Shown: positions 1 through 47,683 of the stretch, one piece after another
Layout: every line of letters starts with the position of its first letter
Numbering within the stretch: the first letter of the stretch is position 1
Virus record (IMG/VR): IMGVR_UViG_3300035701_000059
Location: 1-47,683 of that record
Strand: one strand, 5' to 3'
Length of the DNA stretch: 47,683 nt
From: a virus
Translations under genes and position numbers: made by a program
The notes under the pieces: model-generated
Database searches by the model: none
What the model saw: the letters and a program-made list of their open reading frames with translations, nothing else
Told to the model about the DNA's origin: nothing

Positions 1-94
1 TTACACCAATTTTTTTAAGTACACTTATAAAAATAGAAACAAATGCACCTAATCCGGCTAATCCGGCAACAATCATTAAAATATTTTCTAACAT
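1..94 (-). CDS. Small membrane protein, N-terminal part only (holin-like?)
   Basis: The reading frame starts at an ATG at position 94, preceded by an AAGGAG ribosome binding site, and runs off the left edge after 31 codons. The visible residues form one hydrophobic segment rich in Leu, Ile, Gly and Ala (about residues 4-26) followed by Lys-Lys, as expected for a transmembrane helix with a positive flank. It is the last gene of the tail module seen here. A small membrane protein there could be a holin or another lysis/membrane protein, but the visible part has no family-specific motif, so the function is a guess. Confidence 0.6.
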   Translation of the reverse strand, partial: MLENILMIVAGLAGLGAFVSIFISVLKKIGV

Positions 95-141
95 TTTTAT
101 TCTCCTTTTTTAAAATAAGTATTTTATAATTTATGTTTTTA

Positions 142-1188
142 TTACATTTCTCCAAGATTTTTAAATTTCATAGTTTTAATAAATTTTCCCATTATAAAAG
201 CATAAAATTTTTGAGCCGTTTTCGGACTATTTTCTATCTCATTTATAAAATCATGTCGTTGTGCATAGAAACTACTTAAAACCTTAATTTCATGACGCAT
301 AATTTGTTTAATATCTGTTGTATCTACTTTCCCGAATAGTATTTTGACTGTAAATTTTCTTTTATTTAAAAGAATATCTCCTCCTGTTACTCCTCCAGAT
401 GAAGTTTTTTCTAATCCTTCTTTTGTTTCTATTTCTGATTTATGTATTGAAACTTGTGGTTCATTTGCGGCATGTTTTGAAGTTAGTGTTTTTATTAATT
501 CAAGAATTTTTAAACGCATAAATAATATCATAACTCTTAAGCGTAGGCTTCCGTGTTGCGTATTTCCGGGAGATTCAAAACGCATCCATAAAAGATAATA
601 TATTTTTGTTATAAATCTGCTAAGAGCCGCTATGTTTTCCGCTGCTTTTGTTTCGAGAATAGATTCTAAATCCTTTGTTGCTTTTTCTACTATAGTTATG
701 TCTCCTACTGTAACTCCAAGATTTCTTTTTGAAGCCTCAAGACTAGCACTACTGCTTTTTAATTCTATACCTCGACCATCTACTATTAGCGGTTTTCCCG
801 GTTCGTTTTCTGCAATTGCAATATCAGGTCCCGAAGTAGTTTCAGATATTCCGGCGAGGAGAATTCTCAATCCAAACAAACCTCTTTGAAGAAAAGTCCC
901 GAAATTAGGAGAGCCGAGAGGTAAATTTTTCGATTCGGTAACGGGATAATATCCGGGTAAACCATCGACTTCTTTTGTTGCTTGTTTCCAATATTCCCCC
1001 AACTCATCATGACGAGCTACAGAACTAGCAAGCTCTTTAACATATTTTTCGATTTCTTTTTCTATTGGCAACATCTTTTCATCTGATATATTTTTGTTTT
1101 CAGATAAAGCTCTTTTTATTTCTCTTACTAAGCCTTCTCTAACTTTATCAATTGTAGGAACTGTTGCTGACCCTAATCTGTATTGCAT
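142..1188 (-). CDS. Protein of unknown function with a PD...ELK nuclease-like motif
   Basis: This 348-residue protein has a good ribosome binding site (AAGGAGG). I do not recognise its family. The first 65 residues are charged and probably helical. The middle holds Pro121-Asp122 and, 20 residues after the Asp, Glu142-Leu-Lys144 inside a Gly-Arg-Gly-Ile-Glu-Leu-Lys segment. This is the spacing and pattern of the PD-(D/E)XK nuclease superfamily active site. The rest is mostly helical and rich in Lys and Ile. It lies at the distal end of the tail genes, so it may be a tail- or DNA-associated enzyme or simply a structural protein with a chance motif. The gene call is secure; the nuclease reading is tentative. 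Confidence 0.8.
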   Translation of the reverse strand: MQYRLGSATVPTIDKVREGLVREIKRALSENKNISDEKMLPIEKEIEKYVKELASSVARHDELGEYWKQATKEVDGLPGYYPVTESKNLPLGSPNFGTFLQRGLFGLRILLAGISETTSGPDIAIAENEPGKPLIVDGRGIELKSSSASLEASKRNLGVTVGDITIVEKATKDLESILETKAAENIAALSRFITKIYYLLWMRFESPGNTQHGSLRLRVMILFMRLKILELIKTLTSKHAANEPQVSIHKSEIETKEGLEKTSSGGVTGGDILLNKRKFTVKILFGKVDTTDIKQIMRHEIKVLSSFYAQRHDFINEIENSPKTAQKFYAFIMGKFIKTMKFKNLGEM

Positions 1189-1232
1189 CTTTACCTCCTT
1201 ATAATCTACAAGAAGGTTTTAAAATTATCCTT

Positions 1233-1445
1233 TTAATAGGCTAAATCATCTTCTTGTCTCCGTATCCTTTTTTGTTCCATTTCTTTTTTATACCCGCAAT
1301 TTTTATTAGAACAAGCAATATACTCTTCTGAAATAACAACCTGAACCCCGTTTCTTATTTCCCCTATATCTCTTACTCTGATTTGAAGTATGCTTCTGCA
1401 CTCCGGGCAGCGTTCACCGAGGGAACGTTTTAATCTACCTATCAT
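1233..1445 (-). CDS. Small zinc-ribbon protein
   Basis: A 70-residue protein with two Cys pairs, Cys13-x2-Cys16 and Cys45-x4-Cys50, about 28 residues apart. This layout is expected of a zinc ribbon. The C-terminus is strongly charged (Lys, Arg, Glu, Asp), with a basic KRIRR patch. The start codon follows almost directly on the stop of the upstream gene, so the two are probably translationally coupled. Such small zinc ribbons in phage structural operons may bind nucleic acid or help assembly; nothing in this one shows which. Confidence 0.75.
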   Translation of the reverse strand: MIGRLKRSLGERCPECRSILQIRVRDIGEIRNGVQVVISEEYIACSNKNCGYKKEMEQKRIRRQEDDLAY

Positions 1446-1446
1446 T

Positions 1447-2055
1447 TTATTCCTTTTTTATTCCCTCATTTAATTCATCTATTAGGGGTTGCTCTATAGC
1501 AGTTAAATCAGAAGGATTTCTCATGATATTGGCTTTCTCTAAATCATTAATAAGTCCTGTCCCGACATTTTGTAATTCTTTAATATCATCCGGGGAAATC
1601 TTGTTTATTTGGTCTATAAATCCTTCGGCTTTTCCTAATAAATCGGAAAGAACTTTTCCAAGAGAATTGTCTAGTTTTACTTGGTCTTTTATTTCATAAA
1701 CAATCGACTCTAGTCTCTCTCTAAAATTCCAATAGTTATTAATTTCTTTAGTTATTGTTTCCCAAAGTTCATCGGCAACATATATATTATTATCTATATC
1801 GCTCATATCAATATTCGTGTTGAGTTGGATTATATAGTTTTTTAATCTACATTCTGCTTCAAAAACATGATTTTTGGTTTCCGGAATTACGATTTCAGTC
1901 ATATCACCAAAAAAATCTTTAACATATTCATTGATTAAAAGTACTTGTTCTGAAAAATCGATAAATGGGTTTATTTCTATACTTGTCCCATTATAATCAA
2001 TTGTTTTATTTTCCGGAGTTTTTATCTCCAATTTAACTCTTTCAACAGTATCCAT
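1447..2055 (-). CDS. Acidic hypothetical protein of the tail module
   Basis: A 202-residue acidic protein without Cys pairs, signal peptide or membrane segment. The first 90 residues look like mixed strands and helices. The rest is predicted helical with many Asp, Glu, Ile and Leu, including a long segment around residues 105-175. The start ATG has a GGAG ribosome binding site. It follows a strong terminator hairpin, so it may begin a separately regulated group or be reached by readthrough. The family is not recognised; its position after the tail tube makes a tail assembly or chaperone role possible. Confidence 0.75.
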   Translation of the reverse strand: MDTVERVKLEIKTPENKTIDYNGTSIEINPFIDFSEQVLLINEYVKDFFGDMTEIVIPETKNHVFEAECRLKNYIIQLNTNIDMSDIDNNIYVADELWETITKEINNYWNFRERLESIVYEIKDQVKLDNSLGKVLSDLLGKAEGFIDQINKISPDDIKELQNVGTGLINDLEKANIMRNPSDLTAIEQPLIDELNEGIKKE

Positions 2056-2081
2056 TATTTCTCCATTTATTTTTTAGTTAA

Positions 2082-2116
2082 AAAATACACCGCCATTTTT
2101 TAATGACGGTGTATTT
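2082..2116 (-). terminator. Rho-independent terminator
   Basis: Read on the minus strand, a 10-bp stem AAATACACCG/CGGTGTATTT is extended by a further AT pair inside, closes an A-rich loop and is followed directly by a run of T. It begins about 9 bases after the stop of the 129-residue virion-type protein. It is the clearest intrinsic terminator in the left part of the window and separates that gene from the acidic protein downstream. Confidence 0.8.
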
Positions 2117-2124
2117 AATTTATG

Positions 2125-2514
2125 TTAGGCAGTTCCTTGCGCCATCCAATAAACTTTTGCAAAATGAGCGCTGGCGCTTCCGCTAGAAGCGATAGGACTC
2201 ACAACACCAGTTAGGGCAGCACTCCCCGACCAACAAGTAACCACAATATTTGTTCCCACAATGCATGCGGAAGTCCATGTATGATATACCGTTGGTCTTC
2301 CTTCCAAACTCGCAACAACATTATCAATTACCGATAATCCCGAAGCTACTATTGTAGACGGGGAACTTGGTGAAACTGTTCCACTCACAACTTTTAATGC
2401 ACCAGTGCTTCCTGAACTTGAAATCAGGGCATTTAGCACTGTTCCTAGTTCCACATTTTGTGCAGCGACCATTGAATTATCAAGGTCATAAATTTCTTTT
2501 GTAGTTAAAGCCAT
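2125..2514 (-). CDS. Small beta-rich virion-type protein
   Basis: A 129-residue protein rich in Ser, Gly, Ala, Thr and Val with very few charged residues after the first 20 positions. This composition is typical of secreted or virion beta-sandwich proteins. It has a strong AAAGGAGG ribosome binding site and is followed by an intrinsic terminator, so it ends the transcript that contains the tail tube. A head or tail decoration protein is plausible, but no family-specific motif is visible. Confidence 0.7.
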   Translation of the reverse strand: MALTTKEIYDLDNSMVAAQNVELGTVLNALISSSGSTGALKVVSGTVSPSSPSTIVASGLSVIDNVVASLEGRPTVYHTWTSACIVGTNIVVTCWSGSAALTGVVSPIASSGSASAHFAKVYWMAQGTA

Positions 2515-2528
2515 ATTCTAATCCTCCT

Positions 2529-2837
2529 TTATAATTCGCTTTTCGATATGTAAATAATATCGCCAGCATTTAATACTTTATTTTTATATTTTTTTGGGAT
2601 AGCAATATCAGTACCATTTCCGTTGCTATCGATTACATATAATCCACCCTCACTAACTCTACGGATTGTAAACTGAATACTATTTAAAGCTAGTGTATCT
2701 TTCGTGGATTCCTCAATAGTTTTTTCTACTTTTGTGGATTCCTCAACAGTTTCTTTCGGCAAGGGTTTTTCAGTAATTTCTTCTATCTTGTTTTCTATAA
2801 TTTTTTCGTCTCTATTTTCTTCAATACTTTTTGGCAT
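2529..2837 (-). CDS. Small protein with a charged disordered N-terminal half
   Basis: A 102-residue protein in two parts. Residues 1-50 are almost only Glu, Lys, Thr, Ser, Ile and Val, with repeated short units such as EESTK and VEKTIEES, so probably disordered or coiled. Residues 52-102 look like a small beta domain ending in a Gly-Asp-Ile-Ile-Tyr-Ile strand. It follows the tail tube gene after a hairpin and has an AAGGAA ribosome binding site. No family is recognised. Its place after the tube would suit a tail assembly helper, but that is inference. Confidence 0.7.
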   Translation of the reverse strand: MPKSIEENRDEKIIENKIEEITEKPLPKETVEESTKVEKTIEESTKDTLALNSIQFTIRRVSEGGLYVIDSNGNGTDIAIPKKYKNKVLNAGDIIYISKSEL

Positions 2838-2857
2838 TTTTTATTTTCCTTAATATG

Positions 2858-2885
2858 ATAGGAGCAAATTTTATTCTGCTCCTAT
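2858..2885 (-). other. Perfect 9-bp hairpin after the tail tube gene
   Basis: ATAGGAGCA and its exact complement TGCTCCTAT enclose a 10-base loop, starting 3 bases after the tail tube stop codon. No T-run follows, so it is not a standard intrinsic terminator. It may protect the 3' end of the abundant tube message or partly attenuate transcription into the next gene. Confidence 0.55.
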
Positions 2886-2888
2886 TAT

Positions 2889-3941
2889 TTATGCTGTAAC
2901 AGTAACTGTGACTGAGCCATTAACCGAAGAAGCCGAAGTAGCAGAAGCCGATATGATGGCTGTACCAGCCGATGCTCCTGTAACTACACCAGTACTTCCT
3001 CCAACTGTTGCCGCTGCTGAACCAGAGCTAAAGGAAATATATGAGTTAGGGACTTTGAAAGAGCTTCCCGTATAAGGAACGGCATAAACCACCAAAGTTT
3101 TACTTTCACCAACTCCTATTGAGAAATTTCCACCCGCAACTGATAATGCCAAAATGCTATCATACCAGTTTGTATTATCGATGATTTCAGTGATTGTAGC
3201 GTAGTATGAATCAACCGCGCACGCATCTGCTGTGCTGCTAGCAACAGGCGTGTAAGCGAGAGCCGTACCAGTTAGAGGAGTGTTAGAAACACCATCTGCT
3301 TTCATCGAAATCGTGAAAGCCCCTGATAGTTGACCCCTTGGTATGACGATTTGTACCATACCGATTTTATTTGTGGTAACATCAGCGGAATTCAACTGAG
3401 TTTCCATGACTAACTTCACAACTTGTGGAATCATACTTGCTTTAATGGTAATACTCTTTCCGGAACTTACATTGGCTGTATAGTAACGTATACACCAGTT
3501 TCCGCTTGTTTCAGTCCCGGTAACAGTAAAGCCACCCGCCGAACCGCTGAATGTAACTCTCTGAGTAACTCCCAAAGGAGAAGTTGCCCAACCATATATA
3601 GTAGTACCTGTGAAAGCTAACGGCACTTCACTAACAGAACCAGAACTAGCTGTAATCGGTAATGTTTCTTGTACATAATAGTTACCAAGCTCGTATGTAG
3701 TACCTACTGTTGCTCCCACCAATTCTAGATTCCATTGCGCTTCTGTTAAGTTAAATTTCATTTCCGCAGTGTGATAGTAAGTATAAAGCAATTGATTACC
3801 ACGTCCACCACGAACAGGTGCTGAACCTAGAGAAACTTCGATAGAACTGTCTAGCAGTGTCTTTGCTACGAAAAGCAGATTGTCATCGTTGTCATACCCA
3901 AAAACGTCTGCGACACTTGTCAAGAATTTCTTTATAGCCAT
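2889..3941 (-). CDS. Major tail (tube) protein with C-terminal Ig-like domain
   Basis: A 350-residue protein that likely polymerises into the tail tube. The first 90 residues (VFGYDNDDNLLFVAKTLLDS, then SLGSAPVRGGRGN and a YYHTAEM segment) match my recollection of a phage major tail protein family: a tube start, then a conserved RGG(R/K)GN-type loop and beta strands. The middle is beta-rich with few charges. About the last 80 residues look like a bacterial Ig-like (Big_2) domain, with the characteristic endings GVVTGASAGTAIISA and VTVTVTA; such domains often decorate phage tails. It has a strong AGGAGG site and lies between tail-completion candidates and small tail genes, as expected. I am confident it is a virion tail protein and fairly confident it is the tube. 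Confidence 0.8.
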   Translation of the reverse strand: MAIKKFLTSVADVFGYDNDDNLLFVAKTLLDSSIEVSLGSAPVRGGRGNQLLYTYYHTAEMKFNLTEAQWNLELVGATVGTTYELGNYYVQETLPITASSGSVSEVPLAFTGTTIYGWATSPLGVTQRVTFSGSAGGFTVTGTETSGNWCIRYYTANVSSGKSITIKASMIPQVVKLVMETQLNSADVTTNKIGMVQIVIPRGQLSGAFTISMKADGVSNTPLTGTALAYTPVASSTADACAVDSYYATITEIIDNTNWYDSILALSVAGGNFSIGVGESKTLVVYAVPYTGSSFKVPNSYISFSSGSAAATVGGSTGVVTGASAGTAIISASATSASSVNGSVTVTVTA

Positions 3942-3974
3942 AATTTTAAACCTCCTGTATTTTTTTAATAAATG

Positions 3975-4760
3975 CTATTTTTTAGCACTGTCGAATGATA
4001 CTTTGTCTTGCATATCTTGCAGACTTACAGTAACATCTCCATACTTATCTTCGTCGTCTAAACTTGTTAGCCAGTGTTTAATAAACGACTTATCTTTAAA
4101 CTCAACCATCCCCGACATTGATGAAGCCAGATAGATTTTATAGTGTATAAGATTATCCATCCTCCTTATACTCTTTATGAATTTTCTTATTGTTAAAGAA
4201 TATATGTACTCTAGGGTAGACCCCGTTGCAATAGAAAGAGCGATTATGTAATCTTCAACAGATGCAGTTTTTTCACCAGATAATTTTCTTTTAAACTCTC
4301 TGGCTTTTTCCATAGAATCTCTAACCTCTTTGGAAATATTCTCGTCTATTAACTCTACTAAATTCTGCTCTGCTATTATTTTTTTAATTTCATCAAAGTC
4401 ATCTGATGTATATGTCTCTTCCCGTATAGTAAAAATGGGTTTTCCTTTTTTGTCATATCTATATCTTTTTATACTTTCTTCTATTTTTTCAAATGTATCC
4501 TCTTCCTTAAGACACATGTGGAGTAATCTATCATACCATATTAAATAAGGATAATCTATAGGATTTTCCTCGGTGATACGAAATATATATTCCATATAAG
4601 TCATTGAGATTATTTTTGGGTCGGGAATACTATTCTTGTCTATTGTTAGACATTGGGAATAAACATTAAAAAGCAAATAGTCTTTTACTGTCACCGGATA
4701 TATTTTTATATTTTTATGTGATATAGGCAAATCATAAGTAAGATAATATGTAATATCCAT
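3975..4760 (-). CDS. Tail-module protein, possibly an assembly chaperone
   Basis: A 261-residue protein, mostly helical and charged, with a basic stretch around residues 155-165 and many Ile, Tyr and Lys residues. Its ribosome binding site is weak and it starts 8 bases after the stop of the preceding gene, so it is probably translated by coupling. Helical soluble proteins near the tube gene are often tail assembly chaperones or tail connector proteins. No frameshift signal or family motif could be identified, so the role rests only on position. It ends at a TAG codon, evidence that TAG is a true stop in this phage. Confidence 0.7.
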   Translation of the reverse strand: MDITYYLTYDLPISHKNIKIYPVTVKDYLLFNVYSQCLTIDKNSIPDPKIISMTYMEYIFRITEENPIDYPYLIWYDRLLHMCLKEEDTFEKIEESIKRYRYDKKGKPIFTIREETYTSDDFDEIKKIIAEQNLVELIDENISKEVRDSMEKAREFKRKLSGEKTASVEDYIIALSIATGSTLEYIYSLTIRKFIKSIRRMDNLIHYKIYLASSMSGMVEFKDKSFIKHWLTSLDDEDKYGDVTVSLQDMQDKVSFDSAKK

Positions 4761-4768
4761 TTTATTTT

Positions 4769-5329
4769 TTATGCCGAGTAAGTTGCAAATATTATTTGTT
4801 TTCCGCCAAAGGGTATTTGACCTGCCTGAAACAACCTAGAACTTTGGTCAATCATCCTATCAATAGCCATTAATCCTAATATACCTATGTTTATACCATT
4901 AAACAGAGCAAGAAGTTCTCCTGTAATCGTATCAATTCTTGTTGTATAATTAGATAGATGATTTATTTTATAATGGGAAAATACTTCCATGCTTATTTCT
5001 ATAACTCCAATTGTACGATTCTGACCTATAGCATATTGAGGCATTATTCTAACCAGTGTGCATTCATCTACTAAAACGTCGGGTTGCTTACCGTCCATGA
5101 AAACATTAAATTTCGAACTATCTTGCTGTCCGGCATATATCAGAGTCGCTTTTTCCTCTTGGGTTAAATCTGCTTTATTCCAAGCGTCGGGGCTGGTATA
5201 TTTTAATAATTTCCACACGAGTTCGTTATTATCCATCATATATTTTATGCAATTATATGATAACTGATTGAAATTTTGAAAATTATTATAAGCTATCATC
5301 CCGATATCTTGAGTTAGTATATTTGGCAT
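4769..5329 (-). CDS. Candidate tail terminator / tail completion protein
   Basis: A 186-residue protein located after the neck-protein candidates and before the tube gene, the usual place for the tail terminator. The sequence has an alternating hydrophobic core (IGVIEISMEVFSHY and similar) and one central acidic region but no catalytic motif. A strong GGAGG site precedes the ATG. The length fits tail completion proteins of long-tailed phages. The assignment rests on gene order, not on recognised similarity. Confidence 0.65.
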   Translation of the reverse strand: MPNILTQDIGMIAYNNFQNFNQLSYNCIKYMMDNNELVWKLLKYTSPDAWNKADLTQEEKATLIYAGQQDSSKFNVFMDGKQPDVLVDECTLVRIMPQYAIGQNRTIGVIEISMEVFSHYKINHLSNYTTRIDTITGELLALFNGINIGILGLMAIDRMIDQSSRLFQAGQIPFGGKQIIFATYSA

Positions 5330-5349
5330 ATTACCTCCATATATTTTTT

Positions 5350-6678
5350 CTATGCGTTATCGAATTGCCATGCACCACGTAAGAAAATATCAAACGTTTT
5401 TGGAGTTACAACAGAACCTGTTGTGCACTGTACTGTCAGATGAGATATTAGGTTTTTTAGTACATTTGTAACCTTAAAGTGATTTCCATCGGTTTGAGCA
5501 AAAATATAATCAGTTAAAGGAACATTGCTACCGCTACACGTAATAACGAATGAACCGGATGATTGAACACCGTTTTCATATAAATAGACAGAGTATGTTC
5601 TATTGCTTCCTTCCAGAATATAATTTGTATTCGGACTAATTAATATTTCATTGTTCATCGTTGGACTAGCGCTGACAGTTATCCAGCATATATCGCTTGC
5701 TGGATTTCCATAAACAGACGCTGTTATTGTACAAGTTCCATTTGTATTAAAAGTAACAAGAGCGCTTCCACTACTTCCACTGATTGAAGCTATTGCTGGA
5801 TTAGAACTTACCCATTCCATTGCTCTTACAACACTATCCCCGTTATAAATAACGCTTGCATTTAATTGCATAGCGCCAGTCGGAGAACCTGATATACTAC
5901 CACTGCTTAAAATAACACGGTAGATATTTGTATGAACATCACAAATTCCATTAATAACATCATCTAACTCGTTATTAATGAAATTAGCACTCATGTCTAA
6001 TGTTAATATGTGCGCGCTTTCATTGTCGTATGTTTCTACATTTGTAAAATCATTTATACCTGTTCCGGTTACTTTATAACAGACCCAATGCCCGGTGTTT
6101 CCAAATAAAAATCTTTGATTTTCATTTATTTTTCCAGAGTTAGCATTTAATTGGGCATAGATTTTCATAAATCCGCCCGGAGTTGGAAAAGGGGAACCTT
6201 GTGTGATATAATCTCTAGGTTCTTTTATTTGATATTCAATAGCGCAAGGTTCTTCATAGTAAACACCTGTTGATTCATCAATCCATCTTAAAGTATTATT
6301 ACATCTCCTAACCGTGCATGTTGCGGCAATATTTTTAATTACCTCGATATTTATTATTAACCAAATATTATTATCAAATATATAACGTCTTCCCAAATTC
6401 ATCTGATGATTTAGGTCGGGGAATAAGACTGTTTTCCAATCGTCTCCGAGTTTTAAACCCGTTTCAGCATTGATAACATGGTTAATACGAACGTCTGTAT
6501 TTTTATATATTTCAGTACCTATTCCGGTCTCTTCTTGAATTGTCCACCAATCCGAAGAATTATAGAACTGCTCATCAAGAGTTTTTTGGAATAAATCGAT
6601 ATATTCTTGTTTGGGGCTTTCCCCTTTTTTTGCTCTCGCATACATAGATGCGGGTATAGATTTATATTCATACGCCAT
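5350..6678 (-). CDS. Neck or connector protein with Ig-like domain
   Basis: The start chosen is the ATG at 6678, which encodes MAYEYKSIP and has a GGGGG-type ribosome binding site; it overlaps the end of the upstream gene by 11 bases. An ATG or alternative start further upstream would overlap much more. The product has 442 residues. The first 240 are mixed and aromatic-rich (WW, DDWKT, GRRYIFDNN). From about residue 250 come Ser/Gly-rich beta repeats, including an Ig-like (Big_2) segment with EWVSSNPAIASISG and CTITASVYG. Position after the head genes and before tail completion suggests a neck, collar or head-closure protein. It ends at TAG. Confidence 0.75.
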   Translation of the reverse strand: MAYEYKSIPASMYARAKKGESPKQEYIDLFQKTLDEQFYNSSDWWTIQEETGIGTEIYKNTDVRINHVINAETGLKLGDDWKTVLFPDLNHQMNLGRRYIFDNNIWLIINIEVIKNIAATCTVRRCNNTLRWIDESTGVYYEEPCAIEYQIKEPRDYITQGSPFPTPGGFMKIYAQLNANSGKINENQRFLFGNTGHWVCYKVTGTGINDFTNVETYDNESAHILTLDMSANFINNELDDVINGICDVHTNIYRVILSSGSISGSPTGAMQLNASVIYNGDSVVRAMEWVSSNPAIASISGSSGSALVTFNTNGTCTITASVYGNPASDICWITVSASPTMNNEILISPNTNYILEGSNRTYSVYLYENGVQSSGSFVITCSGSNVPLTDYIFAQTDGNHFKVTNVLKNLISHLTVQCTTGSVVTPKTFDIFLRGAWQFDNA

Positions 6679-7138
6679 ATTGTGCCCCCGAAAAAGATTG
6701 ATTATACCAGTCTTCCCAATCGTTTCTTCTATAACCATAATCCTGCAATAACTGAGAACATTGTTCTTTTACCATATTTAAGTGATTTGTTTTTTCTCTT
6801 AGGTTTTGTGCTTCTGAAGCCATTTTAAAATCTCGGTCACTTATATGCAGATTCATTTGGGTTATATCATTTACAGTTTTCTGAAGCCAATATTTCATCA
6901 TTAAAATGGCTAATACAACTTTGTTATCCCTGTTTAAAGCCGCGGGAAATTCTTTTGTAATATTGTCGTAATTTAAATCTTGGTCACACACTTTAAAGTC
7001 TACGATTGCAAAATCTAACCATGCTTGTAGATAATTTTCAAAATCCGGGACCGATGTATTAAACAAATCCATAAGTCTATAATCAGTAACAGTCATCATG
7101 AAAAAATCGTAAATCTCTGATAAATTTGTATTAGCCAT
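6668..7138 (-). CDS. Candidate head-tail connector (adaptor) protein
   Basis: The start at 7138 (MANTNLSEIY) is preferred because GGAGG lies 4 bases upstream; the GTG two codons earlier overlaps that site. The 156-residue product is helical throughout, with a hydrophobic core and a very charged C-terminal third, resembling small helical adaptor proteins that bind under the portal. It lies after the capsid gene and a 216-residue protein and overlaps the next gene by 11 bases. The gene is certain; the role is inferred from size, helix content and position. Confidence 0.75.
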   Translation of the reverse strand: MANTNLSEIYDFFMMTVTDYRLMDLFNTSVPDFENYLQAWLDFAIVDFKVCDQDLNYDNITKEFPAALNRDNKVVLAILMMKYWLQKTVNDITQMNLHISDRDFKMASEAQNLREKTNHLNMVKEQCSQLLQDYGYRRNDWEDWYNQSFSGAQYGV

Positions 7139-7196
7139 TTTCACCTCCGTCTAAGAAATCAAGCGGATTTTTTAAATTATTTGATATTATGTTTGA

Positions 7197-7847
7197 TTAT
7201 TGTTGTTGATTTTGTTCAGACAATTCCTGAGCCAATGCCTTTTCTTCTTCCGCCTTATTTGAAATATCAATTTTTGATAGTCTAGAAATTCTATCAACCG
7301 TATACAAATTTACAGAGGAAGGGTCGGTTTTTATCTTTTCGATAAGTAATTGTACAATTACTTTTTGTTGCTCCGAGTTGGCTGAATTATAAAGCTCTAT
7401 ACAATATTCTGTGTTTATATTATTTAATATTTCGTCTATTTTTTCCTTTGTTAATATTTTGGAGTAAGTTTCATCCAGACCGTGCTGGCGTATAACTATG
7501 GGGTCGAGGATATAGAAAAATCCTGCTTCCATAAAACTGCGGTCAACCTCTATTATATCTACCAAGTCTTTATAGAGAATATTTTTCACTTCTCCAAATT
7601 TGGTAAATTTTTTAATGTCTCCTTGTCCGCCTTCCTTAGTTGACAGATTTAATCTGTAAGGTAAAAGGCTCATAACAGGAACATAATCGTCTAGCAGAAC
7701 TCTGCTTCTTTTAGCTTGTATGCTCTGTCCTTTTTCTGATTTTTCAGTATTAGTAACAGGCTCTTCTAGTTCTGCTAATCTCGCTTTCAATGAATCGACT
7801 TCTTTTTTTTCGTCGTCTGAAAGCTCTTTAGATGTTTTTGTATTCAT
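7197..7847 (-). CDS. Hypothetical head-module protein
   Basis: A 216-residue, highly charged protein. Residues 1-45 are Lys/Glu/Ser-rich and probably a coiled or flexible tail, residues 50-130 are a more globular part (YVPVMSLLPYRLNLSTKEGG, then a VDIIEVDRSFMEAGFFYILD segment), and the last 25 residues are Glu/Gln-rich. A GAGGAG ribosome binding site precedes the ATG. It sits directly downstream of the major capsid gene, separated from it by an 8-bp hairpin. Its family is unknown. Small proteins here are often head completion or internal head proteins. Confidence 0.7.
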   Translation of the reverse strand: MNTKTSKELSDDEKKEVDSLKARLAELEEPVTNTEKSEKGQSIQAKRSRVLLDDYVPVMSLLPYRLNLSTKEGGQGDIKKFTKFGEVKNILYKDLVDIIEVDRSFMEAGFFYILDPIVIRQHGLDETYSKILTKEKIDEILNNINTEYCIELYNSANSEQQKVIVQLLIEKIKTDPSSVNLYTVDRISRLSKIDISNKAEEEKALAQELSEQNQQQ

Positions 7848-7878
7848 TTTCTCCTCAATATTTTTAGGTTTTAGAAGA

Positions 7879-7900
7879 GGGCGAGTTTAATTACTCGCCC
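7879..7900 (-). other. 8-bp hairpin after the capsid gene
   Basis: GGGCGAGT and its exact complement ACTCGCCC enclose a 6-base loop, 18 bases after the capsid stop codon. On the minus strand the stem is followed by CTCTTCTAAAA rather than a T-run, so simple intrinsic termination is unlikely. A message-stabilising or attenuating hairpin behind a highly expressed capsid gene is the likeliest reading. Confidence 0.55.
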
Positions 7901-7918
7901 CCATTCCATAATAGATTA

Positions 7919-9046
7919 TTATGCCAATTGAATAGTTGCAGCAACTGCGTTTGTAGCAACTGCTGTGCCCCAACTCTTAATCATGGTTGAGGTTTGAACT
8001 AAGTTGGCGTTTGCATATACATCGCTGGTGTATGAAAGTACATTACCTTCCAATACAACTTTGATGATTTTCTGTGACGAAGGTGAAACAAGCCAGATAC
8101 GAGAATCTGAGAGTTTCAAACCGAATGGAGTCTGCCAATCAGCTACCTGTGGCAGAACCATAATATCGGTCCCTTGGAAATCACGTAGATAACCAACCTT
8201 TACGTACTCGCTCTGAAAATCATAGCGATAGTTGGCGTTTGATGGGAGAATGCTTGCTAGAGCACGTTGAGTACCGATAGCAACAGCCTTTGACCCACCA
8301 TTCCATGCGGCAACGGTCTGTGAAAGACGAACAAACTCAGATTGAGTATATCCAGCAACAAGCAAGCCAGTGCTGGAAGTACTATCAATAGCATCCATTG
8401 CGGTGTAGAATGCGTTGTACACGTCAACAGCTAAAGCTGTCTCGAATGAGCGTACCATCTTCATAACAAAGTCTGCTAAAGACTCTTTTCCTGCTAAAAC
8501 TTTCATTAATGACACAAATACTGTCATTTCACGAGGTTCTGGAATAACTGTAATCTGACCTTTAAATTGCTTGTGCAATTCGGTTGTTCTCTTGCTGCGA
8601 CCCGCTTTAGAAACGATGAATAAATCACGAGGGCTTACATCGAATGCCGCCGAGTCTCCCCAACCGATTGTACGAACATCAGAATAAATTCCGATGCTCT
8701 CAATGATGGTTTCTGGAAGAATCATATCGATAACGGCAGAAATAACCGCGAAGGTTGCCCACTTTAAAGCAGGGTGGTTTGCCCAAGTCTCAATAGAGAA
8801 CTGGTCAAAACCTTGAATACCTGCTACACGTATAATTTCACGCTTTAAAGCCGCGTTTAGTTTTTCCTCTTTTTCTGAAAAACTGAGAGGAACAATTGCC
8901 CCCTCGGGTGTAACTGTGTTCTGTTGATATTCTACATTCTTTGCGCCGTTAAGAGCACGATAATGATTCCAATAATCAACGAACATTTTGTAAGGTGTTA
9001 AGTTCTGTTCACCTGCGAAAGTTAATACTTGATTTGGGATTTTCAT
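7919..9046 (-). CDS. Major capsid protein
   Basis: The start at 9046 (MKIPNQVLTF) is chosen over an upstream ATG because an AAGGAG site lies 10 bases before it, giving 375 residues. Length, a position right after a protease/scaffold fusion and a small head protein, and the composition all suit an HK97-fold capsid subunit. The N-terminal 90 residues are charged and helical (possible delta-like region). Then come long beta and helical segments with VIPEPREMTVFVSLMKVLAG and a spine-helix-like ESLADFVMKMVRSFETALAV, and a strand-rich C-terminus. Late-position tokens such as IWLVSPSSQKIIKVVLEG also fit capsid proteins. HK97-type is inferred from overall pattern, not from alignment. Confidence 0.85.
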   Translation of the reverse strand: MKIPNQVLTFAGEQNLTPYKMFVDYWNHYRALNGAKNVEYQQNTVTPEGAIVPLSFSEKEEKLNAALKREIIRVAGIQGFDQFSIETWANHPALKWATFAVISAVIDMILPETIIESIGIYSDVRTIGWGDSAAFDVSPRDLFIVSKAGRSKRTTELHKQFKGQITVIPEPREMTVFVSLMKVLAGKESLADFVMKMVRSFETALAVDVYNAFYTAMDAIDSTSSTGLLVAGYTQSEFVRLSQTVAAWNGGSKAVAIGTQRALASILPSNANYRYDFQSEYVKVGYLRDFQGTDIMVLPQVADWQTPFGLKLSDSRIWLVSPSSQKIIKVVLEGNVLSYTSDVYANANLVQTSTMIKSWGTAVATNAVAATIQLA

Positions 9047-9074
9047 AATATATTTTCTCCTTTTTTCCAATAAA

Positions 9075-9611
9075 TTATATAGAAACGCATTCTAGCTTGT
9101 AGGCTGTAACACGTTGGTTATCAATAGCGCCCGTAGCAAGAGAAATATATGTAGCACCGATATATTTGTAGCATAAGCCAGATGCTGCCGCTGCGCTTTC
9201 CCATTGCAATTTATAGCTAGTTAATATGGGAGCAGCATAGGTGTGAGAACTGAAAGTGTTAGAGAACGCTTCTGCTGTAAGCACAATAATATCTCCGACC
9301 TGCGGTTTGAAAGCGGAAAACACTTTACCTGCCGCATTGAAGAAATTACGTGGGTCAGGGTCTAAGCCCTTATATTGTGCGTTGGTGACAGTGATTTCGT
9401 CGCCGGAATATGCCATCCATGCACCCGTTGCAGAACCTGCACTTGGTTGAGTGACAGGGAATACTTCTGTTAAACTACCAGAAGTATATTCTGCACCCAT
9501 TGCAAAAATATTACCATTATCAATTGGTGAAGCACTGATAACGCTTCTGTTTAAAGAATCGATATTCATTGCTGCAATCGCTGATGGAATTAAAACACTG
9601 TGATAAGCCAT
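9075..9611 (-). CDS. Small head protein (decoration/cement candidate)
   Basis: A 178-residue beta-rich protein with low charge and many Ala, Ser, Gly and Thr. It sits between the scaffold fusion and the capsid gene, a common site for capsid decoration proteins, and has a strong AGGAGG site. The start (MAYHSVLIPS) and the middle (VGDIIVLTAEAFS) fit a secreted-like beta-barrel fold. No catalytic motif or Cys pair is seen. A decoration or cement role is inferred from size and place. Confidence 0.75.
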   Translation of the reverse strand: MAYHSVLIPSAIAAMNIDSLNRSVISASPIDNGNIFAMGAEYTSGSLTEVFPVTQPSAGSATGAWMAYSGDEITVTNAQYKGLDPDPRNFFNAAGKVFSAFKPQVGDIIVLTAEAFSNTFSSHTYAAPILTSYKLQWESAAAASGLCYKYIGATYISLATGAIDNQRVTAYKLECVSI

Positions 9612-9657
9612 AATAAAAACCTCCTGTTTTTAAATAAAATTGATATTAGCCTTGGTA

Positions 9658-11940
9658 TTAATCCCACAGGCTTTTTTGTTTCTTTGTTGCACCACCGAAA
9701 GGTAATCCAACTTCTATAATGCCCTGATTTTGTGGCATTCTGATTGCAAAATCGAATGATTTCGCTTTGCAAGCATTTCTCCATGCTTCGATATTTGCTA
9801 AAGTATAATTTGCGGCATCAGCCTTCATTTCTGCTTTAACGTCATCGGGGAGATAAACAGATACCGAGAGGTCTTTCAAAGTTTCGTTAACCGCAAACTC
9901 TTTTTGTTGACCCTCTAGTTCTGCCTTGAACTTCTTAAGTTCCTCGTTTTCTGCCATATATGCCTTGTTGTCCTCAGCCATCTTTTCGATAACTTTAGCC
10001 ATCTTGCACATCTTAGCATATGCCCCTTGCATAACGATTCCGAAGTCCGCTTCTTTGCCCTTGGCACATTCGACCTTAGCCATTTTCACATCGTCTTCAT
10101 CGTCATCTTCTGAGAACATTTCTTGCATTTTTTCGAGTGGGAATTCGAATTTCTTCCCTTTTTCCTCTTCTAACTTTTTCTTTGTTTCTTCTGCCACTTT
10201 AGCCTTTGCCTCTTCATCGGCAACCATTTGTGCTTCTTTGGCTTTAGCTTCCGCCTCTGCTTTTTCAGCAGCAAACTTTGCGTCCGCCTCTACCTTGGCT
10301 TTAGCTTCCGCTTCTGCTTTTTCAGCAGCAAACTTTGCGTCCGCTTCTGTTTTAGCTTTTGCTTCTGCTTCTGCTTTCTCAGCAGCAATTCTTTCTTCTT
10401 CTGTCATAGTTTCCTCCTTAACAAAATCTTCTGTATCGTCCGCAGACGCTTTTACAGTATTGCTTTCTCCTAGTCCCAATTTCTCATAGAGACCGTTTAG
10501 TTTGCTTACAACACTAGTTTCATTTTGACCTTGTGCTCTCCCTAGAGCAGAAGCTAATCCGCTTTTGTTATAAACCGCTTTCCCATCCACTATTTGCATA
10601 ATGGGATAATGTAAACTCGAACTTGGGTGTTCTTCCCAACCCGAATCAACAACCAAATATACATCATGGACAAGGGATTTATAATTAGAAGCTTTTAAAA
10701 CTTTGTGCATTAGCGAGGTTTTATCAACACTCCCCCATGCGGTGTTTGAAACTGCGTCTTCCGACTTATTAACTTGTATCGCTTCACCCTTACCCATATC
10801 TTCGGCAGCAAAATCCTCTTCAACAATTTCTTCCCAATATTCCCAATCTTTCAAATCGGAATTATCAGAATTTTCTGAAGCTTTAGCTGTGCTACCAGCA
10901 TTTTTAACCCATTTTCCATCTTCTACATGGTGGGTTTTTCTAAATGAGCTAATTGCAATAGCCCAACCGTTTTTCTCTTTGTCTACACCAATCGAATCTG
11001 CTTGTCTAGCAATTGCGTTAGCTTGAGCGATAGAAATGGGAGGGTCTATTCCCTTTAAAGCCGGATTTATATCTGTTTTTGACTTATAGGGGAATGTGAT
11101 AAGTTCGCCGTTTATTTTTTCTACCGTTTTTTCTGCCCATTCTTTACTATAATCTCCGCCCCAAAGTAACCAATCGACGGTTTCCTTGCTGTTTTTATGT
11201 GTGGAAAAATAATTGTTGATTTCTTTTACCTTTTGAGGGGTTATTATTTTGTTTTTAGTTAAATAACGAGCAAAGGCAACGCCCGTAGATGTACCGCCTC
11301 CCTCTTCTTTACGAATACCGAGACCTTTTTCTGCGCTATCTCTTATTTTACTAGGAATTATAATTTCGGTGAAAGAAAATTCTTTCTCTAAATCCTCTTC
11401 ATATTCTTTTGTAAAAGATAGAATGCTAGCATTAGCCAAGGGTATCGCGGGGGTTACATAACTTCCTAGAACCGTTACTCCTTCATATCTAAAATCGAGA
11501 AGTTCTGTTTTCCCATTTCCTTTAGGTTGAGTTTTATACACGCTCATTTCGACACTGACAGGTTTTTTGCCTCCGTCTCTTTTGAAGAAGCTTAACAGTG
11601 GACCAGTATACCTTTTCCACACATAAGCTATAGCTGATAACATTGTTCTTCCGTCTTCCAGTTTTCTGCTTTTGACTTCGGCACTTTCTGGAATAAACCC
11701 ACATGGGGATTCCTCCGAATCGTGGGTGTATGCGTCATCTAAAACCGAATCATATTTCCAAACAAGAGGGCAGTTCTTGATTGTATTCGCTGTTTTGAGA
11801 AGAGTTTCTTCAGAAACGTACATGTCATGAAGATTATCCCCTGAAGCAAAAAAATCTAGACTTAAAAGAGCAAATTTAGAATCGGGATTTTCCTGAATCA
11901 TTTCGACGTTTTCTATATCAAAACTAATTTTTTTTATCAA
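9658..11940 (-). CDS. Prohead protease-scaffold fusion
   Basis: A 760-residue protein that starts at TTG with an AGGAGGT site 5 bases upstream. Residues 1-180 have the look of phage prohead proteins that combine a maturation protease domain with scaffold: a conserved GSYVTPAIPLANASIL end and CPLVWKYD earlier. Residues 205-280 and 300-345 are small helical insert domains, the second with a GWAIAISSFRKTHH core resembling segments seen in other phage head proteins. Residues about 515-610 are a charged coiled coil holding three copies of an Ala/Glu/Lys repeat; the C-terminal 130 residues are helical and acidic, typical of scaffold. It lies upstream of the capsid gene as expected. I cannot pick out the protease catalytic residues with certainty. 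Confidence 0.8.
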   Translation of the reverse strand: MIKKISFDIENVEMIQENPDSKFALLSLDFFASGDNLHDMYVSEETLLKTANTIKNCPLVWKYDSVLDDAYTHDSEESPCGFIPESAEVKSRKLEDGRTMLSAIAYVWKRYTGPLLSFFKRDGGKKPVSVEMSVYKTQPKGNGKTELLDFRYEGVTVLGSYVTPAIPLANASILSFTKEYEEDLEKEFSFTEIIIPSKIRDSAEKGLGIRKEEGGGTSTGVAFARYLTKNKIITPQKVKEINNYFSTHKNSKETVDWLLWGGDYSKEWAEKTVEKINGELITFPYKSKTDINPALKGIDPPISIAQANAIARQADSIGVDKEKNGWAIAISSFRKTHHVEDGKWVKNAGSTAKASENSDNSDLKDWEYWEEIVEEDFAAEDMGKGEAIQVNKSEDAVSNTAWGSVDKTSLMHKVLKASNYKSLVHDVYLVVDSGWEEHPSSSLHYPIMQIVDGKAVYNKSGLASALGRAQGQNETSVVSKLNGLYEKLGLGESNTVKASADDTEDFVKEETMTEEERIAAEKAEAEAKAKTEADAKFAAEKAEAEAKAKVEADAKFAAEKAEAEAKAKEAQMVADEEAKAKVAEETKKKLEEEKGKKFEFPLEKMQEMFSEDDDEDDVKMAKVECAKGKEADFGIVMQGAYAKMCKMAKVIEKMAEDNKAYMAENEELKKFKAELEGQQKEFAVNETLKDLSVSVYLPDDVKAEMKADAANYTLANIEAWRNACKAKSFDFAIRMPQNQGIIEVGLPFGGATKKQKSLWD
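10228..10386 (-). repeat. Tandem 57-bp repeat in the scaffold coiled coil
   Basis: Three head-to-tail copies encode AAEKAEAEAKAK(T/V)EADAKF, two of 19 residues and a last one of 15. The heptad-like Ala/Glu/Lys pattern predicts a long single helix or coiled coil, so copy number would set the length of the scaffold rod. Confidence 0.85.
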
Positions 11941-11965
11941 ATTTAACCTCCTCTCTTGGAATTTT

Positions 11966-12160
11966 TTATAATATAGACAATATTCTTACATCTAACGGCA
12001 TATGTTTAATACACTCTTTTAGCTTGTCTGTTTTAGCAAAATAGAAATTACCATATCTGTCAAAACTCATTAGGGGTATTTGACAGTGGCGTATAAGCCA
12101 ACTCTTAACATATTTATTGCATTTATATTTTTCTTGAATTATTTCTGGATTCGTAATCAT
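11966..12160 (-). CDS. Small hypothetical protein between ferritin and scaffold
   Basis: A 64-residue protein with three Cys and several aromatic residues (YKCNKYVKSWLIRHCQIP, then SFDRYGNFYFAKTD). AGGAGG lies 13 bases before the ATG, further than usual. Nearer candidates are an in-frame ATA three codons upstream and an out-of-frame ATG that opens the tiny ORF ATG TCA TGA, whose stop overlaps the start used here. The order suggests a helix-turn-helix-sized fold followed by a short beta hairpin, but no family is recognised. It is cotranscribed with ferritin and the scaffold gene. Confidence 0.6.
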   Translation of the reverse strand: MITNPEIIQEKYKCNKYVKSWLIRHCQIPLMSFDRYGNFYFAKTDKLKECIKHMPLDVRILSIL

Positions 12161-12169
12161 GACATATAT

Positions 12170-12658
12170 TTATCCTCCTATGGAGTCGCTCCATACTTTT
12201 ACATGCCACCAGTCGTCCCCGCAGAGTACGGCATTATCCAAAAAAGTTGTGGCTTCTTCGTATTCTTTTTGCTGTTTAGCAATCATTTCCCGCATTTTTT
12301 GTTCAACTACATAATTATTATCTTCCATTGCCAACTTAAGAATTTCCCCGATACTTGTGGTCGTGAGTATTTCTCTATCTAAATAAAGTTGTGCTAAGCC
12401 CACGATTGAAATAAATTGTGTATTTATTTCATCAATTTCAGGAATAAATACATCAGCATTTAAATCAGTTAACAGAGAAACAAATTCTTTGCCGTGTCCT
12501 ATCTCTTCCTCGTGTTGGGTTTCAAAAAGTTTTGCGAGATTATCCAAACCTTTATTACGCAAAAAAGCACACATAAACATATAAATATTTGCATTGTGAA
12601 ACTCATGCCCTATTTGCTCATTTAGTGCACTTCTTAGACTTTCTCCTATAAGTGTCAT
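12170..12658 (-). CDS. Ferritin-like iron storage protein
   Basis: A 162-residue non-haem ferritin. The pattern follows bacterial FtnA from end to end: LNEQIGHEFHNANIYMFM at the start of helix A, an HEEEIGH helix B, the IPEID turn, and a fourth helix ending near residue 140. The ferroxidase ligands line up: Glu19, Glu52, His55, Glu96, Gln129 and Glu132 correspond to E. coli FtnA Glu17, Glu50, His53, Glu94, Gln127 and Glu130. Ferritins oxidise Fe(II) and store it as mineral in a 24-subunit shell. The gene has its own AGGAGG site and is embedded between the portal-side endonuclease and the head scaffold gene, so it should be expressed late, with virion proteins. Its role in the phage is unknown: iron supply, oxidative protection of the infected cell, or a virion component. 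Confidence 0.92.
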   Translation of the reverse strand: MTLIGESLRSALNEQIGHEFHNANIYMFMCAFLRNKGLDNLAKLFETQHEEEIGHGKEFVSLLTDLNADVFIPEIDEINTQFISIVGLAQLYLDREILTTTSIGEILKLAMEDNNYVVEQKMREMIAKQQKEYEEATTFLDNAVLCGDDWWHVKVWSDSIGG

Positions 12659-12697
12659 ATTTTACCTCCTCTCTTTGTTTCTAATTATTTTCATAGA

Positions 12698-13036
12698 TTA
12701 AGAGATTTTTTCAATAAAAGATATTGCTTCTTTAATTGTTTTTATTTTTCTCAAATCGATTTCTATATATGTTCCGTTTATGTTTGCAAATTTCTTTTTT
12801 AATCTATCTTTTTCTTTTTGAAATATAAGTTCTTGTTTTGAAGTTGTACCGTTTCGTTTAGCCTTCATTTTGTGCCAATTTTGTATACTATAATGCTGGA
12901 TTCCGTTAATTTCGATATATATTCCATTAATAATTGGATTTTCTCCTTGAGAAATATAAATATCATAAGGAAGCCAACGACCCGTGTTTGGATTTTTTAA
13001 AATTTTATATTCCGTTTTGGCATTATAATTTTCCAC
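12698..13036 (-). CDS. Small PD-(D/E)XK-type endonuclease, probably free-standing homing enzyme
   Basis: A 112-residue protein starting at GTG, overlapping the end of the portal gene by 14 bases. The core PYDIYI (Asp25) followed by IYIEINGIQHY (Glu42, Gln47, His48) and then a Lys/Asp-rich helix and IDLRKIKT strand is the pattern of small endonucleases of the restriction-like fold, including Vsr-like and phage homing enzymes with FDFYI...IEYDGxQHY. Here the acidic residues of that pattern are present but the usual Asp of the second motif is Asn44. Its place as an insertion between portal and the rest of the head genes fits a mobile homing endonuclease. No intron surrounds it. Confidence 0.7.
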   Translation of the reverse strand: MENYNAKTEYKILKNPNTGRWLPYDIYISQGENPIINGIYIEINGIQHYSIQNWHKMKAKRNGTTSKQELIFQKEKDRLKKKFANINGTYIEIDLRKIKTIKEAISFIEKIS

Positions 13037-14741
13037 CGCGCTCTAGATTTTGTCCACCCGCTTGTCCTTCGGCAGTTTCATCGCTTATCTTTGATACATC
13101 TTTTCTAGGTCTTCCTGCTTCTGGTGTATCCGTAGTTTTTCCCTCTGGTTTAGCCGTAGGTTTAACTACAGGTACACCCGGCGCAGGTTTAGGATTTAAT
13201 TTAGCCTGTACTTTAGCAGCATCTTGTTGATTTTTAGCGGCTTGGTCGGCTAAATCCATTTGTTGTTTACCAGTTATTTCTGCCATCTGTTTTTGACCTT
13301 CGAGAGCAGGTGGAGCAAGCAAATCCATAAAACCAGTTGCTTTTGCTTCTTCCAAGTGTTTCCTAAATTGAGCAGGTTTCATTCCAATTGCCGCACCAAT
13401 CTTTTGAGGTAAAATAATTCCCACATTAAACAAAGTCATTATAGATTCTAATCTTTGTTGTCTGTTTAAAAAGAACTGTGTACCCTCAAAACTAAATCTG
13501 AATTTGAATGATTTTGTATATTTATTGACAAGATAATTCATAAAAATATTAAACTGGTCATATAATGCTGTCATCATTTGCTCATCGACATTTAAGCTTA
13601 ATTGGGTTTCGAGAACATTGGGTTTAATATCACTTGTAAATATCAAGTTTGTATTTACACCACTCGAAGCCAAGGTTGTTTTTAAGTAACTATCATACAA
13701 CTCATTTTCTGAGTCAAAACTAATACCCTTCATGTCTTCCAAAGGCGCAGAAGCAACTTTAATAGCCTCATTAATAGAACTTTTAACCAATGCCAAGAAC
13801 TTACCTAGTAAATCGGGGCTAATGGCAATCATATCTTTTACGCTTGCTTTGGCATCTCTATTTAACATTGGAACTTGACCAATAATCATTTTACTTGCCG
13901 CAGCCATGCTTGCGCTCTTTTGAAGATTACGCATCAAAGATTGCAAAATTAAATCACTAAATAAAGGGGTAAAATATGGTAATCTGGTTGCCAGTTCCGG
14001 AGAATATTTAAAACACACGCCCACGCTTATAGGCACATCAACCCAATAAATCCAAGTCGAATCTCTAAATTCTGGTGGCATAGAGGGCATATATGGTTTT
14101 GCCTTGTTTCCGTTTACCCATATGTCCTTATATTTCTTCTTAAAGAAATCGGGGTACATATTAATGTCAACTCCGGGCAATAAGAACCAATACATATTAA
14201 AGCTGAATAAGAAACCACCCTCCCATCTTCCGGTTATTTTGCAATAATCAGCAGGGAGTTCTTGCAAAATAACAGCATCTCCCAAGTCTCTAATAACACC
14301 GAAATACGCATCGTTTCTTACCATTTGCTTAACGGCAATAGATAATTCTTTTTTATAAGCAAATTTATCGAGAATATCTTCTACTGCCCTCAAGTCTTTT
14401 TTATATTTTGGAGTGTCGTAGTCTTTAGGTTCAGCATCCGATGTGTAGGTAACATCAAATGCAAGCATATCTGCCATATAAGTAATAAGACGCTTATAAA
14501 CCATCGACCTCATTTCAAAATCTTGAGAGAAGGCACGAAGTTGTAATTCATTGTCTTTAGGATTAGTTATTGCCTGATTGAGAGTCTCCTCGGTAGCAGC
14601 CATAGGATTCAAAGTGATGTCCCTCATTCTGCTGCTGATTAGGTCGGGGTTCAAATAGCTCGTATATCCACGAGCGAAGGATATCATGTCCCATATAGTT
14701 GCTTCATCAAGCAAAACCTCTTCTTCTTTATTGTCTGTCAT
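13023..14741 (-). CDS. Portal protein
   Basis: A 572-residue protein directly after the large terminase, the canonical place of the portal. The first 140 residues are acidic and helical, then a long wing/stem-like region with aromatic beta segments (FLFSFNMYWFLLPGV, STWIYWVDVPISVGV), a long helical stem/crown region (NLQKSASMAAASKM, FLALVKSSINEAIKVA), and a Pro/Lys/Gln-rich, probably flexible C-terminal tail from about residue 490. The portal forms the dodecameric DNA gate at the head vertex and is the docking site for the terminase. The GGAGAGGAGGG site is strong. Family-level similarity is inferred from overall pattern and order. Confidence 0.85.
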   Translation of the reverse strand: MTDNKEEEVLLDEATIWDMISFARGYTSYLNPDLISSRMRDITLNPMAATEETLNQAITNPKDNELQLRAFSQDFEMRSMVYKRLITYMADMLAFDVTYTSDAEPKDYDTPKYKKDLRAVEDILDKFAYKKELSIAVKQMVRNDAYFGVIRDLGDAVILQELPADYCKITGRWEGGFLFSFNMYWFLLPGVDINMYPDFFKKKYKDIWVNGNKAKPYMPSMPPEFRDSTWIYWVDVPISVGVCFKYSPELATRLPYFTPLFSDLILQSLMRNLQKSASMAAASKMIIGQVPMLNRDAKASVKDMIAISPDLLGKFLALVKSSINEAIKVASAPLEDMKGISFDSENELYDSYLKTTLASSGVNTNLIFTSDIKPNVLETQLSLNVDEQMMTALYDQFNIFMNYLVNKYTKSFKFRFSFEGTQFFLNRQQRLESIMTLFNVGIILPQKIGAAIGMKPAQFRKHLEEAKATGFMDLLAPPALEGQKQMAEITGKQQMDLADQAAKNQQDAAKVQAKLNPKPAPGVPVVKPTAKPEGKTTDTPEAGRPRKDVSKISDETAEGQAGGQNLERGGKL

Positions 14742-14820
14742 TTATACCCTCCTCTCCGCCCAATATCTCTCTAGAGATTCGGACAATTTTTTCTCGATTT
14801 TTTTTGTCATTTTTCACCAT
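14728..14820 (-). CDS. Possible 30-codon coupled ORF between terminase and portal
   Basis: The stop codon of the large terminase overlaps this ATG as TAATG, and the frame runs through the portal ribosome binding site to end inside the portal gene. The product would be a very basic 30-residue peptide (MVKNDKKNREKIV...). Its own ribosome binding site is weak. It may only serve to carry terminating ribosomes to the portal start, or be spurious. Confidence 0.3.
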   Translation of the reverse strand: MVKNDKKNREKIVRISREILGGEEGINDRQ

Positions 14821-16127
14821 TATCCTGATATTATTTGTGAGACTCCTAGAAAAGCTTCAATATCGTCCCATTCTGAATTTTTTTCTTGTAATAAATCCAA
14901 ATCCATCAGACTTATGTAATAATTCATATAGCTTACTGAAGTATAACGGTCTTTCCGAGAACCAGCGGGTTCAATTAGTTTAACTAAACCTTGTGCCGGA
15001 GCCATTTCTAAAGCGATGCTTTCGTTTATAAACAAACTTGTTTGTAAATGCGCTTGTAAAAGATATGCTCTTATTCCGGTATCGTCTTGGTCTAAAATAT
15101 CCTTATTACCCGACTTTATTAAGAATTCTTCTTCGCTATTATCATCAATTAGGAATGTGATTAATTTTTTCTTTAATCTTTCTCTGAACTTTACTGCAAT
15201 TAAAGAGTTTAGAGGTGCGGTAGCAGAAATTGGGAATATACACTGTACAGCGCCCTGCCCAATAGTTCTAGTAATTAATTCATCGTATACTTTTGTATCT
15301 ACGTTTATGGAATTCATTACTGTATAAGCGGGGTACTCTACACCTCTTATCTCATCTTTTGTTACCGCAGTTAATGCGTCGAAAACTGAAATTCCAGCAT
15401 TTGCAAGGTCAAGTACCAGTACATCTCCTTGAAACTCCTCATAGATTTGTTTTATTCTTAATGCTTGTAAATTCGTATTTTTACCGTTGTGGGATTCCAT
15501 GTAAACTACTTCGGTTAACCAGCCTCTTTTACTTGGTAATAATCTTCCACAGGTTATAATTGTATTGTCATTTGTCGAACCTGCTCGCATAGCTACATCA
15601 ACAGAAACAATGCGCATTTCATCGCTTAGTTTTGGTATATCGTAATTATTTTTTCTGGTAGTTATGTAAACTTCATCTCGAATAGGTCTCCAACTTCTCT
15701 TTATACTTCTTTCGAATAAACCAAGTTTGTAGAACGATAAAGAGGATGACCCATATGGAATATTTCCGTATTCCATAAGAAATGTTATGGGGTCCATGTT
15801 GGACCTCTCTCTTATCATCTGATTTTTTGTTTTTATACCATGATGAATTGAAATCGGGTAATCCAAAAACAATGCTTTGGTATTAGTATCCCCGTCTGCA
15901 ATCATTTTTAAGAATTTCTTCGTTTCTGGATACCATTCATATGATTTATAATGTGCAGAAGAAATAATAATCTCTTGTGGTTCCTCTCTAAGTTCTGCAA
16001 TTTCTGAATACTTAGGGTTTTTCATAAAAGGTGCTTGTCTTGATACAAGAAAAGGACGAATAATAGAATCTATAATTTCATTAGGTATTAAACGTCTTTC
16101 TTCTAAAACTGTTACATTGCTGCGGTG
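14820..16127 (-). CDS. Large terminase subunit, exon 2 (Walker B and nuclease)
   Basis: This exon supplies residues 175-609 of the spliced large terminase. It opens with HRSNVTVLEERRLIPNEII, the Walker B strand with catalytic acidic residues Glu183/Glu184. The C-terminal nuclease follows, with Asp351 in VSVDVAMRAGSTNDNT and Asp414 in VLDLANAG. These match the RNase H-like nuclease that cuts the concatemer during headful packaging. The exon's reading frame continues upstream of position 16127, but that part (22 codons) belongs to the intron. Joining exon 1 at 17105 to 16127 gives an uninterrupted GGRG-HRSN junction, as in other terminases. A TAATG overlap links its end to the next ORF. Confidence 0.88.
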   Translation of the reverse strand, partial: HRSNVTVLEERRLIPNEIIDSIIRPFLVSRQAPFMKNPKYSEIAELREEPQEIIISSAHYKSYEWYPETKKFLKMIADGDTNTKALFLDYPISIHHGIKTKNQMIRERSNMDPITFLMEYGNIPYGSSSLSFYKLGLFERSIKRSWRPIRDEVYITTRKNNYDIPKLSDEMRIVSVDVAMRAGSTNDNTIITCGRLLPSKRGWLTEVVYMESHNGKNTNLQALRIKQIYEEFQGDVLVLDLANAGISVFDALTAVTKDEIRGVEYPAYTVMNSINVDTKVYDELITRTIGQGAVQCIFPISATAPLNSLIAVKFRERLKKKLITFLIDDNSEEEFLIKSGNKDILDQDDTGIRAYLLQAHLQTSLFINESIALEMAPAQGLVKLIEPAGSRKDRYTSVSYMNYYISLMDLDLLQEKNSEWDDIEAFLGVSQIISG

Positions 16128-17104
16128 CATTTTGTTATCTGTAAAGTTTTTTATCTTTACATTCTTGAAATTTTTTTCTTTCAAGTTCAGCATATCTTTT
16201 TACCCTATAAGGGTAGGCGCACTCTTGGAGATATTATATTCTCATAAACATATATGAGATTCAAACCTTACTACTTTTTGAAATTTAATGATTTAATTTA
16301 TATTTCATACAATCGATTAAAGAGACATATGGATTTACTATTGATAAAAAATCTTCTGTTTTTCTAGCTGGTATATAAAGTCTTAAATGTTCTCTGTCTT
16401 TGTGGAGACTAGATTCAAAATTATATTTTTCATTAAAATATTTTTGTATATTTAATTGACTTTCGCTATCAAATCCTTGAATATGTAGAAATATACATTT
16501 TGTTTTATTTCGACCATCTTTGTGTTTTCGAATAGATAGCGTTCCATCATCCATAAACCAAACAGAAATTCCAATAGGGGTTAATTGGTCCAAAATACTA
16601 TATGGAACAATCTTTTTTTTATTTTCATACATTTCTTTATGTATATTTGTTATAAAGGTATGTGAACCGAGAATAGAATGAAACATCTTATAGATTTTAT
16701 TTTTGTTTCCTTCAAAAATAGCTTTTCCAGAAAAAACAGAATCTATTTCTCGTGTCCAATAATTTTTATGCAAATTTTCTTTTAGTATTTCCATTTTCCA
16801 TATCATATAATCGTATTGTTTTGGATTATGGGTACAACCAATATTGTAATTTATGGAATTTTTGCCTAAATGGAGATATCCATCTCCAAGCAACATTCCA
16901 ATTATAAAACTTTTTAAATCTTCTTTTGATAAAATCATTTTAAATTTCTCCTTTGCCCAAAGAGCAAATATAATAAAAAGTAATAACTCTATGCGTTGCG
17001 TGTGAATAATTTATTAAAATTATTTTTCCACTCGGGTTAGCGTCTCAGCTTTCCCGTTTCTTGCGCCATTTTTAATAAGCATTACTGCTTATTGAAGCCA
17101 TTTG
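16128..17104 (-). ncRNA. Group I intron in the large terminase gene (subgroup IA-like)
   Basis: A 977-base intron inferred from sequence and pairing. The 5' exon ends in GAGGU, which pairs with intron GCUUC at 17094-17098 with a U-G pair at the splice site (P1). P3 pairs GGCGCA (17062-17067) with UGCGCC (16216-16221). P4 is CGGG/CCCG (17053-17056, 17033-17036). P5 is AGC/GCU around a 6-base loop with the usual A-rich joining bases. P7 pairs GCAUA (16990-16994) with UAUGC (16190-16194). P8 is the ACCC/GGGU hairpin at 16201-16215. Two 7-bp hairpins follow, and the intron ends in G at 16128. The endonuclease gene sits between the P7 and P3 strands, where IA introns have extra stems. Confidence 0.88.
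16285..16938 (-). CDS. LAGLIDADG homing endonuclease
   Basis: A 217-residue single-chain endonuclease inside the group I intron. Two copies of the dodecapeptide motif are visible: IIGMLLGDGYL at residues 12-22 and GISVWFMDDGTL near residue 128, each supplying an acidic active-site residue at the domain interface. Such enzymes cut intronless alleles of the host gene and let the intron copy itself there. The ATG has an AAAGGAG site, so it is probably translated from the unspliced or excised intron RNA. It would spread by cutting intronless terminase genes near the Walker B codons. Confidence 0.93.
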   Translation of the reverse strand: MILSKEDLKSFIIGMLLGDGYLHLGKNSINYNIGCTHNPKQYDYMIWKMEILKENLHKNYWTREIDSVFSGKAIFEGNKNKIYKMFHSILGSHTFITNIHKEMYENKKKIVPYSILDQLTPIGISVWFMDDGTLSIRKHKDGRNKTKCIFLHIQGFDSESQLNIQKYFNEKYNFESSLHKDREHLRLYIPARKTEDFLSIVNPYVSLIDCMKYKLNH

Positions 17105-17626
17105 ACCTCTACCGCCTTCTCCACTTACTACAACATTAATCTTTGAACCATTATAAAAATCCATGCGCCATTGATTTTGATTTGAAACAAGGTTGGAACA
17201 TTCTCTAGCAATATTGGGGTGTTCATCTCGTAGAGACCTGCATTTTTCAGAAATAATAAGACCCGCTTGTGCTTTTGTAGAAGAAGCTAAGGCAACAGTA
17301 GTGCCGGGATATAAAATACATCTCGCAATAGCATACACGGCGATTAACCATGACTTTGCACTAGCACGAGAGGCTATGCCTACAAACTCTGTTGACCTAG
17401 CCATTAAATTTAACCAAAAGCGTTGATAAGGGTATAGCGAGACTTGCATATAATGCTCTACAAAATACGATGGGTTTTGCCTATAGAAGCTGGTCCAACT
17501 TTTTATACGGTCACGTTTTTGTTTTGTCATTTCCTTTTCGCTAAGAAATTTTAGGGATTCATTACTTCGAGAATAGGGCTTCATTTTTTTAAGCGGAGGG
17601 GTTTTTGATTTTTTGAATTTTTTCAT
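17105..17626 (-). CDS. Large terminase subunit, exon 1 (ATPase N-terminal part)
   Basis: The start at 17626 (MKKFKKSKTP) is chosen because GGAG lies 7 bases upstream; an in-frame ATG 11 codons earlier overlaps the preceding gene and lacks a site. This exon gives residues 1-174: a basic start, a Q-motif-like segment (LYPYQRFWLN, residues 64-73) and the deviant terminase Walker A, ASRASAKS at residues 85-92 with Lys91. It ends at GGRG before the intron. Without splicing the frame would stop 10 codons later. The terminase motor pumps DNA through the portal; this exon gives the nucleotide-binding half. Confidence 0.9.
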
Positions 17627-17642
17627 ATCTTTTCTCCGATTT

Positions 17643-18602
17643 TTAATTTGTTTCCTCATCGAGATTCACAAAATTATTTACTTCTCTATCGTCAAATTCT
17701 CTTTCTATTTCTTCATTTTCGTCAACGTTAAAATCACGGCTTCCTGTAATAAATCCCCTGAGAGGGCGAACAATATACTTTTGAAAATATTCCTCGGTGT
17801 TACCCACGTCTCTGTAAATCTCTCCACGCGGGTCGGATTTTAGCCATTGGGCTGGTTCTTCGCGCTCTATGTCCGCAATCCATTGTCCGAAACTATCCCC
17901 TCCTGCGTTTAAAGCATTAGCTTTAGCTACATTCGGAGAAATAGCCAATTTTGTCATTAGTTCTTGTAATTCTTTAACTAGTTTTATCGTATTGTTTCCG
18001 GCTAATCTCTCTTTTTTAATGTCTAAAAGATTAAAACACACTTGCTTCAAAAGAACAACTTCTGCCCGGGTGTCCGTAGAATGGGTTTGTTTAAATTCTG
18101 CAAATTCTTTTTCTAAAAATAAAACATCTTCTTCTGGAATATCGTTTCCCCAAAATTCTATAACGTCTTGGGGGATGGGTATTTTTTTAATATCCACCTG
18201 TTTTTCAGTAAAAATTGTTCCTACATCCTCATATTGAAAATCGTTTATTCCCCCTTTATCCATCGACTTTTTAGTTGCTGTCAATTTCATCAAGTAGATG
18301 GAAAAAATAGCACTTACATTTTTACCATTATCTATTAAAGTCTGTATGTGAGCTTTTGTGGCATCAAGAGCCTCATTGGTAAACCTAACATTCAGCGCTT
18401 GACACATGCGGTGGGTGGTTTTTTCCATACTTTCATATTGTTGATAAAAATAATCGTATAGGTCCCCAATACATTTTTTGCAGACCGAAAATTTTCCATT
18501 TTTATCTATAATCATTCCGTCATAGGCATTATAAAAATTATCAGCCGACAGGACCTTCATGCATTTTCGACAGTAGTATTTTTCTTTTTCATTATTTTCC
18601 AT
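17643..18602 (-). CDS. Zinc-finger protein, candidate small terminase subunit
   Basis: A 319-residue protein immediately upstream of the large terminase. The N-terminus holds Cys11-x2-Cys14 and Cys41-x2-Cys44, a treble-clef or zinc-ribbon-like finger that may bind DNA. The middle is helical (residues 60-230, Lys/Glu/Leu-rich), and the last 40 residues are very acidic. In many phages the gene before the large subunit is the DNA-recognising small subunit, and a zinc finger plus helical oligomerisation region would fit that job. The family is not identified beyond this. Its ribosome binding site, AAAGGT, is moderate. Confidence 0.7.
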   Translation of the reverse strand: MENNEKEKYYCRKCMKVLSADNFYNAYDGMIIDKNGKFSVCKKCIGDLYDYFYQQYESMEKTTHRMCQALNVRFTNEALDATKAHIQTLIDNGKNVSAIFSIYLMKLTATKKSMDKGGINDFQYEDVGTIFTEKQVDIKKIPIPQDVIEFWGNDIPEEDVLFLEKEFAEFKQTHSTDTRAEVVLLKQVCFNLLDIKKERLAGNNTIKLVKELQELMTKLAISPNVAKANALNAGGDSFGQWIADIEREEPAQWLKSDPRGEIYRDVGNTEEYFQKYIVRPLRGFITGSRDFNVDENEEIEREFDDREVNNFVNLDEETN

Positions 18603-18637
18603 TTTATTTTACCTTTATAAAATTAGACTTTTATATA

Positions 18638-18665
18638 TTCTGGCGGAGTACGACCCCCGCCAGAA
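18638..18665 (-). terminator. 9-bp hairpin between nucleosidase and packaging genes
   Basis: TTCTGGCGG and its exact complement CCGCCAGAA enclose a 10-base loop, 22 bases after the nucleosidase stop. The following minus-strand sequence is TATATAAAAG, without a clear T-run, so termination may be partial. It separates the fibre/nucleosidase block from the packaging block. Confidence 0.5.
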
Positions 18666-18686
18666 CAATTATATACAAACCCTATA

Positions 18687-19643
18687 TTATTTTTCAAGTC
18701 CTATTTTGTAGTTATCAATAAAAGCTAAAGTAACAGCAGCCGAGTTATCAGCGGCAAGTTGGAAGAAAGTCCCAATTTGATTTTCTCCCTCTCCTCCTCC
18801 TGCAAGGTCACTGAGCGACCTAAAGCCAAGGAAAGGAATTTCGTTTGAATAAGCTACCTGTGCAACAGCGGCTGTTTCCATAGATAAAGAATCTGCGGTA
18901 AATGTTGCCCATACATACTCTCTAAATTCCGCATTATCGACAAAGGTTTGACCGTCTACTCCATTTCCACCAATTTTAATTATGGGTTGTTTATCTAAAC
19001 AAACACCATCAGGGGTACATTTTTGAAGAAGTGTTTCTGGAATTGATTTTGTATATGAAAGCAATTCTTGAGAAACAGGAAACCAGAACATAGATACTCC
19101 TTCATCGGGTATAGCACCTTTTTTGTTGACTGTAACTGAATTAGGAAACATCATCCCGTAATTCGGAAATTCTGGTATTCCCCCAAAAGGTAAAATAAAT
19201 TCTCCATCAACCTCACGAGCAAAAGTCATTTCTTGATATTGCGCCCATTGTGCGGGTATAACAACATCACCAATATTTAAGCTTGGATTAACTCCTCCGG
19301 CAATACCTGAGAAAATTAAATCCCTCACATTGAAATTGTCAAAAAGAAGTTGGGTGTTACTGGCAGCGTTAACCATACTGACCCCGCTAAGAAAAAGGAC
19401 AACATCAACCCCGTGAATGTTCCCCGTTGTAAATGTTTTACCGTTTAAAACATATTCGGTTTTGTCGGTGGTTTCCGAAAGCAGGATTTCAAGCTCACTA
19501 TCAAAGGCGGATTCTACGCCAAGTCTAGGGGTGTTATCTAAAAGCCCCCCGGATTTTATTATGGGGAGCGAATATGCAAATGTTGCCACAAGAGCTATGA
19601 CCAGAACTAGAATAACTACAATATAAACTTTATTACTTTTCAT
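18687..19643 (-). CDS. Membrane-anchored MTA/SAH nucleosidase-like protein
   Basis: A 318-residue protein of the nucleoside phosphorylase/nucleosidase superfamily. Residues 6-25 form a signal anchor or uncleaved signal peptide, so the catalytic domain should lie outside the membrane. Motifs match MTA/SAH nucleosidases: SGIAGG at 112-117 with LNIGDVVIP, a MET segment with Glu256, and RSLSDLAGG with Asp279. Glu256 and Asp279 correspond to E. coli MtnN Glu174 and Asp197, and Glu50 in AFDSELEIL lines up with its Glu12. Such enzymes cleave the base from adenine nucleosides or related purines. A secreted copy in the late region is unusual; it could act on extracellular or periplasmic nucleosides or signals. 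The AGGAG site is good. The exact substrate cannot be read from sequence. Confidence 0.85.
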   Translation of the reverse strand: MKSNKVYIVVILVLVIALVATFAYSLPIIKSGGLLDNTPRLGVESAFDSELEILLSETTDKTEYVLNGKTFTTGNIHGVDVVLFLSGVSMVNAASNTQLLFDNFNVRDLIFSGIAGGVNPSLNIGDVVIPAQWAQYQEMTFAREVDGEFILPFGGIPEFPNYGMMFPNSVTVNKKGAIPDEGVSMFWFPVSQELLSYTKSIPETLLQKCTPDGVCLDKQPIIKIGGNGVDGQTFVDNAEFREYVWATFTADSLSMETAAVAQVAYSNEIPFLGFRSLSDLAGGGEGENQIGTFFQLAADNSAAVTLAFIDNYKIGLEK

Positions 19644-19659
19644 ACTTTTCTCCTATTTT

Positions 19660-19716
19660 TTATGATTTTTTTAAAGCATTGTAAACAGCGAGCGGGTCGT
19701 AGTAATTTATTTTTAT
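19660..19716 (-). CDS. Possible 18-residue peptide with an AUA start
   Basis: An open frame (I/M)KINYYDPLAVYNALKKS with no ATG, GTG or TTG; the first plausible start is ATA at 19716, which lies 9 bases after GGAG. An in-frame TAG precedes it. Composition looks protein-like, with Tyr, Asp, Pro and Ala, while the flanks are simple AT-rich DNA. It lies between the fibre adaptor and the nucleosidase. Low certainty, but it resembles the AUA start of the phage polymerase. Confidence 0.35.
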   Translation of the reverse strand: MKINYYDPLAVYNALKKS

Positions 19717-19747
19717 ATATTTACTCTCCTATAATAAAATTCAGATT

Positions 19748-20029
19748 TTATCTTTCTTTTACGTCTATCTTAATCGTTCTTTCGTCCACCCTGCTTGCGC
19801 TTGTTGTCATTTTACAAGCTATAGAATATCTTGTTCCAACACAACCGCTAGTTAACCATGCAACAACGCTCCCGGTTATTGTGCTTGTACTATAAAGATT
19901 AACTATTCCGCAGGGGGAAGTGTCTATTACATAATCAGAAATAGTTTCACCATTATCCAGCCACTGTGACCAATCAAAACCATAATCTAATGTTGCATTC
20001 GGGTCTTTAATAAAAACATTTGATGACAT
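19748..20029 (-). CDS. Small fibre/tail adaptor-like protein
   Basis: A 93-residue beta-rich protein with the layout KDPNATLDYGFDWSQWL, a Gly/Ser-rich centre (TSGCVGTRYSIACKM) and a C-terminal RVDERTIKIDV strand. I recall this layout from small phage proteins that carry a KDP-x-LDY-x-DW start and sit next to tail fibre genes. Its GGAGGTGATTA site is strong and the ATG overlaps the stop of the upstream 723-residue gene as TAATG, so translation is coupled. An adaptor linking fibres to the tail is the likely role. Confidence 0.7.
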   Translation of the reverse strand: MSSNVFIKDPNATLDYGFDWSQWLDNGETISDYVIDTSPCGIVNLYSTSTITGSVVAWLTSGCVGTRYSIACKMTTSASRVDERTIKIDVKER

Positions 20030-22200
20030 TAATCACCTCCCGCTATATAAATTGTTCTATCCTTATTGTCATTTCTTACTATAAAAGTTATTCTATTTTC
20101 ATGCTTAATATAATATACCCTGTTTTCGTATTCAATAATATCGTTTCTATTTTCAGCTTCAATATATAATCTTCTATATTCTATATAAATTGTTCTATCT
20201 TTATTGTCATTTCTTACTATAAAAGTTATTCTATTTTCATATTTAATATAATATACTCTGTTTTCGTATTCAATAATATCATTTCTATTTTCAGCTTTAA
20301 TATATAATCTTCTATATTTACCAGAAGTCATTAAAAAATAAGTTAAGTGAAGCGCAAAAGCGATTTGTACTTGAATAGTATTATCGATTATTAAACTAAA
20401 AGTTAGTACATATGGGCTTAATGTTATATTACCAGAGATTTGTGTTTGAATAGCATCATCGGTCTCTAAACTAAAAATAGGTGTTGTCCATGTTAAATTG
20501 TCTGATATTTGGGTTTGTGTAACATCCTGAACTATTATACTATAATGAGAACTTAATATTATATCTTCAACAACTTGCAATTGAAAAACATAATCAACTT
20601 TTAATGTATAATAAACAAATAATGTTACGCTATTCGAAGTTTGAACATGAACAGTATTATTAATTGCTAATATTTGATGCTGAATTAATTCTACTTTGTC
20701 GCCCGTTTGTAATTGGGTTGTATTATTAACCGTTAATATATGATGCTGAATTAAAGCAATTGCATTAGCGATTTGTAGTTGAGTAGAATTATTAACTGCT
20801 AAAGTATAGTGTTGACTTAATACTATATTATTGCTGCTTTGCAATTGAATTGCGTTTTGTACAGTTAATATTTGATGTTGCGTAAGATTTACATTTCCAG
20901 CAGTTTGTAATTGTATTGTGTTCTGTACTGGAAGTGTACCACCCTGAGCCAAGTTTATATTATCAGAAATTTGTAGTTGTGTAGCATTTTGAATTATTAA
21001 TATCTGATGCTGTGTTAATGCCACATTTTCAGAAGTTTGTGCTTGAACAACATTATTAATTGCTAAGACCCGATGTTGAATTAAAGCTATCTTATCGCTA
21101 ATTTGTGACTGAGTAGCACTATTTACAACTAATACCCGATGTTGAATTAAAGCTATATTATCGCTAATTTGTGACTGAGTAGCACTATTTACAACTAATA
21201 CCCGATATTGTGTCAATACTATATTATTACTGGATTGTAATTGACTTGTGTTGTTTATTGCTAAAACTTGATGTTGAGTCAAAACTATGTTATTAGAAGT
21301 TTGTAATTGTGTAGCATTTTGTACTGTTAATACATAATCTTGAGTTAAATCAACTTTATCGCTTGTTTGCGCTTGAGTTGAATTTTGTATAACCAATACT
21401 TGATGTTGAGTTAATATTACAGCATTAGATGTTTGTAGCTGTATAGCGTTGTTGACTAAAATTGTATAATATGCAAATAATATAACATTGTCAGATGCCT
21501 GTGTTTGCACCGTATTATTAATAACCAAAATATAATGTTGTATTAATAAGATATTATCAGAAGTTTGTAATTGTGTTGTATTACTTGTTACTAAAATATA
21601 ATGTTGTGTTAATGCTACATTATTGCTGGTTTGTAACTGAGTAGCATCTTGAATTGTCAATATTCGATGCTGTGTTAATGCTACATTATCACTTGATTGT
21701 GCTTGCGCAACATTAACGACTGTTAAAGTATAATAAGCAAGTAAGACTACATTATCACTAGTATGTGACTGAGTAGCATTATTTGTAATTAATATTTGAT
21801 GTTGTGCTAAAGATATATTATTACTGGTCTGTAACTGAGCAACACCCTGAATAGTCAATACTTGATGTTGTGTTAATACTACATTTTCACTTGTTTGTGA
21901 TTGAATAGAACTGTTAACTACTAATAAATAATCCTGAATTAAAACTATATTTTCAGAAGTTTGTGCTTGTGTGGCATTAGTAACTGTTAAAGTATAATGA
22001 GCAAGCAAGACCACATTATTACTAGTATGTGACTGAGTAGCATTATTTATAACTAATATTTGATGTTGCGTTAAGGCTACATCGTCACTGGTCTGTACTT
22101 GGGTAGCATTATCAACACTTAAAAAAGGGATTTCACTTCCAAAGTCAATATTGAAAGCAGCCCCCGGATTTAATAGTTTAATATCATGGGAGTATGCCAT
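20029..22200 (-). CDS. 723-residue fibre/adhesin built of 22-residue repeats
   Basis: After 25 non-repeat residues, most of the protein is a degenerate 22-residue repeat of the form NNATQLQTSDNVxLTQHxxL with alternating Val/Ile and polar residues, suited to a repeated beta-strand stack. The same repeat fills the 3394- and 772-residue proteins upstream. The last 95 residues are different: two near-identical 46-residue units (YRRLYIKAENRNDIIEYENR...) that recur as a single short motif at the end of the giant protein. No signal peptide or enzyme motif is seen. It is likely an extended tail or virion fibre that binds a receptor or neighbouring surface. The gene is preceded by a strong GGGAGG site and starts with MAYSHDIKLL. 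Confidence 0.85.
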   Translation of the reverse strand: MAYSHDIKLLNPGAAFNIDFGSEIPFLSVDNATQVQTSDDVALTQHQILVINNATQSHTSNNVVLLAHYTLTVTNATQAQTSENIVLIQDYLLVVNSSIQSQTSENVVLTQHQVLTIQGVAQLQTSNNISLAQHQILITNNATQSHTSDNVVLLAYYTLTVVNVAQAQSSDNVALTQHRILTIQDATQLQTSNNVALTQHYILVTSNTTQLQTSDNILLIQHYILVINNTVQTQASDNVILFAYYTILVNNAIQLQTSNAVILTQHQVLVIQNSTQAQTSDKVDLTQDYVLTVQNATQLQTSNNIVLTQHQVLAINNTSQLQSSNNIVLTQYRVLVVNSATQSQISDNIALIQHRVLVVNSATQSQISDKIALIQHRVLAINNVVQAQTSENVALTQHQILIIQNATQLQISDNINLAQGGTLPVQNTIQLQTAGNVNLTQHQILTVQNAIQLQSSNNIVLSQHYTLAVNNSTQLQIANAIALIQHHILTVNNTTQLQTGDKVELIQHQILAINNTVHVQTSNSVTLFVYYTLKVDYVFQLQVVEDIILSSHYSIIVQDVTQTQISDNLTWTTPIFSLETDDAIQTQISGNITLSPYVLTFSLIIDNTIQVQIAFALHLTYFLMTSGKYRRLYIKAENRNDIIEYENRVYYIKYENRITFIVRNDNKDRTIYIEYRRLYIEAENRNDIIEYENRVYYIKHENRITFIVRNDNKDRTIYIAGGD
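20044..20319 (-). repeat. Two tandem 138-bp repeats at the 3' end of the 723-residue gene
   Basis: Two head-to-tail copies of a 138-bp unit, differing at only a few positions, encode the 46-residue C-terminal units rich in Tyr, Arg, Asn and Ile (RLYI, AENRND, YENR, RNDNKDRTIYI). The high identity suggests a recent duplication. Confidence 0.85.
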
Positions 22201-22214
22201 AACTGCACCTCCCT

Positions 22215-24194
22215 TTAAACTGCTAAGGCACTAGCAGACCTTCCTATATGAGTTCCATCTTGACTTGCTGAAGCATAAACGGGATAGACATTATCAAAAA
22301 TATTCAATGTATAAGAACCGCTAGAGGTGCTCAAAGCAGACCCGCTCCAGGCATTATCTGTAGCTCTTATCACATCCACTAGCACATTTGAACCACTTGC
22401 GGCAGGATTTGAAAATGAACCGCTCACAACAAAAGTATTGCTATGATGAGTCAGATACATCTTCAACCAAAACAACGCTGCGGTGGAATAGTGCGCACGA
22501 TATTTTCTTGCGCTTTCGATGTTCATTTGCCCTATATGTAAATTATCTTGGTTGAAACTATCGAGACCCGCTCCGATTTGTTTATAAGTTGCTAATTCAC
22601 CATCATTACTATGTACAAATACATCAATATTTCTCCAACCGTCCCCGTTAAATTCTCCAGCTAGTTTTTCAGAATGAATAGAAATCCCATTAACCGCTGC
22701 TCCCCATCTAGAACCGATTTCATAACCAACACCGTTTAGAAAATATTCGGGGTTTACAATTGTAGGTGTTCTTTGTGTTGCCGTTGCAATTTCGTTCATA
22801 GTAGCCACAGCACCGGAAGTTGCTTGGGAAGCCAAAAACCAAATAGTCGTATGGTTGTGGGCTTTCTCTTCTTGCGGAGAAGAGGCGGAAGTATAATTAA
22901 TATAAGTTAGACCGACCAAACTATTAACCGTTGCGGCAACACTTGTATAGACTTTAAGATTAAGGGTATTTTTACCTCTCGCTAAAGTAAAACCTGAATT
23001 ATGGTCAACTCTATGTACGAGAGCATGTCCACCAGAGTTAACCAGAGCCGTGAGGGTATATGGTCTTGCTGTTTGTCCTCCCGCTAAAAGATTGAAAGTA
23101 GCACCGCCCGCAGATTGCGCATAGAATAAAACGCCAGATTGTGCTAATATTGGATTAGGCTCTTCTACCCATAAATCCCTTTGAAAATAATTTCCATCGG
23201 CGGATGTAGTTGACCCCACATAACCGGGATTTGTATCTAAAGGTAATATTACCGAGTTCATTACACTTGCGGAGGTTGAGTCATATTCATAGGTTACACA
23301 ATATAATCCTCCAAATGTATCAAATCTTGTGGCAGTACTTGAATATGCTTTAAAAGCACTGGCTGCGCTTGCACTGATTGAATAGGGGGTTATTACTACA
23401 CCAGAACCATTGGTATATTTGGTTAACCAAATATCATAAAAATAAGTCCCTGTATTCAATGCTTGTTCCAAATAACATCTTGATGCTGCTGTATTATTGT
23501 TTATCTGATAAAGTGCCCAAAAGTCTGTTGTTGCCGCACCCCCGTCATTACCAAACATTTCAAACCAAGTCGATAAATAGGTCTTATTTGTTTCAGGAAG
23601 AAATGTATCTAAAGCTGGAATTTGATTGGCGGGGGCGGGCGTTGTACCTCCCGTTCCTATTTCAATTGCGGTAGCAATTAAAGGCGAACTTCCGCTTTGA
23701 ATAGGAACACGTACAGTTTTTACACTTCTTGAACCTGAACTATCATATTCATAAGTTATAATTAATTTTGCTGTTAGATTTTCGACATCGGCTGCTGTAG
23801 CTGTTGCTATGGCGAGACTGGCTTGACAGCTTTGGCTTGCGCTTGCTCCAAAGTTTGAAACAAAGTAATTGGTAACATCTCGAATAACTAGACCCGCCTC
23901 ATGGTCGCCTGTATTGGCTTGTGCGGTAGGGGAAAAATCTACATCACTAGCTGCCGCAACACCGAGCCTAATACCCATACGCCAGCCAGAAACATTATAA
24001 ACAGTGGTAAAAGCATCACGCCAGCCACATTCCAGTATTACTGATTTGAAGGTTCTCGATGTTATTTCTGGTATAGTTAAACCAATCAAAGGAAAATCCC
24101 AACGTGTAGACGCTCCCAGCGATGTACCAGTTGTTATGTTGCTTCCAGTGGTAGCAAAAACATATTCAACAGTTTTTTCAGCATCAGCAGCCAT
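22215..24194 (-). CDS. Fibre-type virion protein
   Basis: A 659-residue beta-rich protein, poor in Lys and rich in Ala, Ser, Thr, Gly and Asn. Two related blocks appear: TLIGLTIPEI...YEYDSSG in the first 155 residues and YLSTWFEMFG...YEYDSTS further on, suggesting a duplicated jelly-roll-like domain. The last 75 residues (VSGSFSNPAASGSNVLVDVIRA, then LSTSSGSYTLNI) look like a small carboxypeptidase-regulatory or transthyretin-like domain, often found at the ends of phage fibres. It lies between two repeat adhesins and probably forms part of the same appendage. The ribosome binding site is AAGGAAGG. No enzyme motif is recognised. Confidence 0.8.
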   Translation of the reverse strand: MAADAEKTVEYVFATTGSNITTGTSLGASTRWDFPLIGLTIPEITSRTFKSVILECGWRDAFTTVYNVSGWRMGIRLGVAAASDVDFSPTAQANTGDHEAGLVIRDVTNYFVSNFGASASQSCQASLAIATATAADVENLTAKLIITYEYDSSGSRSVKTVRVPIQSGSSPLIATAIEIGTGGTTPAPANQIPALDTFLPETNKTYLSTWFEMFGNDGGAATTDFWALYQINNNTAASRCYLEQALNTGTYFYDIWLTKYTNGSGVVITPYSISASAASAFKAYSSTATRFDTFGGLYCVTYEYDSTSASVMNSVILPLDTNPGYVGSTTSADGNYFQRDLWVEEPNPILAQSGVLFYAQSAGGATFNLLAGGQTARPYTLTALVNSGGHALVHRVDHNSGFTLARGKNTLNLKVYTSVAATVNSLVGLTYINYTSASSPQEEKAHNHTTIWFLASQATSGAVATMNEIATATQRTPTIVNPEYFLNGVGYEIGSRWGAAVNGISIHSEKLAGEFNGDGWRNIDVFVHSNDGELATYKQIGAGLDSFNQDNLHIGQMNIESARKYRAHYSTAALFWLKMYLTHHSNTFVVSGSFSNPAASGSNVLVDVIRATDNAWSGSALSTSSGSYTLNIFDNVYPVYASASQDGTHIGRSASALAV

Positions 24195-24230
24195 AAGCGC
24201 CTTCCTTTTTTATAATCATGTTATTGTGTA

Positions 24231-27200
24231 TTATAAAACCCCTCTTCTATTATCATTATCATCAACCCAAGGAGGTATAACATAGAATCTATTTTCTGCT
24301 TTAATTGTATAACTCCTATCCTCGAATATAATAATATATGTCCTAGAACTAGGTGTCTCCAATACTCGGAAATAAATCAAAGCAATTTTCGTGGCTATTT
24401 GTGCTTGGGCAGCGTTATTGATTATTAGAGTATAATAATTAGAAGTTATTATTATATTATCGCTAGTTTGTTTTTGAACAGTGTCTTGAACAACAAGAAT
24501 AACTCTTGATATTATATCGCTAGTTGTTTGTAATTGTACAGCATTGTTGACTATTATAGTATAATGTGCGAATAATACCACATTTTCAGCGGTTTGAGGT
24601 TGAATAGCGCTATTGGTTATTATGCTATAGTGGGCAAATAATGTTACCTTGCCCGCCGTCTGTAATTGAATGGTATTATTAATTATTAGAATATAATGTT
24701 GAATTAAAGTTATACTATTTGCTGTTTGCAACTGAATAGCGTTTTGTACTTGCAATATTTGATGCTGTATTAAAATTACACTATCAGAGGTTTGTAATTG
24801 AACAGCATTATTAACCGCCAAAACACAATGCTGAAGTAATATCACATTGTTGGAAGTTTGTAATTGAGTAGCGTTGTTAACTGTTGTTAAGATAAAGCGA
24901 TAAACTAAAGTTATATTATCTGCTGTTTGCAACTGAAGAGCGTTTTGTATTACTATTACATGATGTTGTATTAAAAGTATATTATTTGCTGTTTGTAGTT
25001 GTATAACATTTTGAACTGATAATATATGATGTTGAGTTAAAATTATACTGTCTGCTGTTTGTAATTGAATTATACTATTAATTACTAAGACATGATGCTG
25101 AGTTAAAATTATACTTTCAGAAGTTTGTATTTGGATTGTATTTTTAACTGCTAAAATATAATTTTGAGATAATGCTATATTATCAGAGGTTTGTAATTGA
25201 ACAACATTATTAACCGCCAATATATGATGTTGGATTAAAACTATATTGGTTGATGTTTGCAGTTGAGTTGCGTTATTAACTGTTAATACATGATGCTGTA
25301 TTAAAATTACATTATCAGAGGTTTGTAGTTGGGTTGCGTTATTAATTGTTAATACATGATGTTGAGTTAAAACAATATTGCCCGCTGTTTGTAATTGAGT
25401 TGCATTATTAATTGACAACACATGATGCTGAACTAATACTATATTTTGAGCGGTTTGTAATTGAATAGCATCTTGTATTGATAAAATACCCGCCGTCGCA
25501 AGTATTATATTTTGAGCGGCTTGTAATTGAGTAGAATTTTGAACAGATAATATCTGATGCTGAATTAATACTATATTTTCAGATGTTTGTAATTGAGTAG
25601 CACTTTGGACAAATAATATCTGATGTTGTGTTAATATTACATTTTCAGACGTTTGCGGCTGTATAGAATTATAAACTGTTATAGCATAATGTGCAAATAA
25701 AATTGTATTTTCTGCTGTTTGCGCTTGAGTAGCATTATTAACTAATAATACTTGGTGTTGAGTTAGAATTACGTTTTCCGAAGTCTGTAATTGGGTTGTA
25801 TTATTAATTGTTAAAATATAATGTTGAATTAATGTTACATTTTCAGAAGTTTGTAATTGAGCAATATTATTGATAGCCAATACTTGATGTTGAGTTAATG
25901 TTACATTATCGGCAATTTGAACTTGAATAACATTATTGATAACCAACACTTGATGTTGAGTTAATGTTACGTTATCAGCAATTTGAACTTGAATAGCGTT
26001 ATTGACTAAAAGATAACCCGCAAAATGTTGGGTTAGTTCTATATTATTGCTGGTTTGTAATTGAGTAACATTTTGAACTGATAATATATAATGCTGTGTT
26101 AATTCTACATTATTTACAATTTGCGTTTGGATAGCATTTTGCACTTCCAAACTAAATGCAAGCATGTGCTGCGTTAATATTACATTCTCGGAAGTTTGTG
26201 GTTGTGTTGCGTTTTGAACTGTTACAATATAGTGTGCAAATAATATTGTATTATCGGAAGTTTGCAATTGAGTTGCGTTTAAAACAACCAAAACATAATG
26301 CCGAACTAGATTTATATTGCTTGCAGTTTGAGACTGAGTAGAGCCATTGATTAACAGGATTTGATGTTGTATCAACCCGATATTATCGGAAGTTTGCAAT
26401 TGTGAAGCGCCGCCGACCAATAATACTTGATGTTGAATCAATACAATATTTTCTGCAACTTGCAAATGGATAGCACTATTTGTTGATATGTTATAATGTT
26501 GTGTCAATCCAACGTTATCGGCGCTTTGTAGATGTGTAGCATTACTAGTCGTCAATATCTGATGTTGAGTTAATACAATATGCTGTGCTGTTTGTGTTTG
26601 AGCAGCATTTTGTACAACCAATAAACCAAACATATGAGCAATCAGGGTTATATTATCTGCTGTTTGTAATTGAGTAGCATTACTGATTGCTAGTATATGG
26701 TGCTGTGTTAATGCAACATTTTCGACAACTTGATATTGTGTAACATTGTTAATAACCAATATCTGATGCTGAATTAATGTTATATTTTCAGATGTTTGAC
26801 TCTGAATAGCATTATTAATTGTTAATATATAATGAGCAAATAATGTTATATTCTCACTGGTCTGCGACTGTGTTGCATTTTGAATAACTAATACTTGGTG
26901 CTGAGTTAATGTAACACCATTTGCAGTTTGTAGTTGGATTGTATTCTGAATACCCAATACTTGATGCTGTATTAATATTATACTATCCGAAGTCTGCCCC
27001 TGTGTAGTATTGTTGGTTATTAATATTTGATGCTGAATTAGTGCAATAGTATCAGAGGTTTGCGATTGGATAGTGCCTTGGACAACCAATACCTGATGTT
27101 GAGTAAGCAAAATATTGTCTGAGGTTTGTAATTGGGTTGTATTCTGTACTGCCAAACTGTAATGTGCAAATAATGTTATATTGTCTGATGCTTGAGCTTG

Positions 27201-30200
27201 AGTAACATTGTTTACTACTATAACATAGTGAGCCAGTAATCCTACAGCATCAGAAGTTTGCGCTTGCGTTGCACTACCGATTATCAAAATATGATGTTGT
27301 GTTAATGCTATATTTTGAGAACTTTGTAGTTGAGTAGAATTATCAACTAATATATTATAATACCCTTGATAATTTAGTATTATATTATTTGCGGTTTGAA
27401 TTTGGGTAGAATTATTAACTATTATTTGATGTACAACTAATAAAACCTTATCCGCTGTTTGTGATTGTGTAGTATTATTAATCGATAAAACGTAATGTTG
27501 GGTTAAAGCAACATTGTCGGAAGTCTGTGTTTGTGTAGCATTGTTAATTATTATCTGGTGTACAACTAATAAAACTTTATCGGAAGTCTGAACTTGGGCG
27601 GCATTGTTAATCCCCAATACTTGATGTTGAGTTAGAACTACAATACCTGATGTTTGTAATTGTATTGCACTTTGAATTGTAAGTAGATAATCTTGAGTTA
27701 AAAGAATATTGTCAGATGTTTGTAATTGTGTAGAAGAAGCAATAACCAAAATTTGATGTTGAGTTAGAACTACAACACCGGAAGTCTGTAATTGTATTGC
27801 ACCTTGAATTGCTAATAAATAATTTTGAGTTAAAACTACAACACTAGAAGTTTGTAATTGAATTGCATTAGCAACTACTAATACTTGATGTTGAGTTAAA
27901 ACTACATTTCCCGAAGTTTGTAATTGTGTAGCATTATTGACCAATAAACCATAATGCTGAATCAGAACTATGTTATCGGAAGTTTGTAACTGAATAGCAT
28001 TATTAATACTCAATACTTGATGTTGAAGCGGGATTATGCTATCCGATGTTTGATTTTGAATAGCGCTGTTTACTACAATAGCATAGTGAGCAAATAATAT
28101 TGTGGTATCAGAGGTTTGAAGCTGAATAGCATTATTGATTCCCAATACTTGATGCTGAGTTAAGGTTATATTGTCTGATGTTTGCGCCTGTGTTGCGTTA
28201 TTTACTACTATGTTATAATGAGCAAACAATATTATGTTTTCGGCGGTTTGCGCTTGAATGGAACTATTAACCGACAATACTTGATTCTGAGTTAATGCTA
28301 TGTTCTCGGATGTTTGATTCTGAACAGCATTATTTATTACTATACTATAATGTGCAAAAAGTGCAACGTTATCAGAAATTTGTAATTGGGGTGTATTTTG
28401 AACAATCAATATCTGGTATTGAGTTAAAATTACATTGCCTGATATCTGCAATTGAGTAGCATTATTAACCCCTAATACTTGGTGCTGAGTTAATGCTATT
28501 GTCTCGGCAGTTTGTGTTTGCGAAGCACTATTGACTAGTAATACTTGATGTTGAGTTAAAGCTACTTTATCTGATGTTTGAGCTTGGGCTGTGTTATTTA
28601 CCCCCAACACTTGATGTTGAGTTAATACTATGCTCTCAGATATTTGACTCTGAACAGCATTATTTATTACTATACTATAATGTGCAAAAAGCGCAATATT
28701 ATCGGAAGTCTGTAATTGTATTGTACTTTGAACAATTAATATTTGATGTTGAGTTAATGTTACATTACCCGATGTTTGTGATTGAGTGGTATTATTAATC
28801 ACTAACGCTTGATGCTGAGTTAGTGCAACTATTTCGGTAGTTTGTGCTTGTGTGGTGTTATTAACCACTAATACTTGATGTTGAGTTAAAGCTACTTTAT
28901 CCGATGTTTGAACCTGCGCCGTGTTATTTACCGCTAACACTTGATGTTGAGTTAAAATCACATTTTCAGAAGTATGCACTTGAGTGGCATTGTTAATTGT
29001 TATCGAATAATGGGCGCTTAAGATTACGTTCTCTGATGTTTGTGCTATAGTACAATTATTAACTACCAGTGTGTAATGAGCGGTTAATACAACATCACCC
29101 GCCGTATGAATTTGAGTAGCATTATTAACCAATATGATATAATGCGCACTCAAGATTATGGCTCCCGATGTTTGTGTGTGTACTGTATTTTGGACGGATA
29201 ATAGATAATTTTGAGTTAATACAATATTATTTGAAGTGTGTACATGAATAGAATTATTGAGAATTAACGATGCTTCGATTGAATGGTATATAAGATTTAG
29301 ATGGGGAGAAATTTCATATGGGAAATAATCTAAAGGCATACCAAACATGCCAAAATATTCATTTCTCAATATATAATCAACTATACCAGTAATAATTTCT
29401 AATGTTATCTGCCCTTGTGTTGTATTATTAACTATTAATACCCAAACCCGAACTATAATTATTTTATCAGAAGTTTGTACCTGAGTGGCATTGTTAATCA
29501 TCAATGCATGATGTTGGGTTAAAACTATATTATCGGGAGTTTGTAATTGAATAGATGCATTGATAGCCAATATTTGATGTTGGGTTAAAGTTACAGTTCC
29601 CGAGGTTTGTAATTGAGTAGTGCTATTAACCTTCAATATCTGATGTTGAGTTAAAGCTATAATTTCCGAAATCTGTGCCTGAATAGCATTGTTAAGTACT
29701 AGAGGAGTATAGTGTTGAGCCAGAGCTACAGTATCTGAAACTTGCAACTGAGTTGCAGTATTAACAACTAGAACTTGATGCTGCGTTAAAGTTACAATTT
29801 CAGATGTTTGTAAGTGGATTGCGGCATTGGCTGCTATAGCTCCGCTTGGAATTATTATTACACTCCCGGCGGTCTGTAACTGAGTGGCACTATTAATTAC
29901 TAAGATATTATGTTGAATTAAAGCGACATTGTTGGCGGTCTGTAATTGAGTAGAAATATTAACAAACAAAATTTGGTGTTGGGTTAAAACAACAATTTCA
30001 GAAGTCTGTGATTGAGTGGCATTATTAACTGTAATTGAATAGTAAGCGAATAGTGCAACATTCCCGCTTGTTTGTAACTGAGTAGCAATAGCAATTGCTA
30101 AAAGCTGATGTTGAGTTAGTAATATATTATCTGCTGTTTGAGCTTGTGTCGCATTGCTTATGGTTAATATTTGATGTTGGGTTAAGGCTACAGCGCCAGA

Positions 30201-33200
30201 AATTTGTAACTGAGTAGCATTGTCGGCTATAATTGAATAGTGAGCAAATAATGCAATATTGTTGCTTGTTTGTAACTGAGTAGAAGTACCAACTGCCAAA
30301 AGCTGATGTTGAGTTAATAATACATTATCCGATGTTTGAGCTTGTGTTACATTATTTACAATTAATATTTGATGCTGAGTTAACGCGAGAGTGCCGGAAG
30401 TCTGTAATTGAATAGATGTATTGATAACCAACACCTGATGTTGAGTTAATATCACATTTCCAGAAGTCTGCAATTGAGTAGTGTTATTAATTGCTAATAT
30501 CTGATGTTGAGTTAAAGCTATAGTTTCCGAAGCCTGTGCCTGAATAGCATTATTGAGTATTAGAGGGGTATAGTGCTGAGCCAGAGTTACAATATCTGAA
30601 ACCTGCAACTGCGTTGCAGTATTAGCGATTAAAGCTTGATGTTGCGTTAAAGCTACAGTTACAGATGTTTGTAAGTGTATTGCTGTGTTGGTTGCTATAG
30701 CCCCGCTTGGAATTATTGCCGCGCTGTCGGCGGTTTGTAACTGACTGGCGCTATTAATTACTAAAATATTATGCTGTGTTAAAGCAATATTATTAACGGT
30801 CTGTAATTGAGTAGAAGTATTAACAAACAAAATTTGATGCTGAGTTAAAGTTACAGTTCCCGAAGTTTGTAATTGTGTAGTGGCGACAATTGCCAAAACC
30901 TGATGCTGAGTTGGAGATATATTATCTGAAGATTGTGATTGTGTTGTTCCTTGAACTATAAGCAAATAATCTTGGGCTATTGCTATTTTATCAGAAGTCT
31001 GTAACTGAGTAACCCCATTGACAAACAATATCTGATGTTGTATTAAGTCTACACTTCCAGATGTTTGTAACTGAGTGGCATTATTGACTATAATTGAATA
31101 ATGAGCAAACAATGTAACCCTATCGCTTGTTTGCAACTGACTAGCCCCATTAACCACTAATATCTGATGCTGTGTTAGGGCGACAATACCAGAAGCCTGT
31201 AATTGTGTTGCTCCTTGAACTGTAAGGGAATAATCTTGGATTAATGTTATTTTATCAGAAGCCTGTAATTGAGTAGCATTGCCAATCACCAATACTTGAT
31301 GCTGAATTAAACTTACAACATCCGATGTTTGTAGTTGGGTCGCATTTTTTACTATTATTTGATGTACAATTAATAAAACATTGTTTGATGTTTGTAACTG
31401 AGTAGAATCTTGAACCGTAAGTAAATAATCTTGGATTAAGGCTATGGCGTCCGAAGTTTGTAGTTGAGTCGCATTCTTTACTATTATTTGGTGTACAACT
31501 AATATAATATTATTTGATGTTTGTGCCTGAGTAGCGCCCTGAACCGTAAGTAAATAATCTTGGGTTAAGGCTACAACATCCGAAGTTTGTAATTGTGCAG
31601 CACTACCAATCATTAATATTTGATGTTGGGTTAATGCCACAACTCCGGAAATCTGTGATTGAGCGGAATTATTGACCGTTAATGTAACTGTTCCTGAATA
31701 ATATGTTAGTGTCGGTTTCTCAGAAGCCTGTAGTTGAGTAGTGCTATTGACTACAATTGAATAATGAGCAGACAACGCAACATTTTCACTTATTTGTAAT
31801 TGAGTAGCAATAGCAACTGCCAAAATTTGATGTTGAGTTAAAGCAACAATTCCGGATGTTTGTAAATGAGTAACACTTTGAACTGTAAGTAAATAATCTT
31901 GAGTTAAAGCGACATTATCAGAAGTTTGTAGTTGAGTCGCATTCTTTACTATTATTTGGTGTACAACTAATAAAACATTATTTGATGTTTGTAACTGAGT
32001 AGCGCTTTGAACTGTAAGGGAATAATCTTGAGTTAGTGCTACAGCGCCCGAAGTTTGCGCTTGAGTTGCATTCTTTACTATTATTTGGTGTACAACTAAT
32101 AAAACATTATTTGAAGTTTGTGATTGTGTAGCACCGCTAACTACTAATATCTGATGCTGAGTTAGTGCTACAGCACCGGAAGTTTGTAATTGCGTTGAGC
32201 CTTGAACCGTAAGGGAATAGTCTTGGGTTAAAGCTATGGTATTCGATGTTTGTAACTGAGTAGCACTGGCAACCGCTAATATTTGATGTTGGGTTAAAGT
32301 TACTTTGTCTGATGTTTGTGCCTGAGTAGAACTCTGAACCGCAAGTAAATAGTCTTGAGTTAGTGCTACAGCGCCCGAAGTTTGCGCTTGAGTTGCATTC
32401 TTTACTATTATTTGGTGTACAACTAATAAAACATTATTTGAAGTTTGTGATTGTGTAGCACCGCTAACTACTAATATCTGATGCTGAGTTAGTGCTACAG
32501 CACCGGAAGTTTGTAATTGAGTAGCACCGTTAACCGTTAATGTAGCAGTTCCAGGATGATAAGTTAGAACCACATTATCGGAAGTTTGCAACTGAACAGT
32601 TGCTGATGTATAACCATCTTCTAATATGAGTTTATTGCTATCTTCAAGAAGAAGATAAAAGTTTGTTTCAATAAGTAAATCAAAGTGAGGGATTAAGGTT
32701 AAAGACCAGTTAGGTCGATAATATTGGGTTAAAACAACTGTTCCGCATGCTTGTACTTGAGTAGCGTTTTTTGCTATTGCTATTGTCTTATTGGTAGTTA
32801 CAGTAGGTTTACCGGAGGTTTGTTCTTGAGCAGTATTTTGAACTGTTAATGTAATATTTGCCCTAACCGCAAAAGCTATTTCGGATTGATAGGTATCCGA
32901 AGTAACAGAGGATTGCATATTATCTTCCCCTACCTCATATGCCACACCCCAAACAACATCCGAGTATGAACCTGCGCTTATATCTGTTTGTCCTGCCCCA
33001 ACAGGGGACGGGTCAACTGCGGTTTGATAATTTACAACAGAAACAAACCCTATATCATTTGTATTGATAGTTCCTAAAGACGGGGAAGTCCAATTTTGAG
33101 CAATGCTCCCGCTAGTCCCGATAATAAAACTGGCAGGAGTTACAGATGTGTTTGATAGAAAGAATAAGAGAGCCTCGGCTGCGTATGACAAACTAACGGT

Positions 33201-34415
33201 AAAGCTGATTGTAAGTGTCTGCCCTGTTGCCCCTCTGGTTGGAAAACCAGTTTGTCCATACAGCATATAGTATGCTTGCGTCGCGGTTTTATTAATATTA
33301 TTTTTATCATAATGGCTGATTATATAAGTAAAATGGTCGTGAGCATCAGCATCAAAGTTAGATATATCGAGAATATCTGCTGGCGAAGCATTAAACCAAC
33401 CGCCTTCTATCAAGAGGATACAGGCGGTAGCATCGGCGGGGACAGTTATTCCCGTTATAGTCGCTGTACTTCCTACCGACATGGTGTATAGTATGTCTTT
33501 ACTATATACTGTTCCTATTACAATGCCCGCTATTTGGGATTGGGTTAACACCATTGTTTCAGAAGTTTGCAATTGAGTAGCGTTTTTTGCTATTGCTATT
33601 GTCTTATTGGTAGTTACAGTAGGTTTACCGGAGGTTTGTGTATGAGTAGCAGTATTAATCGTTAATGTACCAGTTCCAGAATGATAAGTTAGGGCTACAT
33701 TATCCGATGTTTGTGACTGAGTAGCATTATCAACTGGCAAACTTGCCTTAATAGCAAATGCTATTTCTGATTGGTAACTAGAAGTAGTAACGGAGGTTGA
33801 AGGAGTGGCTTCTCCAAATTCATACCCGATTCCATATACAACATTCCCATATGTTCCTGTAAGCAAATCGGTCTGATTGCTTCCGGCGGGGGAGGGGTCA
33901 ACTGCGGTTTGATAGTTAATAACCTCTACAAAAGAAATATCAGAAGGATTAAGGGTTCCTAAAGAAGTAAATGTCCTGTTTTGAGCAACGTTTCCGTCAG
34001 TCCCCATAATAAAACTAGAAGCATTTGTAGTTGTTCCCGATAAGAAAAATAAAGCAACTTTACCACTATATTGTGATGCAACAGTATAACTACCATAAAA
34101 GGTATTACCAGTAGACCCTCTGGTTGGGAAACCAGTTTGACCATATAGCATATAGTGTGCTTGTGTTGCAGTTCTACCAGTTTGATTAGCGTCATACCAT
34201 GATATTATATATGTAAAATGGTCATGAGTGTCATTATCAAAGTTAGAAATGTCGAGAATATCCGCTGGCGAAGAACTAAACCAACCTCCCAATCCAATAA
34301 GAACACAAGCTGTAGCATCAGAAGGAACGGTTATACCTGTTATAGTAAATGTACTTGCTGCTGCAAAAGGAGCCGCCAAATCAGCGGTATAGACTGTACT
34401 AATTGTAATAGTCAT
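24231..34415 (-). CDS. Giant repeat adhesin/fibre (3394 residues)
   Basis: The longest gene in the window. It begins with two homologous ~220-residue domains (about residues 1-225 and 300-525), each with ITGITVP, GGWF, SPADILDISNFD, DHFTYIIS, MLYGQTGFPTRG and NYQTAVDPSP, and each followed by short repeat stretches. From about residue 600 to 3330 the protein is 22-residue repeats (about 120 by length) of the NNATQLQTSDNVxLTQHxxL type, broken once near 1690-1750 by a non-repeat segment. The C-terminus carries a Tyr/Arg/Glu/Asn 'AENR' motif. Such a protein should form a very long fibre on the virion or infected cell; the duplicated N-terminal domain may be the attachment or receptor domain. A 17-codon leader ORF ends at its start (TAATG). 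Confidence 0.88.
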   Translation of the reverse strand: MTITISTVYTADLAAPFAAASTFTITGITVPSDATACVLIGLGGWFSSSPADILDISNFDNDTHDHFTYIISWYDANQTGRTATQAHYMLYGQTGFPTRGSTGNTFYGSYTVASQYSGKVALFFLSGTTTNASSFIMGTDGNVAQNRTFTSLGTLNPSDISFVEVINYQTAVDPSPAGSNQTDLLTGTYGNVVYGIGYEFGEATPSTSVTTSSYQSEIAFAIKASLPVDNATQSQTSDNVALTYHSGTGTLTINTATHTQTSGKPTVTTNKTIAIAKNATQLQTSETMVLTQSQIAGIVIGTVYSKDILYTMSVGSTATITGITVPADATACILLIEGGWFNASPADILDISNFDADAHDHFTYIISHYDKNNINKTATQAYYMLYGQTGFPTRGATGQTLTISFTVSLSYAAEALLFFLSNTSVTPASFIIGTSGSIAQNWTSPSLGTINTNDIGFVSVVNYQTAVDPSPVGAGQTDISAGSYSDVVWGVAYEVGEDNMQSSVTSDTYQSEIAFAVRANITLTVQNTAQEQTSGKPTVTTNKTIAIAKNATQVQACGTVVLTQYYRPNWSLTLIPHFDLLIETNFYLLLEDSNKLILEDGYTSATVQLQTSDNVVLTYHPGTATLTVNGATQLQTSGAVALTQHQILVVSGATQSQTSNNVLLVVHQIIVKNATQAQTSGAVALTQDYLLAVQSSTQAQTSDKVTLTQHQILAVASATQLQTSNTIALTQDYSLTVQGSTQLQTSGAVALTQHQILVVSGATQSQTSNNVLLVVHQIIVKNATQAQTSGAVALTQDYSLTVQSATQLQTSNNVLLVVHQIIVKNATQLQTSDNVALTQDYLLTVQSVTHLQTSGIVALTQHQILAVAIATQLQISENVALSAHYSIVVNSTTQLQASEKPTLTYYSGTVTLTVNNSAQSQISGVVALTQHQILMIGSAAQLQTSDVVALTQDYLLTVQGATQAQTSNNIILVVHQIIVKNATQLQTSDAIALIQDYLLTVQDSTQLQTSNNVLLIVHQIIVKNATQLQTSDVVSLIQHQVLVIGNATQLQASDKITLIQDYSLTVQGATQLQASGIVALTQHQILVVNGASQLQTSDRVTLFAHYSIIVNNATQLQTSGSVDLIQHQILFVNGVTQLQTSDKIAIAQDYLLIVQGTTQSQSSDNISPTQHQVLAIVATTQLQTSGTVTLTQHQILFVNTSTQLQTVNNIALTQHNILVINSASQLQTADSAAIIPSGAIATNTAIHLQTSVTVALTQHQALIANTATQLQVSDIVTLAQHYTPLILNNAIQAQASETIALTQHQILAINNTTQLQTSGNVILTQHQVLVINTSIQLQTSGTLALTQHQILIVNNVTQAQTSDNVLLTQHQLLAVGTSTQLQTSNNIALFAHYSIIADNATQLQISGAVALTQHQILTISNATQAQTADNILLTQHQLLAIAIATQLQTSGNVALFAYYSITVNNATQSQTSEIVVLTQHQILFVNISTQLQTANNVALIQHNILVINSATQLQTAGSVIIIPSGAIAANAAIHLQTSEIVTLTQHQVLVVNTATQLQVSDTVALAQHYTPLVLNNAIQAQISEIIALTQHQILKVNSTTQLQTSGTVTLTQHQILAINASIQLQTPDNIVLTQHHALMINNATQVQTSDKIIIVRVWVLIVNNTTQGQITLEIITGIVDYILRNEYFGMFGMPLDYFPYEISPHLNLIYHSIEASLILNNSIHVHTSNNIVLTQNYLLSVQNTVHTQTSGAIILSAHYIILVNNATQIHTAGDVVLTAHYTLVVNNCTIAQTSENVILSAHYSITINNATQVHTSENVILTQHQVLAVNNTAQVQTSDKVALTQHQVLVVNNTTQAQTTEIVALTQHQALVINNTTQSQTSGNVTLTQHQILIVQSTIQLQTSDNIALFAHYSIVINNAVQSQISESIVLTQHQVLGVNNTAQAQTSDKVALTQHQVLLVNSASQTQTAETIALTQHQVLGVNNATQLQISGNVILTQYQILIVQNTPQLQISDNVALFAHYSIVINNAVQNQTSENIALTQNQVLSVNSSIQAQTAENIILFAHYNIVVNNATQAQTSDNITLTQHQVLGINNAIQLQTSDTTILFAHYAIVVNSAIQNQTSDSIIPLQHQVLSINNAIQLQTSDNIVLIQHYGLLVNNATQLQTSGNVVLTQHQVLVVANAIQLQTSSVVVLTQNYLLAIQGAIQLQTSGVVVLTQHQILVIASSTQLQTSDNILLTQDYLLTIQSAIQLQTSGIVVLTQHQVLGINNAAQVQTSDKVLLVVHQIIINNATQTQTSDNVALTQHYVLSINNTTQSQTADKVLLVVHQIIVNNSTQIQTANNIILNYQGYYNILVDNSTQLQSSQNIALTQHHILIIGSATQAQTSDAVGLLAHYVIVVNNVTQAQASDNITLFAHYSLAVQNTTQLQTSDNILLTQHQVLVVQGTIQSQTSDTIALIQHQILITNNTTQGQTSDSIILIQHQVLGIQNTIQLQTANGVTLTQHQVLVIQNATQSQTSENITLFAHYILTINNAIQSQTSENITLIQHQILVINNVTQYQVVENVALTQHHILAISNATQLQTADNITLIAHMFGLLVVQNAAQTQTAQHIVLTQHQILTTSNATHLQSADNVGLTQHYNISTNSAIHLQVAENIVLIQHQVLLVGGASQLQTSDNIGLIQHQILLINGSTQSQTASNINLVRHYVLVVLNATQLQTSDNTILFAHYIVTVQNATQPQTSENVILTQHMLAFSLEVQNAIQTQIVNNVELTQHYILSVQNVTQLQTSNNIELTQHFAGYLLVNNAIQVQIADNVTLTQHQVLVINNVIQVQIADNVTLTQHQVLAINNIAQLQTSENVTLIQHYILTINNTTQLQTSENVILTQHQVLLVNNATQAQTAENTILFAHYAITVYNSIQPQTSENVILTQHQILFVQSATQLQTSENIVLIQHQILSVQNSTQLQAAQNIILATAGILSIQDAIQLQTAQNIVLVQHHVLSINNATQLQTAGNIVLTQHHVLTINNATQLQTSDNVILIQHHVLTVNNATQLQTSTNIVLIQHHILAVNNVVQLQTSDNIALSQNYILAVKNTIQIQTSESIILTQHHVLVINSIIQLQTADSIILTQHHILSVQNVIQLQTANNILLIQHHVIVIQNALQLQTADNITLVYRFILTTVNNATQLQTSNNVILLQHCVLAVNNAVQLQTSDSVILIQHQILQVQNAIQLQTANSITLIQHYILIINNTIQLQTAGKVTLFAHYSIITNSAIQPQTAENVVLFAHYTIIVNNAVQLQTTSDIISRVILVVQDTVQKQTSDNIIITSNYYTLIINNAAQAQIATKIALIYFRVLETPSSRTYIIIFEDRSYTIKAENRFYVIPPWVDDNDNRRGVL
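24400..32620 (-). repeat. Array of degenerate 66-bp coding repeats
   Basis: The coding repeats are head-to-tail 66-bp units, with some 63-bp units of the form LLVVHQIIVKNATQ. Some units are near-identical to others far away: blocks of about 165 bases at 32026-32192 and 32353-32519 appear identical. Others have diverged to about half identity. The array has non-repeat interruptions near 29260-29400, and beyond its 5' end near 32610-32720. This pattern fits growth and shrinkage by slippage and unequal recombination. Confidence 0.85.
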
Positions 34416-34468
34416 TAGACACCTCCCCTATGGGAGTATAAGGTGGATAATAAGTGATTAGTAGCCAT
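34415..34468 (-). CDS. 17-residue leader peptide of the giant adhesin gene
   Basis: A short ORF (MATNHLLSTLYSHRGGV) with a perfect AGGAGGTGGAT ribosome binding site. Its TAA stop overlaps the ATG of the giant gene as TAATG. Bases 34423-34436 form a CTCCC/GGGAG hairpin around the giant gene's own GGGGAGG site, so that site may be masked until ribosomes translate the leader. This would make translation of a very costly protein dependent on leader translation. Confidence 0.65.
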   Translation of the reverse strand: MATNHLLSTLYSHRGGV

Positions 34469-34488
34469 ATCCACCTCCTATTTCTTTA

Positions 34489-35040
34489 TTAGATTATTAC
34501 AATATTAGTCCTGTTACCGTTGGAATCTACGGTAGCCACGACCCTATTTGTACCATCTCCTAAATCTCTAAACGTTATTGTACTGGTATTTCCACCACTA
34601 ACTCTGCCTGCCATAACCGCCGCCATGATTTGTAATACTTGCTTGAAATTATATGAACCATCGATGATTTCAGTTAGGATACTGCTACCACTAACTTCAA
34701 GTAAATCAGTCCCGGTAATAGAGTCATATACATTGGAAGGAACTACCATCCAAGAATCCCAAACGGGTAAAGCGCCCGCAACATGAACAGCAAGCTGAAG
34801 CAAACCAGAACCGCTTGTGTCGGTGGCATTTAATGGGCAAGAATACCAACCCACAAGGTTTGGGTCTGATGTGGCATTACTGCCTTCATTCTTTTGAGCA
34901 TAAGCTTCACCATTTTTAGATAAGAATATAACCGAAGGAGTAAGGGTGAGGCTGCCTTTTGCGGTTTTACCATCGGTATCATCCACAAATTCACCAATCA
35001 TTACTGTAGTTGCAGTATTTTTTCTTAATAAACCAGCCAT
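34489..35040 (-). CDS. Fibre-associated virion protein
   Basis: A 183-residue protein with features I recall from small phage appendage proteins. The N-terminus (LLRKNTATTVMIGEFVDDTDGKT) begins a beta domain, and the C-terminal half ends in AAVMAGRVSGGNTSTITFR with RVVATVDSNGNRT, a pattern found at the ends of many phage tail fibre or baseplate-associated proteins. It sits between two repeat adhesins and has a strong AAGGAG site, with its ATG next to the upstream stop. It probably assembles with them. No enzyme motif is seen. Confidence 0.75.
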   Translation of the reverse strand: MAGLLRKNTATTVMIGEFVDDTDGKTAKGSLTLTPSVIFLSKNGEAYAQKNEGSNATSDPNLVGWYSCPLNATDTSGSGLLQLAVHVAGALPVWDSWMVVPSNVYDSITGTDLLEVSGSSILTEIIDGSYNFKQVLQIMAAVMAGRVSGGNTSTITFRDLGDGTNRVVATVDSNGNRTNIVII

Positions 35041-35041
35041 A

Positions 35042-37360
35042 TTATTTACTCCTTAATCTTATGTAGTGCATCATTTTTATGGGGATACCTGCACCTCCCC
35101 CTAGAGATATTTTATCAGAAGTTATTAACTGTGTAGCAATCATTATTACTAAAATATAATTTTGAATTAAAGCTATGTTATTTGCAGTTTGAACTTGAAT
35201 AGTCCCATTAACTAAAGACAAAATATAATGCGCATTTAAAATTATATTATCCGAAATTTGTAATTGTACAGCATTACTAACTGTTAATATTTGGTGTTGG
35301 GTTAAAGCTATCTTATCGCTTGTTTGTAATTGAGTTGCACTTTGTATTGATAATAAATAATCTTGAACAAGTGCTACAATACCCGAAGTTTGTAATTGGG
35401 CAGTGCTATTAACTGATAATGTATATTTTTGAGTTAATGTTATATTAGTTGCTGTTTGTTCTTGAGTAGAAGTATTGACTACTAATACTTGATGTTGAGT
35501 TAAGACTACATTTCCAGAAGTCTGTAATTGTGTAATATCTTGAACAACTAATATCTGATGCTGTGTTAAAGCCACATTACCCGAAGTTTGCAGTTGAATA
35601 GTACTTTGGGTTGTAAGCAAATAATCTTGTACTAGTACTATATTATCAGAAGTCTGTAACTGCGTAGTGCCTTGAACAATCAATATTTGATGCTGTGTTA
35701 AAGCTACATTTTCAGAAGTTTGTAATTGTGTAGAGGTTTGGGCTAGTAATAATTGATGTTGAGTTAAGGTAACATTATTAGAAATTTGTGCTTGAGATGA
35801 GTCTTTAACGTTAAATATTTGCCCAATTTGCGTATCGTCGTCCCGGACAATTAATTCATCAAGATAAAATACTCCCGTAAAAGTTGCACTTGGATTTATA
35901 TTTGTACAACCAATGTAAATATAACTTATATTATTAAAAGCAACATAATTATAAACAAGGCTCGAACTGCCCACAAAAACCCCGTCTACCCAAAGCGAAC
36001 AATAGCCATCCCCGGAGTTATCGTCTGTTGCTCTAAACCATTTTCCCTCTATGCAGTGCTCGACATTCTCCGAAATATATTTAATGGTAGAAGACCATTG
36101 ATTAAAAATATCATCCCAAACTTTAACATAGCAATAATATCCGGTTCCATCACGAGAGATTTCAGCCGTGCCTATTCCTCTTCCAGTCCCATTTAAAGTA
36201 AATAATTCAATGTAGTCCCCGGATGCCATAGCGAGCGAATTCAAATTGAGATAGAATCTTGCCCTTGCTACGTTTGATGTTGATATTACTGATAAATTTT
36301 TTATACCATAAAAAACATTTATATCATCAACATTCAAACCCATCCCGTAGTTCGTACCTGCCAAGGCTGCACTATTTGTAACTGTTATATCGTTATCTGG
36401 ATTAACCAAAGAAGAGAACTGGCTTGTATCGCCTGTTTCTAAATCAATATTAACCATGATACCAAAATGTGTTACAAGCGCAATTTTTTGAGAAGTTTGC
36501 CCTTGAGCAGAATTTTGGACTGTTAAAGTAACGGTTCCCGAATAATAGGTTAATGTTATATTATCGCTGGTCTGCGCTTGGGTGGCATCGTTTACAGTTA
36601 ATACCTGATATTGAGTTAAAGTAACATCATCAGAAGTCTGTAATTGAATAGTGTTAGCAACTGCCAAAAACCGATGTTGAGTTAGTAATATATTATCTGA
36701 TGTTTGAGCTTGCGCTGCGTCGTTTACAGTAAAAGGTGGATAATAAGTCAGGGTTACATTATCCGATGTTTGTGCCTGTGTTGCATTATTGACCGTCAAA
36801 CCAAAAGTAAGCGCATAAGTAATTTCAACGGTAATATCATCAAAACGAGTATCGATGGCTGAGTTACCGGAGCTATTAGCAACAACTATGCTATATTCAA
36901 GCGACAATCTCACGCTGGTTGAACCTGATGTATAGGCTGCTCCAACCGATACAAGTGAACTCGCCCCTTTTGTTTGATAACTAGCGTCTGTTGCAGTAGC
37001 CATCGCACTACCGCTAATCATAGTGGCTACCGTGGCATTCGAATCATCGATAAATTTTATAGTTACCGAGTGGCTGGTCAGCTTGGTGTTGGTAACGACC
37101 TTCTTTTTCCAAGTGGTTATACGAACTTGGCTGACCGTGTTAGTCGGGTAGATACCAAACATGCTTGCCCAAGTATCACCCGCACCGCTCTTTCTGGCAT
37201 ATTCAGTAGCTGTGGTGTTTTTAGTTGTTTCGGTAAATTTGCCTGCTACATCCGTGTCATCTCTAGCATAGGTAATATTAGCGTTGTTTCCAGCATCAGC
37301 GAGGTTCTCCCACGCATTAGTGGTATCCCAATTTGTCCAGTTGAATGTAACGGTTGCCAT
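35042..37360 (-). CDS. Repeat adhesin with a lectin-like (LamG/ConA) insert
   Basis: A 772-residue protein. Residues 1-185 form an N-terminal beta domain (starting MATVTFNWTNWDTTNAWENL). Then come several 22-residue repeats of the family also seen in the 3394- and 723-residue proteins. Residues about 300-515 look like a concanavalin A/laminin-G type lectin or glucanase fold (LETGDTSQFSSL, YCYVKVWDD, GKWFRATDD, YCSLWVDGVFVG, FYLDELIVRD). Repeats then resume to the end. A sugar-binding domain inside a repeat fibre suggests receptor binding. The AGGAGGTAAACT-like site is strong, and a Cys-rich small gene precedes it. It is the shortest but most informative member of the repeat family. Confidence 0.85.
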   Translation of the reverse strand: MATVTFNWTNWDTTNAWENLADAGNNANITYARDDTDVAGKFTETTKNTTATEYARKSGAGDTWASMFGIYPTNTVSQVRITTWKKKVVTNTKLTSHSVTIKFIDDSNATVATMISGSAMATATDASYQTKGASSLVSVGAAYTSGSTSVRLSLEYSIVVANSSGNSAIDTRFDDITVEITYALTFGLTVNNATQAQTSDNVTLTYYPPFTVNDAAQAQTSDNILLTQHRFLAVANTIQLQTSDDVTLTQYQVLTVNDATQAQTSDNITLTYYSGTVTLTVQNSAQGQTSQKIALVTHFGIMVNIDLETGDTSQFSSLVNPDNDITVTNSAALAGTNYGMGLNVDDINVFYGIKNLSVISTSNVARARFYLNLNSLAMASGDYIELFTLNGTGRGIGTAEISRDGTGYYCYVKVWDDIFNQWSSTIKYISENVEHCIEGKWFRATDDNSGDGYCSLWVDGVFVGSSSLVYNYVAFNNISYIYIGCTNINPSATFTGVFYLDELIVRDDDTQIGQIFNVKDSSQAQISNNVTLTQHQLLLAQTSTQLQTSENVALTQHQILIVQGTTQLQTSDNIVLVQDYLLTTQSTIQLQTSGNVALTQHQILVVQDITQLQTSGNVVLTQHQVLVVNTSTQEQTATNITLTQKYTLSVNSTAQLQTSGIVALVQDYLLSIQSATQLQTSDKIALTQHQILTVSNAVQLQISDNIILNAHYILSLVNGTIQVQTANNIALIQNYILVIMIATQLITSDKISLGGGAGIPIKMMHYIRLRSK

Positions 37361-37363
37361 AGT

Positions 37364-37639
37364 TTACCTCCATCTGCTTATATCTGCACCACAAATTTTA
37401 CAGTATTTTTCTCCCCATTCTTCCTCGGGTGTACTTCCGTGGCTGCCGTGCGGGATGGTGAGGCAAAGTGCTCTGCATTCATCGCAACAAGCGCATACTT
37501 GTATCCACTCCTCGGGAGGATTATCTCTGAGGACAGTTGAGCAAGTATGTATTTCTGAAAATATATCCTGATGTTTGATACAAGCCGCTTTCGTGGTATA
37601 TCCTGAAGCATTTTTTACATAATATGGAGTTTTAAGCAT
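37364..37639 (-). CDS. Cysteine-rich small protein, probable zinc binder
   Basis: A 91-residue protein with nine Cys, clustered as VCACCDECRALC (residues 48-59) and YCKIC (79-83), plus Cys20, Cys33 and several His. This suggests a zinc- or metal-binding knot rather than a disulfide-secreted toxin, but either is possible. A strong AGGAGG site precedes it. An overlapping +1 frame reading of the same region lacks a site and was not chosen. It lies within the fibre genes, but its role is unknown. Confidence 0.65.
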   Translation of the reverse strand: MLKTPYYVKNASGYTTKAACIKHQDIFSEIHTCSTVLRDNPPEEWIQVCACCDECRALCLTIPHGSHGSTPEEEWGEKYCKICGADISRWR

Positions 37640-37763
37640 AATGACCTCCTATAAGCTCATATATCGGAGGGTCAATGAGATACCGTGTTTCAACGTTAGT
37701 TTTGTAGGAAATTTCATTTGTGTAAGGAGGGGTTCTACGTGTGTGTTCTAAAATATGTACCAT
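37632..37763 (-). CDS. 43-residue protein upstream of the Cys-rich gene
   Basis: A short ORF with a very good GCGGAGGTGTTT ribosome binding site, encoding MVHILEHTRRTPPYTNEISY and 23 further residues. It overlaps the start of the Cys-rich gene by 8 bases, so translation is coupled. It follows a strong terminator and may be the first gene of a transcript. The peptide is charged and Pro/Tyr-rich; no family is recognised. Confidence 0.65.
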   Translation of the reverse strand: MVHILEHTRRTPPYTNEISYKTNVETRYLIDPPIYELIGGHYA

Positions 37764-37810
37764 AAACACCTCCGCTTTTATTCTCTAATTTTTATCTTGC
37801 TTTAATAAAA

Positions 37811-37838
37811 AAAATATAGCGCAAAAGCGCTATATTTT
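37811..37838 (-). terminator. Rho-independent terminator
   Basis: On the minus strand, AAAATATAGCGC and GCGCTATATTTT form a perfect 12-bp stem with a TTTT loop, continuing into a T-run. It lies 33 bases after the 123-residue gene and is the strongest intrinsic terminator in the window. It should end a transcript from the right before the repeat adhesin genes. Confidence 0.85.
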
Positions 37839-37870
37839 AAGGCATGAAGAATAACCTACTAAGACAACTA

Positions 37871-38242
37871 TTAAGTTGGGTCTTGTATTTGAATTTTCCA
37901 AGTCGGGATGTCTACTGTACCACCGCTTACCAGGTATTGCTCTGTGCAAGTTGTTACATAGAGTAATCTTGAGTTTGTCACATCGAGCAAGCAAACAGCT
38001 AAAGCTGAACCGGAGACTGTAATCGAAGCACTGGTTTTTGCGGTCATTGCCAAGCTTCTTCCGCTGGTTTCATTTGCAAGCGTGAAGCAACCACTGGTGA
38101 TACCAATTCCTGCCAAACACAAGGTTGCCCTTGCATCAGCATAGGTTCCCGGACTTCCTGAACAAACAGTATAATATTGGGATGAACCTGATACATAATA
38201 AAACGCAGCATCGAGGAATCCATCAGCGCAAAGTTTTCCCAT
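37871..38242 (-). CDS. Small virion-type protein (tail fibre accessory)
   Basis: A 123-residue beta-rich protein with the layout YADARATLCLAGIGIT, SGRSLAMTAKTSASITVSG, LLYVTTCTEQYL and WKIQIQDPT, a pattern I recall from small virion-associated proteins of long-tailed phages. It has an AAGGAAGG site. Part of its coding region also reads in another frame, but only this one has a family-like pattern and a good start. It is probably a fibre or decoration protein; an enzymatic role is unlikely. Confidence 0.7.
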   Translation of the reverse strand: MGKLCADGFLDAAFYYVSGSSQYYTVCSGSPGTYADARATLCLAGIGITSGCFTLANETSGRSLAMTAKTSASITVSGSALAVCLLDVTNSRLLYVTTCTEQYLVSGGTVDIPTWKIQIQDPT

Positions 38243-38316
38243 AATTTACCTTCCTTTTCTTTTTTTAGTTTGGTTCGTGCGAGCATATTTTCCCGCCGAT
38301 TGTTGTTTAATTACAA

Positions 38317-38406
38317 TTATGACACAATTTTATATTCGTTCTGGTCATAATTAGACAAGGCATCTAAATAAGATTGCCCATTATCATTATATTTTAATTC
38401 TTTTAT
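38317..38406 (-). CDS. Possible downstream half of a split small gene
   Basis: A frame ending (K)ELKYNDNGQSYLDALSNYDQNEYKIVS that looks protein-like. It lies in the same frame as the 48-residue gene just upstream, separated by one TAA and two codons. The only nearby start-like codon is ATA at 38406, without a strong ribosome binding site. Either it is read by stop-codon readthrough, or it starts at AUA, or the TAA is a recent nonsense mutation or sequencing error. Confidence 0.4.
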   Translation of the reverse strand: MKELKYNDNGQSYLDALSNYDQNEYKIVS

Positions 38407-38412
38407 ATATTT

Positions 38413-38559
38413 TTATTGTCCAATATGACTTATATTGACTGTATTACCATCTTGAACTTCCAAAACAAAATGTTTTGATTGTTCTTTGTTTTCTTTCTCT
38501 TTTTGTTCTTCTTGTTGCTTTTTCGGATGCCTAATCCTTTTATTCTTTTTTTCTTCCAT
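38413..38559 (-). CDS. Small basic protein, possible N-terminal half of a longer one
   Basis: A 48-residue protein starting at the ATG at 38559 with an AAAAAGGA site; an upstream ATG lacks one. Residues 1-30 are almost entirely Lys, Arg, Glu and Gln, so likely disordered, then FVLEVQDGNTVNIS forms a strand segment. After its TAA the frame stays open for another 31 codons, so this may be only the first part of an 80-residue protein. Unknown function. Confidence 0.55.
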   Translation of the reverse strand: MEEKKNKRIRHPKKQQEEQKEKENKEQSKHFVLEVQDGNTVNISHIGQ

Positions 38560-38590
38560 TTTTCGATTCCTTTTTAATGTCTTGTTATGA

Positions 38591-38971
38591 TTATCCAAGT
38601 GGGACGACTGTTCCTACAGAGTATGATGATAGATATATATTATCAATTAAACCAAAAGTGCCCCCACCTGTACCCGTAACACTGGCTGCCACAATAGCCT
38701 CGCTTTCCAGTCCTATTGATATTCCTAATACAATATTTGCAAGCGTTAATATTGCGGGACATTCGGTTTGGCTCCTTCCTCCTATAAGTGCCACTGCATT
38801 ATAAATATTTGCCCCACTGCACGAGAGAACACTATTGGGTATATTTATATCTGCCCTTATACTTACAAATTCATTAACAGCAAAATAAAAAGAGGGGAGA
38901 TTAGAAATATATTCGCTTTTTAATTCTACTCTATCGGTATGAAGAAATACATTAAATATATAATCAGCCAT
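38591..38971 (-). CDS. Small beta-rich virion-type protein
   Basis: A 126-residue protein with many Ser, Ala, Ile, Val and Gly and few charges after the first 35 residues. It has a strong AGAGGAGG site; the ATG of another frame just before it reads only three codons. It lies among small appendage genes in the fibre region and is probably a virion component. Nothing in the sequence identifies its partner. Confidence 0.7.
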   Translation of the reverse strand: MADYIFNVFLHTDRVELKSEYISNLPSFYFAVNEFVSIRADINIPNSVLSCSGANIYNAVALIGGRSQTECPAILTLANIVLGISIGLESEAIVAASVTGTGGGTFGLIDNIYLSSYSVGTVVPLG

Positions 38972-39004
38972 CCATATTAACCTCCTCTATTTAGATTTAA
39001 TCAA

Positions 39005-39358
39005 TTAAGTCTCAGGGCTAGGAAATATAACTATTTTTCCTTGGCTCGGTATATGCACATGCCCGTGTATATCTATAATTTTTACTTGCTGTTGGTAAAC
39101 ACCGGAAAAACCAGAGCCAGAAAAAGTAACATAAAATTCATTAAAATTTGAATTTGTTCCAACAATACTCCCGGATAAAGCATCGTGAATATAACTCGGG
39201 TCGCCATATTTGAAAATAAGCACTTCACATATAGCATTTGTTAGATTAATAGGAGTTCCATCTTGATTAAAAACATTATAATAAAATGTTTGTTCTGCAC
39301 CAGCAATCATGTGAACTTCTTCTAGATTGTTAGAGACAATTGTAGAAAAATCTGTCAT
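39005..39358 (-). CDS. Ig-like small appendage protein (baseplate-upper-like)
   Basis: A 117-residue beta protein. Its core (TFYYNVFNQDGTPINLTNAICEVLIFKYG) resembles the N-terminal Ig-like domain of some baseplate upper or fibre adaptor proteins, in which a cyclic-strand sandwich binds another tail part. The C-terminal half (SGVYQQQVKIIDIHGHVHIPSQGKI) fits the same fold. It has a good AAGGAG site and follows four paralogous two-domain fibre genes in transcription order. Probably structural; the family assignment is tentative. Confidence 0.65.
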   Translation of the reverse strand: MTDFSTIVSNNLEEVHMIAGAEQTFYYNVFNQDGTPINLTNAICEVLIFKYGDPSYIHDALSGSIVGTNSNFNEFYVTFSGSGFSGVYQQQVKIIDIHGHVHIPSQGKIVIFPSPET

Positions 39359-39382
39359 AGTTCATACTCCTTATTATTAATT

Positions 39383-40231
39383 TTAATCTATCACAACATC
39401 AATATTTCCGGCGGCAAATTTAAAACCATCCCCGCTAGTAATCCATACGGGCGCACCGAGTTTTCCCCAAAGCAATGCGTTTCCACCAGTGGAATTATTA
39501 AAAACAACAACATGGGTTATTGCACCCCAATCCACCGCAATAGGAGGGCTGGCAAAAACCACGTCGCTTAAATTAGTGGTAGACCCACTTATCGGGGAAT
39601 ACCAAGCACTCGTGCCCTGTACTTGTTTACGCCCATAACCTGTACCCCCCGAGGTAGAAACCTCTGTCCAAGATACAAAGTTATAATCTGTATCAACAAC
39701 TAGATTTTTTCCTAGAGCCACATATACGCTTGTGCCGGGACTTGACATAGCAGAATTATTTAGGACATGGTTCAATATTTGGGCGGGGATTCCGTTTCCC
39801 CAACCCCCCTTGGTCCCGGAAGAAAGCTCAATAATTAAAAATCCCACGGGAATAGAAAAAATTTCTCCGGTACTAATTGCCACTTGATTATTTGTTTGTC
39901 CCCAAAACAATATATTTCCATCTGAAGATGCGTCCATAATGGCAACTCCAACAATCGTTCCCCAAGTCGCTGTTGATTCTGGAAATTCTATTTTAGAATA
40001 ATTGGTTGCGCTATTTCCGCTAACAGTAATCGAAATCGAACTACCTGCTCCTATTCGTATACGAGTATAACCCGTATTCACAGTAGAAACTTCTGTTCCC
40101 GGTCTGGTATGACTTGGGGCAATTGTATATAATGCAACCCACACACTGGTGGGGGATGAAGCTGTATTGCGGAGTAAATGATTGATTAGCTTGTTCTCAA
40201 GATAGGTCGATAGTGTACCAATTGTCGCCAT
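39383..40231 (-). CDS. Two-domain fibre/appendage protein, paralogue 4
   Basis: A 282-residue protein made of two copies of a ~135-residue beta domain. Each starts with a helical LxxxLINHLLRN-like or AQILNHVLNN segment, then VALYT or VALGK, a GTEVS or WTEVS signature with YTR or YGR, a WG(T/A)I strand, and NALLWG or NILFWG near the end. The same architecture recurs in the three neighbouring genes upstream, so the four arose by tandem duplication. This domain is widespread in phage tail fibres or appendages and may bind a cell-surface feature or a neighbour in the fibre. The ribosome binding site is AGGAG. Confidence 0.8.
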   Translation of the reverse strand: MATIGTLSTYLENKLINHLLRNTASSPTSVWVALYTIAPSHTRPGTEVSTVNTGYTRIRIGAGSSISITVSGNSATNYSKIEFPESTATWGTIVGVAIMDASSDGNILFWGQTNNQVAISTGEIFSIPVGFLIIELSSGTKGGWGNGIPAQILNHVLNNSAMSSPGTSVYVALGKNLVVDTDYNFVSWTEVSTSGGTGYGRKQVQGTSAWYSPISGSTTNLSDVVFASPPIAVDWGAITHVVVFNNSTGGNALLWGKLGAPVWITSGDGFKFAAGNIDVVID

Positions 40232-40257
40232 ATTTATTTACTCCTCATGATTGGTTA

Positions 40258-41064
40258 TTAACTTAAACTTACCCCGATACTTCCGGCGAGAAATTTAATC
40301 CCATCTCCGGTAAGAATTGTCCTTGCTGGATTGAGTTTTCCCCAAAACAAAGGGCTAAATGCAGAAGAGCTATTCATAAACGCAATATTAGATGCAACCC
40401 CCCAATTTATCGGGGCTTGTTCTGTAAAGATTATTATATCATTATTACTTGTAGACCCGCTTGTTGGGGAAGCCCAAGCGCTTGTGCCCGCCACTCGCTT
40501 GCGAGAATAGCCCGCTCCGGTTATTTCTGTCCAACTCGTGAGATTAGAAAGCCCGTTCCCAATCCCCGCTCTTCCGAGGGCTATATATACGGTGTCTCCG
40601 GGGGTAAGAAAACTACCATGATTTAAAACAAAATTTAATACATCATCCGCAATTGCTGCACCCCATCCCAAAAAAGTGTCGCCTCGCAAACTAATTTTTA
40701 AATTTGAGTCAATTTTAACATTGTTTGATATATCAACTACAAGGGGGTAGGTTAAAGCACCATAAAATAATAGATGCCCACCATCGTCTTTTATTCCTAT
40801 ATAATTAACAGTGCCCCAATAGGATGTAGCTGGACCAAAATTTATACCTCCCGAAGTAGCAGTGCCTCCGCCAATGGTGAAAGCAGGGCATTGTATACGA
40901 GAGTAACCACCCCCGCTCACTTCTGTTCCGGTATCTAATTTTGTGGGGTCGCTTATGTACAGGGCGGCATAAATACTCGATGATGGTGTATAGGAAGTAT
41001 TTCTGATAATATGATTTATGAGATTATTTGCTAAATAATAAGACATTATATTAAGTGTTGTCAT
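40258..41064 (-). CDS. Two-domain fibre/appendage protein, paralogue 3
   Basis: A 268-residue member of the tandem family, again two copies of the domain: LINHIIRN, YAALYIS, GTEVSGGGYSR and SYWGTVNYIGIKD in the first, and VLNFVLNH, YIALGRA, WTEITGAGYSRKR and INWGVASNIAFMN in the second. It is closest in layout to paralogue 4 and lies directly upstream of it. Some copies have lost the small helix at the domain start, suggesting they are now structurally specialised. The ribosome binding site is GAGGAT, moderate. Confidence 0.8.
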   Translation of the reverse strand: MTTLNIMSYYLANNLINHIIRNTSYTPSSSIYAALYISDPTKLDTGTEVSGGGYSRIQCPAFTIGGGTATSGGINFGPATSYWGTVNYIGIKDDGGHLLFYGALTYPLVVDISNNVKIDSNLKISLRGDTFLGWGAAIADDVLNFVLNHGSFLTPGDTVYIALGRAGIGNGLSNLTSWTEITGAGYSRKRVAGTSAWASPTSGSTSNNDIIIFTEQAPINWGVASNIAFMNSSSAFSPLFWGKLNPARTILTGDGIKFLAGSIGVSLS

Positions 41065-41080
41065 ATCGATTTATCCTCGG

Positions 41081-41965
41081 TTATCTGAACCATATCTCTA
41101 TTCCGGGTGCATCGTATGTTCTTGTACCAATTCTAAATCCGTCATTCATATTGACTGTTGCGGGAGTAGAAAGATGTCCCCAATAAATAGGGTTGGTATT
41201 TGTAATACTATCATATAAAACAATATCAGTTATAGTTCCCCAAGATGCCGTAGCATTATTAGTAAAAACTATTTCGTTTAAATTATAAGCATAAAGCGAC
41301 CCCTCAGTAAGCCATTGCGCTCCCCAAGTCGTTTCTGGAAGGAATATTCTGGAATAACCTGTCCCCAAAGAAGAAACCTCTGTCCAACTTGAAAAACGTT
41401 TGTCGGTAGTATTGTCAATTACAATATCTTTGCCGAGAGCGAGGTATGCTCCATCCACCGTATAACTAAACTCATCTGCCCCTGTTATCCAATCTAAAAA
41501 TGCTTTGGAAGAAAAGGTTGTCCATCCTCCAGACGGGGTGGTGTGATAAGCGTTGTTAAATTTGAATATTAAACTTCCTGCTGGAATTTTTAATTGCTGT
41601 CCTACTCCAATTGCAACCGGGGCGGTAAACAAGCCCCAAAATAATAGGTTCCCGGAAAGTTGGGCATCATGAATGCCCCAACCATATATTGTGCCCCAAT
41701 TAACAGTGGCTTGGGAAAACGAGATTGTTTCATTATTAGAAAGTTGAAAATTGGCATAATCAAAACCAGTTACTCGTGAAAACGTTTGGCGAGAATAACC
41801 CGCCGCGCTCACTTCTGTCCCACTATTTGAATCTCCTGCGCCCGTGCTATTTGTGTATAGTGCTAAATAAAAATTGGGATTTGATTGATACCCATATGGC
41901 TCCCCTCTCAAGAGGTTATTAATAAAAAATGCCCCTAAGTAATTTGAAATTATACTTGTGCTCAT
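41081..41965 (-). CDS. Two-domain fibre/appendage protein, paralogue 2
   Basis: The start chosen is the ATG at 41965 (MSTSIISNYL), whose A overlaps the upstream stop as ATGA; an upstream TTG is less likely. The 294-residue product has the two-domain architecture (FFINNLLRG, FYLALYTN, GTEVSAAGYSRQ, VNWGTIYGWGIHD, LLFWGLF; then FLDWITG, YLALGKD, WTEVSS, ASWGTITDI, IYWGHL). The tight overlap shows translational coupling to the preceding paralogue. It is likely a fibre or appendage protein, as for its neighbours. Confidence 0.8.
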   Translation of the reverse strand: MSTSIISNYLGAFFINNLLRGEPYGYQSNPNFYLALYTNSTGAGDSNSGTEVSAAGYSRQTFSRVTGFDYANFQLSNNETISFSQATVNWGTIYGWGIHDAQLSGNLLFWGLFTAPVAIGVGQQLKIPAGSLIFKFNNAYHTTPSGGWTTFSSKAFLDWITGADEFSYTVDGAYLALGKDIVIDNTTDKRFSSWTEVSSLGTGYSRIFLPETTWGAQWLTEGSLYAYNLNEIVFTNNATASWGTITDIVLYDSITNTNPIYWGHLSTPATVNMNDGFRIGTRTYDAPGIEIWFR

Positions 41966-42882
41966 ATTATTGGATTCCCTACCCAACTTGTCAATATTGT
42001 ACCCGAAGGTATGGAAAATCCCTGCCCCATGCTGATTGTCACGGGAGGGTTAATATAACCCCAAAAGGCGGGGATGGTTGGCTGGTCGATTGGATATAGA
42101 ACATAGTTTTCTATTAAACCCCAATCACTTGTGGCGTTGGGGGTAATAACCCATTCTCCATTATTGGTAACATTAGAGCCTGACGCCATCCAGTTGCCAG
42201 CTTCCAATGTTAAACGTTGATAATTTCCTCCTGAACATTCGCTCCAATCCCCCGGCTCGAAAAGACCATTTTTTTCGCTGTGAGTATAAAGACCTTTCCC
42301 AACAGCCATTTTGTAAGTCCTTGCATATGGAACAGCAGTACCAAAAACCCAATCTAATAATACTTTGCTGTATGGTATACTTGTACCTCCTTTTTTTAAG
42401 TCCCAAGGATATTCTCCTATAACTCGTATCTTTGTACCCCCGTTGTTACTAGGGTGTTCGGGAGAATATAGTACAAGTTCGTGAGAAGCGGTTACTGTAA
42501 TGGTAGTTGGAGTGCCGCCTGGGTAGACACTTAAGAAAGGTATATCGAATAATGGATTTCCCCCTGTTGGTGCATCATATAAAACCTGTCCTATTGCTGG
42601 AAGCCAGTCTCCGCTAGCTCCCGGAGCATATTGGACTCCGTTTGGGAAGGCAGCCTGTGTCCAATACATATAGTAACCTTCGTCGGTTGACCCGTTTGAC
42701 ATCACCCATGTTGGGTTAGCACGAGCATATTGGTTTCCGGATAGTTCTGTCCAATTATCCCCTGTGCCATGAGCGCGGACCAATGCAAGATAAGTCCCCG
42801 ACAATGATGCCGGAGAAGATATATTTGGACCTAGGAAGAAATGTTTAGATAATAAGTCTCCTAAATAAGCGCTCCATGCCAT
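41962..42882 (-). CDS. Two-domain fibre/appendage protein, paralogue 1
   Basis: A 306-residue protein, the first and most diverged of the tandem family. It keeps the signatures YLALVRAHG, WTELSG, YARANP and NPLFD in the first half, and VLLDWVFG, MAVGKG, WSECSGGNYQR and DWGLIENYVL with FWGYI in the second. It has an AGGAG site and starts 19 bases after the stop of a 46-residue gene. The paralogues could assemble as different rings or spokes of the same appendage, or give alternative receptor binding, but their roles cannot be separated from sequence. Confidence 0.8.
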   Translation of the reverse strand: MAWSAYLGDLLSKHFFLGPNISSPASLSGTYLALVRAHGTGDNWTELSGNQYARANPTWVMSNGSTDEGYYMYWTQAAFPNGVQYAPGASGDWLPAIGQVLYDAPTGGNPLFDIPFLSVYPGGTPTTITVTASHELVLYSPEHPSNNGGTKIRVIGEYPWDLKKGGTSIPYSKVLLDWVFGTAVPYARTYKMAVGKGLYTHSEKNGLFEPGDWSECSGGNYQRLTLEAGNWMASGSNVTNNGEWVITPNATSDWGLIENYVLYPIDQPTIPAFWGYINPPVTISMGQGFSIPSGTILTSWVGNPII

Positions 42883-42901
42883 AGTGGTTTACTCCTAACT
42901 T

Positions 42902-43042
42902 TTAAAATGTGCTTACTTGTCCTGTACCAGTGCTCTGTACATTCAAGGTAAAATGCATCGCGGCTTCTGCTTTAGCTTCGGCGGACGGGGATGACGGTGT
43001 ATTATTATTTAATATAATCATCGTGAATCTTTTTTTATTCAT
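42902..43042 (-). CDS. 46-residue protein at the start of the fibre block
   Basis: A short ORF with a perfect GGAGGAGTT ribosome binding site, encoding MNKKRFTMIILNNNTPSSPS and 26 more residues, including an Ala/Glu run and FTLNVQSTGTGQVSTF. The C-terminal third resembles a beta-strand segment of virion proteins. It lies between the 115-residue gene and paralogue 1, close to both. It is too short for annotation by length thresholds, but the start signal makes it credible. Confidence 0.65.
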   Translation of the reverse strand: MNKKRFTMIILNNNTPSSPSAEAKAEAAMHFTLNVQSTGTGQVSTF

Positions 43043-43054
43043 AACTCCTCCGTA

Positions 43055-43402
43055 TTACATAGAATCTGTTACGATTTCAATTTCTGCATTATAGGTTTGT
43101 TGTGCCTTCGGAGATGCGCTTGTTCCTAATCTTGTTTTAATAAAATTCCATCCCATAAATGCTTCTGGATTTAAGTTATAAGCTTTTGGAGTAGTACTAA
43201 CTATTATGGATATTTCTGTGCTAGAGCTATCGTATAGAGGATAAAAATCTACTCCATTGTTTGATACCAGAAAACTAACCAAACTTCCGCTAATTACACT
43301 ACCGCTAACAATTAAACCAGTTCCTGTTCTTTCGTTCATGCGTATAAGCGCTGATTCTGTATTGCCAATTGTAATAGTTGCGGCATTACTATATTTTGCC
43401 AT
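43055..43402 (-). CDS. First virion-type protein after the polymerase module
   Basis: The ATG at 43402 (MAKYSNAATI) has an AAGGAGG site 7 bases upstream; an in-frame start 47 codons earlier lies in the structured intergenic region and has none. The 115-residue product is beta-rich, with SGSLVSFLVSNNGVDFYPLYD and a C-terminal NAEIEIVTD, a pattern seen in small virion-associated proteins. It should be the first gene read into the late structural block, after the hairpin-rich region, so its upstream DNA is a likely control point. Confidence 0.75.
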   Translation of the reverse strand: MAKYSNAATITIGNTESALIRMNERTGTGLIVSGSVISGSLVSFLVSNNGVDFYPLYDSSSTEISIIVSTTPKAYNLNPEAFMGWNFIKTRLGTSASPKAQQTYNAEIEIVTDSM

Positions 43403-43524
43403 ATGAAATCCTCCTTGTTTAAGGACAATGTTTTTATTTTGAATATTTGTTAATACTTTCGAGACCGTCTTTTTGTAGATGAATATTGAAACGATAGGCG
43501 ATACAGTATTTAATGGATGGTAGA
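43403..43524 (-). other. Leader stretch before the first virion gene
   Basis: About 120 bases between the hairpin region and the first late gene. It is AT-rich and holds no convincing ORF or hairpin apart from the AAGGAGG site at the end. No bacterial-type -35/-10 pair is evident on the minus strand, so if a promoter exists here it may be one for the phage polymerase, which I cannot recognise. Confidence 0.4.
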
Positions 43525-43740
43525 CTTCGCTTGACCTATTCAATGCCCGTATCAGCGAAGAAGGAGGTTTGGGAAGACTTTAGGAAAAGTCGTAATCATT
43601 GACCACGGGGGTAATAAACAATCAATAAAAGATAAACAGCCCCGCTATTCTGGTCATGCCTTAGCAAAATATATTGCTAAGAACCATCTAAACTGCAAAA
43701 AATTGACATGCTCTCTCATATATTATAAATCAATGGTTCT
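43525..43740 (-). ncRNA. Candidate structured RNA between polymerase module and virion genes
   Basis: Read on the minus strand, this stretch holds five stems in a row: AGAACCAT/ATGGTTCT (43733-43740 with 43680-43687), TTAGCAA/TTGCTAA (43674-43680 with 43661-43667), TGACCA/TGGTCA stacked with CCCCG/CGGGG (43651-43656 with 43600-43605; 43640-43644 with 43606-43610), GACTTT/AAAGTC (43586-43591 with 43576-43581) and CTTCGCT/AGCGAAG (43554-43560 with 43525-43531). No protein with a ribosome binding site fits here. It could be a regulatory leader of the late genes or a separate RNA. It is not a tRNA. The first stem includes the last codons of the upstream gene. Confidence 0.55.
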
Positions 43741-44562
43741 AAACGTCTCCTTGTTTTTTTTGTGCTTATTTCGCCATCTGGCTTTTCTTCTTCTTTCTAA
43801 TATTATAGAATGTTCTAAACAAGTTCTTTGCCTATTGGATTTTTTTATAAATTCTTTTTTACAAATAATGCATTTTCCTAGTATTTTTGGGTATTCAGAT
43901 TTTTTGTTTTCAAAAAGGATACTATAAAGATTTATTAAATTATTTAAATCGCTAATTATTATTTCTTTATGGGGGGTTTTATCAATAAAATCTAGGCGTA
44001 TTAGTTCTCTTTCTGCATTATAAAAAGTAAAATAAGTTTTATATTTGTAAAGGATATCGGCTAAATCAGTTTCGCTGACATTGCTTAATCTGGACAGTCT
44101 GATAATATCTAAAAAGTTATTATAATGAATATAATAATTCTCTGAAGCTTTCAAGTTAGATTTATCTTTTTTTACGCTTCCCTTTTTTAAGGCTTTAGAG
44201 AAAACAAGTATGGAAAATAAAAGTTTTCTTTCTTTGTTATTATTAATAAGTTTTATTAAATCTATTTCTTTTTGAGAGATAGATACACTATCTATTTTTC
44301 GTAAGTTGTACCTAAGTGCCGAACGCACCCATTTTTTTATTGAATCTGCTTCCGTGACCGGGTTAAAACTTTTGTCCTGCATTTTGCAGAACTTTATTAT
44401 TTCTCTTTCTAAACGAATTTCTCCGAGGTCGTGGGTTTGGCGAATAAATTTTGCAACCAGATACATTTTGCTGTAGTCAATGTTTCCGTCGGGGAAACCA
44501 TTGTTGAATATTTCTTGGGCATCTTTTTCCTCATCGAATGAAAATGATTTTTTGTTCCGCAT
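43723..44562 (-). CDS. Zinc-finger protein partner of the phage polymerase
   Basis: The start at 44562 (MRNKKSFSFD) is chosen because GGAGG lies 7 bases upstream; the product has 279 residues and overlaps the polymerase end by 32 bases. It is charged and helical, with a possible winged-helix or helical region around residues 140-200. Near the C-terminus it has GKCIICKKEF and RQRTCLEH, a Cys4-like or Cys3His finger, followed by a basic RRRKARWRNKHKK tail that should bind nucleic acid. The overlap with the polymerase gene suggests the two are made together, so it may be a promoter-recognition or processivity factor for it. That role is inference; the family is not recognised. Confidence 0.7.
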   Translation of the reverse strand: MRNKKSFSFDEEKDAQEIFNNGFPDGNIDYSKMYLVAKFIRQTHDLGEIRLEREIIKFCKMQDKSFNPVTEADSIKKWVRSALRYNLRKIDSVSISQKEIDLIKLINNNKERKLLFSILVFSKALKKGSVKKDKSNLKASENYYIHYNNFLDIIRLSRLSNVSETDLADILYKYKTYFTFYNAERELIRLDFIDKTPHKEIIISDLNNLINLYSILFENKKSEYPKILGKCIICKKEFIKKSNRQRTCLEHSIILERRRKARWRNKHKKNKETFRTIDL

Positions 44563-47296
44563 ATAATTCCTCCAACGAAAATTCTTTAATGGAATATTTA
44601 GAGAAAAGATATTCGATATTCCCGTTATCATCTTGAATAGGCATTTGTATAGTACCAGAGGACTTAAGGATTATATTTTCAAAGATACCATCGGGAAACA
44701 TTTTCCATGCAAAATCAACCATTGTTTTTTCTGCCCCATAGGTTACTTCGATAGCATAATCGGCAAGTTCAGAATCATTTGAACTGATTTCTAGATTGCA
44801 TTTCTTGCGTAAATAGTGTATAAAGGAGTCCAGATTTCGATAAGAGTTGTTTAAGTCGTGCCTTAAACTTTGTTTAAACGCTTTGTATTCTTGGAGAGCG
44901 GTGTTCATTAGAGTGAGTTTGTCTTTATTAAAATTGTGCTCTCCGCTTTGCAAAAGCGTATAGTCAAAATTCTCAGACGATTTTGTGGTATATTTTCCTA
45001 TAAGGGATAGATTGGCTCGCATGTATCTACTGATACGATTAACAACAGAACTATTGTCAAGGAAGAAAGAACGTTCGTTATATTCTTCAACCATTGTTTC
45101 CTCTTCTTTTGGTCTCTTATTAGTACGTAGTATTTCACCAAATGATTTTTTAAAGGCGAGATGGCTATAAATATTATATTTTTTAATTTCTTTGTTATAT
45201 CTGCTCATATAGTGGGGATATAGGAAACGGAAAAATGCCGGGCGTATATCGCACAAGATACGGTTATTAAATTCCCATTTGGCTCTTTCTTCGGGGGTCA
45301 TATCTTCTGTTATTTTTTTGTACTTGGTCCAATGTTCACGGAAAGGTGGTACTTTTAAGCCCTTTACCCCATCAATAATTTCTCCTTGTATTACTCTTCC
45401 TATCTTTAGTCTGTTCAATAATGTTTCTTGCTCATCACTTCCCATTGGAAATTTTTCCAGCATGCTATATATTGAACTGGATATATTGGTAGCAAACCCG
45501 ACTTTACTATTATAGCCGTTTAATTGAGTTTCGACTTGTTTTTGGTCATTTCTAGAATCAACAATTGCTTTCTCAGCTTTTTTGCTCTCATAGACAATGG
45601 GTATTCCCTGTATTCTGCCTTTAAGCATGGTATCATTATTAATCGTGCAGATTAAATCACCATCAAAATCGGCTCCTCCGTGAATAGCACAATCCATTCC
45701 TATACCATTGGCGGGAAAAATGATACCGCTGTGAATATATTTGAACCATTCTTTTGTATCTTTTCTGTCTTGTAAATCGAGTACGTTAAATTCAGAGTGG
45801 TGTACAATTGGGCTGCGGATAGCACATATTTTATTTATTCCTTTTTCTAACCAGTATTCAGAATAGTGTTCTCCGTCTTTTAATAGGGGTTCATGGTTAA
45901 TGTTAAAAATATGGCAAGCTTGATAAAATGGGTCGGCTACCATGAATTGATAATTGGCATTTATTAAAAGACTACCCATATAAGATTCTTTTTTCTTTTT
46001 ACTGATGGTTTTTAAAAACCTGTTTTGAATATATTTATCTTTAGCAAGTTCCGGGTTCAATAAAATAGCTTTAACAGAAATGTCCGATTTTCTAAATTCT
46101 TTTAAATTAAAAGCATGCTCTCCGGTAGCATAAAGAAGCATGTTTTCAGGATTATCCCCACTAACATCTCTGAACCATAAAATTGTAGGTTCACATAGGT
46201 TTGCTATATCGGCGTCGTTTAAATCTAAAACTTGTAAAAATTGGTAACTGGTACGCGAATAGGATTTTTCTTTTTTTTGATTGACCTTAGCAATAGAGAA
46301 ACCCAATCCGTTTTTTTGGCATTTTTTGACATAATCATCCGTATTAACATAAGCATCTGATAGCTTGAACATTGACTCTGAGATAATAAGGTCAATATTT
46401 CGCACGTCTTGAATTTTTCCATAAATATCCTTAAAGGTATAGGCTTTGGCTATTTCATTGGCGAATTTTTCAATATCAAAAACAGTAACGAGTCCTTTTG
46501 TAAATGGCGCACGGATAATGGCGCAACTAAAAATGTAATCCAGTTCTAATTCTGCGCTCCATTGTTTTGCAAGTTTTGGAGTTATCAAGCCTTGTCCATC
46601 CCACGCGTTTGCAATTAATTTATAATCATTTTCTTCAACTTTATCGTCTATGTCAATTCCTTGATAAGTTACAAAATCAACATGGCGTATAGCTTCTATT
46701 GTCTTATCGGGTACGATAGCAAATCTCGGGAATGATACAGGTAAAGTTGATGAACTGTATAACGAAAAATACGCACCGAATTTAGCTGTTACCATTGGTA
46801 CGTTTTCATCCCTATCGTTTTCAAGGATATCCATCAGAGGATGTTTAATATTATTATTTATAAATAAGGCGGTGTTACGCCTTATCATTCCTGCACTTGC
46901 TATAAACGGGGTGAATCTTATTCCGTTTATATAGAATCCGTGTTTTTTTAAAATTGTTAAGTAATGAAGTTTGTTTTTAAACTCGATACTTATAAGGTCT
47001 TCAACAAATAATATTTTTTCAATTTTTTCTGTGGTATTTTTAAGTTTCTCACGGTTTTTTTCAGTATTTTCAGCCTTTCTGAGCTTTTTTTGTAAAACTA
47101 GTAGATTTTCAAGCTCATTTTGGTCATATTTTATATTTTTGAAGTGAAATAATGCTCTTAATAGTTCCGAATCATTAATTGTTATAACTTCTGAATTAAT
47201 TCTAGCGTTATCAAGAGAAATATCTATAGAATAGTTGCTTTTTTTAAGTCTGTCTGATGAGAATTTTAATATCCAAAATTGTTGTAACTTCTTTAT
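44531..47296 (-). CDS. Single-subunit YonO-like phage RNA polymerase, AUA start
   Basis: A 921-residue RNA polymerase of the double-psi beta-barrel (multisubunit-like) type, related to YonO of phage SPbeta (about 900 residues) and to the DxDGD RNA polymerases. The catalytic loop GADFDGDL lies at 45656-45670 (Asp543, Asp545, Asp547) and supplies the Mg-binding aspartates. Other shared tracts include IRAPFTKGLVTVFDIEKFA and WDGQGLITPKLAKQW. The first ATG is residue 137, but the frame is open upstream with protein-like sequence, including FYINGIRFTPFIASAGMIRRN across that ATG. At the top, AGGAGGT lies 4 bases before an ATA codon; an in-frame TAG lies just before it, and no ATG, GTG or TTG occurs between. 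So AUA is the likely start. It probably transcribes the late genes. Confidence 0.88.
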   Translation of the reverse strand: MKKLQQFWILKFSSDRLKKSNYSIDISLDNARINSEVITINDSELLRALFHFKNIKYDQNELENLLVLQKKLRKAENTEKNREKLKNTTEKIEKILFVEDLISIEFKNKLHYLTILKKHGFYINGIRFTPFIASAGMIRRNTALFINNNIKHPLMDILENDRDENVPMVTAKFGAYFSLYSSSTLPVSFPRFAIVPDKTIEAIRHVDFVTYQGIDIDDKVEENDYKLIANAWDGQGLITPKLAKQWSAELELDYIFSCAIIRAPFTKGLVTVFDIEKFANEIAKAYTFKDIYGKIQDVRNIDLIISESMFKLSDAYVNTDDYVKKCQKNGLGFSIAKVNQKKEKSYSRTSYQFLQVLDLNDADIANLCEPTILWFRDVSGDNPENMLLYATGEHAFNLKEFRKSDISVKAILLNPELAKDKYIQNRFLKTISKKKKESYMGSLLINANYQFMVADPFYQACHIFNINHEPLLKDGEHYSEYWLEKGINKICAIRSPIVHHSEFNVLDLQDRKDTKEWFKYIHSGIIFPANGIGMDCAIHGGADFDGDLICTINNDTMLKGRIQGIPIVYESKKAEKAIVDSRNDQKQVETQLNGYNSKVGFATNISSSIYSMLEKFPMGSDEQETLLNRLKIGRVIQGEIIDGVKGLKVPPFREHWTKYKKITEDMTPEERAKWEFNNRILCDIRPAFFRFLYPHYMSRYNKEIKKYNIYSHLAFKKSFGEILRTNKRPKEEETMVEEYNERSFFLDNSSVVNRISRYMRANLSLIGKYTTKSSENFDYTLLQSGEHNFNKDKLTLMNTALQEYKAFKQSLRHDLNNSYRNLDSFIHYLRKKCNLEISSNDSELADYAIEVTYGAEKTMVDFAWKMFPDGIFENIILKSSGTIQMPIQDDNGNIEYLFSKYSIKEFSLEELYAEQKIIFIR

Positions 47297-47423
47297 GCTA
47301 ACCTCCTATATTTCCGGGTTTAATGGATTTGGTAAGTTATTATTTTTTATATAATTGTTATAGGCTTTGCTGCTTTTGTTATATTTTTTATTGTTTATTT
47401 TATTCTCTGTGGAGTATATTTAT

Positions 47424-47454
47424 ATTATTAGATAGTGACTTTGCTATCCTGCAA
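47424..47454 (-). promoter_or_regulatory. Candidate promoter with inverted repeat in the spacer
   Basis: On the minus strand, TTGCAG and TAATAA are separated by 18 bases, and those 18 bases (47431-47448) form GATAG-x8-CTATC, an inverted repeat. That is the shape of a repressor or activator site inside a promoter. It lies about 130 bases before the polymerase start codon. Both hexamers are imperfect, so this is tentative. Confidence 0.35.
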
Positions 47455-47497
47455 TTTATTTTTTTTTATCTTTTTTATTTGTAATTTTTTGTGATAT

Positions 47498-47527
47498 AAG
47501 TGGGTTAAAGTGGGTGAAAGTGGCTTA
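47498..47527 (-). repeat. Three tandem 10-bp repeats (iteron/operator-like)
   Basis: On the plus strand AAGTGGGTTA, AAGTGGGTGA and AAGTGGCTTA follow each other without a gap. A 10-bp period places each copy on the same face of the DNA helix, as for cooperative protein binding. The site lies about 200-230 bases upstream of the polymerase start and near the candidate promoter. Confidence 0.6.
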
Positions 47528-47683
47528 AAATTTAAGACAAAAAATTCCCGTAAGGGCATCTCTCTTCTTTCTCACCTCCATTCTTTTCCGTATAAGTTAA
47601 GTTAATGGTTGTTTTTTGTAGTGGGGAGTCTTTTTAGGAGCGGACATCCCCGGCTATATTAATCCATATATAACCTATATTAT
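47528..47683 (-). other. Right-edge intergenic DNA, no secure gene
   Basis: About 155 bases at the edge with only a short CCCGTAAGGG hairpin and short open frames of 16-18 codons without good start signals. It may be the end of an upstream region or a leader. Nothing else can be supported here. Confidence 0.4.

Follow-up and report, generated by a model that had tools for sequence, protein, structure and literature searches.

An extended frame behind an ATA codon

At which codon does translation begin when the reading frame of a phage RNA polymerase gene extends far upstream of its first ATG, and what does that codon imply for the expression of late genes? The question arises from a stretch of viral DNA of 47,683 nucleotides (hereafter the window), in which an open frame of 921 codons plus stop, encoding a YonO-like single-chain RNA polymerase, occupies positions 44531–47296 of the minus strand; its start region reads TAG GAG GTT AGC ATA AAG AAG TTA CAA. 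The sequence-only reading of this locus had described AGGAGGT 4 bases before an ATA, an in-frame TAG just upstream and no ATG, GTG or TTG between, all of which proved right. On the minus strand, the ATA lies at 47294–47296 and the AGGAGGT Shine–Dalgarno (SD) sequence at 47301–47307, with a spacer of 4 nt (TAGC) and a duplex energy of −12.0 kcal/mol, and the TAG at 47306–47308 overlaps the SD, thereby excluding an in-frame start further upstream. No in-frame ATG, GTG or TTG was found before codon 137, and none in any frame within about 60 nt upstream of the ATA; codons 2–136 are unreachable from any canonical start. The first in-frame ATG, codon 137 (46886–46888, minus strand), is the choice of a standard gene caller, and the SD energy at this position is negligible (−1.7 kcal/mol).

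Among about 210 genes of the window and four close contigs, a mechanical search for a strong SD before ATA, ATC, ATT or CTG where no good canonical start was present returned the window polymerase, its orthologue in the contig of the relative L002 (with ATC), one weak case and nothing else. Stop read-through or frameshifting from an upstream start was rejected for the window because no ATG, GTG or TTG lies nearby in any frame, and translational coupling was rejected because no upstream frame overlaps the gene.

Conservation of the amino-terminal segment and of the start site

The 136 codons that had been described as protein-like (46889–47296, minus strand) would be missing if the first ATG were the start. 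Residues 2–136 align without gaps to four IMG/VR relatives (L002–L005) at 71–77% amino acid identity, and the alignments of the whole polymerase, with identities of 77% (L002), 72% (L003), 70% (L004) and 69% (L005), begin at residue 1, so that the alignment proposed earlier as a check came out in favor of the extended protein. Relative to L002, the closest of these, dN/dS is 0.13 for codons 2–136 and 0.07 for the rest of the gene. Two PHROG phage protein families match the polymerase starting at residue 2 or 7, and the AlphaFold model has pLDDT values of ∼85–96 across the 136 residues. Judged by sequence conservation and the model, residues 2–136 are real protein under purifying selection, with a confidently predicted fold, and a start at codon 137 would be expected to cost the polymerase a folded segment. 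A start search restricted to ATG, GTG and TTG truncates such polymerases, in the window to 785 aa.

The homologous start codon is ATA in the window, ATC in L002 and TTG in L003, L004 and L005, in each case with an SD and an in-frame stop close by. With an identity of 77%, L002 carries ATC at this site behind the same SD; the ATA is thus no isolated base-call error, and the sequencing error that had been named as a possible refutation is unlikely. The element TAGGAGGTTA..AT[A/C]AAG is common to the window and L002, indicating that the AUH start is probably older than the split between the two. The window gene shows several sequence features of genes with native AUH starts, namely AUA, AUC or AUU at a conserved start position without a usable AUG, GUG or UUG, a strong start-proximal SD (AGGAGGT, −12.0 kcal/mol) and a conserved non-canonical start. 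Here AUH is common to the window and L002, and none of the five close relatives has AUG, although AUH as such does not extend to the whole family. Given the lack of another start, the strong SD and the conserved amino terminus, translation of the window polymerase very probably initiates at the AUA, as had been proposed.

Out-of-frame ATGs occur near some of these starts. In L002 (190–260), one with its own SD opens a 15-codon frame that overlaps the ATC polymerase start, and in L058 and L103 such ATGs are also found at most 20 nt from the start, perhaps as competing starts.

Identity of the polymerase

The gene had been assigned to YonO-like RNA polymerases with a DxDGD motif, and the analysis agreed. 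PF05183 (RdRP) matches the window polymerase with E=5.5e-15, PHROG 8308 covers residues 2–906, the BUCT082 RNA polymerase (UAW07825.1) is 32% identical over 98% of the length, and SPBc2 YonO is 25.7% identical at 50% coverage (E 5e-16). The catalytic motif is DFDGD (residues 543–547; 45656–45670, minus strand; within GGADFDGD), which conforms to DxDxD, and D543, D545 and D547 of the catalytic triad are invariant in 16 relatives. An AlphaFold model of the full polymerase (pLDDT 85.9) aligned in Foldseek to QDE-1 and RDR2 over about 880 columns (matches 7w82, 7rqs and 5fsw; best E 6.5e-18). QDE-1 and RDR2 are eukaryotic enzymes whose fold agrees along almost the entire length, but they act in RNA silencing and share only 10–15% identity. 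With both the sequence homology and the QDE-1/RDR2-class fold that define the group, the product is, by homology and predicted structure, a YonO-like single-chain RNA polymerase. A search of solved structures by sequence gave no match, and a search of the genome collection gave nothing with the window protein and only four Bacillaceae loci with a broader profile.

YonO of Bacillus phage SPbeta, an essential protein that is produced once SPbeta has been induced and on which 37 late genes depend (PMC5467207), resembles the window polymerase in being a single-chain RNA polymerase with a DxDxD motif and a non-ATG start (TTG in the SPBc2 record), but differs in its annotated length of 839 aa and in its identity of ∼26% across half the protein. 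The BUCT082 polymerase, like that of the window, has a similar length (924 aa), a non-ATG start (TTG) and a following neighbor gene of similar size, but its start overlaps the stop of the upstream gene, whereas the window polymerase has no overlapping upstream frame. The length of 921 codons, earlier taken to fit a YonO group of about 900 residues, agrees with the ∼920 aa typical of the BUCT082-like branch nearest the window and not with the 839 aa of SPbeta YonO.

The window polymerase gene heads a same-strand block with portal, head and terminase-like genes, and from this position upstream of the structural block it is predicted to transcribe the phage late genes. Compared by portal protein, the closest isolate phages have a clostridium, Enterocloster, as their host. 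In the gut phage L007 (MT835481.1), the polymerase gene is interrupted at the catalytic DxDGD by an insert resembling an intron with an HNH-type homing endonuclease, and in the Enterocloster phages CB457P1 and CB473P1 the polymerase match also stops around the DxDGD motif.

Start codons across the polymerase family

Polymerase genes were collected by profile searches of viral contigs and genome contigs, together with annotated phages, and clustered at 90% identity. The 49 dereplicated clusters comprise 35 with TTG, 8 with ATG, 2 with GTG, 2 with ATC (L002 and L058), 1 with CTG (three contigs, L103, L105 and L130) and 1 with ATA (the window); L058 was scored as ATC because its sole nearby TTG lies 16 nt from the SD, and L106, with TTG-ATG in tandem, was scored as TTG. 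Background genes in ten of these phage contigs, obtained with the same kind of mechanical caller, start with ATG in 457 cases (82%), with TTG in 75 and with GTG in 27, and the polymerase ratio of 8 ATG to 41 non-ATG deviates from them with a Fisher p of ∼1e-20, clusters being taken as independent though partly kin. The gene that immediately follows the polymerase in these same phages served as a matched control. In the window, this gene (43723–44562, minus strand; ∼279 aa) overlaps the end of the polymerase gene and has an ATG start with an SD of −9.3; it is present in 10 of 14 phage contigs tested, and ATG is its start codon in 43 of 55 clusters, a share that differs from that of the polymerase with a Fisher p of ∼1e-10, again with partly kin clusters taken as independent. 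Because the clusters share ancestry and start codons are partly inherited, these p-values overstate the evidence. In the subclade of the window, none of the 14 clusters has ATG.

In a held-out sample of 11 distant YonO-like genes, drawn from about 795 genomes that belong to the same phylum and order as a Bacillaceae host, 5 start with TTG and 6 with ATG, so that non-ATG starts exceed the background (p 0.04), much more weakly than in the near family. Together with the TTG of SPbeta, this suggests that AUG is strongly avoided in the BUCT082-like branch and moderately so in YonO proper. On the tree, the ATG state needs 7 changes, indicating that ATG was regained several times and that the gene can do without a weak start; the codon thus shifts, yet without AUG coming to dominate. 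Weak starts are a trait of the gene family as a whole, with the ATA of the window as an extreme case. The usual direction of start-codon evolution is toward AUG. In prokaryotes, switching from UUG to AUG (0.0174) exceeds the reverse (0.0018) about ten times (PMC5622118). No report of a start-codon bias in YonO-like genes was found in the YonO paper (PMC5467207), which does not discuss the start codon, or in the open-access literature searched.

Such a distribution could arise if demand for the polymerase were low and selection on its start codon relaxed, so that the codon is free to drift and TTG, ATA, ATC and CTG persist by tolerance, not because they are favored. The start codon does change state 12 times in all on the tree, and ATG, GTG and TTG all occur in the family. 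However, drift in an AT-rich genome predicts ATG about as frequent as TTG and GTG at about half, against the observed 8, 35 and 2, and the downstream neighbor in the same phages retains ATG. The SD, rather than having decayed, is stronger than average, with a median of −11.1 kcal/mol in the family against −9.2 kcal/mol in the background (p 3e-7), which fits either compensation for a weak codon or the need for a strong SD to mark such a codon as the start. We therefore consider relaxed selection a rather unlikely explanation.

Other unusual starts were seen in these phages. In SPbeta-like phages (L015, L079 and relatives), TTG starts are frequent too in the gene that immediately precedes the polymerase (6 of 9 clusters). 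On a YonO-phage contig, a gene for a PhoH-like ATPase (L166:10674–11484) has an apparent ATT start behind GGAGGTGTGAT, a candidate non-canonical start. In a 173-aa frame that follows AAGGAG (L159:5210–5735, minus strand), ATA is the only SD-supported start, with an out-of-frame ATGATG nearby and a frameshift possible.

Promoter, leader and comparison with known AUA starts

A consensus host promoter, TTGACA-17-TATAAT, lies about 150–220 nt upstream of the start in L002, L003 and L004, and the end of the L005 contig falls inside it; in the window, the 387 nt that precede the polymerase contain no clear copy. A near-identical TTGACA-17-TATAAT with TGTGGTATAAT is repeated several times in L061, L064, L065, L069, L071 and L073, where it occurs near tRNA genes and also before the polymerase; it was not found in the window. 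In all five close relatives, and in several other phages (window:47297–47683; L002–L005, L009, L010 and L012), the contig ends about 225–490 nt upstream of the polymerase gene, in some cases at or inside its promoter. Repeats as the cause were rejected, as there are no 16-nt repeats at these ends and no terminal repeats, which makes a physical genome end near the polymerase gene possible.

Three potential regulatory features were rejected. A structured leader hiding the SD is not supported, as the window leader folds no better than shuffles (z +1.26); a conserved leader element in the window and its relatives does not rise above shuffles; and a phage-encoded initiator or AUA-reading tRNA was not found, the window having no tRNA and the scanned relatives only Trp and Ala tRNAs.

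Native AUA and AUU starts are known in Bacillota from infC, ccpN and cvfC1, where they combine a strong start-proximal SD, conservation among relatives and reduced yield; in Staphylococcus aureus, infC and ccpN have AUA starts, each with an extended SD, and ccpN reaches 10–30% of AUG (PMC13009471). These are cellular genes, whereas the window gene encodes a phage polymerase from a weak-start family that mostly uses UUG. In two clostridia, AUA and other weak starts gave 40–100% of AUG with one 5′ UTR and 5–20% with another (PMC9680021), and with the nearest isolates infecting Enterocloster, the AUA penalty may be mild in the window phage. The earlier suggestion that AUA lowers production of the polymerase thus gains indirect support, by analogy with the S. 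aureus yields and from the avoidance of AUG in the family.

Alternatively, the start might act as a conditional switch, with IF3 discriminating against AUA and AUC, so that more polymerase would be made when the IF3:ribosome ratio or the growth state of the host shifts in the course of infection. IF3 modulates such codons, and the efficiency of the ccpN AUA shifts with the medium from 10% to 30% of AUG (PMC13009471). However, most of the family uses UUG, a canonical start, leaving such a switch possible for AUH members, and the window has neither a conserved leader element nor leader structure; we give this explanation a slim chance. An artefact, with either a true ATG changed to ATA by a base-call error or translation from codon 137, is very improbable, because although the window is a single metagenome contig and ATA is one base away from ATG, this codon is ATC in an independent orthologue and TTG in three more, codons 2–136 are under purifying selection, codon 137 has no SD (−1.7), and truncation removes a well-folded segment.

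A strong SD with a weak start codon

The probable explanation, drawn from sequence comparison and analogy, is that the mRNA is bound strongly through its SD but carries a weak start codon favored by selection, a combination that would hold down or postpone production of the late-gene polymerase. The strong, accessible SD would let initiator fMet-tRNA read the AUA of the polymerase, and the same SD, together with the consensus host-type promoter of the close relatives, would make the polymerase mRNA available early. The sub-optimal start codon, mostly UUG and in a few members AUA, AUC or CUG, would cap the rate of initiation, and the resulting slow accumulation of polymerase would switch on the downstream structural genes late. 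On the most economical reading, AUA can serve as a start because of the strong SD, and the codon itself keeps the yield down; we infer both initiation at the AUA of the window and selection for low or delayed dosage.

It is also conceivable, though quite unlikely, that the start codon is a late-gene timer, in which a strong early promoter and SD are restrained by UUG or AUH, the efficiency depends on IF3 and host state, and the late program is released once a threshold in the ribosome/IF3 balance or in the mRNA level is passed. For the family at large, the retention of non-AUG starts across very distant phages suggests a selected restraint on translating the polymerase of the late program.
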